A program made the translations under genes and the position numbers. Below the pieces are notes generated by a model. It did no database searches, was not told where the DNA came from, and saw only the letters and a program-made list of their open reading frames with translations. 64,000 nt of DNA from Bacteroidales bacterium (lineage in GTDB: Bacteria > Bacteroidota > Bacteroidia > Bacteroidales > UBA4181), in the NCBI GenBank assembly GCA_031275285.1, contig JAISOY010000120.1, positions 1 to 64,000 on the forward strand, read 5' to 3'. Each line of letters starts with the position of its first letter. Positions within the stretch are counted from its first letter, which is position 1. Positions 1 through 64,000 of this stretch are shown here, piece after piece.

Positions 1-65
1 CTGTATTTATCTATATTATTTTATGGATCATTGTTCCCAAAGCGCCGAAACTGTTAAAATCATAA
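1..65 (+). CDS. PspC-domain membrane protein, 3' end only
   Basis: The window opens inside a gene. The frame starting at base 3 reads VFIYIILWIIVPKAPKLLKS and stops at 63-65. The first ten residues are the same as the end of the PspC transmembrane hairpin in the protein at 417-1943, and the DNA around 875-905 is nearly identical, so this is a paralogous PspC protein that ends soon after the domain. The PadR gene starts four bases after this stop, so the three genes form one transcription unit. PspC domains are membrane segments of envelope-stress proteins. The exact role here is unknown. Confidence 0.75.
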   Translation, partial: VFIYIILWIIVPKAPKLLKS

Positions 66-69
66 ACAT

Positions 70-420
70 ATGAGTGTAGAGAATGCAAAAGCCCAAATGC
101 GGAAAGGGGTGCTGGAATATTGCATTCTGTCCGTTTTGTCGGAAGGCGATGCATATGCTTCGGATATCATCAATCAATTGAAAGACGCTCGAATGATTGT
201 TGTAGAAGGTACGCTGTATCCATTACTCACCCGTCAGAAAAATGCAGGTCTGCTGTCATACAGGTGGGAAGAATCGACACAGGGTCCTCCCCGGAAATAT
301 TATTCCATCACCGAAGAAGGTACCCGTTTCCTGAACGACCTGGATGAATCATGGCAGGAACTGGTTAATTCTGTAAATAAACTTCGTCATCTCAAACAAG
401 CTAATCTTTTGAATCAATGA
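70..420 (+). CDS. PadR-family transcriptional regulator
   Basis: This 116-residue protein has the length and layout of a short PadR repressor: an N-terminal winged helix (about residues 10-90), the conserved EGTLYPLLTR segment in the recognition region, the wing ending in GPPRKYYSIT, and a C-terminal helix for dimerisation. PadR proteins usually repress their own or adjacent genes in response to stress or small molecules. It sits between two PspC-domain genes, starting four bases after the first and overlapping the second by ATGA, so it most likely controls this envelope-stress operon. The ligand is unknown. Confidence 0.9.
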   Translation: MSVENAKAQMRKGVLEYCILSVLSEGDAYASDIINQLKDARMIVVEGTLYPLLTRQKNAGLLSYRWEESTQGPPRKYYSITEEGTRFLNDLDESWQELVNSVNKLRHLKQANLLNQ

Positions 421-1943
421 AACGTGTAGAAACCATCACCATCAATGGTATTGTCTTCAATATAGATAATGATGCCTATTCCGGGCTGCGCAACTATCTG
501 GACGTATTGGGAAAATATTTTGAGAATGAACAGGGTGGGAATGAAATCATCGCCGACATCGAGGCCCGTATATCGGAATTACTGATGGAACGAGACGGAG
601 GTAATACCCAGGTAGTTACCAAAACTGATATTGCCCGGTTAATGGAAACTCTGGGAAGTGTCGAAGACATTGCCGGAACCGATTCGGAAGCAGAAACGGA
701 AAATACATCAACCGTCCCTCCTAAACAGGCAAAAGCATCGAAACGCCTGTACCGGGATCCTGACAAACGTTATCTGGGAGGGGTTTGTTCCGGATTTGGT
801 ATCTGGCTGGGCATCAACCCGCTTTTCCTTCGTATTCTGTTCATTGCCGGTATTTTCTTCTTCTGGCCCTGGACTGTATTTATCTATATTATTTTATGGA
901 TCATCATGCCATTGGCAAAAACGACCGCCCAAAAGCTGGAAATGAGAGGTGAACCCGTCAATATCAGCAATATTGAAAAAAGTGTCAAGGAAACCCTCTC
1001 TGACTCCAATTTATCACAATCATTCAGGCAGTTTTTATCTGAGGCAGGTGTTTTTTTCGGAAAAATTATCAGCATCATAGCCCGCATTTTTATCATCATA
1101 TTTGGTCTGGCATTGTTCATGAGCGGAATAGGTATTGTTGTGGCTATCTGCAGCCTGTTTTTCATGCAGGATTTTATTTTCAGCCGGGAAGTGGAATGGG
1201 ATTTCTTTTCCTTTAATGAACTGTTACAGCAAATGATCTCCCCGGTCTCTTATCAGATCTTATCCATTTCATTCGTTATTATCGTCGCCTTAATCGTATT
1301 TGCCTTTATGTTCTGGGGCATTAAATTAATGACCGGTCTCAGGATCAAACACAGGTTCATACACTTTTTCCTTTTGTTTATCTGGATCGGAGCTATCGTT
1401 GCCTGCCTGATCACCGGATTTTCAGAAGCTCGGAACTATACATGGCATAATGAAACAAAGGACACGAAGATATTAGCTGCCTCCGATACCTTGTATCTTT
1501 CTGCCATTCCTTTTGACCTGAAAATATCCAATAATCCTTTGGAAATATATTTCGACAAGGATAACGAACGCTTTTACGGAAAACCCAACCTTCGTATCTA
1601 TAAAAGCGACGACAAACAGGTCAGGCTAATTATTGAAAAAGAATCACAGGGAAAGAATAAGCTGGAAGCATTTCAATTGGCAGAAAATATTGAATATGAA
1701 ATGGACATTCAAGGATCTACGATCACTTTTGCATCATACTTTACGGTGATCCCGGAAGATCAATGGAAATTCCAGGTATTGAACCTCACACTGTATGTTC
1801 CCGAAGGTACCATCATCATTGCAGACAATTATTTATGCAACGACCGGCTCAGTCGCTGGTTCAACTGGAGGTATCATCCGGAATGCTGTACATGGATCAT
1901 GACGGAAAAGAAAGGGCTTCAGCATCTGGATACAAAAAAATAA
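417..1943 (+). CDS. PspC-domain envelope protein with cytoplasmic N-terminal extension
   Basis: This 508-residue membrane protein starts with a soluble region typical of Bacteroidota PspC proteins (residues 1-95, starting MKRVETITINGIVF, with a helical segment around IEARISELLMER). A PspC domain follows at about 115-175 (RLYRDPDKRYLGGVCSGFG then a hydrophobic hairpin). More transmembrane helices lie near residues 215-255, 285-310 and 320-340, and a predicted beta-rich domain runs from about 355 to 500. The start overlaps the PadR stop (ATGA). PspC proteins sense or stabilise stressed membranes in proteobacteria; the Bacteroidota members are little studied. A bidirectional hairpin terminator follows. 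Confidence 0.85.
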   Translation: MKRVETITINGIVFNIDNDAYSGLRNYLDVLGKYFENEQGGNEIIADIEARISELLMERDGGNTQVVTKTDIARLMETLGSVEDIAGTDSEAETENTSTVPPKQAKASKRLYRDPDKRYLGGVCSGFGIWLGINPLFLRILFIAGIFFFWPWTVFIYIILWIIMPLAKTTAQKLEMRGEPVNISNIEKSVKETLSDSNLSQSFRQFLSEAGVFFGKIISIIARIFIIIFGLALFMSGIGIVVAICSLFFMQDFIFSREVEWDFFSFNELLQQMISPVSYQILSISFVIIVALIVFAFMFWGIKLMTGLRIKHRFIHFFLLFIWIGAIVACLITGFSEARNYTWHNETKDTKILAASDTLYLSAIPFDLKISNNPLEIYFDKDNERFYGKPNLRIYKSDDKQVRLIIEKESQGKNKLEAFQLAENIEYEMDIQGSTITFASYFTVIPEDQWKFQVLNLTLYVPEGTIIIADNYLCNDRLSRWFNWRYHPECCTWIMTEKKGLQHLDTKK

Positions 1944-1960
1944 CGTTTTTGGTTTGAATG

Positions 1961-1996
1961 AAAATCCCGTCAGGAAATACTCAGACGGGATTTTTT
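1961..1996. terminator. Bidirectional rho-independent terminator
   Basis: The stem ATCCCGTC (1964-1971) pairs with GACGGGAT (1984-1991). It has A and T runs on both sides and lies between the convergent PspC and GH76 genes, so it can serve both strands. Confidence 0.85.
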
Positions 1997-2022
1997 ATAT
2001 GGTGTTTTCGAATGAAATATTC

Positions 2023-3465
2023 CTACAAACAGGATCCTTTTTCCAATTGATATTGTGCTAATATGGCATATTCAGCGGCAAAAGTGAACGAAAACATTCC
2101 TTCCGTCTTATTCTTTTCTTCGTCGACGTTCCATCCCTGCAACAGATCAGAGGGCAAAGTTCCCCTGTACAGAAATTGATACCCATGATCCAGATTTTGC
2201 TGAAAACTATCTATACATTTCCCTATATCCCTGTACGAGGGGTAAACATCCACATATCCCCTCATCAGCACTCCATTGAACCAGTTACTGAAACCACCGA
2301 TAGGATAAGTATAGTGTCCGGGGATGGTGGTACCCATTTTGGCAAAATAAGAAAAACTCGCACCGGATAATTTTTTTGCATCGTCAAGATACACTGATTC
2401 CCCGGTCGCCCGATAAAGGTCTGCCGCACCGGAAAGCATTGTCCCGCAATTGTATGTATATGCTTTTCCTCCTGCATGCCTGAGATGATTATGCCTGCGG
2501 TATTTTATCCCATCTATGGTTTCGTATGCTACATGACAGTTCGGGTCGCATCCGCCCATCATGTCGTGATAAACTCCATCATCGCGTAATAAATGATTTT
2601 TTTGCCACTGATAGACAGCTTCGGCAAATTGCAGGTAATATTCATCTTTCCGTAGTTGCCTGGTTTTTCGTCGTCCGTCAGTATCTATATAGAGATAAGT
2701 AATTGTTGCCTGATCACCTTTATACAATTCATACAGCCATACCAGCGGGCTTACCATAGGCCCGTTGCTGCACGAATGTTTCGTTACATACCCCGGTCCC
2801 CAGGTGATACCTCCATGTTCCTTACCGTTACTATCCAACGTACCATCCCAGCCATCGAGAACATACGAGGCCAGGTACTCTGCTTCTTCCAGATATCGGT
2901 CATTACCTGTTATTTTATAGGATTCGAGCATCTCGCGAATCAACCATTGCTGGTCATCATATACATTATAGATGCCTTCAACGCGGGCTGTTCCTTTTGC
3001 CCGCCCCCTGTCAACCCCATACACGGACCATTCTTTGGTTTGTGTGTAGGAGGTAAGGGTAAAAGTGCCCCTATACCATGCCAAATTTGCATAGAGGGTA
3101 TCCAGCAATCCGGCATAGCGTCCGAAATGTGCTTCATACAACCCGGCATTACCATGTTCTTTATGGGCTTTGAGTCCCCGGAGGATGGCATTGACCGCCT
3201 CTATCGAGCTGGTATACATCCAGACACTGGCTTTCTCACCTGACCGGGTATCAGTGCGGGGATAATAATATCTGGCCATCCCGTTCGAAGTAAAATGGTG
3301 AAGTATTGCACTATCAGCTATCTGGATGGCCCGACACATATTTTGTACGGCCATCTGATCAGCCGAACCATTACCATCATTAACGACTGATCGGTTCGTC
3401 TCTCCCCACACCAAATGACAAAACAATGAGATCGTTAATAAAACCAGTATTATCTTCTTTTTCAT
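2023..3465 (-). CDS. GH76 family glycosidase, probable endo-alpha-1,6-mannanase
   Basis: This exported 480-residue protein has a Sec signal peptide (residues 1-21, ending HLVWG). The rest is an (alpha/alpha)6 barrel of family GH76, whose characterised members are endo-alpha-1,6-mannanases acting on mannan backbones. The paired catalytic aspartates of the family are D170-D171 in NVYDDQQW. The GGITWGPGY and CSNGP segments that follow are also GH76-like. The start lies one base after the aldo/keto reductase stop, so the two are co-transcribed with the reductase first. A second GH76 and a GH92 lie upstream, which supports alpha-mannan degradation. Substrate is inferred from family only. Confidence 0.85.
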   Translation of the reverse strand: MKKKIILVLLTISLFCHLVWGETNRSVVNDGNGSADQMAVQNMCRAIQIADSAILHHFTSNGMARYYYPRTDTRSGEKASVWMYTSSIEAVNAILRGLKAHKEHGNAGLYEAHFGRYAGLLDTLYANLAWYRGTFTLTSYTQTKEWSVYGVDRGRAKGTARVEGIYNVYDDQQWLIREMLESYKITGNDRYLEEAEYLASYVLDGWDGTLDSNGKEHGGITWGPGYVTKHSCSNGPMVSPLVWLYELYKGDQATITYLYIDTDGRRKTRQLRKDEYYLQFAEAVYQWQKNHLLRDDGVYHDMMGGCDPNCHVAYETIDGIKYRRHNHLRHAGGKAYTYNCGTMLSGAADLYRATGESVYLDDAKKLSGASFSYFAKMGTTIPGHYTYPIGGFSNWFNGVLMRGYVDVYPSYRDIGKCIDSFQQNLDHGYQFLYRGTLPSDLLQGWNVDEEKNKTEGMFSFTFAAEYAILAQYQLEKGSCL

Positions 3466-3466
3466 T

Positions 3467-4462
3467 TTAACCAGCCAGGATCTGTTCGATAGCAGTTAAT
3501 TCATCCTTCGTAAACGACAGGTGATCCAACGCATGAAGGTTGTCCATCATTTGTTCGACAGAACTGGCGCCAACCAGGACACTCGTTACCCGTGTATCTT
3601 TCAGTAACCAGGCTAAAGCCATTTCCGCCAGCGTCTGACCTCTGCCGAGAGCCACCGTATTCAATTTCTTTACTTTATCAATCAACTCCGGAGTAATCCG
3701 GGACTGTTGTAAATGTCCGGTCGTTTTTGCTGCACGGGAATTAACGGGTATACCCTGAAGATATTTATCCGTCAGTATCCCTTGCGCTAAAGGAGAAAAA
3801 GCGATTAACCCAACACCTTTTTCTTCCAACAGAGATAAAAGTTCCGGCTCAACCCACCGATCAAACATGGAGTAACGCGCCTGGTGGATCAGACAGGGAA
3901 CTTTATATTCATTTAATAATGTCAAAGCTTGTTTTGTTTGCTCAGGCGGATAGTTTGATATTCCAACATACAACGCTTTTCCTTGTTTTACAATATCCGC
4001 CAGAGCACCCATCGTCTCTTCTAAAGGTGTTTCCGGATCAGGGCGATGTGAGTAAAATATATCCACATAATCCAATCCGATTCTTTTCAGGCTTTGATTC
4101 AGACTTGCCATCAGGTATTTACGGCTTCCTCCATCGCCATACGGACCAGACCACATATCATATCCGGCTTTGGTCGAAATAATCAGTTCATCCCTGTAAG
4201 CACCCAGGCCTTTTTTTAATATTCGTCCGAAATTCTCTTCTGCCGACCCATATGCCGGCCCGTAATTATTGGCCAGGTCAAAATGGGTGATTCCGTGATC
4301 AAAGGCAGTATGTGCAATCCGGATAAAATGATCAAAAACATCCACACTGCCGAAATTATGCCACAATCCTAAAGAGATAGGAGGTAACATAATTCCGCTA
4401 CGTCCGCACCGTCGAAATGTTTTTCCGGTATAACGTTCTTCGTTTGCTTTATAAAATTCCAT
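3467..4462 (-). CDS. Aldo/keto reductase, YghZ/AKR14-like
   Basis: This cytoplasmic NADPH-dependent oxidoreductase (331 residues from the ATG at 4462) is closest in pattern to E. coli YghZ, which reduces L-glyceraldehyde 3-phosphate and other aldehydes. The AKR tetrad is present: D62 and Y67 in THFDLANNYG, K98 in ISTKAGY and H139 in FYSHRPD. The YghZ-type segments WHNFG, SGPYGDGGSRKYL and SPLAQGILTDKYL are all visible. An in-frame TTG six bases upstream is a less likely start. The gene heads a two-gene unit with GH76, and a dispersed intergenic repeat lies directly upstream. The in vivo substrate is unknown. Confidence 0.88.
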   Translation of the reverse strand: MEFYKANEERYTGKTFRRCGRSGIMLPPISLGLWHNFGSVDVFDHFIRIAHTAFDHGITHFDLANNYGPAYGSAEENFGRILKKGLGAYRDELIISTKAGYDMWSGPYGDGGSRKYLMASLNQSLKRIGLDYVDIFYSHRPDPETPLEETMGALADIVKQGKALYVGISNYPPEQTKQALTLLNEYKVPCLIHQARYSMFDRWVEPELLSLLEEKGVGLIAFSPLAQGILTDKYLQGIPVNSRAAKTTGHLQQSRITPELIDKVKKLNTVALGRGQTLAEMALAWLLKDTRVTSVLVGASSVEQMMDNLHALDHLSFTKDELTAIEQILAG

Positions 4463-4501
4463 AATCAATCATTTTATGATAGTTACCATTTCATTTTTCA
4501 T

Positions 4502-4587
4502 CTGTATAAAATTGTTTTTAAAGGTTAGATGAACCCCGAAACCCAAAGGGTTCACCGCAGGTAACGGCTCAGCAAAGCTAAATGTCC
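4502..4587 (-). repeat. Dispersed gene-upstream repeat, copy 1
   Basis: This is the first of three related copies (others at 11285-11347 and 35372-35456). All are oriented so that their right end points at the next gene. In gene sense it reads GGACATTTAGCTTTGCTGAG... through GGTGAACCC/GGGTTCATC inverted arms to ...TTTTATACAG. TAGCTTTG (4572-4579, minus) matches the Bacteroidota -7 box TAnnTTTG. A 10-codon minimal frame (4501-4469, MKNEMVTIIK) follows at once and ends seven bases before the AKR start. Copy 3 joins its gene at the same point, so the repeat may act as a 5' leader or promoter. Confidence 0.8.
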
Positions 4588-4669
4588 GATTTTGTTCATT
4601 ACGGTGGGTATCCCGCTATATTTATGGACATTTCATGATATTTATACTTTCCTGGAGATCGTTCATTTA

Positions 4670-6868
4670 CTACTCTGTCGTAATCACCAACTCTTTTCCT
4701 TTTTTCAAATCATCGTGCGAAATGAAATATCCGTCTACTTTTTGACCGTCATAGGTAATATTGTTGATCTTTTTCCCATTGTTTACTTTAGTGATCGTAA
4801 ACGGTGTACCATCCATATTGAAAACAACTTTGTCGAAAACAGGAACCGTAATAATATATTCAGGGTCAGCCGGTGAAAACGAGTACAATCCGAGCGCATT
4901 AAATACATACCACGATGCTAATCCACCCTCATCGTCCATTCCTGCGAAAGATAATCCCTCCTTACCCATGTTGTAATATTTATCCATAAGAATGTTCAGT
5001 TTTTCCTGGGCTTTTTCCTGTTTGTCGACAAAATAGTACATATAGGTTATGCCTAAGGACGGTTGATTACCGGCGCAATATTGTCCGAACCATCCGGTCA
5101 GGTTATCCGCTTCATATCCTCCAAAAGGGGTGGTAAACAACGAATCCAGCTTTTGCTCAAATGCCTCTTTGCCGGGAAAAAGACTGACAAGTCCTTCCGG
5201 ATCCTGCGGAGCATAAAAAGTTGCCTGCCATCCGTTACTTTCGCGGAACATGTATACATAATAAGGATATCCCGGATTGTAAGGTGTTATCCACTCTCCG
5301 TTCGCCCATCGTCCACGCATAAAATTTGTTGAGGGATCGAACAGGTTCTTGTAATTCTTAGAGCGCTTCATCAGGATATTATAATTGTCCATATCACCTA
5401 ATGCTTTTGCTAAAAGCGCTATGGAATAATCGCTATAAGCATATTCAAGCGTTTTAGTTACAGCAGCTTTTGCTTCATCTTCTTCGGTTTTGACCGTGGG
5501 ATCAGCAACGAAATTCTCAGCAATCCAGCCATTATTGATGTATTCTTCGTTATATCGCCTGGCACTTCCAGATCCTACCATATTAGCGTTGCGCAACATA
5601 AAATAATAAGCAGTATCGATATCATAATCATTGATGCCGCGAAGATACATGCCCGCAACGTAGGATGGAGAGAAGTCGCCATGGAAAGACCGGGGCATAA
5701 AGCCACTGACTTTTGCTCTTTCAATTTCGGATTTGATCACATCGTTCGTAATTTCAGGTTCCAGCATGCCCATCAACACCAACTTATCCCTATAAGCGTC
5801 CCAATAATTATTGCCGGCATAAAAATCAGAGCCTGTGTTAACTATTTTACCGCGGGGGTCCTTATATTCGCCATCGGCATCACTGCGGATTGCAGGCCAT
5901 AGCACCGCCCGGTATAAACAAGTGTAGAATGTACCTTTTTCCTTTTCTGTTCCGCCTGTTACCAGAATTTTTGACAGTTCTTTTTCCCAGGTTTCGTCGG
6001 CTTCTTTAACAACCTGTGCAAAACTTTTATCAGCTATTTCCGCTTCCAGGTTTTTCTTTGCCTTTTCAACACTTACATACGAAAAACCTATTTTTAGTTC
6101 TACCGGCTTCCTGCCGTCAGCAAAATTGAGGACGGTGATTTTCTCCCGGTCATTACTGACCAGATCAGTGCTTTCGATCGGAGTGTTGGTTATCCCATAA
6201 AAGAAAATGTCGTTTTGTGTACCGGAAAATGCATTTTCATTCTCCTGATGGAAAGTCCATCTCGCTCCGGGGCGCACACTATTGGTTCGTGTCAGGTTGA
6301 GCAATAATTTCTTTTCGTCTCCCTTGCGGTAAGTGAATTTGTGATACGCGCAACGCATTGTAGAAGTCATTTCGGCATTGATATTGTAACGTTCCAGAAA
6401 GACCTGATAATAACCGGCTTTTGCAGATTCGTTATCATGGCTATAGCCTGAAAAATAATTATCAGCTGTTATTTCTCCGGTAAAAGGTAGAATGGGTACA
6501 TGTCCCAGGCTCCATTGACCATGGCTGGAATGAAAAAAGGCGTAGATAATTGTATCTTCATATTGATAACCTGACCCGCTACCATACATAGTTACCGGTG
6601 TTGCCTGCACCATCGCGTGGGGCAAAGTTGAACCCGGATAACATTCGCCACCCCATGCACGGGTGATACCCTGTGCCGGCCTACGGCCTTGTTCCGTAAG
6701 AACAGTCCGGAATTCGGGATTAGTACTAAGCTTATATCCAAGATCGACGCTGTCCCAAAGAGTCGTTGTTCCATAGAATGGATTTACATAATCTGTTAAA
6801 TGTTTGTCCGGCATACAACCGGCAATAAATAACGTCAAAACTGATAAGGCAATAAGATATTTTCTCAT
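4670..6868 (-). CDS. GH92 family alpha-mannosidase lipoprotein
   Basis: This 732-residue protein is a surface or periplasmic lipoprotein (lipobox LFIAGC, C18). It has the two-part GH92 architecture: an N-terminal beta-sandwich (starting YVNPFYGT, with GGECYPGSTLPHAMVQ) and a C-terminal (alpha/alpha)6 catalytic domain. The conserved GFMPRSFHGDFSPSYVAGMY segment, the AGNQPSLG segment and the catalytic-region motif GMDDEGG (D645, D646) followed by ASWYVFNALGLY are all present. GH92 enzymes are calcium-dependent exo-alpha-mannosidases that remove alpha-1,2/1,3/1,4/1,6 mannose by inversion. It is the last gene of the minus-strand group with the isomerase-like protein and the second GH76, after a 200-base gap. 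Confidence 0.9.
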   Translation of the reverse strand: MRKYLIALSVLTLFIAGCMPDKHLTDYVNPFYGTTTLWDSVDLGYKLSTNPEFRTVLTEQGRRPAQGITRAWGGECYPGSTLPHAMVQATPVTMYGSGSGYQYEDTIIYAFFHSSHGQWSLGHVPILPFTGEITADNYFSGYSHDNESAKAGYYQVFLERYNINAEMTSTMRCAYHKFTYRKGDEKKLLLNLTRTNSVRPGARWTFHQENENAFSGTQNDIFFYGITNTPIESTDLVSNDREKITVLNFADGRKPVELKIGFSYVSVEKAKKNLEAEIADKSFAQVVKEADETWEKELSKILVTGGTEKEKGTFYTCLYRAVLWPAIRSDADGEYKDPRGKIVNTGSDFYAGNNYWDAYRDKLVLMGMLEPEITNDVIKSEIERAKVSGFMPRSFHGDFSPSYVAGMYLRGINDYDIDTAYYFMLRNANMVGSGSARRYNEEYINNGWIAENFVADPTVKTEEDEAKAAVTKTLEYAYSDYSIALLAKALGDMDNYNILMKRSKNYKNLFDPSTNFMRGRWANGEWITPYNPGYPYYVYMFRESNGWQATFYAPQDPEGLVSLFPGKEAFEQKLDSLFTTPFGGYEADNLTGWFGQYCAGNQPSLGITYMYYFVDKQEKAQEKLNILMDKYYNMGKEGLSFAGMDDEGGLASWYVFNALGLYSFSPADPEYIITVPVFDKVVFNMDGTPFTITKVNNGKKINNITYDGQKVDGYFISHDDLKKGKELVITTE

Positions 6869-7069
6869 ATGCGTGATTTTGTTTGAATATATAATATTTA
6901 TAAGTATTGTATGATGTAAAACCTAAATCCATTACCGTTACGTCTGCAGAGGAATGATACAAAAATTTTCAACAGTTATTGAGGTTCAAATTTAATATAA
7001 AAATTTTCCGGCCAATGTTCCTCTACTGAGATAATATAGAATGTGACTTTATATTTTCACAAAATAGAA

Positions 7070-8311
7070 TTACTTACTCCCCGGCAATGGTTTGAGCACG
7101 CACATGGCTTCCATAAGCATACATCCGGAAAGATGCGGAGTAAGAGGCACTCCATAGGCGGAAGCCGGAGCTGTCCACCAGTTGCCTCCATAAAGCATGG
7201 TGTCTTTATTTACTCCGTGTTCTGCCATCACCGTGGCGCATAAAGTGATGTAATCGTGGAATTTTTTACGCTTGGTATTGTCCAGGTCGGGCTCGTTGAT
7301 CAGTTTTACAAAATAGCGGAAAAATATGCCATGGAACAAACCGCCGTCTCCGGAGGTGGCATTGCTGAGTACTCCATTATTTCCCGACATATGGTCAATC
7401 ACATAATCAGCTGCTTTTACCGCATCTTCCAGATATTGTTCCGAACCCGTGATCTTATATAATTCGAGGGCCGCCCCGATGAAGGTTCCCTGGTTATATG
7501 TGTAAACGGCACGGCTGATTTGTCCTTTTGCATTCATATTATCACGTACCCTTCCGTCTACAGGATCGAATAAATGATCCCTCAGCCATGAGTAAATTTT
7601 GATCGATTCTTTCAGATATGCTCGTTTGGGTTTCTTTCCCTGGTTGGAGATATTGTCATACATATTGTATATTCTGGCAGCAATAATTGCAGCGGGACCG
7701 TTCGAACAGGCGTTTTTCGATTTGGCGACATCTGTTTTCCATGTAATTCCGCCTTTCCATGGTTCTTCATTTTCAGGACCCCAGGTAGGCCATATCCAGT
7801 CGTTATACATTTGTTTGGCTTTAAGGAAATATTCTTGATGGCCTGTGCTTTCGTACATACGTAACTGTGCAAGAACCATCCATTCCATATCATCAACATA
7901 AACATTCCACCATGGGTCTATCTCCTTTCCCGAAAAATTGAATTTCGGAGCACCTTCCCACCAAAGAGGATAAAAATCACGATAATACTTATCCGAAGTA
8001 CGCATATAAGCATCTATAATGACATCCATGGCATGTGCCTGCGGCCAGTAATGGTTGGTAGTCATGTTGGACAGGTCGCTTCCGTAATTGAAATAATACC
8101 TGTCCGGATATCCTTCGAAATTTGCTCCCCAGAAATGTTTGATCAAAGCCCGGGTCATACCTTCGGCCATTTTGTTCCAATAAGCGGAATCTTTATTTCC
8201 TTTCGGGATTTCCATCCCTCCAGAAGATGCAGGATATTCACGACCAGAAATTTTGTTCTGAGAGAACAAAAAGATACTGACAGCGAGCAAAATAGATAAT
8301 ATTTTTTTCAT
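7070..8311 (-). CDS. GH76 family glycosidase, probable endo-alpha-1,6-mannanase
   Basis: This is the second GH76 of the window (413 residues from the ATG at 8311, where MKKILSILLAVSIFLFS gives a normal signal peptide; a longer frame from a TTG at 8410 would overlap the upstream gene). The catalytic aspartate pair is D140-D141 in NVYVDDMEW, and GGITWKT plus ACSNGPAAIIAARIY are the conserved substrate-cleft regions. It starts 19 bases after the isomerase-like gene and is followed by GH92. A GH76 to open the alpha-1,6-mannan backbone with a GH92 to trim side chains is a common pairing in Bacteroidota mannan loci. Confidence 0.88.
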   Translation of the reverse strand: MKKILSILLAVSIFLFSQNKISGREYPASSGGMEIPKGNKDSAYWNKMAEGMTRALIKHFWGANFEGYPDRYYFNYGSDLSNMTTNHYWPQAHAMDVIIDAYMRTSDKYYRDFYPLWWEGAPKFNFSGKEIDPWWNVYVDDMEWMVLAQLRMYESTGHQEYFLKAKQMYNDWIWPTWGPENEEPWKGGITWKTDVAKSKNACSNGPAAIIAARIYNMYDNISNQGKKPKRAYLKESIKIYSWLRDHLFDPVDGRVRDNMNAKGQISRAVYTYNQGTFIGAALELYKITGSEQYLEDAVKAADYVIDHMSGNNGVLSNATSGDGGLFHGIFFRYFVKLINEPDLDNTKRKKFHDYITLCATVMAEHGVNKDTMLYGGNWWTAPASAYGVPLTPHLSGCMLMEAMCVLKPLPGSK

Positions 8312-8330
8312 TTTTATCATTTTAAATATA

Positions 8331-9185
8331 CTATAACGACAAAAACTGCTGCTGCATGTAATGCAGCGCAGGAGCAAGGTCCGCCTCAAAATTACCCCAT
8401 TTTCCTTCAATTGACAAACATCCTTTATACTTCATCTGTTTCAATGCTTTAAAATAGGGTGTAAAATCATCGCCCTTTATTCCGGGAGCGGATCGTGTCT
8501 CTTTTTCGGCTATATGACAATGTCGAATGTATTTACGGTACTTTACGATATCGGAAACAGGTTCGTTTTCCCGCATCATGTGGAAAATATCACACAACAG
8601 CCGGATATTGGGGTGAGCAACAGCGTCAACTATTTCAGCGCCTTCCCGTAGAGAGTTGATCAGGTTGGTTTCCCCGATATTCAAGGGTTCGATCAGAACA
8701 ACCACATTATATTTTTCAGCCATGGGAGCTAGCTGTTTACACAGAGATATGAATTGCTGCGTTGCTTCCTGTTTGCTAAAACCTTCTGGTACACGACGAG
8801 CGCCGCCGCTACCGAAAACAATGTAAGGAATTCCGGCTTGTTGTGCCCTGCGGAAAGTCGTTTCCGCCCAAACCAAAATTTCAGCGTGTCTTGTTTCCGG
8901 TCCAGTAACCTTCAAACTACCGGGAAGGAAAATAGTACAGGAAATAATTTTTGCATTCAAACGTTTTTGTTCGGCCAGATGAATTAAAAAGGCCGAATCA
9001 TTTTTCCCGGGCATGAGAAAATCTCCTACGGAAGGTTCAAGAAAATCATAACCGGCTTCCTTTATTGCAGGATATTGGGATAATTTGCCGCATACGGCGT
9101 ATGTAGGCTGGTATACAACAGACCGGCATGACGAAGAAATGCATATAATTAAACAGATGATTATTTGAGTAATACAATACTTCAT
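8331..9185 (-). CDS. Sugar phosphate isomerase/epimerase-like TIM-barrel lipoprotein
   Basis: This 284-residue protein has a lipoprotein signal (CISSSC) followed by a xylose-isomerase-like (AP endonuclease 2) TIM barrel. The metal- and substrate-binding positions are visible: Glu in VLIEPLN, Asp and His in LLCDIFHMM, His in HCHIAE and Glu in LSIEGKWG. Family members isomerise or epimerise ketoses or inosose. Exported versions are common in Bacteroidota glycan loci, but their reactions are mostly unproven. It is the first gene of the group leading to GH76 and GH92, and its upstream region is a decayed copy of the DUF4249 gene end. Confidence 0.8.
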   Translation of the reverse strand: MKYCITQIIICLIICISSSCRSVVYQPTYAVCGKLSQYPAIKEAGYDFLEPSVGDFLMPGKNDSAFLIHLAEQKRLNAKIISCTIFLPGSLKVTGPETRHAEILVWAETTFRRAQQAGIPYIVFGSGGARRVPEGFSKQEATQQFISLCKQLAPMAEKYNVVVLIEPLNIGETNLINSLREGAEIVDAVAHPNIRLLCDIFHMMRENEPVSDIVKYRKYIRHCHIAEKETRSAPGIKGDDFTPYFKALKQMKYKGCLSIEGKWGNFEADLAPALHYMQQQFLSL

Positions 9186-9211
9186 ATCAAAATTTATTGA
9201 TCAGGGTTTGT

Positions 9212-9642
9212 AATGACTGGTTGCTATAACAGTACAAATATCGTTTAAATAACAATACCTAAAATTGTCCTACCCATTTTTAAATTGTAGAAATATTCAG
9301 TCGTAATTTTCAAATAATAATCATAAATATGCGCAAAATTGCGAATATTTATGATCTCATCAAGTGGCATCATTCAATAGATGAAAGTAGCTATTCGACT
9401 GCCTTCCCACCCAATATACTTTTCCAAACCCATTTTTTATTCGTAAAGTCGAGTAAAGGGATCCGTTTTGTATTGACGATCGAAAAATGCCATAACCATT
9501 TTCAATATTCAAAAATACCAGAACAGGTTCGGAGAAATAAGCCGGCGATTCCTTCTAAAAAACAATACTCCTGTAATATTTAAATATCCCTGGGGCAATT
9601 ATTTCACCAATAGTTTAGTATGATAACAAACATCAACCCATA
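9212..9642. repeat. Diverged direct repeat, left copy (DUF4249 end plus downstream flank)
   Basis: About 430 bases here align along their length with 11484-11917, starting at AATGACTGGTTGCTATAACAG. The two copies are clearly homologous but carry many substitutions and small indels. The right copy contains the intact end of the DUF4249 gene; this one does not. The sulfatase gene and the structured repeat lie between the copies. Confidence 0.85.
9391..9642 (-). pseudogene. Remnant of a DUF4249 lipoprotein gene (3' end)
   Basis: The minus strand matches the last 80 or so codons of the gene at 11664-12905, including the stop codon position (CTA at 9391). A run of six A residues at about 11755 is five here, which shifts the frame, and homology stops near 9642 without any 5' part. 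This stretch holds no other gene. It explains the long apparent gap between the isomerase-like gene and the sulfatase. Confidence 0.8.
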
Positions 9643-9706
9643 CTAGCCTGCCACCCTCGAAGAGCAATAACACAATAAAATACAAGCATTTGTCGCAAAT
9701 CGCACA

Positions 9707-11245
9707 TTATATCTTCATCCACTCATTGAGCAAGGTTTGGCTCCATTTTTCATTCCCCTCATTCTTCTGGGGTTTGCCCGGGGTACTACGTCCGGTCTCA
9801 ATATATCTGATCATGATCTCCTTCAATTCTTTGACTACTTCCGGATAATCGGCATACACATTGATGCTTTCTTCAGGATCAGATTTTATATTATATAATT
9901 GTATTTCCGGTAATGTCCTGATCACTGCGGTATCCCTACCGGGCCGGGGATAACTCCATCCGCCCGAACTCGGGGAAAACAATAATTTCCAATCACCTCG
10001 CCGCAATGAAAATTCCCCTGTAATAGAATGATGAACGGTAGCTTCCCTGACCACCGATTTTTCTGTTGTACTGAGCAGAAGCGGAAGAATATTGTAGCTA
10101 TCTTCTCCTTCATTGTCTTTCAGATCATACCCGGCGATAGAAGCAAACGTTGCCATAAAGTCAGTAAGGCAAACAGCCTGGTCTACCTGGTGTGGCCTGA
10201 TCCTGTCGGGCCATTGCACGATACAGGGCACCCTGTGTCCGCCCTCGTACAGATCAGCCTTATGTCCCCTGTAAATATAACTCGGATAATGACCGTCTTC
10301 CTGTAGTTCCTCGATCCTGGCAGCCGGACTGCATCCGTTATCAGACGTAAAAACAAGAACAGTATTACCTTCTATGCCGTTCTTTTTTAATGCTTCTGCT
10401 ATACGGCCTACCATATGATCCACTTCAAGGACAAAATCTCCGTAAGGGTTCAGTCCCGATTTACCTTGAAATTCTTCACTGGGAAGGATAGGCGTATGTG
10501 GTGCAGGTAAAGGAAGATAGAGAAAAAACGGCTGGGATCCGTTGGCTTGTTGATCAATATAAGCTACAGCTTTATCAACCAAGTGGGATAAGGTTTTCTC
10601 ATGTTTAAATCCAGAGCCGGTCGGTCCTTTCCGCCACATCTGCATCCCTTCCCCGGAAGTGAGTCGATCGGGCTTCGAGGTTGACATATTGTTCTCTACA
10701 TAAACATAAGGAGGCATATCTAAGGAAGCTGAAATACCATAAAAATAATCGAAACCTATAGATGTAGGACCTCCTTTAATAGGACGGTCATAATTGACAC
10801 TATCTTTTCCTTTTTCTATGTTGTCCCATGTCCAGCCCAGATGCCACTTACCGATACAGGCTGTAGTGTAGTCCCGTGATTTAAGGGCTGATGCCACGGT
10901 AGTACGTTCCATAGGGATAATTTCCTTACTATAACCGTTCAGGACTCCTTTTTTCAGGGTAGACCGCCAGTTATAACGTCCGGTAAGAAAACCGTACCGG
11001 GTTGGCGTACTCACTGACGAACTGGTATGTGCATTGGTGAAGACGGTTCCCTTAGCTGCTATCCGGTCAATATGGGGTGTAATGATTTTTGATTGTTCAT
11101 TCAGGGCAGAGACATCTCCATACCCCATATCATCGGCAAGAATAAAGATAATATTCGGATTTTCCTGTTTACCGCTATGGCATCCGGTCAACAGGGCGAG
11201 CCCCCCGACGGTCAGCCATATATTATGACTATTTTTCATATGCAT
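9707..11245 (-). CDS. Sulfatase, serine-type, lipoprotein
   Basis: This 512-residue member of the alkaline-phosphatase-like sulfatase family (S1) has a lipobox (LLTGC, C22). The metal site starts at ILADDMGYGD (D38, D39). The signature SxPxR is S79-T-P-T-R followed by YGFLTGR, so the formylglycine is made from serine and needs an anaerobic (radical SAM) maturase, which is not in this window. IGKWHLG and TSDNGCS are also present. MHM allows a start at 11245 or 11239. Substrate is unknown; sulfated glycan is likely. It lies between the two copies of a DUF4249-end direct repeat and has copy 2 of the dispersed repeat upstream. Confidence 0.9.
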   Translation of the reverse strand: MHMKNSHNIWLTVGGLALLTGCHSGKQENPNIIFILADDMGYGDVSALNEQSKIITPHIDRIAAKGTVFTNAHTSSSVSTPTRYGFLTGRYNWRSTLKKGVLNGYSKEIIPMERTTVASALKSRDYTTACIGKWHLGWTWDNIEKGKDSVNYDRPIKGGPTSIGFDYFYGISASLDMPPYVYVENNMSTSKPDRLTSGEGMQMWRKGPTGSGFKHEKTLSHLVDKAVAYIDQQANGSQPFFLYLPLPAPHTPILPSEEFQGKSGLNPYGDFVLEVDHMVGRIAEALKKNGIEGNTVLVFTSDNGCSPAARIEELQEDGHYPSYIYRGHKADLYEGGHRVPCIVQWPDRIRPHQVDQAVCLTDFMATFASIAGYDLKDNEGEDSYNILPLLLSTTEKSVVREATVHHSITGEFSLRRGDWKLLFSPSSGGWSYPRPGRDTAVIRTLPEIQLYNIKSDPEESINVYADYPEVVKELKEIMIRYIETGRSTPGKPQKNEGNEKWSQTLLNEWMKI

Positions 11246-11280
11246 ATAATTTATTGCGCTTGCGCTCCATGAGAACGCTT

Positions 11281-11480
11281 ACACTAAGTTGTTTTTTAAG
11301 GTTACATGAACCCCGAAACCCGAAGGGTTCACCGCAGGTAACGGGGCAAACGGCGTAAATATATTATTCACCCCCTTCGGGACGCCGTAACATATTGTCC
11401 GTATTTTCCATGGGTTATACCCACGGTTATTCACATTGAGGTCTTTCAGACCTCCTTTATTCAACCATTGATTCGCATAT
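11281..11480 (-). repeat. Structured intergenic repeat containing dispersed-repeat copy 2
   Basis: Bases 11285-11347 match the dispersed repeat at 4502 and 35372 in the same orientation to the downstream gene (the sulfatase, 39 bases away). The rest differs from those copies and holds further inverted repeats: ACGGCGT/ACGCCGT (11350-11356/11382-11388) enclosing CCCTTCGGG, CCATGGGT/ACCCACGG (11408-11426) and AGGTCT-TTC-AGACCT (11439-11453). The stretch has a coding-like open frame on the minus strand, but composition and repeats argue that it is a structured RNA or repeat, not a gene. Confidence 0.7.
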
Positions 11481-11483
11481 ATA

Positions 11484-11917
11484 AATGACTGGTTGCTATA
11501 ACAGGACAAATATCGTTTAAATAACCATATGTGAATTGTTCTTCCCCATTTTTCTGTTGTAAAAATATTCAGTCATAATTTTTCAGATAAAAATCATAAA
11601 TATCCGCAACTTTGCGAATATTTATGATTTCATCAGGCGGTATCATTCAATAGATGAAAGCAGCTATTCGACGACCTTCCCATCCAATATAGTTTCCCAA
11701 ACCCATTCCTTATTCGTAAAATCGAGTAAAGTGATCCTTTTTGTATTGATAATCGAAAAAATGCCAAAACCATTTTCAATATTCGAAAATACCTGGACAG
11801 GTTCGGAGAAATAAGCCGGCGATTCCTTCTGAAAAACAATACTCCTGTAATATTTAAATGATTCGGGGGTCAATTGTTGTACCAATAATTCAACATGATA
11901 ACGAACATCCATCAAAA
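11484..11917. repeat. Diverged direct repeat, right copy
   Basis: Partner of 9212-9642. It spans the downstream flank and the last 84 or so codons of the intact DUF4249 gene. Confidence 0.85.
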
Positions 11918-12905
11918 CTCCTGCACCAGAAGTCATATACTGTAGATCAGAAAACATATGCTGGTGCTTTAGAACAACTTCCCTAAAATTCCATCCTTTC
12001 GGTTTACATGTATTGCCCGGAATAAATAACTGAATTTTATTTGTCGGCTCAATAAACGAAAGCATAAGTAAATCAAAAAGATAAAGGTCTATGTTTTCAA
12101 ATTCCAGTTTCAGATGTAAATCGCGGGCTTCAATATCCGGATTGCTCTGCATGATAGCCATATTATCGATTCCCAGATATTCCTGAAACTGATGTGGAAA
12201 ATGAATCCCCTCTTCCCCAAGGAAAACATTATAAACCAGTTGAATAGAATAATAAGTATTGGATCCCTCCTTGTTATTCAAGCTTATCACAGCAGGATAG
12301 TGACCATCTAAAAACCGTCCTGCACCAGGAACGGGTATAGGTCCGTCATAACCTTCTTCCATCGATTTAATCAACACTATCTTGCTCTTTGTATCAATAA
12401 GCTGTGTGGTATCAAGCGAGTAATCCGGTATATCAGGCTCATCCGGCATAGTAGCCACAGCCGTCACTGTTTCATAGCCATTTACAGCGATCTCGAGACG
12501 ATAGGTCTTTCCGGCTTTTGGAACAATATCCCTGATCGTCATCCTGCATCCGCTCAACTCATTTGGATCCCGGACTGACAGGTCGATTAATCCGGTCTTT
12601 CTATAAACCGGTTCCGGATGATCACCTTCGAAAAGACTGATCGTACCGAATCGGTGTCTGGATATTGTTTCATATTGTGTTTTATAATAGGATGCGACAG
12701 ATTGTCCTTCCAGTATGGTTAAATGCAATGTATTGCTGTCGTTATCCAATATTGCCGTAACCGCTAATCGGGGAGGAAAATCGACCGCATCGATATCAAA
12801 ATCTTTTTTCATAACGAACATTTCCTCACAACAGGTTAAAAGAAACATCATCAACAAAAGCGCCATCATCTGATTTTTAATACTTATAATCATTCTGTTT
12901 GTCAT
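11664..12905 (-). CDS. DUF4249 outer-membrane-associated lipoprotein
   Basis: This 413-residue lipoprotein (lipobox LLTC within the first 30 residues) has the DUF4249 pattern: an N-terminal Ig-like beta domain with PPRLAVTAILDNDSN, the SLFEG and GKTYRLEI strands, then a variable body. DUF4249 genes regularly follow STN-TonB receptors in Bacteroidota, and here only three bases separate it from the receptor. It is thought to be a surface partner of the receptor in place of SusD, but its function is not established. A decayed copy of its 3' end lies at 9391-9642. Confidence 0.85.
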   Translation of the reverse strand: MTNRMIISIKNQMMALLLMMFLLTCCEEMFVMKKDFDIDAVDFPPRLAVTAILDNDSNTLHLTILEGQSVASYYKTQYETISRHRFGTISLFEGDHPEPVYRKTGLIDLSVRDPNELSGCRMTIRDIVPKAGKTYRLEIAVNGYETVTAVATMPDEPDIPDYSLDTTQLIDTKSKIVLIKSMEEGYDGPIPVPGAGRFLDGHYPAVISLNNKEGSNTYYSIQLVYNVFLGEEGIHFPHQFQEYLGIDNMAIMQSNPDIEARDLHLKLEFENIDLYLFDLLMLSFIEPTNKIQLFIPGNTCKPKGWNFREVVLKHQHMFSDLQYMTSGAGVLMDVRYHVELLVQQLTPESFKYYRSIVFQKESPAYFSEPVQVFSNIENGFGIFSIINTKRITLLDFTNKEWVWETILDGKVVE

Positions 12906-12908
12906 TTT

Positions 12909-15674
12909 CTAAAATTTAAACTGATAACTTACCGAAGGAATTACCGGGAAAAGGGTATATTGTACATATTTGTAATATATTTTTTCGGTCGATTTATCAA
13001 ACGCACTTTCTATATCGATATAAAAAGGATTCTTACGGTTGTATGCGTTATACAGTCCGAATACCCAACGCCGTTCACCCCATTTTTTCGCCTTGATAAA
13101 ACTGATACTCAGGTCCAGCCGGTGATAAGCAGCCATACGGTATGAATTGCGGCCGCCATAGTCCTTTATTTCTTCCCTGAAGAAACGAGGAGGTTTTCCG
13201 GTAATAGGGTGGTCTCCCTCATATATTCCAACCGGCAGTGTCACACAATTACCGGTACCGAACACCCATGAACCGGATAATTCGATATGGTCTTTTAACC
13301 GTTTGATCAAAACGATACTGAGATCATTACGGCGATCGTATTTATACGGGAAACGCCGCCCTTCATTAATATCACCGAACTTCCTGTCTGTCCATGATAA
13401 GGTATATCCGATCCAACCTGTGAAAGACCCTGTCTTTTTCTGTACAAAAAATTCCATGCCATAACTACGGCCTTTTCCCTGAATGATCTTATTTTCCCAG
13501 TCATCGCTGGCTTCAAAAAAAGACGCTCCTTCCATGTATTCCACCACATTCCTGATATCCTTGTAATATGCCTCGACACTGATCTCATATTCCTTTTTAA
13601 ACTGATGTGCATAACCCAGGGCTACCTGGTCCGCAACCTGGGGATCTATCCGGTCGGTGGCAGGTATCCACAGGTCGGTGGGCAACCCTATCGTAGAATT
13701 TGTCAACAGATGTATGTATTGTCCCATTCTTGAATAGGAAGCTTTCACGGAAATCTGGTCCGTGATCAGATGCCGGAGCGCCAGGCGTGGCTGCCAGATA
13801 TGATAGAACCGGTTACGCACATTGAATCCCGACCAGTGGATCCCGATATTGGCTTTCAGCCGTCTGGTCAGTTGAAGATCATCTTCTATGTAAGCATTAT
13901 ATTCCAAAGTATACACTTTCTTTCCCCCATATCTGAAATCCAGGTTACCTTCTTTGGTATTCATCGCCCCGGGCTCGAAAGTATGGTAAATGGTTCCTGC
14001 TCCCCAACGGATATAATGCCTGGCAGACGGAATATAATCAAAAGATACCTTTCCGGCCCAGTCCAATATTCCGGAATTATATTTACCCCCGTAATAATTA
14101 TTGATCATAGTATCCACCGGAGGAGATACCAACAGGTCTGTTTCTTTATACTTTTCACGGGACTCGGTTACATTATGTAAACGGTACCTGCCAAACGTGA
14201 AAGTCAGGTTTCCGAAGAGTTTATTGGATATGACCCGGTTATAGCGTAAAGCTGTGGTAATATTTCCCCACTTAAGATCAGAATTTGTTTTAGTTTCGCC
14301 CTCCTTTTTTTGATGATCATTATAAACATCTATCTTGGTTTTATCCTTTATATAAAACTTATCATCTCCGGCATAGGCACTCAGATATATCCGGTCGCGA
14401 TCAGATATTTTATGGTTGATCTTTGCCGTCAGGTCGTAAAAATAATACCCATAAACATTTTTAGAATCGGATTTCCTGTTGGATATAGCCATCAACGGCC
14501 GGGTTAACGCATCGATGTAAGTACGCCTTCCCGAAACTATAAAAGAGGTCCGGTCCTTCCATACAGGTCCTTCAAAGGTAAATTTGGTCGATACCAGTCC
14601 TACAGAACCCTCCCCGCTGAATTTCTGCATATTGCCTTCTTTCAGGTAAATATCGAGGACTGATGATATACGCCCGCCATAACGTGCAGGAAAAGCCCCC
14701 TTGAGCATTTCAACATTATTGATGGCATCGGCATTAAAAATGGAAAAGAATCCGAACATATGGGAAGCGTTATATACCGGAACACCGTCGAGTAATATAA
14801 GGTTCTGATCCGGTCCCCCACCACGCACATACAAACCGCTTGTTCCTTCTCCTCCGGATTGTACCCCAGGCATCAACTGCAGGACCTTCAATACGTCCGT
14901 TTCCCCCAAAAGTGCCGGTAGCGATTTTATCTGTGCTACCGGTAGCGACAATACGCTCATCTGGGTACGGTTCTGTATTTTTTCCGCCTTTTGCGCGGTT
15001 ACCACCACTTCCTCAATGTCTAAAATCCCCGAAAGAGATGTGTTGATGACCGTATCTTTCACGAGTTTGATACTGATCACTTTTGTTGTATAGCCGACAT
15101 AAGAATAAACAATATCAACTTCTCCTGCCGGCAAAGTAAGGCTGTAAAAACCATACTGGTTGGAAGTGGTCCCTGACAGGGTGATCTTATCATAAACCGT
15201 CCCGCTGATAAGGGCTTCTGTGGTAAGGCTATCTGTTAAATAACCCCGTATCGTATACGACGTTGCCTGCCGTACTTCATCCGGTTTGTCCGCCTCTTTT
15301 CCAGCCGGTATATCTTTCTTCATGATGATGATCTGGCGGTCCATTACCTCATATTCATTATCTGTATGCCTGAATAATTCGGTCAGGACCTGATCGATCG
15401 TTTTGTCCCTGATATCAATGGAAAGCTTCCTGTTCAGATCGATAATATGGTCCGTAAAGATGAAAATGAACTCACTGTTACGCTCTATTTCACCGAGCAC
15501 TTCCTTTACGGTAGTATTCTTCATTTTTAAACTGAACAGGGCATTCTGAGAATAAGAATCTCCTGCCCGGAGTAAACCGACCGATAAAAAAATAAAAATG
15601 ATCACAACCCTCATCAACAACAATATTTTCTTTAATTCCGCATGATATAAAACAAAAAACAGAAATTTATCCAT
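12909..15674 (-). CDS. TonB-dependent receptor with STN signalling domain
   Basis: This 921-residue outer-membrane receptor has a signal peptide ending near AGDSYSQ, then an STN domain (about 45-115) that contacts the FecR anti-sigma factor. A carboxypeptidase-regulatory-like domain follows (about 140-220), then a TonB-box-like EEVVVTAQ (about 224-231), a plug (about 240-350, with GLYVRGGGPDQNLILLDGVPVYN) and a 22-strand barrel ending in the aromatic YQFKF used for outer-membrane insertion. The FecI/FecR/STN set lets substrate binding activate the receptor's own operon. No SusD is present; DUF4249 follows instead. Ligand is unknown, though neighbouring glycosidases suggest a glycan. Confidence 0.92.
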   Translation of the reverse strand: MDKFLFFVLYHAELKKILLLMRVVIIFIFLSVGLLRAGDSYSQNALFSLKMKNTTVKEVLGEIERNSEFIFIFTDHIIDLNRKLSIDIRDKTIDQVLTELFRHTDNEYEVMDRQIIIMKKDIPAGKEADKPDEVRQATSYTIRGYLTDSLTTEALISGTVYDKITLSGTTSNQYGFYSLTLPAGEVDIVYSYVGYTTKVISIKLVKDTVINTSLSGILDIEEVVVTAQKAEKIQNRTQMSVLSLPVAQIKSLPALLGETDVLKVLQLMPGVQSGGEGTSGLYVRGGGPDQNLILLDGVPVYNASHMFGFFSIFNADAINNVEMLKGAFPARYGGRISSVLDIYLKEGNMQKFSGEGSVGLVSTKFTFEGPVWKDRTSFIVSGRRTYIDALTRPLMAISNRKSDSKNVYGYYFYDLTAKINHKISDRDRIYLSAYAGDDKFYIKDKTKIDVYNDHQKKEGETKTNSDLKWGNITTALRYNRVISNKLFGNLTFTFGRYRLHNVTESREKYKETDLLVSPPVDTMINNYYGGKYNSGILDWAGKVSFDYIPSARHYIRWGAGTIYHTFEPGAMNTKEGNLDFRYGGKKVYTLEYNAYIEDDLQLTRRLKANIGIHWSGFNVRNRFYHIWQPRLALRHLITDQISVKASYSRMGQYIHLLTNSTIGLPTDLWIPATDRIDPQVADQVALGYAHQFKKEYEISVEAYYKDIRNVVEYMEGASFFEASDDWENKIIQGKGRSYGMEFFVQKKTGSFTGWIGYTLSWTDRKFGDINEGRRFPYKYDRRNDLSIVLIKRLKDHIELSGSWVFGTGNCVTLPVGIYEGDHPITGKPPRFFREEIKDYGGRNSYRMAAYHRLDLSISFIKAKKWGERRWVFGLYNAYNRKNPFYIDIESAFDKSTEKIYYKYVQYTLFPVIPSVSYQFKF

Positions 15675-15748
15675 ATATTTGTTATAAGTTTTAATTGATT
15701 AAAAATAGATTCTACAGTCTAATATGATTAAGTTAAAACTTTCCATTT

Positions 15749-15775
15749 CCGGATAATACGCCCAATATTATCCGG
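15749..15775. other. Strong hairpin between fecR-like and receptor genes
   Basis: CCGGATAAT (15749-15757) and ATTATCCGG (15767-15775) form a perfect 9-bp stem with a 9-base loop. The T run lies on the plus-strand side, so as a terminator it would stop antisense transcription. In the operon direction the stem could cause partial polarity or protect the receptor mRNA end. Confidence 0.7.
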
Positions 15776-15793
15776 TTTTTTCTTCATAGGCAT

Positions 15794-16978
15794 TCACTTT
15801 TTACTGATCAATATTTTATTGTTTTTTATCTCGTATTCCACAGGCGCCAGCATTTTTATCACATCCAGCACCTTTTCAACACGCTCCTTCAGGTCAAGTT
15901 TTCCGGAAATGGTATATTCACTAAGCTGGTCATCCATCACTATCGGGACAGCATAATGCCTTTCTATCCGCCGTAAAATATTTTCCAGGGTCTCGCTCCG
16001 GAAATGTAAAAAACCATCTTTCCAACAGATGTAATCGTAAACATCCACCATGCTGACTTCCAGTCCGGGAATGTTTTTATCGATACGGATCATGTGGTCC
16101 GGCTGCATTATCGTTTTCCGGTTGCCTTTTGATCCGACCTCCACCGATCCAGTTACCAGTGTAACGAACATATCATTTTCTTCCGGATAGGCCGTTATGT
16201 TAAAAGCCGTACCCAACACTTTCACTTTCATACCGTCTGCTTTCACGATGAATGGCCTTGAACGATCTTTAGCTACCTCGAAATAAGCTTCCCCTTCAAT
16301 AAGTATTTCACGGTTATCGCTGGTAAAATCGACAGGAAAAACAGCCCGGCTCCCCGAGTTCAACCACAACCTGGTACCGTCGGCAAAAGTTATGGTAGAA
16401 CGTTTGCCCCATGGTACTATTATACGGTTAAATAAAGTCTTCCTCTTTTTTCCAGGCGCCGGCTGATCAATCGTTTCTGTAGCATTGATTGTTAATTGCC
16501 CATTTTTGCCATACATAAAATCGGCATTTCCGGAAGCGACAATATAGTCGGTTTTATTGGCCAACATTACCCGAATTTCCGACCCGAACATTATACCGGA
16601 TGTCGATTCCGCAAAATCCATCAGCTGATCACTTCCACCGGTATACCATAGCCATACACCAAACAGGAGAAGTATGGATGCCGCACAGGCAGCCCATAGC
16701 TTTAACCGGTTTATAATGGGTGATCTTCTCAAAGCACCGGTTCGGATAGTATCCCACAACAATTGCTTTTCCTCTTCCGGCAAATCTTCCTCTTCAAATT
16801 GGATCGATTGGATAATCAACCGTGCATCATTCATCTCTTTTTCCAGCCGGGGGTATGATGCAGCCAACGACGTCCAAAACTCATCCGACAACGGATCAGG
16901 ATCATTCACCCAATTGATAAAATCCTGATCGGATACAAAATCCGTACATCGATATGTCGTATATTTTTCCTTCATCAT
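15794..16978 (-). CDS. FecR-family anti-sigma factor
   Basis: This 394-residue inner-membrane regulator has a cytoplasmic sigma-binding region (1-115), one transmembrane helix (about 118-136, AACAASILLLFGVWLW), a FecR beta domain (about 170-300, with VPWGKRSTITFADGTRLWLNSGSR and EGEAYFEV) and a C-terminal DUF4974 domain (about 320-394) that binds the receptor STN domain. I chose the ATG pair at 16978/16975 because the longer frame from 17059 adds an uncharacteristic basic stretch. It is divergent from the ECF sigma gene and 120 bases upstream of the receptor gene it should control. Confidence 0.9.
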   Translation of the reverse strand: MMKEKYTTYRCTDFVSDQDFINWVNDPDPLSDEFWTSLAASYPRLEKEMNDARLIIQSIQFEEEDLPEEEKQLLWDTIRTGALRRSPIINRLKLWAACAASILLLFGVWLWYTGGSDQLMDFAESTSGIMFGSEIRVMLANKTDYIVASGNADFMYGKNGQLTINATETIDQPAPGKKRKTLFNRIIVPWGKRSTITFADGTRLWLNSGSRAVFPVDFTSDNREILIEGEAYFEVAKDRSRPFIVKADGMKVKVLGTAFNITAYPEENDMFVTLVTGSVEVGSKGNRKTIMQPDHMIRIDKNIPGLEVSMVDVYDYICWKDGFLHFRSETLENILRRIERHYAVPIVMDDQLSEYTISGKLDLKERVEKVLDVIKMLAPVEYEIKNNKILISKK

Positions 16979-17087
16979 ATGATAATGACATTTCTTTACT
17001 TTTTGTAACCTTTTATTTGTGCTTTTTTTGCCTTCTCTAAAAGAACAACAAATAAACATATAAATATCAATACATTATCGGAGTCAA

Positions 17088-17118
17088 TTTACAGCTCAAA
17101 TTATTTTTTATAACTTTG
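17088..17118 (+). promoter_or_regulatory. Predicted promoter of the ECF sigma gene
   Basis: TTTA (17088-17091), 19 bases, then TAACTTTG (17111-17118). This fits the Bacteroidota housekeeping pattern TTTG-N19-TAnnTTTG with one mismatch in the upstream box, about 48 bases before the start codon. Confidence 0.6.
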
Positions 17119-17165
17119 CATCATGATCCCAATAGATATTATCGGATCATTATCAGAATATTTTA

Positions 17166-17771
17166 ATGGATAACATCAATATAGACGCCCATTTATGGGA
17201 TCGTTTCCGAGAGGGAGATCAACGTGCTTTTTTCCAGGTATATGATATGCATGTTCAGACCCTTTATAGATATGGTCTGAAATTATCCAATGATAAAGAA
17301 TTGATAAAGGACTGTATTCACGACCTGTTCCTGGAACTTTCCAATAGCCGGCAAACGATCAGTCCGACCGACAACATTAAATATTACCTGATCAAATCGC
17401 TAAAGTATAAGATCTTCCGCAACAATAAATTTGCGCAGAATAGCCACCATAGTATCGATGAACATATATTCCAGGCGGCAGCTTCATTCGATCATCCGTT
17501 CGATGAACAGGAATCAATAAAGAAGAAACGGCGTTACCTGCGGGATGCGATCAATAAACTTCCATCAAGACAGAAAGAAGCGATTTATTTACGATATATC
17601 AATGGATTGAACAACGAAGAGATAGCACATGTAATGGGTATAAATAACCAGGTTGTCCGCAATACCTTGTATAAAGCAATTGAAAACCTGCGAAAAAGCA
17701 TCTCAAAAGAAGACCTGATATTATTTTTGATCACTCCTGCTAAAAAGCATCGTCCTTATCCCAGGTTATAA
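17166..17771 (+). CDS. ECF RNA polymerase sigma factor, FecI-like
   Basis: This 201-residue ECF sigma factor has region 2 at about 20-85 (LYRYGLKLSNDKELIKDCIHDLF) and region 4 at about 125-180 (LPSRQKEAIYLRYINGLNNEEIAHVMGI). It is divergent from the FecR anti-sigma gene and should direct transcription of the receptor operon once the STN domain signals. Most Bacteroidota FecI/FecR pairs are co-directional, so the divergent layout is a small oddity. A decayed duplicate of its region 4 follows directly. Confidence 0.92.
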   Translation: MDNINIDAHLWDRFREGDQRAFFQVYDMHVQTLYRYGLKLSNDKELIKDCIHDLFLELSNSRQTISPTDNIKYYLIKSLKYKIFRNNKFAQNSHHSIDEHIFQAAASFDHPFDEQESIKKKRRYLRDAINKLPSRQKEAIYLRYINGLNNEEIAHVMGINNQVVRNTLYKAIENLRKSISKEDLILFLITPAKKHRPYPRL

Positions 17772-17781
17772 TTACCCCAGA

Positions 17782-17993
17782 AAAGAATCGGTATTATCTG
17801 CGGAATACGATCAACTATGTTCATCAAGTTATAAAGAATCCATCTAAATTTACGATACATCAACCGATTGAACAATGAAGAAATACCGCAAATTATGGGA
17901 ATTATTCATCAAGCGGTTCAAATACCTATATAAAGACGCCTTTGGAAACTGAGGTATATTGTCGAAAAAGAACAAGAAGGACCAATAAATACC
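17782..17993 (+). pseudogene. Remnant of a duplicated ECF sigma gene (region 4)
   Basis: This stretch aligns with 17523-17735 of the intact sigma gene. Matching stretches include TTACGATACATCAACCGATTG against TTACGATATATCAATGGATTG and GAACAATGAAGAAATACCGCA against GAACAACGAAGAGATAGCACA. It has indels and stop codons in every frame and lacks regions 2 and 3. It fills the interval to the next gene. Confidence 0.8.
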
Positions 17994-18044
17994 ATATTTA
18001 TCTGTCTTTTGTGTATATCTTTACCTAAATAAAATTAAAAAAAG

Positions 18045-18842
18045 ATGCTTGACCAGAATTATCTTATTGAAAAAGTCCGGGAAACTGCTTTGAATGACGA
18101 AAAAGTTTCAGCTGTCCTGATGTACGGTTCATTTATCAGAGGCGAAGGCGACCGTTTTTCCGATGTTGAATTTTATGTATTCGTACGTGGAGACGGTGAA
18201 TTAAATAAGCAAAAGTGGATCGAATCCATCCATCCGGTCGACATGTATTTTACCAATGAATTTGGAACAGATGTAGTCGTATTTTCAAACCTTATCCGTG
18301 GGGAATTTCATTTTAAGCCTGAATCGGAAGTCGTCGTTGTAAAAGAATGGGAAGGACTCACCTCCTTTGAACATAAAGATAAAATGAATCTTGTGGATAA
18401 GGATGGGAAACTTTCTGATATACTTGAAAATATCCGCATACTATCTCCAGTACAGGATACTCCGCAAAACATAGAATGGTTGGCACAATCGCTTCTGAAC
18501 AATCTGCTTTTCACAAAAAATGTGTTACAGCGAAAGGAACTGGCCCATGCCCATCATCTGTTCGGCTATATCCAGAAATATCTTTTGTGGCTGATCCGGA
18601 TACGTAGTAGTAATATAGCGCATTGGGAATCTCCTACTAAAAAATTGGAACAGGATATTCCGCAAAATTGGTATAAATTCTATATGGAAAGCGTACCGAT
18701 AATGAATGAAACAAGTCTTAAAAAAAGCCTGATCGCTACATTCAACAATGCGCAGCAACTGTTTCAGGAATTAAATATTTCCGAAAATTTAAGCGTTTTA
18801 TTACATAAGATCACTGACGATTACATAAAGAGTGAAGATTGA
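18045..18842 (+). CDS. Nucleotidyltransferase resembling lincosamide Lnu(B/F)-type enzymes
   Basis: This 265-residue protein has the nucleotidyltransferase signature GS-x9-D-x-E (G28, S29, D40, E42 in YGSFIRGEGDRFSDVEF) and, after it, segments I recognise from Lnu(B)/Lnu(F) lincosamide O-nucleotidyltransferases: NLIRGEFHF, a YLLWLIRI helix and AHWESPTKKLEQDI. Those enzymes inactivate lincomycin and clindamycin by adenylation. Length is close to the 267-273 residues of the family. It stands alone with no visible mobile element, so it may be an intrinsic homologue. Activity on a drug is inferred, not shown. The substrate could be another hydroxylated small molecule. Confidence 0.75.
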   Translation: MLDQNYLIEKVRETALNDEKVSAVLMYGSFIRGEGDRFSDVEFYVFVRGDGELNKQKWIESIHPVDMYFTNEFGTDVVVFSNLIRGEFHFKPESEVVVVKEWEGLTSFEHKDKMNLVDKDGKLSDILENIRILSPVQDTPQNIEWLAQSLLNNLLFTKNVLQRKELAHAHHLFGYIQKYLLWLIRIRSSNIAHWESPTKKLEQDIPQNWYKFYMESVPIMNETSLKKSLIATFNNAQQLFQELNISENLSVLLHKITDDYIKSED

Positions 18843-18864
18843 TTTTTATTTAGGAAATCCGGAT

Positions 18865-18960
18865 TAATCGATCTGCTTCTTCTCATATCCCTTTTTCACC
18901 AGTCCAGTAATGTTTCTGGTTGCAAGTTTGATAAGCAGGTTTCTCCGGACTATTTTTGTC
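18865..18960 (-). pseudogene. Remnant of a response-regulator gene 3' end
   Basis: About 95 bases align with 21535-21630, the last 30 codons of the LuxR-type response regulator, including TTTCACCAGT, GTTTCTGG and GGTTTCTCCGG blocks. Nothing of the receiver domain is left. It is joined directly to the remnant of the small membrane-protein gene. Confidence 0.75.
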
Positions 18961-19150
18961 TTTTTTACAACTTTTTCCAAAAACAGGACAATCAGAAAAT
19001 GTATTCTTTATTCTCCTGCATCTGTATCTCTAATTCCGCCAACATATACAACTCCAATTCCCAAACGGACAAAAACAATGGAGAATAATCCTACTATTTA
19101 TTCGAAGAAGTACCATCCTTTTATACTGCATGCTCCATTTATCGTTATAG
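18961..19150 (-). pseudogene. Remnant of the small membrane-protein gene (as 24342-24734)
   Basis: This aligns with about 24396-24580, e.g. CAATCAGAAAATGTAT and AATGGAGAATAATCC are shared. It codes no open protein. In the intact locus 2.7 kb, including the whole sensor kinase, separate the response-regulator end from this gene, so the duplicate has lost its middle. Confidence 0.75.
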
Positions 19151-19499
19151 TCGATAAACGTCTACATAGCTTTATATTAATCATTTGTACCACTCCGAAA
19201 TCAACACGTTTTCCTTGTACGACGATGAAAACTGAAAAAGCCCCACCCCCATTTCCAAACGGCTCATCTGTAGCGGAATGGATCAAAATTAATGTTTTAC
19301 CCCTACCTGCCATATTGCCGACGATTTTTTTCAGGCATTGATGCCATGAAACACTTTGGAAAACAATTGAAATTACTTTATCCTTTAAACATTTTAGTAT
19401 GGATGAAAGAATATAAATCCATTTTTTTATTGTTAAAAATATGATGGAAGTAAAGATTTTGTTATTGAATGAGGCAGTTTCTGTTAAAGCTATTTTCAT
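19098..19499 (-). CDS. Doubtful open frame, possibly a gene fragment
   Basis: A minus-strand frame of 133 codons (ATG at 19499) contains a part that reads like real protein (about residues 53-110, with AGRGKTLILIHSATDEPFGN and GGAFSVFIV). I do not recognise it. Its 3' end runs into the membrane-protein remnant, and its N-terminal part is AT-rich with no signal peptide. It is more likely a decayed or truncated gene than a working one. Confidence 0.25.
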   Translation of the reverse strand: MKIALTETASFNNKIFTSIIFLTIKKWIYILSSILKCLKDKVISIVFQSVSWHQCLKKIVGNMAGRGKTLILIHSATDEPFGNGGGAFSVFIVVQGKRVDFGVVQMINIKLCRRLSTITINGACSIKGWYFFE

Positions 19500-19506
19500 C
19501 AAATGA

Positions 19507-20010
19507 CTAATAATAATCTTCTAATTTTTCAGATAATTTCTTACGGGCAAAGAAAATACGGCTTTTTACCGTTCCTTCTTTTATCCCCAGCATCTGTGCA
19601 ATTTCCCTGTATTTATATCCTTGAGTATACAGTCTAAAAGGAACTTTATATACATCTTCTAATGTTTCTATTGCCTTATTTATTTCTTTTGTTCGAAATT
19701 CCGAATCAGGTGTAATGTTCAAAATATCTTTATTCTGATTCAGAAAAAACAAATCTTTTGTACTATCAAAAATCACTCTTTTTTGAGATGCTTTACGATA
19801 ATTATTGATAAATGTATTTCTCATGATCGTAAAAGTCCATGCTATCAAGTTGGTTTCGTTTGCAAATTGTTCTTTACAGGAAAATGCCCTTAAATATGTT
19901 TCCTGCAGCAAATCCCTGGCATTATCCTTATTGGCTGTTAAACGAATAGCATAATAATTTAACTTATCATGAAATCCTAATAATTGATTATTAAACTCTT
20001 CTGTTGTCAT
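19507..20010 (-). CDS. ECF RNA polymerase sigma factor
   Basis: This 167-residue sigma factor has a complete region 2 (DNARDLLQETYLRAF, then FANETNLIAWTFTIMRNTFINNYR) and region 4 (YKVPFRLYTQGYKYREIAQMLGIKEGTVKSRI written in two conserved blocks, about 115-155). It is of the short Bacteroidota type without a C-terminal extension. No anti-sigma gene adjoins it: the next gene on the same strand side is a remnant, and the divergent neighbour is an HTH regulator 460 bases away. Its regulon is unknown. Confidence 0.9.
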   Translation of the reverse strand: MTTEEFNNQLLGFHDKLNYYAIRLTANKDNARDLLQETYLRAFSCKEQFANETNLIAWTFTIMRNTFINNYRKASQKRVIFDSTKDLFFLNQNKDILNITPDSEFRTKEINKAIETLEDVYKVPFRLYTQGYKYREIAQMLGIKEGTVKSRIFFARKKLSEKLEDYY

Positions 20011-20472
20011 GTCATTTTAATTTTATTGTTTTAGTAATATACATCGTATTATTTCCTGACTAGTAATGACTAAGATTGGAGTAATCATTGCCGATTAAAG
20101 AAACTTTTTTTATTCAAATTCATACTCCTGTTCTAAATCATGTAAGTAAAAAACATAATGGTTATCACATAGTTATTTGAAGGCAAATTTAAACTGAAAG
20201 AACTTCAAAAAAAAGACAACTATATCTCTCAACTTGCTAATTTCAAGATGTTTTTATGAAATTTATATCATATTTTTCTACTTTCCCATCAGAAATGTAG
20301 GAGAAAAAAAAATCTCCTACATTTTGTCTATAAAAAGGTTATCTTCCTCAAAAATTGCATCACAAAAAGCTTTTATTTTTTATTTTTTTATCATATGTTT
20401 AAATTTTTACTAATTTAGTAACACATTAGCAAGAATATAGACAAGGCAAATCAGAAAAACAATACATTAAAA
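20011..20472. other. Long AT-rich divergent regulatory region
   Basis: The 460 bases between the divergent sigma and HTH genes hold no open frame. Visible elements are the perfect 12-bp hairpin at 20293-20324 and the perfect palindrome TACTAA-T-TTAGTA at 20408-20420, 53 bases before the HTH start and possibly an operator. Confidence 0.6.
20293..20324. other. Perfect 12-bp hairpin in divergent intergenic region
   Basis: AAATGTAGGAGA (20293-20304), loop of eight A, TCTCCTACATTT (20313-20324). A short T-rich tail follows on the plus strand. It could end a small RNA from the sigma-gene upstream region, or be a regulator site. Confidence 0.7.
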
Positions 20473-21438
20473 ATGAGAGATTTACATGATAATTTTGTTA
20501 AGACATTATACTCGAAAGTACCCAAAAAGACTGATCTTGCTAATAAAATATCGGATATTTTATTGATCGAAAAAGAATCGGCTTACAGGAGATTGACTGG
20601 TAAAGTCCAATTTTCTGTCAGGGAAATGGGAACACTTGCCAATACCTTCAATATATCTATTGATAATCTATTACATCTTAGCAAGGAATACCAGTGGCTT
20701 CCATTTTCATTAGATGCTCCATATAAATCTACAACAATAGACGTATTGTGTGACATAATCCTATCCCGGTTAAAACGTATGATCGAAATTTCCCAAATGC
20801 CTGCTGAAATAGGTGGGGTACACAATTCCATACCTTTAGAATTCTCTGTGCACCATCCCTTGTTAATGAAATTTTTGTTTTTTAAATGGGGGCATTATTT
20901 TGTGGGTACTGAAGAATTTGAGAATTTTTCAGAATGGGAAATTCCATGTGAACTCAATTCGATAAAAGAAAAAATCGAACAAATTCACTGTGCTAAAATA
21001 TTATACATATGGGATAATTCTTTAATCTGGACGTTAGCCAATGAAATAGAATATTTCTATAGAATACATGCAATCACAGCAAAAGAAAAAGAGGAATTGA
21101 AAGAGGAATTGAAAAAACAACTGACTCAACTCGAACAATATCTAAAAGGAACTTTTATTCCGGAAAATATGATCGCTGCCGAAGCAGAATTTTATGTTTC
21201 TATGATCGGTATAGGTGTCACGTGCCAGTACCATGCATCCCAGAAAGAATGCCTTTTTACATACCATACAAATTTTAGCCAGGCATTTGTTGATAATTGT
21301 TATGAAAATTGTATAGAATGGATCAACTCGATAAAATCCCTACGTAAAACATCTGTTCTTCTTTCCGGAAGTGGCGGTATTGAAAGGCGATCGTTTTTCA
21401 ACAAACAACATCAAATAATTGATCTCATCTTAGGATAA
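20473..21438 (+). CDS. HTH-domain regulatory protein of unknown family
   Basis: This 321-residue protein has an N-terminal XRE-like helix-turn-helix (about 18-65: LANKISDILLIEKESAYRRL, then FSVREMGTLANTFNISIDNLL). A long helical body without transmembrane segments follows; a charged coiled-coil-like stretch lies near 195-225 (EKEELKEELKKQLTQLEQYL). I know the general type (Bacteroidota proteins with a BetR-like HTH and no named effector domain) but not its role. It is divergent from the lone ECF sigma gene, which may be its regulatory partner. Confidence 0.7.
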   Translation: MRDLHDNFVKTLYSKVPKKTDLANKISDILLIEKESAYRRLTGKVQFSVREMGTLANTFNISIDNLLHLSKEYQWLPFSLDAPYKSTTIDVLCDIILSRLKRMIEISQMPAEIGGVHNSIPLEFSVHHPLLMKFLFFKWGHYFVGTEEFENFSEWEIPCELNSIKEKIEQIHCAKILYIWDNSLIWTLANEIEYFYRIHAITAKEKEELKEELKKQLTQLEQYLKGTFIPENMIAAEAEFYVSMIGIGVTCQYHASQKECLFTYHTNFSQAFVDNCYENCIEWINSIKSLRKTSVLLSGSGGIERRSFFNKQHQIIDLILG

Positions 21439-21533
21439 AAGACAGGAGTAAAATATATATCTACAAACAGGACAACAAAACCACTCAAAATATAGAAATC
21501 CTTTTCCATATTTTTGCCTGTATGATTTAAGCC

Positions 21534-22151
21534 TTAACCGATCAGTTTCTTCTCATACCCTTTTTTCACCAGTTCAGCTGTGTTTCTGGCAGCGAGTTTA
21601 ATGAGAAGGTTTCTCCGGTATGTCTTGACAGTTTCCGTATCGCGGCAGATCTTGTCTGCAATTTCTTTCGTAGTATAACCGTCGGCAATATATTGCAGGA
21701 TTTCCTTTTCACGCGGGGAAAGCCAGATAACATCCTCGTTTTTTTTATCTTTCAGTGTGATATCTATCTCCTCACAAAGAAATCGATCTCCCTTAGTTAC
21801 CGCTTCGATACCGGCAAATACTTCTTCGCTCTCGGCATTCTTCAGTATATAACCGAGTGCACCGTTGTGTAAGGCACGCTGGGCGATGCTGAATTCTTTA
21901 TAACTTGTCAGCATAATGATCTTTAACCCGGGATAAATCCTGGTGACCTCAGTGCAAAAATCCACTCCGTCGCCATCGGGCAGGCCGATATCGAGGAGTA
22001 GCACATCGGGTAGATCCTCTGCCAATCCAGTACGGCAGGATTCCAAATCGTAATATACGCCTGTAATCCTGGCTATCCCGGATTCATTGATCAGTTTACC
22101 CAGGCTCTCTACCACCATTTTATGGTCATCAACAATTTGAAGAGTTACCAT
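21534..22151 (-). CDS. NarL/LuxR-type response regulator
   Basis: This 205-residue response regulator has a receiver domain (about 1-118, phospho-acceptor Asp in DVLLLDIGLPDGDG, Thr/Lys in MLTSYK and YILKNA) and a LuxR HTH (about 142-203: LSPREKEILQYIADGYTTKEIA, with TVKTYRRNLLIKL as recognition helix). Its ATG overlaps the stop of the kinase gene by one base (TAATG), so it pairs with that kinase. The last 30 codons have a decayed duplicate at 18865-18960. Targets are unknown. Confidence 0.93.
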   Translation of the reverse strand: MVTLQIVDDHKMVVESLGKLINESGIARITGVYYDLESCRTGLAEDLPDVLLLDIGLPDGDGVDFCTEVTRIYPGLKIIMLTSYKEFSIAQRALHNGALGYILKNAESEEVFAGIEAVTKGDRFLCEEIDITLKDKKNEDVIWLSPREKEILQYIADGYTTKEIADKICRDTETVKTYRRNLLIKLAARNTAELVKKGYEKKLIG

Positions 22152-23994
22152 TATCTAATATGAATTTCCAGGTTTAATTCAATAATGGTTTCCGTCCCTT
22201 TACCGGGTGAAGCGAAAATATCCATTTTTCCGTTACAGGATGCTACCCTGTCGCGGATACTTTTCAATCCGAAACCCTCCGTAATGTTTTTCCTGTCGAA
22301 GCCTTTGCCATCATCCGAAACAGTAAGCGTAACATGCTTTTCATCCTGCACTAATTGCAGATTGATACTTGCTGCGCCAGAGTGTTTTATAGAATTGTTT
22401 ACCAACTCATTGGCACAGCAATATATCACAAATTCCACTCTTTTGCCGATACGCTTTCCTTCACCAAAAAAGTGAAACCGGACATTCGGAAACTGGGCTA
22501 CATAATCTTCCAACGCCACTTTCATCCCATATTGCAGAGATACCGGCATCAGATTATGAGCTATACGGCGGATTTCTTCAATACAATTATCGAGCTTTCC
22601 ATCGACATCTTGTAAAGACTGCCCATGGTTTTTAAGTTCAATTTTCACAGCCGAAAGGTTACCGCTGAGCCGGTCGTGAAGATCCCTGGCCAGACGCATC
22701 CGTTCTCCCATTTCACCGTCCAAAACCGAACGGGTAGCAATTAACTGTTTCTCCCTTCGGGCATTTTTTACTTTTTGCCATAACACAAATCCCAAGGCGA
22801 CAGCCAGTAAAATCCCTACAACGGAAAGCCAGACATATAACCGCCGCTCTTTTTCCAGCGAAGTAATCTGAATTTCCTTCTTTTCGGTTTCATATTTGGT
22901 CTCCATTTCAATTAAACTGTCATGAAGGCTTTTTTCGTTTTTTTCTATGTTGATTACATAATACCTGCGTACAAAGTATTCTGCTTTTTCTTTTTCTCCT
23001 AAATGGATATAGGCAACGCAAAGCGTTAAGGCGGTCGGGGATGCAATATCGTAACTGGCAGAATCTATAGTCCATGCTCTTAGAGCAATAGTTACAGACT
23101 CGTTATAACGCTTCATACTAAGATATATTTCGGACATCACACTCAAAATATTACCCATATCACGGGGACTACCGAACTCCTCCCCGATCTGTAAAGCATC
23201 ATGAATGTATCTTAAAGCTTCATCATATTCTTCTTTGACCTGAAACTGGGCAGAAAGCGCTGTTAAAATAACCATCTCATGGGGTTTTCTTCCCAATTTA
23301 CGACTTAAATCCAACGCTTTCAGATTGTATTCAATGGACTTATCCGGATCTTCTTTATCGGCATAGACAAGGCCTAATAAATTGTATACACCCATTCTTA
23401 TATCATCAAGCGCAAGCTGTTCGGCGATTTCCAATGCCTGTTCACTGAAATAGATCGCCTGTCAGGATGATTCAATGTACGGTGGATATTGGCCATATTC
23501 ACTAAAATAGCTGCCGTACTCCGATTCGGTTTACCATCGTTTAAGGTTAAACCCTTCATATAATATTCAAGAGCAGATGAATAATTATTTTGCAGATAGT
23601 ATAAATTACCCAACTCAGAATAGGTCATTACCTGGAATGGTTTGTCGTTAATCTCAACAGCCAGCGACAAGGCTTTATCCAGATATATACGGGAGGTATC
23701 GAATTTAGATTGATAATAATGGATCGCACCTAAAAACCGGTAGAAGGCTGATTCTTTTTTCTTATCTTTTTCTTTTTCCGCAAGCTGTATTCCTTCCCGG
23801 GCATATTCAGTGCCTTTTCCCAGATCGTGCGTCACATAGAACAGGGTAATTTTTTCATATAAACTTAATTGTTCTACAGGCGATAATCTTTCAGTTTCCA
23901 ATACATGAATCAATGAGTCTATATTTTGTACCTGTCCGGAAACAGTTACAAACAACAAAAACATTGAATTGAGAAAAATAATCCGCTTCATCAT
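22151..23994 (-). pseudogene. TPR sensor histidine kinase, interrupted by a frameshift
   Basis: Two frames (23994-23398 and the frame ending at 22151) together make one HisKA_3-type kinase: signal peptide (1-20), tetratricopeptide repeats (about 35-330), a transmembrane helix (LYVWLSVVGILLAVALGF), the H-box in RLARDLHDRLSGN, and an HATPase domain with NELVNNSIKH, DDGKGFD and GFGLKSIRDR. The frame breaks at 23459-23463: losing one base turns an expected DxAIYFSEQALEIAEQ into DRRSISVNRHWKS. Everything downstream is intact, so this is a recent inactivation or a sequencing or assembly error. It precedes the response regulator with a one-base overlap. Confidence 0.85.
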
Positions 23995-24341
23995 TTATTT
24001 TTATTGAACAAAAGTACTCCTTTTCCTCATGCTCTCCTATCACCCAAAAGGGTGATTCCTAGATCGATCACTTTTTTATCCTTTTAGGTCAGAGTGTTGA
24101 ATAAAGGCACATTTCCCGAACCTACGGCTCCTGCCAAAACAGAAAATACATCTTAAGCCTGGTATAATGAAGCAACTTTTCCAACAAAATTTCTTTCCCT
24201 TACGATGTAAGCACAGTAACAGATAACTTTATTCTTTACACTAAGTGAAAAGCATTGCTGGCGATAACCTCTATGATGTTATTACAGGAGTATATAGTAT
24301 CACAATAAGAACATTTTATATCAATACTTCACTATGGAGAA
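23995..24341. other. Intergenic region upstream of the sensor kinase
   Basis: About 350 bases without a convincing gene. The notable element is the perfect palindrome ATCACCC-AAAA-GGGTGAT (24039-24056), 45 bases upstream of the kinase start, with GATCGATC just beyond it. Confidence 0.5.
24039..24056. promoter_or_regulatory. 18-base perfect palindrome, candidate operator
   Basis: ATCACCC (24039-24045), AAAA, GGGTGAT (24050-24056). Its position upstream of a kinase/response-regulator pair suggests autoregulation by the LuxR-type regulator, which is inference. Confidence 0.5.
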
Positions 24342-24734
24342 TTAATTTCCATGGTGGTATTGTGATTTAGCAGGTTTTTCCGGGGTAGTTCCATCACTTT
24401 CACAACATCCTTCCGAAAAAAAGGGGCAATCAGAAAATGTATCCCTCATTCCTCCTGTATCTGTATTTCTAATCCCGCCACCATATACAATTCCAATTCC
24501 CAGGCAGATAAAAGCAATGGAGAATAATCCCACTATTTTTTCAAAGAAGGTTTGTCTTTTTATATTACGGATTCCATAAAAGACGGCTATAAACAACTGG
24601 ATGCAGAGTAATATGCATGTTGCTATGTGTATGTAGAAGCATAAAGGACGTCCGTAAAAGAAACGTTCATTCATGAAAAATACAGTACAAAATAACACAG
24701 TTACCAATAAATTGTATAGCCAAAACTTTATCAT
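24342..24734 (-). CDS. Small membrane protein of unknown function
   Basis: This 130-residue protein has three predicted transmembrane helices (about 5-21, 31-52 and 67-86), the last ending in a GIGIVYGGG motif. A hydrophilic tail follows with three cysteines (SDCPFFSEGCCES) that could bind a metal or form disulfides. I do not recognise the family. It lies upstream of the kinase gene on the same strand, 350 bases away. A remnant of its 3' half lies next to a remnant of the response regulator at 18961-19150, so both were duplicated together. Confidence 0.55.
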   Translation of the reverse strand: MIKFWLYNLLVTVLFCTVFFMNERFFYGRPLCFYIHIATCILLCIQLFIAVFYGIRNIKRQTFFEKIVGLFSIAFICLGIGIVYGGGIRNTDTGGMRDTFSDCPFFSEGCCESDGTTPEKPAKSQYHHGN

Positions 24735-24882
24735 ATCAAATGCGTTTGAAACAATATCCTCTCAATATGAACGCCTGGGAATTAAAAATGTTGAATCGGG
24801 AATGCATTTTTCTTCCCCACTAAATTTATTAACTGTTGTATTCTTAGTTCTGGTAAATTAAAAGTAAGAACAATAATTTTTT

Positions 24883-24918
24883 CAGTTCAAAATTTATAGT
24901 TCGTAGTTCACGGTTCAT
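24883..24918. repeat. Short AGTTC-type tandem motif
   Basis: AGTTC-like units recur about every 7-8 bases (TATAGTTCGTAGTTCACGGTTCAT). The same word family forms the inverted repeat at 27942-28001. Confidence 0.5.
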
Positions 24919-24938
24919 TTTCAAAGAAAATCGCTATT

Positions 24939-25985
24939 TTATTCCTGCGCGACAAATACGGAATAGGCTTTCGCATCATTGGTTTTTCCATCAGTTATAT
25001 ATACCGGTTTCCCATTTTCCCACAGTACCGAAGCGTAATATTTTTTGTCTATTTGTTCACATCCGGCAACATATACATTACCGCCAACAACCTGTACCGA
25101 ATATGCATAAGCCGACCTGGTGCCGTCTGTAAGCGGAACCCCGGTGCCATTCTTCCACAACATCGCACGATAAATACCGACGGTATGCATTTCCTGCCCT
25201 ACAACATACACATCATTCCCGGACACATAAACCGATTCGGCTTCAGCCTGGGTTGTTCCGTCCGTAAGTTCCATAGGTGTCCCGTTTTTCCATACCACAG
25301 CAACATTCTTCGATATATGCGCACTACCGGCCGCATACACATCTGAACCAGTTGAGTAAACCGAATGGATGTTGGTCGTGGTGGCTCCGGAAGGAAGTTT
25401 GATGTCCATGGCCTTACCGTTTTTCCAGACCTGTCCGTACTGGATAGCCTCTTCTCCTCCGACATAAACATTGCCGTTCGAGACGTGAATGGATTTGCCG
25501 TAAGAGAGCCGGTCTGCAAGATGGGTTTCTGCACCATCCACCCAGTATGTGGCAGTATAAGCCTTCAGATATTCCTGACCTGCTACGTAAACCTTACCGC
25601 CGGAGACATATACCGATTGGGCTGAGGAACTGAGTGTGGAAACCGGAGTGCCGGAACCGTTTTTCCAGACCATAGCTATACGGCTAAGCCCAAGTATTGC
25701 ATACCCGGCCACATAGACGTCTCCTCCTGAAACACAAACGGAATAAGCCTCGGAGCCGTTTGAGACAAGGGATAAATCAACGGTTTTGCCGTTTTTCCAG
25801 AGTGTAGCCACATCTTTCCCGTTTATATTTTGATATCCGGCCACATATATGTTAGTATCTGTACCCGTATCGGTATTATTATTGTTGTTATCAGTGTTGG
25901 TGTTGTCGTCAGATTTTGAACATGCTATAAGGAACAAAGAAAAAAGACATATCGCAGTAATAGATTTAAAATAAGTCAATTGCAT
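24939..25985 (-). CDS. Lipoprotein with seven WKNG-type repeats, probable beta-propeller
   Basis: This 348-residue lipoprotein (LFLIAC near residue 22) has an Asn/Thr-rich linker (DNTNTDNNNNNT) and then seven repeats of about 45 residues. Each reads roughly VYVAG..., AxxWKNG..., ...SVxVSGGD. Seven equal repeats with alternating strands fit a seven-bladed propeller. Near-identical units suggest recent internal expansion. Family members are annotated only as hypothetical in my knowledge. The lipoprotein signal puts it in the outer envelope, and binding to glycan or protein is a guess. It is monocistronic. Confidence 0.75.
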   Translation of the reverse strand: MQLTYFKSITAICLFSLFLIACSKSDDNTNTDNNNNNTDTGTDTNIYVAGYQNINGKDVATLWKNGKTVDLSLVSNGSEAYSVCVSGGDVYVAGYAILGLSRIAMVWKNGSGTPVSTLSSSAQSVYVSGGKVYVAGQEYLKAYTATYWVDGAETHLADRLSYGKSIHVSNGNVYVGGEEAIQYGQVWKNGKAMDIKLPSGATTTNIHSVYSTGSDVYAAGSAHISKNVAVVWKNGTPMELTDGTTQAEAESVYVSGNDVYVVGQEMHTVGIYRAMLWKNGTGVPLTDGTRSAYAYSVQVVGGNVYVAGCEQIDKKYYASVLWENGKPVYITDGKTNDAKAYSVFVAQE

Positions 25986-26529
25986 AGAGATTGTATTTAT
26001 ATTTTTCAGGCTAAAGATAGCCGTTTTGTGTATATTTACGTTAGAAAGTTTATAAAATATGAATGTTAAAACAAGTAACTAACTGAAATATTAATAATTC
26101 ACAGTTCATAACATTTCTCATTTACTATACTCACCTTGCTGCATAAGCTCCTTTACAAATAAAAAAAATGATTAATAAAATTTGATGCAATATCAACAAT
26201 TAGATAAGAAAATTATGATTTATCATTTATCGTTCATCCTTTATTCTGACTTCCTAACATTTCATTTTTTTGCGTTCCAACTTTCCGGCATTTTATTTCT
26301 TTAATTTTTCTGATTTTCGCGTTATAAGTATTTTTCATTAAAATACATTCGACCTCTTTGTTAGTATAAACATACTTTAATATCAAAAAACAGAATAGGC
26401 ATGATTAAATAAATCAGCCCTTCATCTTGATAATCTTCGAGTTTTAATTTTGTTTTTTATTTTTATATAAAAAAATAAACAAATATAAAAATGATAACTA
26501 TTTTTGTATAAAACCAAATAAATTAAATC
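25986..26529. other. AT-rich intergenic region upstream of gdhA
   Basis: About 540 bases with no supportable gene. A TATTTTTG box (26499-26506) resembles TAnnTTTG and lies 24 bases before the gdhA start, but no clear upstream box accompanies it. Confidence 0.5.
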
Positions 26530-27873
26530 ATGGATGAAAGAGTAGAGAAATTTATGGCTATTATAAAAGCCAAAAATCCCGGAGAGGTTGAGTTTCATCA
26601 GGCAGTTCGGGGAGTTGCACAATCAATAATCCCGTATATTGAAGAAAACCCCAGGTATAAATATGCAAAAATCCTGGAAAGAATGGCCGAGCCTGAACGC
26701 GTAATTATTTTTCGTGTACCCTGGGTCAACGATAAAGGAGAAGTGGAAATAGACCGGGGTTACAGAGTACAAATGAACAGTGCAATAGGACCTTATAAAG
26801 GAGGGTTACGATTTCATCCGACGGTAAATCTCAGTAATCTCAAGTTTTTAGCATTTGAACAGACATTAAAGAACAGCCTCACCAGTTTGCCTATGGGAGG
26901 GGGAAAAGGCGGTTCGGATTTTGATCCTATAGGTAAATCGGATAATGAAATTATGCGTTTCTGTCAGAGTTTTATGACAGAATTGTTTCGTCACATCAGT
27001 GCAGACTGTGATGTTCCGGCAGGCGATATCGGTGTGGGCGGCCGTGAAGTAGGATATATGTACGGACAATATAAAAGGATCAAAAATGAATTTACCGGTG
27101 TATTTACCGGTAAAGGTATTGAATGGGGTGGTAGCCTGATCCGCCCGGAAGCAACAGGATTTGGCGGCGTTTATTTTGTACAGCACATGTTGTCTTTGAA
27201 AGGCGTCGACATCAAGGATAAAACCATTGGCGTGTCCGGCTTTGGTAATGTTGCCTGGGGTGCTGCCCTGAAGGCAACCCAGGTAGGTGCTAAAGTGATA
27301 GCTATATCAGGACCTGACGGGGTGATCCATTGCCCACAGGGAATGGATGATGAAAAAATCGAATATATGTTAGATCTTCGTGCCACCAACAATGACATTG
27401 TTGCTCCGTTTGCTGATAAATTTCCCGATACGACATTCATTCCCGGCAAAAAGTCCTGGAGCATAAAATGTGATATTGCCATCCCATGTGCATTCCAGAA
27501 TGAGCTGAGCGGCGAAGATGCAAAAATGCTGCTGAGCAACGGAACAATCTGTGTGGCGGAATTATCCAATATGGGATGTACCCCAGAAGCCATCGACATA
27601 TTCACTGATGCAAAAATAATGTTTGCTCCCGGTAAGGCAGTGAATGCAGGAGGAGTTGCTACATCCGGCCTCGAGATAACCCAAAATTCGATGCGTTTAC
27701 CGTGGTCGGCCGAGGAAGTTGATATCAAATTAAAATCAATTATGAAAAATATCCATGATACCTGTGTTAAATATGGTACAGAACAGTCAGGATATATCAA
27801 CTACGTGAAAGGCGCCAATATCGGTGGTTTCGTAAAAATTGCCAATGCTATGATGGCTCAGGGATATGTTTAA
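26530..27873 (+). CDS. gdhA: Glutamate dehydrogenase, NADP-type
   Basis: This hexameric cytoplasmic enzyme of 447 residues interconverts 2-oxoglutarate plus ammonium with glutamate. It has the full pattern of the bacterial/fungal 50-kDa class: PYKGGLRFHP (substrate Lys), the LPMGGGKGGSDFDP catalytic Lys loop, DVPAGDIGVGGREVGYM, the Rossmann GFGNVAWGAA, and GGVATSGLEITQNSMR near the end. It is the main ammonium-assimilation enzyme in many Bacteroidales. It is transcribed alone. Confidence 0.96.
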   Translation: MDERVEKFMAIIKAKNPGEVEFHQAVRGVAQSIIPYIEENPRYKYAKILERMAEPERVIIFRVPWVNDKGEVEIDRGYRVQMNSAIGPYKGGLRFHPTVNLSNLKFLAFEQTLKNSLTSLPMGGGKGGSDFDPIGKSDNEIMRFCQSFMTELFRHISADCDVPAGDIGVGGREVGYMYGQYKRIKNEFTGVFTGKGIEWGGSLIRPEATGFGGVYFVQHMLSLKGVDIKDKTIGVSGFGNVAWGAALKATQVGAKVIAISGPDGVIHCPQGMDDEKIEYMLDLRATNNDIVAPFADKFPDTTFIPGKKSWSIKCDIAIPCAFQNELSGEDAKMLLSNGTICVAELSNMGCTPEAIDIFTDAKIMFAPGKAVNAGGVATSGLEITQNSMRLPWSAEEVDIKLKSIMKNIHDTCVKYGTEQSGYINYVKGANIGGFVKIANAMMAQGYV

Positions 27874-27941
27874 AACCATATACACACATTATAACCTGGC
27901 AAAATAATCCCTCTAAAGGTAAACGTAGGAAAATTGAAAAT

Positions 27942-28001
27942 GATGAACAATGAACTATAAACTATGAATTTTCAGTTCATTGTTCATCGTTTATAGTTTA
28001 T
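27942..28001. repeat. Overlapping inverted repeats after gdhA
   Basis: GATGAACAATGAACT (27942-27956) pairs perfectly with AGTTCATTGTTCATC (27974-27988). The loop word ATAAACTAT (27957-27965) also pairs with ATAGTTTAT (27993-28001), so two folds compete. It lies between the convergent gdhA and NlpE-like genes and probably ends both transcripts. Confidence 0.7.
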
Positions 28002-28018
28002 AATGATTCCTATTGTGG

Positions 28019-28459
28019 TTATTTCTTTGTCAGGATGTACTTATCGGCCAAATCACCGGTTATGATCTTTCCTTCCTGATCGAGCATAAAGAGTCTGTTC
28101 TCACCCACTTTATAGATGTTCATACCGCTTTCTCCTTTCAGGGTTATATTACTTCCTGATGTATCCCATTCATATTTACCCTGACTGGTAAAAACATTAT
28201 TTGGTCCTTTACCAAGATAAGTCATTTCTTTGGTATAGTTTCCCCTGTCATCTAAAGTTATTACGACTTTTATTCCTTCACAATCAGCGCACGGCGTGAC
28301 ACCTTCGTAAATACCAGCATAATCCAGCGAATTCCGGGAGTTATGCGTATCTGCAACGGCCTGGGTCTTCTGTTTTGTTGAACTGTCCTTTCCTGTACTC
28401 CTGTTACCGCATGACACCAAAGTCATCATTATGGCGGCTGTTATTAATATTGTTTTCAT
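28019..28459 (-). CDS. NlpE-like lipoprotein
   Basis: This 146-residue lipoprotein (from the ATG at 28459: MKTILITAAIMMTLVSC, lipobox LVSC) has an N-terminal NlpE-type beta-barrel domain. It starts YAGIYEGVTPCADCEGI with the family CxxC pair, followed by the TLDDRGNYTKEM and GKYEWDTSGSNITLKG strands. In enterobacteria NlpE signals surface contact and copper or lipoprotein stress to Cpx. Bacteroidota members are short and of unknown role. A longer frame from 28507 would add a non-signal extension. Confidence 0.85.
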   Translation of the reverse strand: MKTILITAAIMMTLVSCGNRSTGKDSSTKQKTQAVADTHNSRNSLDYAGIYEGVTPCADCEGIKVVITLDDRGNYTKEMTYLGKGPNNVFTSQGKYEWDTSGSNITLKGESGMNIYKVGENRLFMLDQEGKIITGDLADKYILTKK

Positions 28460-28694
28460 ATTAAATATATTAAAAAAGTAATATAACATAGACAAACCAA
28501 ATGCCATATTGTTGACTTAACCATAAAAAAGATCTGAAAAATATCAGATTGAAATAAATACCACTCCGGATATTTAATCCCACACAAATACTATGTGAAA
28601 TAACAAAGAACTTCGTCAAACCAACCGATGTCGCTGAATTCCGCCGAAATAAAAACAAGCATAACACCAGCGGACAGAATACCCAATATTCTTT

Positions 28695-31600
28695 TTAATC
28701 CTTGATATTCATTACCTTAACTCCTGTGCGGCCATAAAACAAAGGCATATACATCTGTTCCACTTTGGCTGGATTTACATAATAAATACCGGTATAACGC
28801 GGCATTAACTCTACCTGGAAGGTGTGTGTTCCTCTTTCCAACCGCCGCAAATATATACATACCCGGTCTCGGAAATATTCCCTGTGGGTTTCTCCTGACC
28901 GCCAATACCACGATTGCGGTTTACTTTGGTAAGAACAACCCGCCGGAATAGGTATTTCTATCAATACATATTCCGACGACACGTCTGATGCGACATTCAC
29001 CTCCAATATAGCAACCTTCCCTGCTGTCAGACTGGTGGTCATTTGTTTCGTCCGATTGTCAATTGCGGTTTCTTTTGCAAATTGCGTAGTGATTTTGAAT
29101 CCTTCGTCGGCTGCTTCAGGTTCGGGAATAAATACTTTTTGCCAGGCAGCAACATATACCGGTAATGTTCCTGTCTTTGCAACAGTAACCGGTTCATGAC
29201 CGGTGATCGTGACATGTTTCGGAAAAGTGTCGATAATAGCGTGATAAGCACCATTGAGCGTTATCTTCGGTTTATCTGCTTTACCTTTACTATCTTCCAA
29301 TATGTCGGGCATAATAGTGGTTAATATATTGGCAGACTCATATGTATTACGCCATCCGTAATAAATATCCCGTTCTTTTAATAAGTAATTACGGATTTTT
29401 TTCATTATTCCTTCATTATCTCCGGCTTTACGCAGTAAACGGTATGCTGCCAGTGTAGCGGTCACATCATTCATCATCCAACGGGTCCGGTCATATTCTG
29501 TCCAGTGGATATTTCCCAGTTGATCAGTTTTTTTATTTTCCAACACACTCCTAGTGTCCGTATCTATCCCGAAATGCAGAGATAATTCCATCCATCTCAG
29601 ACGTTCGGTATAGCTAAGAAGATTGTTGGAGTTAATGTCATAGTATAATGACGGGTAATTATTTTCAGGATCAATCCTGATCAACATATTCAATATCCCG
29701 ATACGTTCGGAATCATTACTCTTATCATATTGAAGTATGAGTTGTTGGGTGAGTTTTGAAAAGTCGAAATCAAATCCAAAGCCATCATCACGTGCCTGAA
29801 GCAACGCTCCTGCTACATGGGTAGAGATCCACGTCTCCTGATCCCCGTTACCGAACCATCCCCACAATCCATGGTTATTCTGTCCTTTTACCAACCGGTT
29901 TACCAGATTGTGGATATGCCGTTCGTATTGATAATCCTGTCCGGAAAGCTGGTAAGCTTTCCGTTCCAACAATAATGCCATGAGACGCGATGCACTTTGT
30001 TCGTTGCATAAATGCTTATAATCACGCAAACGACGGGTTTCTTTCAACAGGACATCCAATTCCGAACTTTCCATGGAAAGAGTTACCGGACCTTTTGACA
30101 CATCAAAGGAAAGAGTCATTGTCGTATCGGTATCCAATACGTGAAATTGACCGATATGTTCAATGGTTCCGCGTGGGATAACCGGGATATGCCTCAATTC
30201 ACCATCCTGATAACCGTCACCACGTGTAAGCTGATAACTGACGGAAATACTATCATCACCGGTTTCCGGAAGATCAACAGTCAAAATTTCCGGTGCTACC
30301 ACGGCAAGCGTATCAATTAATGAATGGCGTACCGTTATATCCTTCTCAGTTTTGATAATATGGTTCATCGTAAAATCGATATGAAGCTGAACGGAATCGG
30401 AAGTATAGTTGATCACCTTACCGATTACATTAGCCGAATCGCCTTCCACCATAAAACGGGGAACAGCCACCTGTCCCATTAAAGGTTTGAGCGAACGTAC
30501 CTGCACCTGTGATGTGGTACTTGCTTTTCCGGGTACTAAACCGATAAAGTTCAGGTTCCATTTGGTGACATCATCAGGGAAGGTGGTTTCGAATGTAGCC
30601 GTTCCTCCCTGATCAGTGGTCAGAAGCGGCTGCCAGAATGCTTCATCGGAGAAATTGTTACGCAAACCTTTGGATGATGCAAGCCCTGCCTGATAAGCCT
30701 CATCTTCTACCATCTGTTTCAAAATATCCTGAGCATCCACTACACCTGTTTTTTTAGTGGAGATCACAACAACCCCGTTTGCCGCACGTGCTCCATATAA
30801 TACAATTGCCGAAGTTCCCTTCAACATTTGCATATCGGCAATTACATCGGGAGACAAATGGCTGATATCGGTTACTACCACACCGTCTACAACATAGAGT
30901 GGCTGCGAAGATCCGTCCAAAGTATTGACTCCACGTATGAAAAATCCTTGTTCCGGCTTATCAGAAACAATTATACCTGCCATTTTTCCCTGAAGGGCGT
31001 CTACAGTTGAAATGGAGCCTACTACTTTGGATTTCTTCTGTGTTCCATACCCGACAACAACGACTTCTTCCAATGCTGTTGCATCTTCATATAAAACAAT
31101 ATTTCCCGTCCCGCTTTCCAGGGGTGTATATTCTACCGACTGATAACCTATAAACGAGTATGTTAAAGTACGGTACCCTTCAGGAATACGAATGCAATAT
31201 TGTCCATCAACATTACTCAGTGTCCCTTCTGCAGTACCTTTTACTGTCACGATTGCCCCGGGTAACGGCTCTCCGCTTTCATCGGTAATTGTTCCGCATA
31301 TTTCGATACTGTTTTTATAATCGGGATTGTACTTTATGGGAACGGGTGGGTTGGCTTTGGGCTTGGCAGGTATATCAATATCCATACCGCTGTACAAGGC
31401 AATATCCCGTAATAACTCGCGATGAGAGATTAGCGAATCAATCGAATAGGAAGGATGCTGCATTTCACCGATATCAAAACGCAACAAATTGGCAGCATTG
31501 GTTTGCAATTGCAAAGAATCGAGCCGGTAAAAACTTTTGTCTGCCATCAGCAAAAACAAATCATAAATTCCGTCATTCCCAAAATCGAATGAACGTTCCT

Positions 31601-34600
31601 GAAGTGGGTAAAAACGGGCTTGTTGCCATTCATGGTTGTATAATATCCAACACCATGCTTTAGCCTGAATGGAATCGTTAATGGTGGTTTCCACCTGAAA
31701 TTTCCCGTTCGTATTATATCCGGAGGTCCTAAATGCACGTATCTTATTCTGTAATCGGTTTTGTTTCCAACGGAGAGAGATACTATCCAGTTCCTGCCGG
31801 CTATAAGGTAATCTCTTCCAGTCGAAAGATGGTATCTTTTTATCAAAATTATTATCGAAAGGGATGGTTCGCATTTTCAATATACCGGGTAACGGCTCAT
31901 ATTCGAACCACTCAAATGATTTGTCGCGGCTGAATTGAACAACGGGCTTCTCTTCATTCCATAACGTAATATCCGAACCAGCAACAGGACCGGTCAGTAA
32001 TCCTCTATAATAATGATTACTCCCTGTCCGGAAATCTGTTGAAAGGACTTCATAAGTATTGCCGTAATGTAAATAGGAAAACTGATTATTGATATGAGCA
32101 CGCACAGGCATCAGGTAATTCCGCAACGAGTACAGCTCGTTAGAGGTGTATTCTTCTTTCATCCTGACAGTTTTCCCGATCGTTACGGCATTTTTCCCGA
32201 TCTCCATATCCTTATTCCATTCATAAGGATCAATGCTGATGATATTTTTACAGCCGCTATACACCTGTACCCGGAAATATATTTCACAATCGGAAGTACG
32301 GATCCGTATAGAGTGGTTATCCGGATTAACAGGAAATACATAGGGAGCATTGGTGGTACTTTTGCTGAAATATACCGGCCGGTTGTCGATATAAAGTATC
32401 TGTACGGGAAGCAACTTACCATCATGTACCAGATAAGGAGCAATATAAGTTTTCCCGTCGGAGGAGGATAGTTCATACCGGTAAACCTTTTTACCGGGAT
32501 AGGCAAAACGATACAGTTCCACACTGTCAAGTTTCAGTGGTGTTCTCCATTGCGGATAATCCATTTTTTTACTTCGGCGTATATTTCTTTTTTCCGATGA
32601 AGAAAAAGCATTGTGTGATCTCCGTTCTGAAAATACTTTCTGATATGAGGGAATAGTGGGCATTTGAAATTCACCGAATTTTGCAGTGTTTCCCCATGCC
32701 GTAAGGTCAACTCCGGAAACCGGGTTATTTTCGGCATCGGTAGCCAGTATATTCACTTTTACGGTTTGTCCCGGATAAATTATGGCCGGAACCGATGTAT
32801 TGAGTTTCAGTTGGGGTTGATCATCAGCCAGCCTGTATTCCAGTTGATGCTCGCGCCCGCCCCAGATGTATTGTACGGAAAGGAAATAATCTTTCGAAGA
32901 AGCTTTTGCTTTGTATCCTGTTAATGTCCCTGATCCTCTCCATCGTTCTTTGTTCCCTTTGAAAATAGTATAACTAAGAGGTAGTTCCAATGGATTTATC
33001 ACTGAAATAAAAATACTATCGCGGGTACGCTTCAAGACGCAGTTTACTCCCGAATTATCTGCCGATGGAATAAATTCGACAGACAGAGGTTCGGGTTGAT
33101 AGCCACTACTAGAGACAATACTTTCAAATAATTTCGGATTTCCCACTAACGGAAGCGCTTCATTTCTGTTTTCCCCGATCTGGGTAGCCACATATTTATC
33201 TGCCAACGGATGAATTTTAACTTTTCCGGGAAGGAATAACACAGTATCACCCATCTGGCCACGATTTAATTTCACCTGTATTCCTTCAACAAATCTGCCG
33301 TAATTTTCATAATGTACATAAAGGCTGTCGGCTTTTTGAGTAATAAAGATTCGTTCCGGAGTATTCTTCCGGACAAACCGGATATCTTTTTTGGCCGTTT
33401 GGTTATCGCTGTTGCTGAACATGGCAATTAGCTGTACATTCAACGAAGCGGCAGGCCAGATACTATCCGGAACCACGATTTTTGTTTCTCCTACCGGATC
33501 GAGTGTTATTTCCTTACTCCAAAGCCGGTCGGGGACCAATACCTGCTTTCCGGTAAAGTCAGTAACCTTTTCTGAAATCAAAGCCAGTTCTACGCGTGCA
33601 TCCATTACCGGCATATTGTTTTCATCCGTAGCTTTGGCAAAAAACGTCACTTCCTCATGTAACAAATATTCTGTCTTTTCCGAACGGATATGATATTGGA
33701 CATTCTGTAATTCATAATCTTCGTAATAAAAATAGCCGCTTTGATAGACTTTATTATTGGCCAGTTGTATAGCGTATCGCTGGTCGAGTTTCATCCCCCA
33801 GTTTTCTTTGGGAACAAATTCCATCGTATAAAATCCCGGACGGTAAGGTTTCAGTTTACCAATTTCATGGTATTTATCAGTCCGGATACTGGCAGTTAAC
33901 GAATCTGTTACAGGCTTATCCTTTTTATTGGTTACAAATGCTTTAAAGCGAATAGTATCACCCGGACGATATCTGGGTTTACTGAACACGAAAAAACCGT
34001 TACCGGCTTTATCAGGATCGAAAATACGGGCCACACCGTCAATCCATCCGACAGGTTGCCCCCAACTGATACTTTGGGAAATATCGGCAAAAGGCTTCTG
34101 TATGTAATAAATACTACCTTTGGGATATGAATCACGGAAACTCCGATAGATATCCATCGGAATACTGGTCACAAATATAACCGGTCGCGATACATATTTT
34201 ACAACCGGGACATTCCACAACCCGTTCTTCATCCGCTTCCACCAATTAATCTTGTATTTACGCTCTACAGTATAGTATGCGGTGATACCATCCGCTTCAA
34301 TGGTTAAAGTACCCTGCTTATCGGTTTTTTTCCGCCGGTAACTCTGAGTTTCTCGATCATAACGAATACGTTTACTTCCCACTTTTACCTTGGCATTATC
34401 AATTATCTTTCCGGTCTCACGGTCCATTACCATTAAAGCCATATCCCGCTGATTATTTAACATCCGGTGCTCAAAAGGTACCACCGAGAATAAACGGAAT
34501 TGCAGCATATTTCCGGACGAGTGTACCAGCATATAATGTCCTGTGGGATAATTACCGGGTAATTCCGTCACGACATCACGTAAAGTATCCACACAGTGTT

Positions 34601-34772
34601 GTAATACCTTTTCATTAAGCTTTTGTTTACCTTGATAATATTTTCCGGCAGTCGCATCGTCAATACGGTAAACCAAAGTGATAGGACTCTGTGCAGGAAT
34701 AAAAGAAGACTGGGCATAGATATACCCCACTTTCATCAGAAATAGTGCAGATAGGAAAAAGATGTACTTCAT
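28695..34772 (-). CDS. Alpha-2-macroglobulin-like protein with embedded SusC-type plug
   Basis: This exported 2025-residue protein has a signal peptide (1-20). Macroglobulin-type beta domains follow, with the MG2-like YRPGDTIRFKAFVTNKKDKPV near 270. At about 1155-1235 lies a carboxypeptidase-regulatory domain (ICGTITDESGEPLPGAIV), then EEVVVVGYGTQKK and a TonB plug (about 1240-1345, ending YGARAANGVVVISTKK). Macroglobulin sequence resumes with VRSLKPLMGQVAVPRF, and the thioester motif C1589-N-E-Q is intact in an alpha/alpha thioester domain. Bacterial A2Ms trap proteases covalently in the periplasm. The plug without a barrel is the oddity. TATTTTTG (34790-34797, minus) could be its -7 box. 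Confidence 0.88.
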   Translation of the reverse strand: MKYIFFLSALFLMKVGYIYAQSSFIPAQSPITLVYRIDDATAGKYYQGKQKLNEKVLQHCVDTLRDVVTELPGNYPTGHYMLVHSSGNMLQFRLFSVVPFEHRMLNNQRDMALMVMDRETGKIIDNAKVKVGSKRIRYDRETQSYRRKKTDKQGTLTIEADGITAYYTVERKYKINWWKRMKNGLWNVPVVKYVSRPVIFVTSIPMDIYRSFRDSYPKGSIYYIQKPFADISQSISWGQPVGWIDGVARIFDPDKAGNGFFVFSKPRYRPGDTIRFKAFVTNKKDKPVTDSLTASIRTDKYHEIGKLKPYRPGFYTMEFVPKENWGMKLDQRYAIQLANNKVYQSGYFYYEDYELQNVQYHIRSEKTEYLLHEEVTFFAKATDENNMPVMDARVELALISEKVTDFTGKQVLVPDRLWSKEITLDPVGETKIVVPDSIWPAASLNVQLIAMFSNSDNQTAKKDIRFVRKNTPERIFITQKADSLYVHYENYGRFVEGIQVKLNRGQMGDTVLFLPGKVKIHPLADKYVATQIGENRNEALPLVGNPKLFESIVSSSGYQPEPLSVEFIPSADNSGVNCVLKRTRDSIFISVINPLELPLSYTIFKGNKERWRGSGTLTGYKAKASSKDYFLSVQYIWGGREHQLEYRLADDQPQLKLNTSVPAIIYPGQTVKVNILATDAENNPVSGVDLTAWGNTAKFGEFQMPTIPSYQKVFSERRSHNAFSSSEKRNIRRSKKMDYPQWRTPLKLDSVELYRFAYPGKKVYRYELSSSDGKTYIAPYLVHDGKLLPVQILYIDNRPVYFSKSTTNAPYVFPVNPDNHSIRIRTSDCEIYFRVQVYSGCKNIISIDPYEWNKDMEIGKNAVTIGKTVRMKEEYTSNELYSLRNYLMPVRAHINNQFSYLHYGNTYEVLSTDFRTGSNHYYRGLLTGPVAGSDITLWNEEKPVVQFSRDKSFEWFEYEPLPGILKMRTIPFDNNFDKKIPSFDWKRLPYSRQELDSISLRWKQNRLQNKIRAFRTSGYNTNGKFQVETTINDSIQAKAWCWILYNHEWQQARFYPLQERSFDFGNDGIYDLFLLMADKSFYRLDSLQLQTNAANLLRFDIGEMQHPSYSIDSLISHRELLRDIALYSGMDIDIPAKPKANPPVPIKYNPDYKNSIEICGTITDESGEPLPGAIVTVKGTAEGTLSNVDGQYCIRIPEGYRTLTYSFIGYQSVEYTPLESGTGNIVLYEDATALEEVVVVGYGTQKKSKVVGSISTVDALQGKMAGIIVSDKPEQGFFIRGVNTLDGSSQPLYVVDGVVVTDISHLSPDVIADMQMLKGTSAIVLYGARAANGVVVISTKKTGVVDAQDILKQMVEDEAYQAGLASSKGLRNNFSDEAFWQPLLTTDQGGTATFETTFPDDVTKWNLNFIGLVPGKASTTSQVQVRSLKPLMGQVAVPRFMVEGDSANVIGKVINYTSDSVQLHIDFTMNHIIKTEKDITVRHSLIDTLAVVAPEILTVDLPETGDDSISVSYQLTRGDGYQDGELRHIPVIPRGTIEHIGQFHVLDTDTTMTLSFDVSKGPVTLSMESSELDVLLKETRRLRDYKHLCNEQSASRLMALLLERKAYQLSGQDYQYERHIHNLVNRLVKGQNNHGLWGWFGNGDQETWISTHVAGALLQARDDGFGFDFDFSKLTQQLILQYDKSNDSERIGILNMLIRIDPENNYPSLYYDINSNNLLSYTERLRWMELSLHFGIDTDTRSVLENKKTDQLGNIHWTEYDRTRWMMNDVTATLAAYRLLRKAGDNEGIMKKIRNYLLKERDIYYGWRNTYESANILTTIMPDILEDSKGKADKPKITLNGAYHAIIDTFPKHVTITGHEPVTVAKTGTLPVYVAAWQKVFIPEPEAADEGFKITTQFAKETAIDNRTKQMTTSLTAGKVAILEVNVASDVSSEYVLIEIPIPAGCSYQSKPQSWYWRSGETHREYFRDRVCIYLRRLERGTHTFQVELMPRYTGIYYVNPAKVEQMYMPLFYGRTGVKVMNIKD

Positions 34773-34983
34773 AGGAATAGGTTCAAATACAAAAATATGT
34801 TTTCTCTATAACTTATGGATGTATTTTTAGCTGAAATTCCATAAACTGATAATAAAAAATGTGAGAATTCATCATTCATTGTCAGTTAATATCTTTTCTC
34901 AGTAATAGTTAATAGTAAACTGATTTTTATTTCATACTTCGAAAGAATTATCTTTAATTTTACCCAAAAATACCATAATTATT

Positions 34984-35229
34984 ATGTCCAGAATACTGCC
35001 ATACCTCCTGCCCTTTCTGCTACTCTTTTATTCCTGCGGAGGGAGTTCATTCAATTCCAAAAAGTAACCTGCGGAACAAACTGTTATAAATACAGGATCC
35101 GTAAATATACTGATGGTAACAGAAAACACAAATCCGGTAAAAGAGGAGCCGAGAGTTGGCGATGATTTTCCCGTTCCCGAACCGATAATCGCCCCCTCTC
35201 CCGAAATGATGTACGAAATTCGTTTTTGA
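34984..35229 (+). pseudogene. Small lipoprotein gene with an in-frame stop
   Basis: The frame starts MSRILPYLLPFLLLFYSCGG, a good lipoprotein signal with lipobox FYSC, but stops at TAA 35065-35067 after 27 codons. The same frame then runs on through PAEQTVINTGSVN and ends at 35229 with a Pro/Glu-rich tail. Either one base change has broken an 81-residue lipoprotein, or only a 27-residue lipopeptide is made. I do not recognise the family. Confidence 0.55.
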
Positions 35230-35371
35230 TTCATTGATCTTTTTATGCACATTTGCATGGTGCGAAATATTAGTTATATAAATTTGTATTTGAACCAACA
35301 TAAACTCAATTATATTCACGCAGATGAAATCCATGATCATTACTGTTCATCCACTATAATGAGCAAAATAT

Positions 35372-35456
35372 GGATATTTAGCTCTGCTGAGCCGTTACTT
35401 GCGGTGAGCCCTTCGGATTTCAGGGTCCATATAATCTTAAAAATAATTTTATACAG
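35372..35456 (+). repeat. Dispersed gene-upstream repeat, copy 3
   Basis: Homologous to 4502-4587 along its length. It ends TTTTATACAG exactly at the base before the glycerophosphodiesterase ATG, so it makes up the whole visible 5' leader. TAGCTCTG near 35379 replaces the TAGCTTTG of copy 1. The inverted arms around CCCTTCGG are kept. Confidence 0.8.
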
Positions 35457-36284
35457 ATGAAAACACTTAAATTATTCTCCATCGCAATAGGCCTTTTGGC
35501 TTCTTTACAGGTGTTTGGACAAATCCAGGAAATACGTCTGTTTTCACATCGTGGCGGACGAATGGAATATGACGAAAACACGATCCTGGCCTTTAAAGCG
35601 AGTTATGACGCCGGCTATCACGGATTCGAAACAGATATACGAATGACGAAAGACGGAGAATTGGTGATCATACATGACAGTTCATTGGAACGGACTACCA
35701 ACGGCAAAGGGACCGTCGAAAATAAAACAAAGACGGAAATCATGCAATTGAAAACAAAACAGGGAAACAAAATCCTGTTTCTTAGTGAATTGCTCGATTT
35801 TTTACATGATAAACCGGGTTTATATGTTGAATTTGAGATGAAAACCAATCCGGTATCGCTTTATCCGGAAGACCGTCTTGCAGCATATTGCGACAAACTG
35901 TATCATATGGTGATGGAAAAACGACCTGCTGACGCCGTTTATGTATTTACCTCGTCAGATTACCGGGCTTTACGTTACCTTCAATCACGCTATCCCGGCG
36001 TTGATTTGCTTCTGATCACTTCGAAGCCCTGTAATGCAGAAACAATAGCTCTTTGTAAAACTGTCGGAATAAAGCGACTGGGTGCAACAATGAACGGAAC
36101 AAGCCGTGAAAGTGTCCGGAAAGCACATGAGGAAGGGCTGATCGTAAGCCTGTGGCCGGGACATTCGGTTGAAGATTTTATGTTGGGGGCATATCTGGGT
36201 TGCGATTATATGTGTACCGACATTCCGGTATCGTTAAAAAAGTGGATTGCAGAAAAAGTGCCCTGGATAAAAGTCACCTATTAA
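35457..36284 (+). CDS. Glycerophosphodiester phosphodiesterase, exported
   Basis: This 275-residue enzyme hydrolyses glycerophosphodiesters to glycerol 3-phosphate and an alcohol. It has a signal peptide (1-21) and a GDPD TIM barrel with the catalytic H31 and R32 (SHRGG), E58 and D60 (GFETDIRMT) and H73 (IIHDSSLERTTNG). It is slightly short, like periplasmic Bacteroidota forms. The ATG is the first base after the dispersed repeat. A hairpin terminator follows at 36333-36371. Confidence 0.92.
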   Translation: MKTLKLFSIAIGLLASLQVFGQIQEIRLFSHRGGRMEYDENTILAFKASYDAGYHGFETDIRMTKDGELVIIHDSSLERTTNGKGTVENKTKTEIMQLKTKQGNKILFLSELLDFLHDKPGLYVEFEMKTNPVSLYPEDRLAAYCDKLYHMVMEKRPADAVYVFTSSDYRALRYLQSRYPGVDLLLITSKPCNAETIALCKTVGIKRLGATMNGTSRESVRKAHEEGLIVSLWPGHSVEDFMLGAYLGCDYMCTDIPVSLKKWIAEKVPWIKVTY

Positions 36285-36332
36285 CCGGATATTTTTAATG
36301 AACCATAGTTTCAAAATAGTATTGGCTGAGAT

Positions 36333-36371
36333 AAAAGCAGATATCCTTACTTAAAAAGGATTACTGCTTTT
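36333..36371 (+). terminator. Rho-independent terminator after the glycerophosphodiesterase
   Basis: AAAAGCAG (36333-36340) pairs with CTGCTTTT (36364-36371), and inner ATCCTT pairs with AAGGAT, giving a long imperfect stem. Confidence 0.7.
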
Positions 36372-36404
36372 GAAAATAACATATCGTATCTAAATAAAAA
36401 ATTG

Positions 36405-37820
36405 ATGACATTAACCGTTTTACTTTATATTGCACTGGTTGTCCTTGTGATCATTAACATTGTGTTAACTCTCACAAAAAAGACGAATCCTGACCCTAGG
36501 ATCAACGATCAACTTATCCGGATCGATTCGGATCTTGCAAAAATAGATCCTCTGCTCAGGGATGAATTCAGCAGAAACCGGGAAGAAAACCAGAGGGCTT
36601 TTAAAGATAACCGGGAAGAATTAAATAAATCGTTCAAATTAATGAGCGATATGTTGACAAAAACAGTAACGGATTTGTCCTTTGCCCAAAAAAATCAATT
36701 TGAAACCTTTTCAAAACAACTTAATGAATGGATCAGGTCATTCGATGAAAAAACAAAATACCTGCAGGAACAACTGGGAAAATCTGCCAGGGAAAATCAA
36801 GTCGAGCTGAAGGAAATCAGGGAAGCCGTAGAAAAAAAGCTGCATACATTACAGGAGGAAAACAGCAAGAAACTGGAAGAAATGCGTAAAGTAGTTGACG
36901 AAAAACTGCAGGAGACAGTAGAAAAAAGGTTCACGGAATCTTTCAAACTGATCAGCGAAAGACTTGAACAGGTACATAAAGGATTGGGCGAAATGCAATC
37001 GTTGGCTTCCGGCGTCGGCGACCTGAAAAAAGTACTGACCAATGTCAAAACAAGGGGGAACCTGGGTGAAATCCAGCTTGGAGCGATTCTGGAACAAATA
37101 CTTTCTCCCGAGCAATACCGGCAGAATGTTCCGGTAAAGGAAAACAGTCCGGAAAGAGTTGAATATGTGATCAGACTTCCCGGAAAAAACCATAACGACC
37201 AGTCCCTGTTATTGCCCATTGATTCGAAATTTCCCAATGAAGATTACCAAAGGCTGTTGGAAGCTTATGACAATCTTTCCAATATGAATCCTAAAGACGT
37301 AGAATCGATTACCCGGCAATTTGAAAATTCTGTAAAAAAGAATGCAAAGGACATCCGGGAAAAATATATTAACCCACCTGTAACTACTGATTTTGCCATC
37401 ATGTTCGTCCCTACGGAAGGCCTTTATGCGGAAATATTGAGGCGGACCGGTTTATTCGAAACATTGCAGCGTGACTATAAAATTACCGTTGTCGGGCCGA
37501 CCAATCTGGTAGCCTTTCTCAGCAGCCTGCAAATGGGATTTAAGACATTGGCCATCGAAAAACGTTCAAGTGAAGTCTGGGAACTCTTAGGTGCCGTAAA
37601 AACCGAATTCGGGAACTTCGGAACCGTACTGGAAAGAACCAAAAAGAAACTTCAGGAAGCCACTAATGTTATTGACAAAGCAGGTGTCAGATCCCGGGCC
37701 ATAGAGAGAAAACTGAGGACAGTTCAGGAATTACCCCAGGAACAAACCGTTGCCATATTAGGGGAAGCTATTGAAATTGAACAGGACAGGGAATATGAAA
37801 ATGAACAGGATGAGACATAA
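36405..37820 (+). CDS. rmuC: DNA recombination protein RmuC
   Basis: This 471-residue protein (ATG at 36405, a TTG just before is unlikely) has an N-terminal membrane anchor (about 3-22), a long coiled coil (about 40-210, with repeated REENQRAFKDNREELNKSF-type heptads) and the RmuC nuclease-like core: KTRGNLGEIQLGAILEQIL, LPIDSKFPNEDYQRLLEA, FVPTEGLYAEIL, VVGPTNLVAFLSSL. RmuC limits inversions between short repeats in E. coli. The cluster partner is not obvious here; the following XRE gene is separate. Confidence 0.95.
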   Translation: MTLTVLLYIALVVLVIINIVLTLTKKTNPDPRINDQLIRIDSDLAKIDPLLRDEFSRNREENQRAFKDNREELNKSFKLMSDMLTKTVTDLSFAQKNQFETFSKQLNEWIRSFDEKTKYLQEQLGKSARENQVELKEIREAVEKKLHTLQEENSKKLEEMRKVVDEKLQETVEKRFTESFKLISERLEQVHKGLGEMQSLASGVGDLKKVLTNVKTRGNLGEIQLGAILEQILSPEQYRQNVPVKENSPERVEYVIRLPGKNHNDQSLLLPIDSKFPNEDYQRLLEAYDNLSNMNPKDVESITRQFENSVKKNAKDIREKYINPPVTTDFAIMFVPTEGLYAEILRRTGLFETLQRDYKITVVGPTNLVAFLSSLQMGFKTLAIEKRSSEVWELLGAVKTEFGNFGTVLERTKKKLQEATNVIDKAGVRSRAIERKLRTVQELPQEQTVAILGEAIEIEQDREYENEQDET

Positions 37821-37890
37821 AAAGGCCTTGTTCTCTTTAGCATATTCAAAAATAATCATTGTTGACAAATATGATAACTGATTATTTTTT

Positions 37891-38112
37891 ATGGAAAAAG
37901 AAGTTGCATTGAAAAAGATCGGGATACAAATTCAGAAACTAAGAGAAGAAAAAGGCATTTCACAACAAGTTCTGGCAGCAATGTGTAATTATGACAAATC
38001 GAACATGAGCAGGATTGAAGCTGGCAAAACAAATTTTACCGTAAATACTCTTTTGAAAGTAAGTAATGCTTTAAATGTAAAACTGAAAGATATTGTAGAT
38101 ATAGGTGATTAA
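37891..38112 (+). CDS. XRE-family HTH regulator, small
   Basis: This 73-residue protein is almost only an HTH_3 domain: IQKLREEKGISQQVLAAMCNYDK as helices 1-3 and MSRIEAGKTNFTVNTLLKVSNALNV as helices 4-5. Such single-domain regulators often belong to toxin-antitoxin or mobile DNA regions. It lies between rmuC and HicAB with its own start 70 bases after rmuC. Confidence 0.9.
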   Translation: MEKEVALKKIGIQIQKLREEKGISQQVLAAMCNYDKSNMSRIEAGKTNFTVNTLLKVSNALNVKLKDIVDIGD

Positions 38113-38322
38113 ACAGAGAAAAACAAAAGTATGGATAATCCCGAATAATTGGTTTTTAAACAACAACAGAAGGTTTATCATTAGATTTTTAATTAAAAAA
38201 ATTGGTCTTCATCCTACAGCAGCTTCTTATCAAATGGATTTACCTTATGATGAAAATAAGAATAGACACAAATGCTGATTCCCACATTAATTCAATAAAA
38301 TGTAAAAAAATAATAAAAAACA

Positions 38323-38353
38323 TTTGAAAACAATAACCAAATAGTTATCTTTA
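38323..38353 (+). promoter_or_regulatory. Predicted promoter of hicA
   Basis: TTTG (38323-38326), 19 bases, TATCTTTA (38346-38353), 24 bases before the hicA ATG. This is one base off the Bacteroidota consensus TAnnTTTG. Confidence 0.6.
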
Positions 38354-38377
38354 CAAGATTCGATTAAAACATCAGTC

Positions 38378-38560
38378 ATGAAATATTCAGAGTTTCATAG
38401 GTTAATTCAAAAGAATGGATGGAAATTCCTGAAAGCAACAGGAAGCCATTACTTCTATGAGAAGGAAGGCAGAAGTTCTCCGCCGGTTCCCTATCTTGGA
38501 TCAAAGGAGATGCCGGAGGGATTAAGGAAAAAAGTAATGAGGGACATAGGGCTGAAATAA
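38378..38560 (+). CDS. hicA: HicA-type mRNA interferase toxin
   Basis: This 60-residue protein has the HicA double-stranded-RNA-binding-like fold: KYSEFHRLIQKNGWKF, then the catalytic His in ATGSHYFYEKEG, and a C-terminal PEGLRKKVMRDIG helix. HicA cleaves mRNA until bound by HicB. The pair is separated by 170 purine-rich bases, more than usual for hicAB. Confidence 0.85.
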   Translation: MKYSEFHRLIQKNGWKFLKATGSHYFYEKEGRSSPPVPYLGSKEMPEGLRKKVMRDIGLK

Positions 38561-38730
38561 GCTCCAGTCTTTAAAAAGATAAGGGAAGTAAAGAAAGAAA
38601 GGATATTTCAAAGAAAGGTTTAAAAATAAAAGAACAAAGGACTGATAGATAGCATAATAGAAAGAAGTGGAAAATCTAAATATCCAGATAGAATAGTAGG
38701 TAATAATTTGAAATAGAAAAATATAGAAAG

Positions 38731-39120
38731 ATGAAAAAGTTGATAATCATAATAGAAAAAAGCTCGGACCATTATGGAGCATACGCAGATAATTGCCCCG
38801 GGATTTATGGTGGTGGCGATACGGTTGAAGAAGCGAAAGAAGAAGCGTTGAAGGGTCTTGAATTGTTATTGGAAGGTAATGATGTCCCGGATATATTAAA
38901 AGGGGAATACGAGATAGAGTATAAGTTTGATGTTCAAAGCTTCTTGAAATATTATGAAAAAATATTCTCAAAGCCAGCTCTGGAAAAATTAACCGGTATT
39001 AACCAAAAGCAGTTGCATCATTACGCCAGCGGATTGAGGGAGCCAAGGGCACCACAAAGGAAAAAGATAGAATCGGCCTTGCATAAGCTAGGCAAGGAAC
39101 TTTTATCTGTAAGACTTTGA
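38731..39120 (+). CDS. hicB: HicB-type antitoxin with C-terminal HTH
   Basis: This 129-residue antitoxin has a partial RNase H-like fold (about 1-65: SSDHYGAYADNCPGIYGGGDTV in two parts, EEALKGLELLLE) that covers HicA, and a C-terminal DNA-binding domain (about 80-128, PALEKLTGINQKQLHHYASG). It neutralises HicA and represses the operon. Its wide spacing from hicA could allow its own expression. Confidence 0.85.
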   Translation: MKKLIIIIEKSSDHYGAYADNCPGIYGGGDTVEEAKEEALKGLELLLEGNDVPDILKGEYEIEYKFDVQSFLKYYEKIFSKPALEKLTGINQKQLHHYASGLREPRAPQRKKIESALHKLGKELLSVRL

Positions 39121-39154
39121 TGTTTTAATTGACAGTTGAATATCTCAGTTACGG

Positions 39155-39177
39155 ATCCCGGTATTTTCTCCCGGGAT
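39155..39177 (+). terminator. Hairpin terminator after hicB
   Basis: ATCCCGG (39155-39161) pairs with CCGGGAT (39171-39177), followed by TCTTATT, a weak T run. Confidence 0.6.
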
Positions 39178-39325
39178 TCTTATTCGATGTACTTAAAAAA
39201 GCAAAGAAGCTATTATAGAAGCGATAATCCCGACAAAAAAGCCTATCAATATTTGCAATACATCCCTGTTTTCAATCGGCCACAAATCATAATATATTTA
39301 TTTTAAACCACATAACTCAAATTTA

Positions 39326-39357
39326 TATATTATATTATATTATATTATATTATATTA
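39326..39357. repeat. Pentanucleotide repeat (TATAT)6
   Basis: Six perfect TATAT units at 39326-39355. It is 234 bases upstream of the membrane-protein gene and could vary in length by slippage. Confidence 0.9.
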
Positions 39358-39590
39358 GGTTGCGCCTTAGATAAAGATAAAGCTCAATTTCACTTGACTT
39401 GCCTTCGCTCAGCTTTCACTATATTTTCACAATAAAACGCGATTAATAAGCAACTATTCTTTAAAAGTGTTAGTTTCTCTATAATCTATCCTATATTATC
39501 AGTTAAAAGTATGGAATGGAAACCATATTTTAATGGATATTTCTTCCTGTGCTTAAATTTTCGTATATTGTGCATGATGCAAAGAATTAA

Positions 39591-40958
39591 ATGATAGAAA
39601 AAGGTACCTTCAAACAATATTTTAATCTCGATACCCTGGAAAAAATACCTTGGTATCGCTTTATTCCCGGAATAATTTCCGCATTATTTACTTCTTTCTG
39701 CTATTATGCTTTTTTCTACATGATACGGGAAGCTTTGCGCTTTGTTGTTCTTTTTCCCGAAGATGATATACTTGTTTTAAGTGATCACGAAGTATTATTT
39801 TATAATTTCATTTTTGCACTGATCGGTTCTGTTTTTGGTTTAAGCTCTTTCCTTCAGTTTTGCTTTCCTCAAAATAAAATCTGGAGGGAATCATCAAAAA
39901 ACTACTATCGGAAAATGAGTATCTTTAATGACCTGACTGCGTTAAACTCTATCTTTCTTTATTGGCTGTCGCAAATGACTTTTGTATTAAGTTTTATATT
40001 GGGAACAACGGCTGCTTTCTGTTCGTTTTTATTATACCCTACCTTCAATATAGTATGGATATTTGTTGTAATTGTTCTTTTTATGGAACTATGGAAAACC
40101 ATACGCAGGGTCGCTTTCTATAAGAGCAGGTATTGGATCTTCTTTTCGGCAATATTTATCTTAATCTGGTCTTTATTATTATCCCGCATTCAGTTGTTAG
40201 ATTATCCATCACTGAATAACCTTTCTTTTACCCAAAAATATCATATGGAATATCCTGAATCGGGTTATTATACTATCATCAACAATCGCTCATTGGTTCT
40301 TGATATCGTTATTTATATTGATAAAGAAGGAAAAGATACCATCCCGACCTTTTTCGTAAACCGAACGGAATCAAACCTTGAAAATCTTCAGGGTTTAGTT
40401 GCTGCATATAAAGAGAATAATCATCATGAAACGGATCATAAGCTTTTGACTTGTTTGATCCGGGCAGATAAAAATACACGGGTAAAAGATATTATAGTCG
40501 TTGAAAATCTTTTAACTGGGATAGGGCTGCTAAAGGTCGGTTATAGAATATTACCGACAAATCCGGATTGTAGTGATCAATATTATCCTTATGTATTGTT
40601 AAAAATGAACCCCAGCCCGTCATTTCCTGAACCTGATGAGAATGATTATTCTATTTTTCCTATCGTAATTGATAAAAACGGAATTATTGCCAATGGAAAA
40701 ACAACGGACTGGCAACAAATGCCTTTTGCCATTCAGGAATTTATCCTGGCTAATCCGGATTACCTATTCACATTTGAACTAAATAATAATTGTAGTTATG
40801 AAGATAATGTTAGAATATATAGTACCCTGTTCTCTACGATCAATCATTTAAGAAATAATGTCTCACAAGAAAGATACGGAATTTCATTTGAAGATTTGTC
40901 GTATGAACAGAGGGATGAGATAAGAAGCCTTTTTCCTGCAAGAATACTTCGAAAATAA
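39591..40958 (+). CDS. Membrane protein of unknown function, possible ExbD-like C-terminus
   Basis: This 455-residue protein has five or so transmembrane helices in its first 205 residues (about 28-50, 70-92, 120-145, 150-172, 182-200). A soluble 250-residue part follows. Its end (about 355-430: PIVIDKNGIIANGK, MPFAIQEFILANPDYLF, then YEDNVRIYSTLFSTINHL) has the strand-helix-strand spacing of ExbD/TolR periplasmic domains. That is pattern resemblance only. I do not recognise the family. No ExbB neighbour exists. Confidence 0.6.
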   Translation: MIEKGTFKQYFNLDTLEKIPWYRFIPGIISALFTSFCYYAFFYMIREALRFVVLFPEDDILVLSDHEVLFYNFIFALIGSVFGLSSFLQFCFPQNKIWRESSKNYYRKMSIFNDLTALNSIFLYWLSQMTFVLSFILGTTAAFCSFLLYPTFNIVWIFVVIVLFMELWKTIRRVAFYKSRYWIFFSAIFILIWSLLLSRIQLLDYPSLNNLSFTQKYHMEYPESGYYTIINNRSLVLDIVIYIDKEGKDTIPTFFVNRTESNLENLQGLVAAYKENNHHETDHKLLTCLIRADKNTRVKDIIVVENLLTGIGLLKVGYRILPTNPDCSDQYYPYVLLKMNPSPSFPEPDENDYSIFPIVIDKNGIIANGKTTDWQQMPFAIQEFILANPDYLFTFELNNNCSYEDNVRIYSTLFSTINHLRNNVSQERYGISFEDLSYEQRDEIRSLFPARILRK

Positions 40959-40984
40959 TTTAAACAACGATGCTTAAATATAAA

Positions 40985-41013
40985 AACGCCTCACAATTTT
41001 CTTGTAAGGCGTT
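40985..41013. terminator. Bidirectional terminator (tRNA and upstream gene)
   Basis: AACGCCT (40985-40991) pairs with AGGCGTT (41007-41013), inner ACAA pairs with TTGT. T runs occur on both strands, stronger for the minus-strand tRNA. Confidence 0.8.
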
Positions 41014-41028
41014 GATTTTCTTTACTTG

Positions 41029-41102
41029 TGGGCCCTGTAGGGCATGATCCTACGACCCCCTGATTATGAGTCAGGTGCTCTAACCAACTGAGCTAAGGGC
41101 CC
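41029..41102 (-). tRNA. tRNA with anticodon CAU (Ile2 or elongator Met)
   Basis: Complete cloverleaf: acceptor GGGCCCT/AGGGCCC, D arm GCTC/GAGC, anticodon stem CCTGA/TCAGG with loop CTCATAA, T stem GTAGG/CCTAC; A as discriminator, CCA not encoded. C4-G69 and C5-G68 match the lysidine-synthetase determinants of E. coli tRNA-Ile2, so Ile(CAU) is quite possible, but elongator Met cannot be excluded. The T loop ATCATGC departs from the usual TTCRANY. Confidence 0.9.
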
Positions 41103-41125
41103 TGATTTATTTTGAAATCGGACTG

Positions 41126-41156
41126 CAAAATTACATCTTTGCAGAATATTCGCAAA
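41126..41156 (-). promoter_or_regulatory. tRNA promoter
   Basis: On the minus strand TTTG (41156-41153), 19 bases, TAATTTTG (41133-41126), 24 bases before the tRNA. The -7 box and spacing equal those of the tRNA-Gln promoter. Confidence 0.75.
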
Positions 41157-41218
41157 TTTTATCTCACTTTTTTATGTTACATCCTGATTTTATTTCACGA
41201 CTTAAGGCGTATAACCTT

Positions 41219-41839
41219 ATGAATAAGCCGATTAAAAATATCATTTTTGATCTGGGAAACGTCGTTATCAAAATTGATCCCGACCTGACCATAAATCAAT
41301 TCAAAGAATTGGGTATAGAGGATTTCGATTCCATATATACCATGATGAAGCAATCGGATATATTTGATAAGCTGGATACAGGAAAGATATCGGTTTCTGA
41401 GTTTCATGAAGCTATCCGGACACATGCAAAAAGGAATCTGACAGATGAACAGATCGATGACGCGTGGTGTGCCATGCTACTTGATTTCCCTGATGAAAAT
41501 ATTGAATTGCTCCGCCGTTTAAGGACAGAATACCAACTTTACCTCCTCAGCAATACCAATCAACTACATATCGACAGGTACCTGAAAAAACTCCTCAAGG
41601 AAAAAGGTTCTCCTCTCCTACCCGATCTGTTCAACCATACCTTTTATTCACATGAAATAGGATACCGTAAACCGAATAGGGAGTCTTTCGAATATGTGTT
41701 AAAAGCAGAGAAATTAAAAGCGGCCGAAACGATATTTATCGATGATCTGGAACATAACGTCATCGGTGCGCGTAGTGTGGGTATGCAGGCATATCATTTT
41801 ACCAGTGAACAGCAATTAACGGATCTGTTTATTTTGTAA
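41219..41839 (+). CDS. HAD-superfamily hydrolase, YihX-like
   Basis: This 206-residue phosphatase (from the ATG at 41219, MNKPIKNIIFDLGNVV; a frame from 41174 would add 15 atypical residues) has HAD motif I IIFDLGNVV, helical cap, motif II LLSNTN, motif III Lys in GYRKPNRESF and motif IV IFIDDLEHN. Enzymes of this group, such as YihX, act on sugar phosphates. Substrate cannot be told. It is convergent with the ATL gene. Confidence 0.9.
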   Translation: MNKPIKNIIFDLGNVVIKIDPDLTINQFKELGIEDFDSIYTMMKQSDIFDKLDTGKISVSEFHEAIRTHAKRNLTDEQIDDAWCAMLLDFPDENIELLRRLRTEYQLYLLSNTNQLHIDRYLKKLLKEKGSPLLPDLFNHTFYSHEIGYRKPNRESFEYVLKAEKLKAAETIFIDDLEHNVIGARSVGMQAYHFTSEQQLTDLFIL

Positions 41840-41976
41840 ATTGATAATTGACTATATTATAGTTCAAAGTCAGAATGTCTAAAAGTTAGAAAGTTCAGTT
41901 CATACTGATATATATTCTTTCATTTTGAGGATAAATATTCCCTTTCTCTATGTTCAGAATGGAACAAATCAAATAA

Positions 41977-42300
41977 CTATCCTAACTCAATATTAGGATC
42001 CCAGAAAAATTTATCGAAATCGACGATCTTGTCTTTTTTAATGATCATTCCTTCCTCTTCGAGCAATTGTTGCATCCTTCCCTCTCCGAAAAAGTGTTTA
42101 CCGGTCAATAACCCTATACGGTTTACTACCCGGTGTGCAGGAACAGGTAGTTCATGGAGATGGGAATTATTCATGGCCCATCCGACCATACGGGATGATT
42201 GCGCCGAACCAAGGTATCTGGCAATGGCTCCGTAAGTTGTAACTCTTCCGTATGGGACCAACCGGACAACCTGATAGACATGTTCAAAACTAAAATCCAA
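41977..42300 (-). CDS. Alkyltransferase-like DNA-binding protein (ATL)
   Basis: This 107-residue protein is the DNA-binding half of O6-alkylguanine alkyltransferases: VRLVPYGRVTTYGAIARYLG, RMVGWAMNN, and PVPAHRVVNRIG where the active-site PCHR has become PAHR. The Cys is replaced by Ala, so it cannot transfer alkyl groups. ATL proteins instead bind O6-alkylguanine and pass it to nucleotide excision repair. The frame starts with TTG at 42300, as a stop lies six bases upstream and no ATG is available nearby. It is last in a run after plsY. Confidence 0.88.
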   Translation of the reverse strand: MDFSFEHVYQVVRLVPYGRVTTYGAIARYLGSAQSSRMVGWAMNNSHLHELPVPAHRVVNRIGLLTGKHFFGEGRMQQLLEEEGMIIKKDKIVDFDKFFWDPNIELG

Positions 42301-42340
42301 TTCCTAATGTTTTAATCGTTTATTTCTTTAAGAGTAACAG

Positions 42341-42985
42341 TTATTCCTTCTTTTTATCAGCATTTTTAAACAGGAAAGTGGCCTTTCCCTCTTCTCCTTT
42401 CATCAGCCGCGAAATATTTTTCCGGTGTGTGATAAACAATAAGACGCAAACTATTACGGAAAAAATCTTCAATGAAATACTATCCGATTGAAAGATAAAA
42501 ATTACCGATATAGGGAACGAAAGTCCCATCATCAAAGAACTTACAGAAGAAATTTTTGTAATGAACAAAGAGAGAAAGAATATGCCAACAGCGACCAATG
42601 TAGCCTGCCAGTGCAAAGCGAGTAAGACCCCGACAATAGTGGCAACACCCTTTCCCCCACGAAATCCCGCAAAAATGGGAAAAACATGGCCTAATACTGC
42701 TGCTGCACCTAAGATCAGTTGAAAATTCACATATGTATTGGTCCCGGCTATGAATGTTGGCGACAATAATGCCAGTTTTGCCGCACCAAAACCTTTGAAA
42801 ACATCGATCAATAGCACAGGAAGCCCTGTTTTAACACCTAAGACCCGCATCACATTTGTTGTCCCGGCATTTTTACTACCGTGTTCCCGGACGTCAATGC
42901 CATGGAGTGCTTTACCGATCCATACTGCTGAGGGTATGGATCCGACCAAATATGCTGCAATAACTATGAATATGTTATATATCAT
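42341..42985 (-). CDS. plsY: Glycerol-3-phosphate acyltransferase PlsY
   Basis: This 214-residue integral membrane enzyme transfers acyl groups from acyl phosphate to glycerol 3-phosphate, the first step of phospholipid synthesis. PlsY motifs are clear: YLVGSIPSAVWIGKALHGIDVREHGSKNAG in pieces (motif 1), GFRGGKGVAT (motif 2) and THRKNISRLMKGEE (motif 3), with five helices. It starts 12 bases after the NlpC/P60 gene, so they are co-transcribed. Confidence 0.95.
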   Translation of the reverse strand: MIYNIFIVIAAYLVGSIPSAVWIGKALHGIDVREHGSKNAGTTNVMRVLGVKTGLPVLLIDVFKGFGAAKLALLSPTFIAGTNTYVNFQLILGAAAVLGHVFPIFAGFRGGKGVATIVGVLLALHWQATLVAVGIFFLSLFITKISSVSSLMMGLSFPISVIFIFQSDSISLKIFSVIVCVLLFITHRKNISRLMKGEEGKATFLFKNADKKKE

Positions 42986-42997
42986 TGTATGTATATT

Positions 42998-43753
42998 TTA
43001 AATTCTTTTGATACTATGTAATTGATGGGTATATCGTTTTTCATCCCTGTTAAATATCCCCTGCCGGTCAAAACGGTCTATCCGCACACAACCGGATGCA
43101 TGGATGATACTGGCATCATCACAAAGGATCCCCACATGAATCACACGATGTTCTTCATTCGCAAAGAAAGCCAGATCTCCTTGCCGGATATCCTCGAAAT
43201 CAACCGGATTACCAAGTTTCTCCTGTTGATGGGCATCACGGGGAAGGTATTTTCCGGCCATGCGAAAAACCACCTGTACCAATCCGGAACAATCTATTCC
43301 GAATACAGTTTTTCCACCCCACAAATACGGTGCTTCCAAATATTGCTTTGCTGAAGCCACGACATCTTGATTTGTTTCCAAAACATCACCATCCAACAGA
43401 TAAGATCTTTTTTCATCTATAATGGACAACGATTCCGGGGAGAAAATGCTACCACCCGGCAAATACAAACAGACATCGTCCGGAGATACATGACACGTTG
43501 TAAAAGGAACAGAAACAATATGTAACCGTCCTTGATCAGAGAAAATCTCTTTCTCCAGCAGTTTTACCATATTGGTACTTACCCATCCGTTATATTCATC
43601 CATCGTTGTACGGATATGCAACCATTTCTCCGTAGAATCCAGAATTGTAAAAGTTTCCCCGAAAAGCAACTGGGAAACCATTTCACTTCTCTCCGATGCA
43701 TCGGCACGCATTGGTATATTACTCAAAAGACAGATTCCTGCAGGAAGATACAT
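42998..43753 (-). CDS. NlpC/P60 cell-wall peptidase with SH3-like domain
   Basis: This 251-residue protein has N-terminal SH3-like repeats (about 1-65 and 70-130) and an NlpC/P60 cysteine peptidase domain (about 130-250): Cys in VFGIDCSGLVQ, His in RVIHVGI, and third polar residue His in IIHASG. Such enzymes cut D-gamma-glutamyl-diaminopimelate bonds, in several Bacteroidales during recycling of peptidoglycan fragments. No signal peptide is visible, which fits a cytoplasmic recycling role. It heads the run with plsY and ATL. Confidence 0.9.
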   Translation of the reverse strand: MYLPAGICLLSNIPMRADASERSEMVSQLLFGETFTILDSTEKWLHIRTTMDEYNGWVSTNMVKLLEKEIFSDQGRLHIVSVPFTTCHVSPDDVCLYLPGGSIFSPESLSIIDEKRSYLLDGDVLETNQDVVASAKQYLEAPYLWGGKTVFGIDCSGLVQVVFRMAGKYLPRDAHQQEKLGNPVDFEDIRQGDLAFFANEEHRVIHVGILCDDASIIHASGCVRIDRFDRQGIFNRDEKRYTHQLHSIKRI

Positions 43754-43816
43754 TTGTTTTTATGATGTTTCCGACGGCAAAAATAATAAAATACTCAGTA
43801 TCTCCCCGACATAAAA

Positions 43817-43846
43817 AAAGAGAGATACGGATTTGTATCTCTCTTT
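43817..43846 (-). terminator. Terminator of pckA
   Basis: AAAGAGAGATAC (43817-43828) pairs perfectly with GTATCTCTCTTT (43835-43846). On the minus strand it is followed by seven T. Confidence 0.9.
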
Positions 43847-43875
43847 GTAGCATTTTCCTGAAAACAGGAATTTGT

Positions 43876-45474
43876 TTACAGTTTAGGACCTGCAGAAATC
43901 AGGGCTTTACCTGCTTCAGTATCTGTATATTGCTCAAAATTTTTGATATACTTGGCAGCAAGTGATTTTGCTTTTTCTTCCCAATCCGATACATTGGAAT
44001 ATGTTTCACGAGGATCGAGGATACCTGTAGAAACATTATTCAATGCCTTAGGAGCTACCAGGTTCAGAATAGGAATATTCACTTTATCCGCTTTCTCGAT
44101 CGATCCGTCAATAATAGCGTCGATAATGGCACGGGTATCTTTAATAGAGATACGTTTTCCGGTACCATTCCATCCTGTATTTACCAAATATGCAGTGGCA
44201 TTATGCTTTTTCATTTTATCCGCCAATACCTTTGCATATACTGTCGGATGCAATGTTAAGAAAGCTTCGCCAAACGCAGGAGAGAAAGAAGGAACAGGCT
44301 CTGTAATACCCCGTTCTGTACCAGCCAGTTTAGAAGTATAACCACAAAGGAAATGGTATTGAGCCGATTTTTCATCCAGAATAGATACCGGAGGCAACAC
44401 ACCGAAGGCATCAGCACTTAAATATATAATTTTGGATGCATGTCCTGCTTTCGAAGGAAGAACGATTTTGTTGATATAATAAATAGGATAAGAAACCCGG
44501 GTATTTTCTGTCTTTGAAGCAGCTTTTGAATAGTCAGGGGTACCGTCCGCTTTTACAGTAACATTTTCCAATAAAGCATCGCGCCTGATAGCTCTCCAGA
44601 TATCCGGTTCATTTTCTTCACTCAGATCCACTACTTTTGCATAGCAACCGCCTTCGTAGTTAAATACACCATGATCATCCCAACCATGTTCATCATCACC
44701 GATCAGGTAACGTTTCGGGTCGGCAGATAGAGTCGTTTTACCTGTACCCGACAAACCGAAGAACACAGCTACGTCACCTTCTTCACCAACGTTGGCAGAA
44801 CAGTGCATAGAAGCGATTCCCTTCAATGGCAGGTAGAAGTTCATTAATGAGAAAATACCTTTCTTCATTTCACCGCCATACCAGGTACCACCGATTACCG
44901 CCATCTTTTGTGAAAGATTAAAAAGAACAAATACTTCGGAATTCAATCCATGTTCTTTCCATTTTGGATTGGTTACTTTAGAACCATTCATCACAACAAA
45001 ATCCGGTTCGCCGAAGTTAGCTAACTCATATAAAGAAGGACGAATAAACATATTGGTTACAAAATGTGCCTGCCATGCTACTTCCATGATGAAGCGGACT
45101 TTCATGCGGGTATCTACATTGGTACCGCAAAAGCAATCCACTACATATAATTTCTTGGTCGAGCCCAGTTTTTCAGTTACCAGACCTTTGCAAAAATCCC
45201 AAACTCCGCTATTGATAGGACGGTTAATGGTACCATCCCACCACATATGTTTATCGGTGATCTCATCTTTTACAAAATACTTATCTTTAGGGGAACGGCC
45301 TGTGAAAATACCTGTGTCAACAGAAACCGCACCGGTTGAAGTTAATACGCCTCTTTCGAATCCTTCATTTTTAGGATCAACTTCAGCTTGATAAAGCTGC
45401 TCGTACGTCGGATTATGGACTATCTCAATATTGCCAGTATTGATGCCATACTTACTTAAATCTATTTTAGACAT
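43876..45474 (-). CDS. pckA: Phosphoenolpyruvate carboxykinase (ATP)
   Basis: This 532-residue enzyme interconverts oxaloacetate and PEP with ATP/ADP. In Bacteroidales it runs mainly in the CO2-fixing direction toward succinate. Motifs: [10 protein letters not shown] (start), the kinase loop [26 protein letters not shown] metal site, [21 protein letters not shown] on the minus strand (45585-45578) could be its -7 box with a leader of about 100 bases. A strong terminator follows. Confidence 0.97.
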
Positions 45475-45643
45475 TTTTGTTAATTAAAGTGATTATTATA
45501 TTATGTTATACTTCTTACATACAAGGCAATGTGAAAGATTTCCGGTAATTGGCAAATGCCCCTTATCCTGCACGATACAAATATAGTAAATTAATGAAAA
45601 ACCTCTATTTTTTATCATATTTTTTTAAATTATCCGTATTTGA

Positions 45644-45673
45644 TTGTTGTTTCTCAAAAAACGATTAATTTTG
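45644..45673 (+). promoter_or_regulatory. tRNA-Gln promoter
   Basis: TTG (45644-45646), 19 bases, TAATTTTG (45666-45673), 12 bases before the tRNA. Same boxes and spacing as in front of the other tRNA. Confidence 0.7.
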
Positions 45674-45684
45674 CAGTCGGAAAT

Positions 45685-45755
45685 TGCCCTGTTGTGTAAT
45701 GGTAGCACCGCAGATTCTGGTTCTGTTTGTCTGGGTTCGAATCCTAGCGGGGCAA
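45685..45755 (+). tRNA. tRNA-Gln (anticodon CUG)
   Basis: Acceptor TGCCCTG/CGGGGCA, anticodon stem GCAGA/TCTGT with loop TTCTGGT (anticodon CTG), T arm CTGGG-TTCGAAT-CCTAG, discriminator A, CCA not encoded. Recognises CAG. Confidence 0.9.
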
Positions 45756-45788
45756 CAATGTGAATAGCAAATATTTACCTTCAAACAA

Positions 45789-45820
45789 AAAAAGAGTATC
45801 TGGATTCAGGTACTCTTTTT
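45789..45820. terminator. Terminator after tRNA-Gln
   Basis: AAAAAGAGTA (45789-45798) pairs with TACTCTTTTT (45811-45820). It has T runs on both strands. Confidence 0.85.
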
Positions 45821-45850
45821 TGTTGCTTCATCTGTGAAACTTACTTTCAA

Positions 45851-45883
45851 AAAGGTACTGTAATATCACTTTACAGCACCTTT
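45851..45883 (-). terminator. Terminator of the sugar-kinase gene
   Basis: AAAGGTACTGTAA (45851-45863) pairs with TTACAGCACCTTT (45871-45883) with one mismatch, followed by TTTTTG on the minus strand. Confidence 0.75.
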
Positions 45884-45898
45884 AATATTGATATATAA

Positions 45899-47002
45899 CT
45901 ATGCATTTGCGACTGCTTCCGATACAATCTGTTGCATTTGGTCGAACTTATCCTCCATATCCTGCAATAACTTGAATTGTGCTAATGTACGTTCCCAGTT
46001 ATGTTCGGGAGAATGTATCTTATAGTATAGGTCACCATCAAGGTAATCGGCAAAAAAACGAACAGTCTGCATGTACGTCAATAATTTAGCCCCAAAAGCA
46101 AGATTTTCAATCTCAACAGGCGTAAGGAATGGTTTGGCTTTCTCAAGGTAACCTTTGGTATAAGCCTCAAAAATATCCATATTAATGGATACTTTGCTCA
46201 AATCTGTATCATCTTCTTTACCTGTATTGGCGCCGGTACGCATAAAATCCCCAAAATCACTCAGAACATACCCGGGCATTACCGTATCAAGGTCAACGAC
46301 ACATAACACCTGTCCGTCTTTATCAAACAATACATTATTTACTTTTGTATCGCAATGATTGATGCGCTTGGGTAACTTACCTTCCCGGTACATCCGTTCA
46401 GCCTTACACATTTCTTCGGCACGCTTTTCAATTTCATCGACCATGAATTTCGTTTTTTCCAAACGACCGGCCTTGTTGTCTTTAACAGCTTGCCTGAATG
46501 TTTCCAGACGTGCTTCCATATTATGAAAATTAGGTATGGTCTCTGCCAGAGGTTCTCCCGGCAAATCGGCCAGCATCGCCTGGAAATCGCCAAAAGCCTT
46601 TCCTGCCTGATAGGAAAATTCCGGATTAACGATATCATAACTAAAACTATCAGGGATAAAATATAATATTCGCCAGTAATTCCCCTCGTTGTCTTTGTAA
46701 AAAAGCTGGTTATCCTTGGTAGGTATCAACTGCAGCACACGGTTCTGAACATCTTTTACCCCGGCCTTTATCAGTTTTTCCTTAATATGGTTGGTTACGC
46801 GGAGAATATTATTCTGCAGTGCCGGTACATCTTTAAAGATATAATGGTTAATACGCTGCAATACATATTCCGGTGCACTTGCCGGAGTGGTTTCTACTTT
46901 GTATGAATCATTAATATGTCCTGCTCCAAGTGGCTTTACACTTTTCACATCACCTTGTATATTAAACCGTTCTACTATCAACTTTAATTGTTGCTCATTC
47001 AT
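45899..47002 (-). CDS. APH-fold kinase resembling N-acetylhexosamine 1-kinase
   Basis: This 367-residue cytoplasmic kinase of the aminoglycoside phosphotransferase fold has the catalytic loop HCDTKVNNVLFD and metal motif VVDLDTVMPG, then DFGDFMRTGANTGKEDD. This set is typical of NahK-like enzymes, which phosphorylate GlcNAc/GalNAc at C1 in lacto-N-biose use. Bacteroidales homologues are common; exact sugar is not proven. Glycine-rich-loop region is LGAGHINDSYKV. It is monocistronic between two terminators and the hydrolase gene. Confidence 0.85.
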   Translation of the reverse strand: MNEQQLKLIVERFNIQGDVKSVKPLGAGHINDSYKVETTPASAPEYVLQRINHYIFKDVPALQNNILRVTNHIKEKLIKAGVKDVQNRVLQLIPTKDNQLFYKDNEGNYWRILYFIPDSFSYDIVNPEFSYQAGKAFGDFQAMLADLPGEPLAETIPNFHNMEARLETFRQAVKDNKAGRLEKTKFMVDEIEKRAEEMCKAERMYREGKLPKRINHCDTKVNNVLFDKDGQVLCVVDLDTVMPGYVLSDFGDFMRTGANTGKEDDTDLSKVSINMDIFEAYTKGYLEKAKPFLTPVEIENLAFGAKLLTYMQTVRFFADYLDGDLYYKIHSPEHNWERTLAQFKLLQDMEDKFDQMQQIVSEAVANA

Positions 47003-47117
47003 AATGTTCTTTTTTGGTGGTTAGGATACAATTAATTTTTGTAAGGGATAACACTTATCTAATAGCCAATCCGCTAATGACAAATATAAGTAATTGAAAC
47101 GGTGAAAAAAATGATTT

Positions 47118-47870
47118 CTATTCGTTTTTTGTATCTTTCACTTTTTTTAAGAATACCATCAATGACATCCAACATTCATTAGATGTAGGGTTAATATCGT
47201 GTAGTGCAGCAATTCCCTGTGCTCCGTTACCAAAAGACGGCTGAAAACGGGTGATAAATGACTGTGGTATATTTTCCAATAAATTGGTCACAAAAGGATA
47301 TTCATGTTGTGTAGTAGCTACAAAAAGTAATGTATTAAAACCTGAAAGCCACTCTCTTACAGATATAGTGGGTCCAAAATATTCTCCCGGACTAAATGCG
47401 GCCACTGCTGCAATCTTTTTATCCTGGTTGGCAATTTTCATCGCCAATGATGCAGAGAAAGTACTTCCAATAAGAATAATACATTGATTATGTGATGTTT
47501 TTGAAATGTAATCAATAGATGCGACCATGTCTTTTTCACAATCCGACATAGTAGACGGAAAATCTTTCTGCCGGGCAAGCTCAGAAGTTTCATTCCTAAT
47601 ATAGTTGCTTTCTTTACCATACCGTAAATCTACAGCCAGACAATTAAATCCAAGCTTTTGCAATTTCGGTGCAATATCGCGATATTCCCCCCTACTTTCG
47701 TTTTCTCCATGAAAGAGGATAATATGCGGACTATTTTTGTCGACACGATATAGATCGGCAGTCACAGTCAAATGATCCGCAGCTGTAAAAGTAATTTTTC
47801 GTTGTGCAAATGATGTAAGCGAAAATGACAATACAAAACACATGAACAACAGTCTAACTTTTTGAATCAT
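47118..47870 (-). CDS. Exported alpha/beta hydrolase, altered nucleophile motif
   Basis: This 250-residue protein has a signal peptide (1-22) and an alpha/beta-hydrolase fold: HG oxyanion region in HIILFHGENESRGEY, and a nucleophile elbow reading ILIGSTFSASLA, where the usual GxSxG Ser position is occupied by Thr. The late catalytic His could be in ALHDINP. The change may lower or abolish activity. It lies near atpC on the same strand (55-base gap), but their link is unclear. Confidence 0.75.
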   Translation of the reverse strand: MIQKVRLLFMCFVLSFSLTSFAQRKITFTAADHLTVTADLYRVDKNSPHIILFHGENESRGEYRDIAPKLQKLGFNCLAVDLRYGKESNYIRNETSELARQKDFPSTMSDCEKDMVASIDYISKTSHNQCIILIGSTFSASLAMKIANQDKKIAAVAAFSPGEYFGPTISVREWLSGFNTLLFVATTQHEYPFVTNLLENIPQSFITRFQPSFGNGAQGIAALHDINPTSNECWMSLMVFLKKVKDTKNE

Positions 47871-47925
47871 AACTTATTGATTTTAAGTTAGAGAATATTC
47901 GTATCATAATGCAGAGGGCATCTTA

Positions 47926-48177
47926 TTATTTTCCTTCGATAGAATCTACCAATACTATAATATGGTTATCCTTTACCTCAACTACACCATCAGTAGTTTG
48001 GTAATATTTAATTTCTCCGGTCTCTGTTTCGAACTTAAGTTCTCCGGGTGACAATATTGAAATAATGGCAGCATGATTCTTTAATATTTCAAAAGAACCA
48101 TTGCTACCCGGAACTTTTACCAAATTTACCTCTCCTGAATATACATTCTTTTGAGGTGTCATTATTTCTAAAAGCAT
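47926..48177 (-). CDS. atpC: F-type ATP synthase epsilon subunit, short form
   Basis: This 83-residue protein is only the beta-sandwich domain of the epsilon subunit (IMTPQKNVYSGEVNLVKVPG, FEILKNHAAIISILSPGEL). It lacks the C-terminal helical pair that inhibits ATP hydrolysis in longer forms. Short epsilons are usual in Bacteroidales. It follows atpD by 21 bases. The remaining ATP synthase genes are not here. Confidence 0.94.
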   Translation of the reverse strand: MLLEIMTPQKNVYSGEVNLVKVPGSNGSFEILKNHAAIISILSPGELKFETETGEIKYYQTTDGVVEVKDNHIIVLVDSIEGK

Positions 48178-48198
48178 GATCCGTTTTTATTTAGATAA

Positions 48199-49716
<1,518 letters not shown>

Positions 49717-49928
49717 TTATTTAATACTTCTCAATTTTGAAACCCTAAAGTTAAGGAACAATTTTTAATTTCCGACCAAATAATTTGACATTTATCCACG
49801 CAATAAATATTTACTCTCACAAGATCATTATACTACATAAAAATATAATTATCTCAGAAAGACCCGCGGGGAAATTATCGATTCATCGATTCTATAATTA
49901 AAACGAATGAACAGGCAAAAAGTTAAAA

Positions 49929-52388
49929 TTATTTTTTCACATTATAAAAGTCCCAGGCTAATCGTGAGATATCAGCAATTATAGTAGCATTTGCCTGATC
50001 ATCTTCATCTGAATCTGTTATAAATACAGCTATGATGTAATGGTTATTGCCGGATAAACGTACCACCCCTATATCATTATCTGCCATCTTTATTCCTTCA
50101 TCATTTCTGAGTGAGCTGCCTGATTTATGGCCGACAATTGCTGTTTTAGGTAATTTTCCTTTGATTTTATCAGATCCGACAGAAGAGGTACTCATTAGTT
50201 TCCACAAAAAATTACGGCTACTCTCCGACAATATATCTTGCCTGTCAAGAATGGCTAATGCCTTTACCGCAGAATACGGGGTGGTCCAATTATTCAACAT
50301 TTTTCCTGCATCCTCATGCATCTCCTGCTCCGTATTAACGATGGAAATATCGTTAACCCCGATACTCTTCACAATCTGCTCCACTCTTTTAGGACCGTTC
50401 ATGAGCTTCAGAAGTATATCACAGGCATTATTGTCACTTTTAGAAACCATATATTCCAGTAACTCGGACAGGGTAAGGTTAACGTTTCCCTCCGGATGCT
50501 CATCCCTCAATGGACTATGTGTATCAGGTATCAGCTCCTCCTTGGTTACAAGTATCTTCTGATCCAGCTTCATACGGCCAAAGTCTACCAGCCTTAAAAC
50601 AGACAGTGCTATATGGTACTTATAAACGCTTGCCATCGGAAAATGAAAATGACGATCAAACGTTAGTGTATCGTTGTCTCTCGAATCCATAATGGCCACA
50701 CCTATCCTGGCCTTTTTACCTTGAATTAATATTTTGATCCTGTTCCTGAGAGAATCTATTGTCTCGGACTGGGCAAAATTAACGATACCCAATGTATCTT
50801 CATCATTCATTACTATTCGTTCCCCCCAATGGAATATTTCATTTTTATCCAAAGGGCGATGCTTGACCAGCCAGTTGAAACCAGTAAGGGTTAATTCTGT
50901 AGGATTAAACTCATTCTCTGGTATCAACTCTAAATCAGAAGGCCCTAGATGACTGACTTTTTCTGCTTTACGATCATTGATAGTGATGTCCATATCCGGA
51001 CTGGATGATTTATTGACCCCGGTATAATCCTCTCCATCTTTAACATAATATATGGCTTCTCCGTCTCCGAATACCTTAACCCTGAATAACTCATTATCAT
51101 CCCTGAAGAATCCTACTATTCTCTTTCCACGTATCTGGTTGAAACCCACCGTATCTTCCTGAGAAACTATGAATCCTTTATTTAATAAATTCATTTGCTT
51201 GGGTTTCTGCCTTTCGGTTTCTATTTCAATATATTCGGCTGTCATCTGGTTATCCTGCGACCATATTACAGGAAGGGTAAACATCCGGATCACCGAATCT
51301 TGAAGTGACATAGCCAGCGAATCGCACATGCCCTGCATATCCAGACTGTAAAATTTCACCTTATTATAAGCTTTCATGATCTTAAAGCCGGATGTATCAA
51401 CATCTGACCGCAATGTATCAGAATGCATAAAAAGAGAGTCTTTTTCACCCGTCATGATCAACATTGCCTGATCGGTAAGCCAAGCCTTTTCAGATACATT
51501 ATTGTAAGCCCCTTTTTGTCCTTGCAGGATGATATTATTGGTAGTATCTACAATTACAATGTTACTGAATGCCCGGCCATTTCCGGTTTGACTTTCATAA
51601 TACAAAGTATCGGCATTGACCGTAGTACTTCCGCTTTTTATCCAAGCATTCTTCCTGAAAAGCGCTACCGTATCATTGGTATTGTACCAGCCAAGTTCGC
51701 AGAATATAGTGTCTTTCTCATTCACAACATGGGTAGGGCCAACAAAATCAGCAATTTTTGTTTGTACATTATAATTCAGGGTATCTGTTATGATTGTATA
51801 ATCCGGGGTATTGAGTACCACATCTTTCTTAAAATAGAACATACTAATGTCCCTATAGTAATGCCCTTTTTTGCTGACCATATGGTTTCCCTTATTGAAT
51901 ATATCTGCTCCTACTACATAATAAGCAATATTTGTACTCAGGTCATAATACAAATGCTGGGTTTTCATAATAGCATCCTGATCTTCCAGAACAACATTAC
52001 CCCATATCTCAGAAAAACTATCATCTCCCTGGTATTTAGCGAAATCCCCATCTACCGTACTTCCATCACTTTTTATAATATGCACGCGGCTAAATGCATC
52101 CAAACGATTTGTCTCGCTAAAATAATATGCACTATCACACGTCATGGTAATATCTCCATGCACCATTACCACACTATCAATCAAACGCATAGCATCTGGA
52201 GATATATCCGGTGCAGGCCTGCCTAGTGCATAGGAAACATATATTTCCTTAACTTCCGTGTCAGTTTGGGCCGATAAAGATATTGCCTGGAATAAAAAAA
52301 CAGATATGATACATACATGTAAAAAGATCTTATACAATGTACAATGATGCTTCGTACATGATGTATTCTCGGTCATATCTTGTTTCAT
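49929..52388 (-). CDS. OstA/LptA-like protein fused to class A beta-lactamase
   Basis: This 819-residue protein has a signal peptide (about 20-40). An OstA/LptA-like beta-jellyroll follows (about 45-520: HGDITMTCDSAYYF, GNVVLEDQDAI, LTGFNWLVKHRPLDKNEIF), a family that carries lipopolysaccharide across the periplasm. From about residue 545 the same frame is a class A beta-lactamase of the CfxA/PER-like subclass: S587-V-Y-K590, S651-D-N653, omega-loop Glu in TEQEMHED (685-693) followed by NNWTTP, and K755-S-G757. All catalytic positions are kept. It starts two bases after the SurA-like gene, so it is the last gene of that operon. The fusion is highly unusual. Confidence 0.88.
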   Translation of the reverse strand: MKQDMTENTSCTKHHCTLYKIFLHVCIISVFLFQAISLSAQTDTEVKEIYVSYALGRPAPDISPDAMRLIDSVVMVHGDITMTCDSAYYFSETNRLDAFSRVHIIKSDGSTVDGDFAKYQGDDSFSEIWGNVVLEDQDAIMKTQHLYYDLSTNIAYYVVGADIFNKGNHMVSKKGHYYRDISMFYFKKDVVLNTPDYTIITDTLNYNVQTKIADFVGPTHVVNEKDTIFCELGWYNTNDTVALFRKNAWIKSGSTTVNADTLYYESQTGNGRAFSNIVIVDTTNNIILQGQKGAYNNVSEKAWLTDQAMLIMTGEKDSLFMHSDTLRSDVDTSGFKIMKAYNKVKFYSLDMQGMCDSLAMSLQDSVIRMFTLPVIWSQDNQMTAEYIEIETERQKPKQMNLLNKGFIVSQEDTVGFNQIRGKRIVGFFRDDNELFRVKVFGDGEAIYYVKDGEDYTGVNKSSSPDMDITINDRKAEKVSHLGPSDLELIPENEFNPTELTLTGFNWLVKHRPLDKNEIFHWGERIVMNDEDTLGIVNFAQSETIDSLRNRIKILIQGKKARIGVAIMDSRDNDTLTFDRHFHFPMASVYKYHIALSVLRLVDFGRMKLDQKILVTKEELIPDTHSPLRDEHPEGNVNLTLSELLEYMVSKSDNNACDILLKLMNGPKRVEQIVKSIGVNDISIVNTEQEMHEDAGKMLNNWTTPYSAVKALAILDRQDILSESSRNFLWKLMSTSSVGSDKIKGKLPKTAIVGHKSGSSLRNDEGIKMADNDIGVVRLSGNNHYIIAVFITDSDEDDQANATIIADISRLAWDFYNVKK

Positions 52389-52390
52389 GC

Positions 52391-53731
52391 TTATTTCAAC
52401 CAGTTATTATTATTCAGTCCGCACCTTTTAAAACTGTCATCGATATATATATAACTGCTTTCTATTTTTTCGTTGACCCAATCTTCGATAACAGACATCG
52501 ATTTATTCTGCTGTGTGATACTTTGGAGATATGTATAGTCTTCTTTCAGGTTTGCCCGATGAGGATCTGTTAATGAATTAACCTTTAATATTTTATAAAC
52601 CGGTCTTTGCTTTTCATCTTTTGATTCGAAAGGAGCCGATATCTCTCCTATTTTTAAATTTTTGATTACCTCATAATCAGATTTTTCCAAATGATTCATT
52701 TCAAAAGAAGTACTAAAATCATTTGGATTAATCATTACGCCTCCGTTGAAACGTGTATTTTCATCCTGGGAAAAATACAAAACAGCTTTATCCCAATCAA
52801 TTTTTTCTTCCTTAATTAACTTAGCCACGCTGTCTAACCGTTGAGTTACAGTTTCAATAGCTTCAGGGTTGAGCTTGGGTTTCTTTATTATATGGCGTGT
52901 ATTTACCTGATCCCCTCTTTTATCAATCAACTGTATAATATGGTAACCGAATTGTGTTTCAACGATACGGGATACATCTCCTTTATTTTTCAAGGCCCAT
53001 GCAGCTTTTACATATTCCGGATCAAGGCCTTCCCCTTTACTCTGAAAGCCAATTTCCCCCCCGGTACGTACAGCTGCAGGTTCTTCAGAATAGAGAACAG
53101 CCAGTGTCCGGAAACTTCTACCGTTGATAATCTCTTTTCTCATATTAAGCAATTCCTGACGGACCTCGCTAATCGCTTCATCGCTGTAAGGCGGATACAT
53201 CACTAACTGGGCAACCTCTACCTGGCCATTGATCAATGGAATACTATCCTTGGGTATTTTATTATAAAAACTACGTACTTCAGATGGAGTAACTTTAACA
53301 TCTTTCAATATTTCTCCCTGCATTTTCTGGGCAAGCAGTTGGTCGTAAAGCGCACTGCGAAGATCATCTTTTATTTCATAAATACTTTTTTTGAAATATT
53401 CTTCCATCTTTTCCTGTGAACCGGTTTGCCTGATAAAAAATTCCAACCGGCGATTCAGTTCCTGTTCGACTTCACTACCTTCCACCACAAGACTATCAAC
53501 TTCAGCTTGATTCATCATTAATTTCTGGGTCAGCAATTCTTCAAAGATCGAACATTTCATATCACCACGGACAGGTACTCCCTGTAATCTATACTGCAGA
53601 TACATACCTTCAACATCCGATTGTTTGATATGTTTACTTCCTACGATGGCAACTATTTGATCAAGCATATATGGTTGTGCGTAAAGAGACACAGCATACA
53701 GGCCGAGGAACAAAAAAATGATTTTTTTCAT
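52391..53731 (-). CDS. SurA-like periplasmic peptidylprolyl isomerase
   Basis: This 446-residue chaperone (from the ATG at 53731, MKKIIFLFLGLYAVSLYAQ as signal; a longer frame overlaps the preceding gene) has a SurA N-terminal domain (about 20-150, DQIVAIVGSKHIKQSDV), a first parvulin domain (about 165-270, TGGEIGFQSKGEGLDPEYVKAA in parts, QFGYHIIQLIDKRG) and a second, weaker one (about 280-385, FNGGVMINPNDFSTSF). It helps fold outer-membrane proteins. It starts 25 bases after the PPIase-like lipoprotein and ends two bases before the OstA fusion. Confidence 0.9.
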   Translation of the reverse strand: MKKIIFLFLGLYAVSLYAQPYMLDQIVAIVGSKHIKQSDVEGMYLQYRLQGVPVRGDMKCSIFEELLTQKLMMNQAEVDSLVVEGSEVEQELNRRLEFFIRQTGSQEKMEEYFKKSIYEIKDDLRSALYDQLLAQKMQGEILKDVKVTPSEVRSFYNKIPKDSIPLINGQVEVAQLVMYPPYSDEAISEVRQELLNMRKEIINGRSFRTLAVLYSEEPAAVRTGGEIGFQSKGEGLDPEYVKAAWALKNKGDVSRIVETQFGYHIIQLIDKRGDQVNTRHIIKKPKLNPEAIETVTQRLDSVAKLIKEEKIDWDKAVLYFSQDENTRFNGGVMINPNDFSTSFEMNHLEKSDYEVIKNLKIGEISAPFESKDEKQRPVYKILKVNSLTDPHRANLKEDYTYLQSITQQNKSMSVIEDWVNEKIESSYIYIDDSFKRCGLNNNNWLK

Positions 53732-53756
53732 TATATAATTCAATTTACTTGATGTC

Positions 53757-54617
53757 TTAATTAATGGGATATATTTCAAATTGCTTCTTTTTTAAAGCAT
53801 CACTATATATTTTCTTTTCCAGATTGCTGATAAAATCCAGCTTTCTTTTATTGATAATGATATTTTTGACCTTTTCCCTTACAAAAGCTAAAGGCACAAT
53901 ATCTCCAGGCCCTTTTTTCTCCTTGATATTTACCAGAAAGATAAATTTATCATTTTGTTGTTCGATACGATTGCCATTTACAATTTGCTTTGATGCTGCT
54001 TCCGGTTGGGGCAACTCTTTTTCAATATCCGACCAAAAAATCCAGTCATCATTAAAGAAATCACATCTTAATGCATAAGTAGAACAATATTCGGTTAAAC
54101 TTTGGATATCTTTTTCTTTATCAGAAATATACCATCGTTTCACATTGTATACGTTCGGTGCATCGGCAGGTAACTGGATATATAAAGCTTTTACGACGAA
54201 TTCGTTCAAAATAAAATTAGCGGTATTATTGTCATAATAATCCTGTATCTCATCTCCAGATATCGTTGTATCCAATTTTTCATACAACATCTGGTCTTCA
54301 TATTTATAAATTAATAAAGACGTCCGGTATGTTTCTATCTCTTTGGATATATCCAGCTGTTCCTTGGAAAGGTTTATTTCCGCCTTTCTCAAAAGAAGCT
54401 GGGTACTGATCCACTTATCAATATACAATCTAGCCATTGATAGGCTATCTTCTTTACTACTCCCTTTAGGAAATATATGCCTGATATCGCTAAAATACAA
54501 ATTCTTGTTAAAAACCTTTGCCACAACCCTGTCCTCTTTAGAATCCGTGGAACAGGCCTGTAGTAACAGAATAAAGAAAAGAAAGTATATCCCGATATTT
54601 TTGTTCCAATTGACCAT
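53757..54617 (-). CDS. SurA-related lipoprotein lacking a parvulin domain
   Basis: This 286-residue lipoprotein (ATG at 54617, lipobox LLQAC) has SurA-N-like helical regions (RVVAKVFNKNLYFSDI, STQLLLRKAEINLSKEQ) and a parvulin-like framework where the active-site strands are missing or degenerate. It probably works as a holdase partner of its neighbours. Its ATG overlaps the stop of the 5' neighbour by one base (TGATG). A TTG three bases earlier is less likely. Confidence 0.75.
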   Translation of the reverse strand: MVNWNKNIGIYFLFFILLLQACSTDSKEDRVVAKVFNKNLYFSDIRHIFPKGSSKEDSLSMARLYIDKWISTQLLLRKAEINLSKEQLDISKEIETYRTSLLIYKYEDQMLYEKLDTTISGDEIQDYYDNNTANFILNEFVVKALYIQLPADAPNVYNVKRWYISDKEKDIQSLTEYCSTYALRCDFFNDDWIFWSDIEKELPQPEAASKQIVNGNRIEQQNDKFIFLVNIKEKKGPGDIVPLAFVREKVKNIIINKRKLDFISNLEKKIYSDALKKKQFEIYPIN

Positions 54618-56200
54618 CAATCCCTTATTTTAGATTTTTTCTTTATATCAGCCCACATCTCCTTATTGACCGTAACCGGATATTCCTTTTTCAATCTTTT
54701 TATCCATTGGTTCTCGAGCTCTTTCCCGTATTCGGAGAGTACTTCCCCTCGGGTTTCCACAAAAGTCTTCCTGGATGGAGGATATATGGTATGAATGTCC
54801 AAAAATACAAATTTACTATCCCATTCCAATATCTTTGAAACACCTTTTTTCCAATTTATTTGATCAAAAATGCTATTCGTTCCCTTGGGTAAGGTCATAC
54901 GGACAGTGTCCAAACACGGAGCGCCCCCGTCTGTTTCACAAAAATAGATAAACAAATTATTGGGTAAACTTCCTTTTCCCTCATTTGTTCTACCCACCAA
55001 TCGACTGGCACGCATAGCAACTTCCTCACTGTTACAAAAGTACGCTGTTGCAACCATTCGTTTCTTCCAACGGAATTTACGTTTATTTTTCTGATAAAAT
55101 TCCAACAACCCAACAGAATCCTGAGCTTTCTTTCGGACCTCGTTTTCTGTAATATATATCAACAGTAATCCATCGTGATATGTATTAATTACATTACGAA
55201 ATGTATCATCTTCGGGAAAACGGGTCCTTTCGTAATCAAGCAATGAGCGACATACAAACTGATGATACAATATTTCTATACTTTTATGATCTTTATTTAC
55301 ACTCAAATACTGTACAAAATCGGAAAGCGGAACAATGATTCCTGCAAAAGAAAATAACGGACGATTCAAAGAATTAGTATATTCAGTTTCGGATAATAAT
55401 GAGGTATTTTCAGAAAATGAGTATTTCTTTTTCAGATATGCAATATATTTATCTTTAGCCAGGTATAACCGATCGTTATTGCTGATCTTTCGACGCAAGT
55501 CAGGCAATGACTCTTCAAATGACGGGGGCGACTCAACCGCCCGGTGATCATATACCTTAATGAGATGATATCCCTGACTACTTCTGACAGGCAGTGAGAT
55601 TGATCCGTCCAAAGCAAGGTATGCCGCAGTTTCAACAGGATATTCCAAATGAAAAACAGAAAAATATCCTAAGTCTCCATGATTCATCTTCGCAGAAGTA
55701 TCATCGGAATAGATTCGGGCCATCTCTTCGAAATTTTCACCTGATATGATTTTATCCCGAATTTGCATGATACGGCGATATGCCGGAATAGTATCATCCC
55801 CGTCTACCTTTATCAGAATATGTGCTGCTTTTACTTCATAAAGGCTACGCTCATAAGCTTCCCTGAGTAACTGCTCGTTAACAATTTTGTCCATCTGGAA
55901 CTTAATGGCATATTGGTCACTGTATTTTGTCCACTCGCAGATAAAGGAAGACAAGGTATCTATCCCGGCTGCTTTTGCAGCAATAATCTTAAGTTGATAC
56001 TGTATATATTTTTCCAGGCATTCATCCAAGTCCTTTTTTTTCAATGTTTCATCCCTTTGGCAGATACGTTCAAAGTCGTTTATATCAAACATTTGATGAC
56101 CAATCTGTACCAAAATCGACTCATTTGCACTGATTATGCCTGTACCTAAGAATATAAATACAGCCAGAAATAAAACTTTGATACCTGATGGGTAGGACAC
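54617..56200 (-). CDS. Parvulin-type periplasmic peptidylprolyl isomerase
   Basis: This 527-residue protein has a signal peptide ending near SANE, a SurA-N-like segment (about 28-105), a clear parvulin domain (about 110-225: VKAAHILIKVDG, MNHGDLGYFSVFHL, SSQGYHLIKV) and a second degenerate part toward the end. It is one of three successive SurA-type genes. No ATG fits; a GTG at 56200 is the best start, 24 bases after the guaB stop. Confidence 0.85.
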   Translation of the reverse strand: MSYPSGIKVLFLAVFIFLGTGIISANESILVQIGHQMFDINDFERICQRDETLKKKDLDECLEKYIQYQLKIIAAKAAGIDTLSSFICEWTKYSDQYAIKFQMDKIVNEQLLREAYERSLYEVKAAHILIKVDGDDTIPAYRRIMQIRDKIISGENFEEMARIYSDDTSAKMNHGDLGYFSVFHLEYPVETAAYLALDGSISLPVRSSQGYHLIKVYDHRAVESPPSFEESLPDLRRKISNNDRLYLAKDKYIAYLKKKYSFSENTSLLSETEYTNSLNRPLFSFAGIIVPLSDFVQYLSVNKDHKSIEILYHQFVCRSLLDYERTRFPEDDTFRNVINTYHDGLLLIYITENEVRKKAQDSVGLLEFYQKNKRKFRWKKRMVATAYFCNSEEVAMRASRLVGRTNEGKGSLPNNLFIYFCETDGGAPCLDTVRMTLPKGTNSIFDQINWKKGVSKILEWDSKFVFLDIHTIYPPSRKTFVETRGEVLSEYGKELENQWIKRLKKEYPVTVNKEMWADIKKKSKIRD

Positions 56201-56224
56201 AGAACGTCTTTTTATGGAAACTTT

Positions 56225-58042
<1,818 letters not shown>

Positions 58043-59350
58043 ATGAAATGGATGATTTCTATATTATGTTTATTTCTTTTTTTCACTGATCATGCTTCAT
58101 CCCAGGTTTCTTTTCCACTTCAGATAAGCAGTAATCGTCGTTATTTAGAGGATCAGAATCACATTCCTTTTCTGTATCATGCGGATACCGGATGGGCATT
58201 GTATTTTGCGTTGACAAAAGACGAAATAAAAGAATATATCCAGGCCAGAAAAAACCAGGGATTTAACGTAATCCAAACAATATTAATGCTTCCCGACAGG
58301 GAAAACAGGGATGGGGTAAAGCCATTCCGGGATAATGATGATTTTTCAACGCTTAATGAAGCTTACTTCGATTTTGTTGAATGGGTATTGGCTTATGCAG
58401 AAAAAGAGAACATGTTAATGGGCATAGTGCCTATGTGGGTAAGTTGTTGTAAGGACGCATGGGGATGGGAAAATCGTCCGATGCAAAATAATGGTGTAGT
58501 GAAGGTAACTCGGTTTGGTAAATATATTGGTAAAAAATATGCCCACCATAAAAATATAATATGGATTTTGGGTGGAGATAACGACCCGTTAATAAACAGG
58601 GAAGAATTGAATGCGCTGGCAATAGCTATAAAACAGCAGGCTCCACATCAGTTACAGACTTATCATGCAGCATCAACACATTCGAGCCTGGATGTTTGGG
58701 ACAACGCTACATGGCTTGACTTTTCAATGGTATATACTTATTTCAGGGGCTTCAATAAAGCCTGGACCAAAGATCAATTTGAGGTATACGAAGTTTCTAA
58801 AAAAGAATACTTGCGAAATAAAATGCCTTTCATACTGGGTGAATCTACTTATGAAGGAGAACATGGTGATTGGGGTTCCGCATTACAGGTACGCAAACAA
58901 GCGTGGTGGAGTCTGTTATCCGGAAGTTGTGGTCATGCATACGGATCACGGAATTGGGCATTTCCGGAAAACTGGCGGGAAATATTGAAATACCCCGGTG
59001 CAGCTTCATTGAAATATTTATATACATTTTTCACAGCTTTGGAGTGGACACTGCTGGAACCGGATTTTAACCATAAACTAATAGAGAACGGTGCCGGAAC
59101 ATATACATCCAATGATTGGGTGACTACTTCCATATCCCAAGATAAAAATTTTTCAGTCTCATATATACCTTCAAAAAGAACAATCAATGTTAACTTAAAG
59201 AGTTTAGCCGGAAAATATTTTAAACTCTCTTGGTTTAATCCCCGTTCGGGAGAATATATTTCAATCAGAAAATCGATAAATAATGAGGTAGTTATACTAG
59301 ACACTCCCGATTCCAAAGATTGGGTCCTGTTTATACAGGCGATAACATAA
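58043..59350 (+). CDS. DUF4038-type glycoside hydrolase
   Basis: This 435-residue exported protein (from the ATG at 58043, signal MKWMISILCLFLFFTDHASS) has a (beta/alpha)8 DUF4038 domain: RYLEDQNHIPFLYHADTGWALY, the ENIIW-like KNIIWILGGDNDP and the late Glu in FILGESTYEGEHG. A C-terminal collagen-binding-like beta domain (about 350-435, with FKLSWFNPRSGEYI) follows. Related proteins include GH140 apiosidases and other pectin or plant-glycan enzymes. The substrate is unproven. It stands alone. Confidence 0.85.
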   Translation: MKWMISILCLFLFFTDHASSQVSFPLQISSNRRYLEDQNHIPFLYHADTGWALYFALTKDEIKEYIQARKNQGFNVIQTILMLPDRENRDGVKPFRDNDDFSTLNEAYFDFVEWVLAYAEKENMLMGIVPMWVSCCKDAWGWENRPMQNNGVVKVTRFGKYIGKKYAHHKNIIWILGGDNDPLINREELNALAIAIKQQAPHQLQTYHAASTHSSLDVWDNATWLDFSMVYTYFRGFNKAWTKDQFEVYEVSKKEYLRNKMPFILGESTYEGEHGDWGSALQVRKQAWWSLLSGSCGHAYGSRNWAFPENWREILKYPGAASLKYLYTFFTALEWTLLEPDFNHKLIENGAGTYTSNDWVTTSISQDKNFSVSYIPSKRTINVNLKSLAGKYFKLSWFNPRSGEYISIRKSINNEVVILDTPDSKDWVLFIQAIT

Positions 59351-59447
59351 TATATTAAAAAGGAGTAAAAACAGCACACAATACTATCTAATATACAATA
59401 AATTATGTGTTTAGCTAAATAAATTAACAAAACAAATATTTTTTTAT

Positions 59448-59487
59448 CCTATCCGGATAGGTAGTTTCATAAAAAACAGTACCTTTG
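59448..59487 (+). promoter_or_regulatory. rpsP promoter with a 14-base palindrome
   Basis: TACCTTTG (59480-59487) is a perfect -7 box 36 bases before rpsP. The perfect palindrome CCTATCCGGATAGG (59448-59461) occupies the place of the -33 box, so a regulator might bind there. Confidence 0.6.
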
Positions 59488-59522
59488 CAGCCTCAAATTA
59501 ATAATCATTAAAAAGTAAAATT

Positions 59523-60101
59523 ATGCCTGTAAAGATCAGATTAACCAGACAAGGAAAAAAAGGTTATCCTTTTTACCACATTGTTGCAGCTGATAGCAGG
59601 GCGCCACGGGATGGCAAGTATATCGAAAGATTGGGTTCGTACAATCCGAACACACATCCGGCCACCGTCGAACTGGATTTCGACAAGGCCCTTACTTGGT
59701 TGAACAATGGAGCCCAACCGACCGAAACATGTAGAAATATCCTGTCCCATGAAGGTGTTTTGTTAAAAAAACATTTGCTGGAAGGAGTAAAGAAAGGGGC
59801 TTTTTCAGAATCAGAAGCTGAAACCCGTTTTGATAAATGGATTTCAGAAAAACGTTCCAAAGTAGAATCATTGAAAAACAATGCTACTAAAGAAAAGAAC
59901 GAAGTTGCACGTAAGCGTCTTGAAGAGGAAATGAAAGCTAAAGAAGCTACAGCCCAGAAAGTAGCAGAAAAATTAGCAGCCCTTGAGCCTAAAGCTGAAG
60001 TTGCCGCTGAAGCAGAAGCATCTGCCGAAACCGCAGCAGAAGAGACCCCTGAAGTAGAAAATACCGAATCAGCGGAAGCATCTGAAACGCCTGCTGAATA
60101 A
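59523..60101 (+). CDS. rpsP: 30S ribosomal protein S16 with acidic tail
   Basis: S16 core in residues 1-80 ([48 protein letters not shown]). The protein then continues for about 110 residues as a Lys/Glu- then Ala/Glu-rich tail (repeated EAEASAE units). Long low-complexity S16 tails are usual in Bacteroidota. A terminator follows before rimM. Confidence 0.97.
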
Positions 60102-60118
60102 AAAATAATAAGCATTGG

Positions 60119-60156
60119 AAAAAACCCTTGGAGTTAATAACTTTGAGGGTTTTTTA
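60119..60156 (+). terminator. Terminator between rpsP and rimM
   Basis: AAAACCCT (60121-60128) pairs with AGGGTTTT (60146-60153), inner AGTTA/TAACT extends the stem. A T run follows. Incomplete read-through could set a lower level of rimM. Confidence 0.8.
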
Positions 60157-60170
60157 TTTAATCATGCAGG

Positions 60171-60677
60171 ATGAATAAAGAGGCATTACATCAGTTGGGA
60201 AAGATTTCAAAAGCGCACGGCTTTTCGGGAGAATTAATACTCGTATCTGAGCATCAACTAGACGATAGTATGGAAAACCTGTCGGAAATATTTATTGTTG
60301 TTGATGGATTGCTGGTTCCTTTTCCTGTTGAGGAATTTTCTCTAAGATCAGATACCTCTGCACAGGTCAAATTGGAATTTGTCGATTCCCTGGATGAAAC
60401 TTTTGAATTACTCGGCTGTGATGTATATGCAGATATTCCTTATCAGAAAGAGGAACAAAAACAAGAATGGGAAAAATGGATCGGTTTTACCTTACGTGAT
60501 GACCGGTTTGGAGAAATAGGGATAATTGTGCAAATTGAAGATTTTAAAGGTAATATCGTATTACAGGTAGTGAAAGATCATAAGGAGATATTGATCTCCT
60601 TATTCCCAGAATTAATAATATCTGTTGACAAACAAGCGAAAGTACTACACGTTCGTACTCCTGACGGTTATTTTTAA
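60171..60677 (+). CDS. rimM: Ribosome maturation factor RimM
   Basis: This 168-residue protein has an N-terminal RimM beta-barrel (LGKISKAHGFSGELIL, SAQVKLEFVDSLDE) and a PRC-barrel C-terminal half (WIGFTLRDDRFGEIGIIVQI). It assists 30S head assembly with S19. It lies after rpsP as in many bacteria. Confidence 0.93.
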   Translation: MNKEALHQLGKISKAHGFSGELILVSEHQLDDSMENLSEIFIVVDGLLVPFPVEEFSLRSDTSAQVKLEFVDSLDETFELLGCDVYADIPYQKEEQKQEWEKWIGFTLRDDRFGEIGIIVQIEDFKGNIVLQVVKDHKEILISLFPELIISVDKQAKVLHVRTPDGYF

Positions 60678-60681
60678 TCAG

Positions 60682-61974
60682 TTACTTATGCAACGTATTG
60701 ACTACATTTACTCCGATTAAACGGTCATATCGCGATGTTCGGCTTCGATGGTACATGTATATGATATAATCGTTCTCAGTATCATAAAAACTACCTTCCA
60801 GCATCGTATCATCAATTACAGGGTGCTTAAAAGGGAGAAAAGCGTATCCGTAATTATAATACCCTTGTTTGAGTAGTATCCTAGCCTCGTATTGTCCTTT
60901 TTCAGGATTATACCTCATTAAATTATCCGGAGTACAGTTAAAATTAGTAAATGCACCATAAACATATACTTGTCCTTCATTCAGATCCTGAGGAGCTTTC
61001 AACGTAAAATGTACATATACATAATCTGTTTCAATATCAGGATTGTTTGTCTTTTCCGATTGAACGGAATACCTTCCGTTGAAGTCTTCATAAAAAAGAT
61101 AGCGACTTGTATTACGCGACTCATCAGGGTAAAGATAAAAATGATAAGTCGGTGGTTCAAATTCGATCTTGGTCATACGGGTGGATGAATACCGGATACT
61201 TTTCGTATCTAATGGGCGAAACTCATTCCCGGCCTTAAATAATGTAGCTTTCTCCTGACGGTAATCCAGTTCGTTCTGACGAACAAATAGCGGCCGGATC
61301 CCGGTAAGAGCCATATTCCATTGGCCGTTTTTTATAATAACTGTTTTGATATCCTGATACGGGTTCTCTATCGGCTGAAGCGTCCGGGCAACAAAATCAA
61401 CCTGTTGCCATTCATCCCGATAAGCGGTCAACCTGGCCTGATAAGCGGTTGCTGAAATTGTTACTGCGGATTCAGTTATACAAAAGCGCTTACATAATAT
61501 CGGATTACGTTCATTGCCATTTTCATAAACCATGATTACATAATTTCCTGATAACTTAAGAGTGACATCTTCATTCGGTATAGATACCCGGTAATGGATA
61601 TATGGTATCTGCGTGTTGAATGAGTACTCATAATTACGGATATAATTTACAGAAAAGCCTGTCATATAGTCAGTAGGTATCAGACGGGATTGTCGCCAGT
61701 CTGCATCGCAATGTATGATTGTGTAAGAATAATTCTTAGCATTCCGGGAAAGTTCATCAAATGATAACTCCATCGGGTTCTCATCTTCAATATGACTGAT
61801 GGGATAAGAAATCTCCCATTCAGTTTTGATCAGACGAACCGTCTTCACAGATTCGTTAAAAACGGCATCAGGATAAATTCCATCAGGTGGATTATATTGA
61901 GCTTGAATAACCGGACAAAACAATCCGATAACGATCAAAAAAAAATAATCTAAGAATATTTTCGAAAGGGACAT
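60682..61974 (-). CDS. DUF5103 / type IX secretion plug-like protein
   Basis: This 430-residue exported protein (ATG at 61974) has a signal peptide ending near VIQAQ. Beta domains of the DUF5103 family follow (IHCDADWRQSRLIPTDYMTGF, FNTQIPYIHYRVSIPNED, LSGNYVIMVYENG), now known as the first domain of T9SS plug proteins. In the type IX system such a protein closes the SprA translocon pore. No other T9SS genes are here. Gene-end distance to rimM is four bases, convergent. Confidence 0.8.
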   Translation of the reverse strand: MSLSKIFLDYFFLIVIGLFCPVIQAQYNPPDGIYPDAVFNESVKTVRLIKTEWEISYPISHIEDENPMELSFDELSRNAKNYSYTIIHCDADWRQSRLIPTDYMTGFSVNYIRNYEYSFNTQIPYIHYRVSIPNEDVTLKLSGNYVIMVYENGNERNPILCKRFCITESAVTISATAYQARLTAYRDEWQQVDFVARTLQPIENPYQDIKTVIIKNGQWNMALTGIRPLFVRQNELDYRQEKATLFKAGNEFRPLDTKSIRYSSTRMTKIEFEPPTYHFYLYPDESRNTSRYLFYEDFNGRYSVQSEKTNNPDIETDYVYVHFTLKAPQDLNEGQVYVYGAFTNFNCTPDNLMRYNPEKGQYEARILLKQGYYNYGYAFLPFKHPVIDDTMLEGSFYDTENDYIIYMYHRSRTSRYDRLIGVNVVNTLHK

Positions 61975-61991
61975 GATCAATTATTTCAACG

Positions 61992-62036
61992 AAAAAGGGG
62001 GAAACAAATTCTTTTATTTTATTTACCCCCTTTTTT
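61992..62036 (-). terminator. Terminator of the small DNA-binding protein gene
   Basis: AAAAAGGGGG (61992-62001) pairs with CCCCCTTTTT (62026-62035), with a T run on the minus strand. Confidence 0.8.
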
Positions 62037-62056
62037 AGATTTTTTGTGTGCGCTGG

Positions 62057-62308
62057 TTAGGATAAGTTGTTTTTCTCAAGGATTTTCCTTGCCAAGTTTA
62101 ATATCGTCGTATCGTCCAATGTAACAATTCCTCCGTCAGGTCCTTGCTCTACGTGGATACCCACACTTTCTCCAGACTTATAGTGCGATCCACCGAAGTA
62201 ATTCCTTACGGTATCCTCACTGATACTTAACTCGTCGGCAATGGTTTTCATGCTGCCGCTGGGCAATGCATCCTTTATCCTTCTAAGCTCATTAAACGTG
62301 ATATACAT
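62057..62308 (-). CDS. Small conserved DNA-binding protein
   Basis: This 83-residue protein has a helix-turn-helix near its N-terminus (LPSGSMKTIADELSISEDTV) and a short acidic-then-helical tail. It is a single-domain protein conserved across Bacteroidales to my knowledge, without known targets. It is followed by a strong terminator and preceded by a palindrome. Confidence 0.75.
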   Translation of the reverse strand: MYITFNELRRIKDALPSGSMKTIADELSISEDTVRNYFGGSHYKSGESVGIHVEQGPDGGIVTLDDTTILNLARKILEKNNLS

Positions 62309-62348
62309 GACTGAAAATTTTGGTTATAGATTATAAAAACTGCTCTAA

Positions 62349-62370
62349 TATACTATAAAAAAATAGTATA
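62349..62370. promoter_or_regulatory. Palindrome upstream of the DNA-binding protein gene
   Basis: TATACTAT (62349-62356), AAAAAA, ATAGTATA (62363-62370). It lies 40 bases before the start and may be an operator for autoregulation. Confidence 0.45.
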
Positions 62371-62449
62371 ATCACATTTTCGAGTGTTTATTTTTGTTAA
62401 AAATACCTAACCCTTTCGTATCGAAATCAATATCCTAAACAGACGATGA

Positions 62450-63313
62450 TTAAAACCATTTTCCGGATATTAACCGGAAGTCACGCGCCAACATTCCTAC
62501 CGGACGACGCTCTGTAATGTTTTGATGGTTGTAATAGTATAATTTAGCGTCATCAGTACCAAAAATCTGGCAATAAGAGCGTCCGTTATTCTCATCTTCT
62601 GCAGGGCTTACCTGATGTAAAACAGCTGTATTGGGCTTTTTTGCCTCAATGGCTTCCATCATCTCTTTGGAATCTACAATTTTTACTTCCCCGGAATAAA
62701 CAGCCTTGATTTTTTCCAATGTATTGACATCTTCCGCCAGATCACTTTCTTTTACCAAAAGTGTTTTTTCTTTCAATAATTGCGAATCATTGCTGTAGTT
62801 TTTAAGATTATACACGAACCTCGGATTCTTGGAAGTTTTCAGATTTTCCAGATGAGCCTGGGCAAATCGTACCATCAGGGGCAATACATCCACATAACTG
62901 TCTTCATCAACCCCGGTATAAGCCAATGGAACAGATAACAACTCCGGTAAGGCTGTAATATCCTTTACTTTTGCTCCCATTACGATATTCATGTATAAGT
63001 AATACACCTCTTCTTTATCCTTTTCTAATTGCACCCTGGATAAAAAAACAAAAGATGTTCCAGGATCTGTATACATTTTATCGAACTGTTCGGAAGAAAT
63101 GATCTCATAAGGGGTCACAGTCCAGTACTTTTTAACGGCATCGGCCATGATGATATTATAACCTATCAATGGATTGGCATCCATAACAATCATCGTTTTG
63201 GATTTGAAAAAATCCTCAATCTGTTTTTTACTGGCATAAGTCACCTTTTGACTCTGGGCATATCCTCCTATAAAAGATGAAATAAGGAGGGATACAAAAA
63301 TTATATTTTTCAT
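62450..63313 (-). CDS. Exported protein of unknown function
   Basis: This 287-residue protein has a signal peptide (1-19, SSFIGGYAQ). The body alternates strands and helices with no membrane segments and no motif I recognise, for example FFKSKTMIVMDANPLIGYN and NTAVLHQVSPAEDENNG. Proteins of this look occur in Bacteroidales. It follows the Ig-like lipoprotein gene at 63348 with a 34-base gap, so they may be co-transcribed. Confidence 0.7.
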   Translation of the reverse strand: MKNIIFVSLLISSFIGGYAQSQKVTYASKKQIEDFFKSKTMIVMDANPLIGYNIIMADAVKKYWTVTPYEIISSEQFDKMYTDPGTSFVFLSRVQLEKDKEEVYYLYMNIVMGAKVKDITALPELLSVPLAYTGVDEDSYVDVLPLMVRFAQAHLENLKTSKNPRFVYNLKNYSNDSQLLKEKTLLVKESDLAEDVNTLEKIKAVYSGEVKIVDSKEMMEAIEAKKPNTAVLHQVSPAEDENNGRSYCQIFGTDDAKLYYYNHQNITERRPVGMLARDFRLISGKWF

Positions 63314-63347
63314 TTTCTAGGTATTTTGGTATTTATACATTATCAGA

Positions 63348-64000
63348 TCATATCCGGGGCAATGCCCATCTTATTTCGGTCTTAAAACTCGATTGCGTTT
63401 CAATTTCAGGTTCGGTATAATAAGTAACCTTTTCCGGTTGTAATTTGTTCAAATAATGCCCGGTATCCCATTTACCATTACCATTTTTATCAAATATTAC
63501 TTTTAATCTATATTTATCAGGTTTCAGAAAATCAAGCAATACAGTATTCCCCTCAGTAAGAAACATTTGTTTTACGACAGATTCTTTATCGCCAGCTTTC
63601 AAAACCTGTACGATCAACGGACAAGGAACGTTGCTGAATGTAATTTCAATACTACTGTAATAATCTTCTTTCTGCGTTGAAAACGCAAATCCCGTTGAAT
63701 CGTTATATACATTATATATACTACTAAAAGCCATTGAGTCAACCGTCATAAAATATTTGGTATCTTCCTTCAGCTTCCAGTCGATAAAGCATTTGCGCAT
63801 ATTTGTCGAATCTTCGACTAGCGTATATTGAACAGGAATTCTTAACGTATCAACCTGCTCCTCAAAAATAATTTTAGACGGATCTATCTTATCGATTGGC
63901 TGCGAGGTGGTCAATATCATCCTATCGGTAAGATCCATCATATTACTGATATTGGATTTGATCTGCATCATTTCAACAGCAGTACGCGGCCGGGTATCTT
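63348..64000 (-). CDS. Ig-like-domain lipoprotein, C-terminal part
   Basis: The frame is open to the window edge (…DTRPRTAVEM precedes the first Met at 63971), so the gene starts beyond 64000. The visible 216 residues are beta-rich: an Ig-like Big_5-type domain (DKIDPSKIIFEEQVDTLRIP) and a C-terminal domain with the calcium-like or turn motif FDKNGNGKWDTGHY before PEKVTYYTEPEIE. Bacteroidota proteins of this type are usually large outer-membrane lipoproteins of unknown role. Only part is seen. Confidence 0.7.
   Translation of the reverse strand, partial: DTRPRTAVEMMQIKSNISNMMDLTDRMILTTSQPIDKIDPSKIIFEEQVDTLRIPVQYTLVEDSTNMRKCFIDWKLKEDTKYFMTVDSMAFSSIYNVYNDSTGFAFSTQKEDYYSSIEITFSNVPCPLIVQVLKAGDKESVVKQMFLTEGNTVLLDFLKPDKYRLKVIFDKNGNGKWDTGHYLNKLQPEKVTYYTEPEIETQSSFKTEIRWALPRI

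Follow-up and report, generated by a model that had tools for sequence, protein, structure and literature searches.

Architecture and Genomic Context of the Fusion Gene

Does one gene of this Bacteroidales bacterium encode both an OstA/LptA-like protein and a complete beta-lactamase, and, if so, what may the enzyme do there? The gene lies in the window analyzed here, i.e., the first 64,000 nucleotides of contig JAISOY010000120.1 (UBA4181; assembly GCA_031275285.1). A first-pass annotation of the window had read both parts in one frame and had stated that the lactamase part lacks a signal peptide of its own. The former was confirmed by Pfam and NCBIfam profiles and by five congeners. The latter held as well: the lactamase begins at its mature N-terminus, and reading of the sequence revealed no second signal peptide at the OstA/lactamase junction of the window protein.

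The fusion gene (49929..52388, minus strand) is a single uninterrupted 819-codon frame running from an ATG start at 52388 to 49929, and the same architecture was present in the five congeners. A Sec-type signal peptide, read off the sequence, was predicted at about residues 1–41 (52266..52388, minus strand; ...LFQAISLSAQ), and its AQ-type end aligned across the fused proteins. The OstA_2/LptA-like region spans about residues 63–520 (50829..52202, minus strand), and its full length agreed with unfused orthologues. In this region, the Pfam families OstA_2 (PF13100) and LptD_N (PF03968) matched residues 63–202 (1.4e-39; 135.7 bits vs. a cut-off of 21.2) and residues 236–394 (1.8e-5; 25.4 bits vs. 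a cut-off of 20.4), respectively. An acidic linker of about 25 residues (about residues 521–545; 50754..50828, minus strand), fast evolving according to the alignment and its pN, leads to a class A beta-lactamase (subclass A2) in its mature form (residues 546–819; 49932..50753, minus strand), which was delimited by profiles and motifs.

The fusion is the last of four minus-strand genes that abut by overlaps or a 2-base gap. The first of these tightly packed genes encodes a PpiC-type PPIase recognized by Pfam (54617..56200, minus strand). It is followed by a gene for a small predicted envelope protein without a Pfam family (53757..54620, minus strand), which has orthologues in five congeners and in G011, and by the gene of a SurA-like PPIase (52391..53779, minus strand; Pfam), which ends 2 bases before the fusion start. 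This SurA-OstA gene order was repeated in the other examined species of the genus and the family. The gene for IMP dehydrogenase lies upstream of the four-gene run on the same strand, and atpD begins 224 bases downstream of the fusion. The initial description of the fusion as the last gene of a chaperone operon proved accurate.

Catalytic Residues of the Lactamase Domain

The lactamase domain was identified by the Pfam family Beta-lactamase2 (residues 563–789; 1.3e-37) and by two NCBIfam models. The equivalog model NF012099 "class A beta-lactamase, subclass A2" was passed over residues 547–817 with 326.7 bits (cut-off of 320 bits), and the domain began at position 2 of the 275 positions of this model, i.e., at the mature N-terminus. 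NF033103 was passed with 278.2 bits (cut-off of 200 bits). The solved relatives of the domain are class A beta-lactamases including PER, and the VEB family of extended-spectrum enzymes (ESBLs) found on plasmids is about 42% identical to it.

In the window protein, the motifs S587-x-x-K590, S651-D652-N653 and K755-S756-G757 were in register, as were E687 (Ambler position 166) and H691. Thus, all catalytic motifs lie at the positions given earlier, and the omega-loop glutamate, which had been located only approximately, was placed at E687 by the alignment. Ser70, Lys73, the SDN motif, Lys234 and Gly236 were invariant in all 6 fused and all 26 stand-alone enzymes compared. Glu166, which drives deacylation in class A enzymes, was present in all 26 stand-alone enzymes and in five of the six fused ones. 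In the fusion of G008 (L006, G008:C150), it is replaced by Tyr at the position equal to window residue 687, while the acylation residues are intact. Residue 170 is His in 23 of the 26 stand-alone enzymes, and H, H, A, A, N and E were found among the fused ones. As the acylation residues are invariant and positions 166 and 170 vary, the acylation machinery is kept more strictly than the deacylation machinery in the fused clade. The window copy retained the residues of both, and, judged by these residues, the lactamase of the window species is most likely active as a beta-lactamase. Since one congener has lost Glu166, the role of the domain may differ between species.

Conservation of the Join in the Genus

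G001, G002, G004, G006 and G008, which are five other species of the genus and are each represented by a separate assembly, share this in-frame fusion. These proteins are 64–65% identical to the window protein over both parts and contain no internal stop, and the join site coincided in all six aligned fusions. The GC3 of each domain tracked its own genome, with OstA/lactamase values of 0.38/0.41 in the window and 0.78/0.71 in G008. All examined genomes of the genus are draft assemblies, which might favor an explanation by an artefact of assembly or sequencing, or by two genes united through a recent frameshift. However, six separate assemblies would have to repeat the same join without a stop at such divergence, and the composition of both domains speaks against this explanation, which we regard as practically negligible. 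Instead of two genes with a stop at the junction, as would be expected from an assembly error, five independent congeners showed the same open frame; chance and misassembly are therefore excluded.

Distribution of the Fusion

The survey comprised nearly 800 genomes, namely 393 Bacteroidales genomes representing about 120 families and 395 Bacteroidota genomes. Matches to the lactamase domain were obtained in 45 of the 393 Bacteroidales genomes, and those listed outside the genus were all frames of about 270–400 codons. Among the Bacteroidota, 121 of the 395 genomes had such matches, and the close ones among the matches listed all stood alone. No OstA-lactamase fusion occurred outside this genus among the matches listed for either set; on this basis, the fusion was observed in a single genus, although infrequent weak cases may have gone unseen. 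The possibility that it represents a common Bacteroidales family was therefore dismissed, lactamase matches elsewhere being, among those listed, stand-alone or joined to other partners.

The family of the window species comprises 12 genomes, and its three other genera carry an unfused OstA. Within the genus, G005 possesses a complete OstA gene of 574 aa (L031:7914-9638) with a Lys/Pro/Ala-rich low-complexity tail in place of the lactamase, and no lactamase remnant was found downstream of it by tblastn. G003 is interrupted at the end of a contig, and no OstA match was obtained in G007, a genome that is 58% complete.

Several long OstA frames were considered as further lactamase fusions and rejected. 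The 872-codon frame of G019 contains repetitive charged stretches and no lactamase, and the figure of 1669 for G047 resolved to an ordinary OstA gene of 515 aa. OstA_2 frames of 770–900 codons, compared with the usual 500–600, were observed in other families of the class (G498, G613, G758, G774, G658, G401, G754 and G766); where these genomes have a close lactamase match, it lies elsewhere, in a frame of about 300 codons.

Origin of the Fusion and Selection on the Lactamase Domain

In the phylogenetic tree, the six fused lactamase domains formed one clade (100/100) nested among stand-alone Bacteroidales enzymes of the same kind, and together with six of these they fell in a set of 12 rows (99/94). 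The window domain branched first, followed by G008, G001, G002 and the pair of G004 and G006. Neither the OstA tree nor the operon tree conflicts with this order, and a single fusion event explains the pattern. In the operon tree, the best placement of G005 was outside the six fused species (84/83), although a loss in G005 was not rejected (p-AU of 0.19). Given this placement, the fusion probably occurred later than that split. A recently arrived mobile or plasmid-borne lactamase was rejected as the source, because the best plasmid match (VEB) is 42% identical and the GC3 of the domain is like that of the host gene.

Selection was assessed primarily in G004 and G006, the closest pair and the least saturated at synonymous sites. 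The dN/dS in this pair was 0.083 for the lactamase domain (bootstrap 0.051–0.128) and 0.144 for OstA (bootstrap 0.102–0.204), i.e., the constraint on the lactamase was not weaker than that on OstA. Other measurable pairs without G008 yielded lactamase values of about 0.09–0.16, while the G008 lactamase evolves faster (dN/dS of 0.15–0.34 in measurable pairs). The linker was unconstrained, with a pN of 0.33–0.66 vs. 0.07–0.28 in the domains. Judged by these ratios, the lactamase domain is under purifying selection and maintained as a working protein in G004 and G006.

The OstA Part and the Predicted Lpt Bridge

In the fusion-bearing genomes of the genus, the fusion is the sole OstA_2 protein, and its lactamase is the only authentic class A enzyme; the other Beta-lactamase2 matches were weak and lay in frames of about 450–520 codons, and no free subclass A2 enzyme was found in these genomes. 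With regard to a jellyroll fold such as that of LptA and the LptD N-domain, the best matches of the OstA part among profiles of solved structures were LptD and LptA, with weak, merely suggestive E values of 0.036 and 0.084. An AlphaFold model built from a two-sequence input only had very low confidence (pLDDT of 31). LptF/G (PF03739) was present in nine of nine genomes and LptD_2 (PF19838) in six of nine, both including the window genome, where they scored above the cut-off. Pfam gave no LptC match in the window genome, which left the Lpt bridge there only partly reconstructed. Family membership and gene context suggest that the OstA part belongs to this bridge. If OstA is a bridge protein, each copy of the bridge may bear a lactamase.

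Possible Function of the Fused Lactamase

The reading that we favor, with modest confidence and from sequence data, is that a secreted, drug-hydrolyzing beta-lactamase is carried on the LPS-transport bridge as the result of a single, old in-frame fusion. In the ancestor of most of the genus, a mature subclass A2 lactamase of the Bacteroidota type, minus its signal peptide, would have been added to the C-terminus of the sole OstA/LptA-like protein. The entire protein would reach the periplasm by means of the OstA signal peptide, and the OstA part would probably serve there as a component of the bridge that connects LptF/G to LptD. Tethered by the short flexible linker, the lactamase would destroy beta-lactams in the periplasm and would be produced whenever the bridge is produced. 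Accepting this, the fused domain probably hydrolyzes beta-lactams, and protection from these drugs was presumably the selected benefit of the fusion. The replacement of Glu166 by Tyr and the faster evolution of the lactamase in G008, the drift at residue 170 and the lack of a Pfam match to LptC in the window genome are points against a tethered lactamase.

The chief alternative, if rather less probable, is that OstA serves as a carrier that provides only its signal peptide, promoter and steady expression. The linker would then be cut in the periplasm to release free lactamase, and the location at the bridge would be irrelevant. A join precisely where the mature lactamase begins, a short, acidic and unconstrained linker, and an OstA end like that of unfused orthologues would all fit such a carrier. 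Yet the fusion has been retained in six species across a deep divergence (about 64% identity), and no re-split into two genes was seen. Alternatively, the lactamase fold may have been repurposed: it would bind, or be acylated by, beta-lactams or peptidoglycan stem peptides and would sense the state of the cell wall or trim it, thereby adjusting LPS export or envelope assembly. This appears unlikely, although the operon partners are envelope assembly factors and the acylation residues remained invariant while Glu166 was lost in G008 and position 170 drifted. Against it stand the retention of Glu166 in five of the six fused species and the passing of the equivalog lactamase model; strong purifying selection by itself fits a sensor as well as a lactamase. 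More specifically, acylation by a beta-lactam or a peptidoglycan stem peptide could report the state of the wall to the LPS bridge, with the loss of Glu166 in G008 yielding a long-lived acyl-enzyme signal, but such a covalent sensor is improbable.

Very little probability was assigned to the lactamase domain being decaying, selectively near-neutral baggage. The absence of Glu166 and the faster-evolving domain in G008, as well as the absence of the domain from G005, could be taken in this sense; the motifs retained in five of six species and the low dN/dS (0.08 in G004/G006 and about 0.09–0.16 in the other measurable pairs without G008) speak against it.

Should the OstA part indeed act in the LPS bridge, an antibiotic-destroying enzyme would reside inside the apparatus by which the outer membrane is rendered impermeable, and two layers of beta-lactam defence would be united in one polypeptide. 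The fused species, their unfused relative and the species without Glu166 offer a natural experiment on whether a lactamase at the bridge changes protection. In addition, the fusion provides a ready reporter design for studies of the Lpt bridge of Bacteroidota.

Comparison with Known Proteins

Both domain families are known; their fusion was found in no paper, most subscription journals being outside the search, and the same search of the literature returned no relevant natural lactamase fusions. Each domain alone is ordinary, whereas their combination is unusual, as are the single-copy position and the conservation of the fusion. The fused domain resembles the subclass A2 enzymes of Bacteroidota (CblA, CepA, VEB, PER, TLA and the CGA/CIA relatives) in its whole mature domain and all catalytic motifs, and His at position 170, as in the window protein, is common among them. 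Unlike these enzymes, it has no signal peptide of its own and forms the C-terminal part of an OstA-like protein; moreover, some congener fusions are changed at residue 170 and one at Glu166. With the OstA-like proteins of Bacteroidota (PF13100), relatives of LptA and LptD_N, the fusion shares the full-length OstA region, the SurA-like PPIase upstream and the occurrence of one copy per genome. It differs from them by its C-terminal enzyme, as the unfused orthologues stop close to where the OstA part does (frames mostly of 500–600 codons).

A class A-like module within a longer protein is also known from other multi-domain Beta-lactamase2 proteins of Bacteroidota (L084 with Amidase_3; L082 with PF00144), but their lactamase domains are 20–27% identical, their partners are other ones and OstA is absent. 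The Bacteroidota matches listed included four longer frames whose lactamase-like domains are distant; the three that were opened had PF00144, Amidase_3 and a Pfam-less partner. In L084 (G622:C1:170000-175000; 2177-4291, minus strand), an N-acetylmuramoyl-L-alanine amidase (Amidase_3) is joined to Beta-lactamase2, and G779, of the same genus as G622, has a similar long frame. L082 (G697:C1:117300-122300; 790-3195, plus strand) is a protein of 802 aa in which a PF00144 domain (class C-like) stands in tandem with DUF3471 and a Beta-lactamase2 domain resembling class A. In L083 (G413:C74:55500-60500; 1942-4071, plus strand), Beta-lactamase2 is followed in one frame by about 300 residues without a Pfam match.
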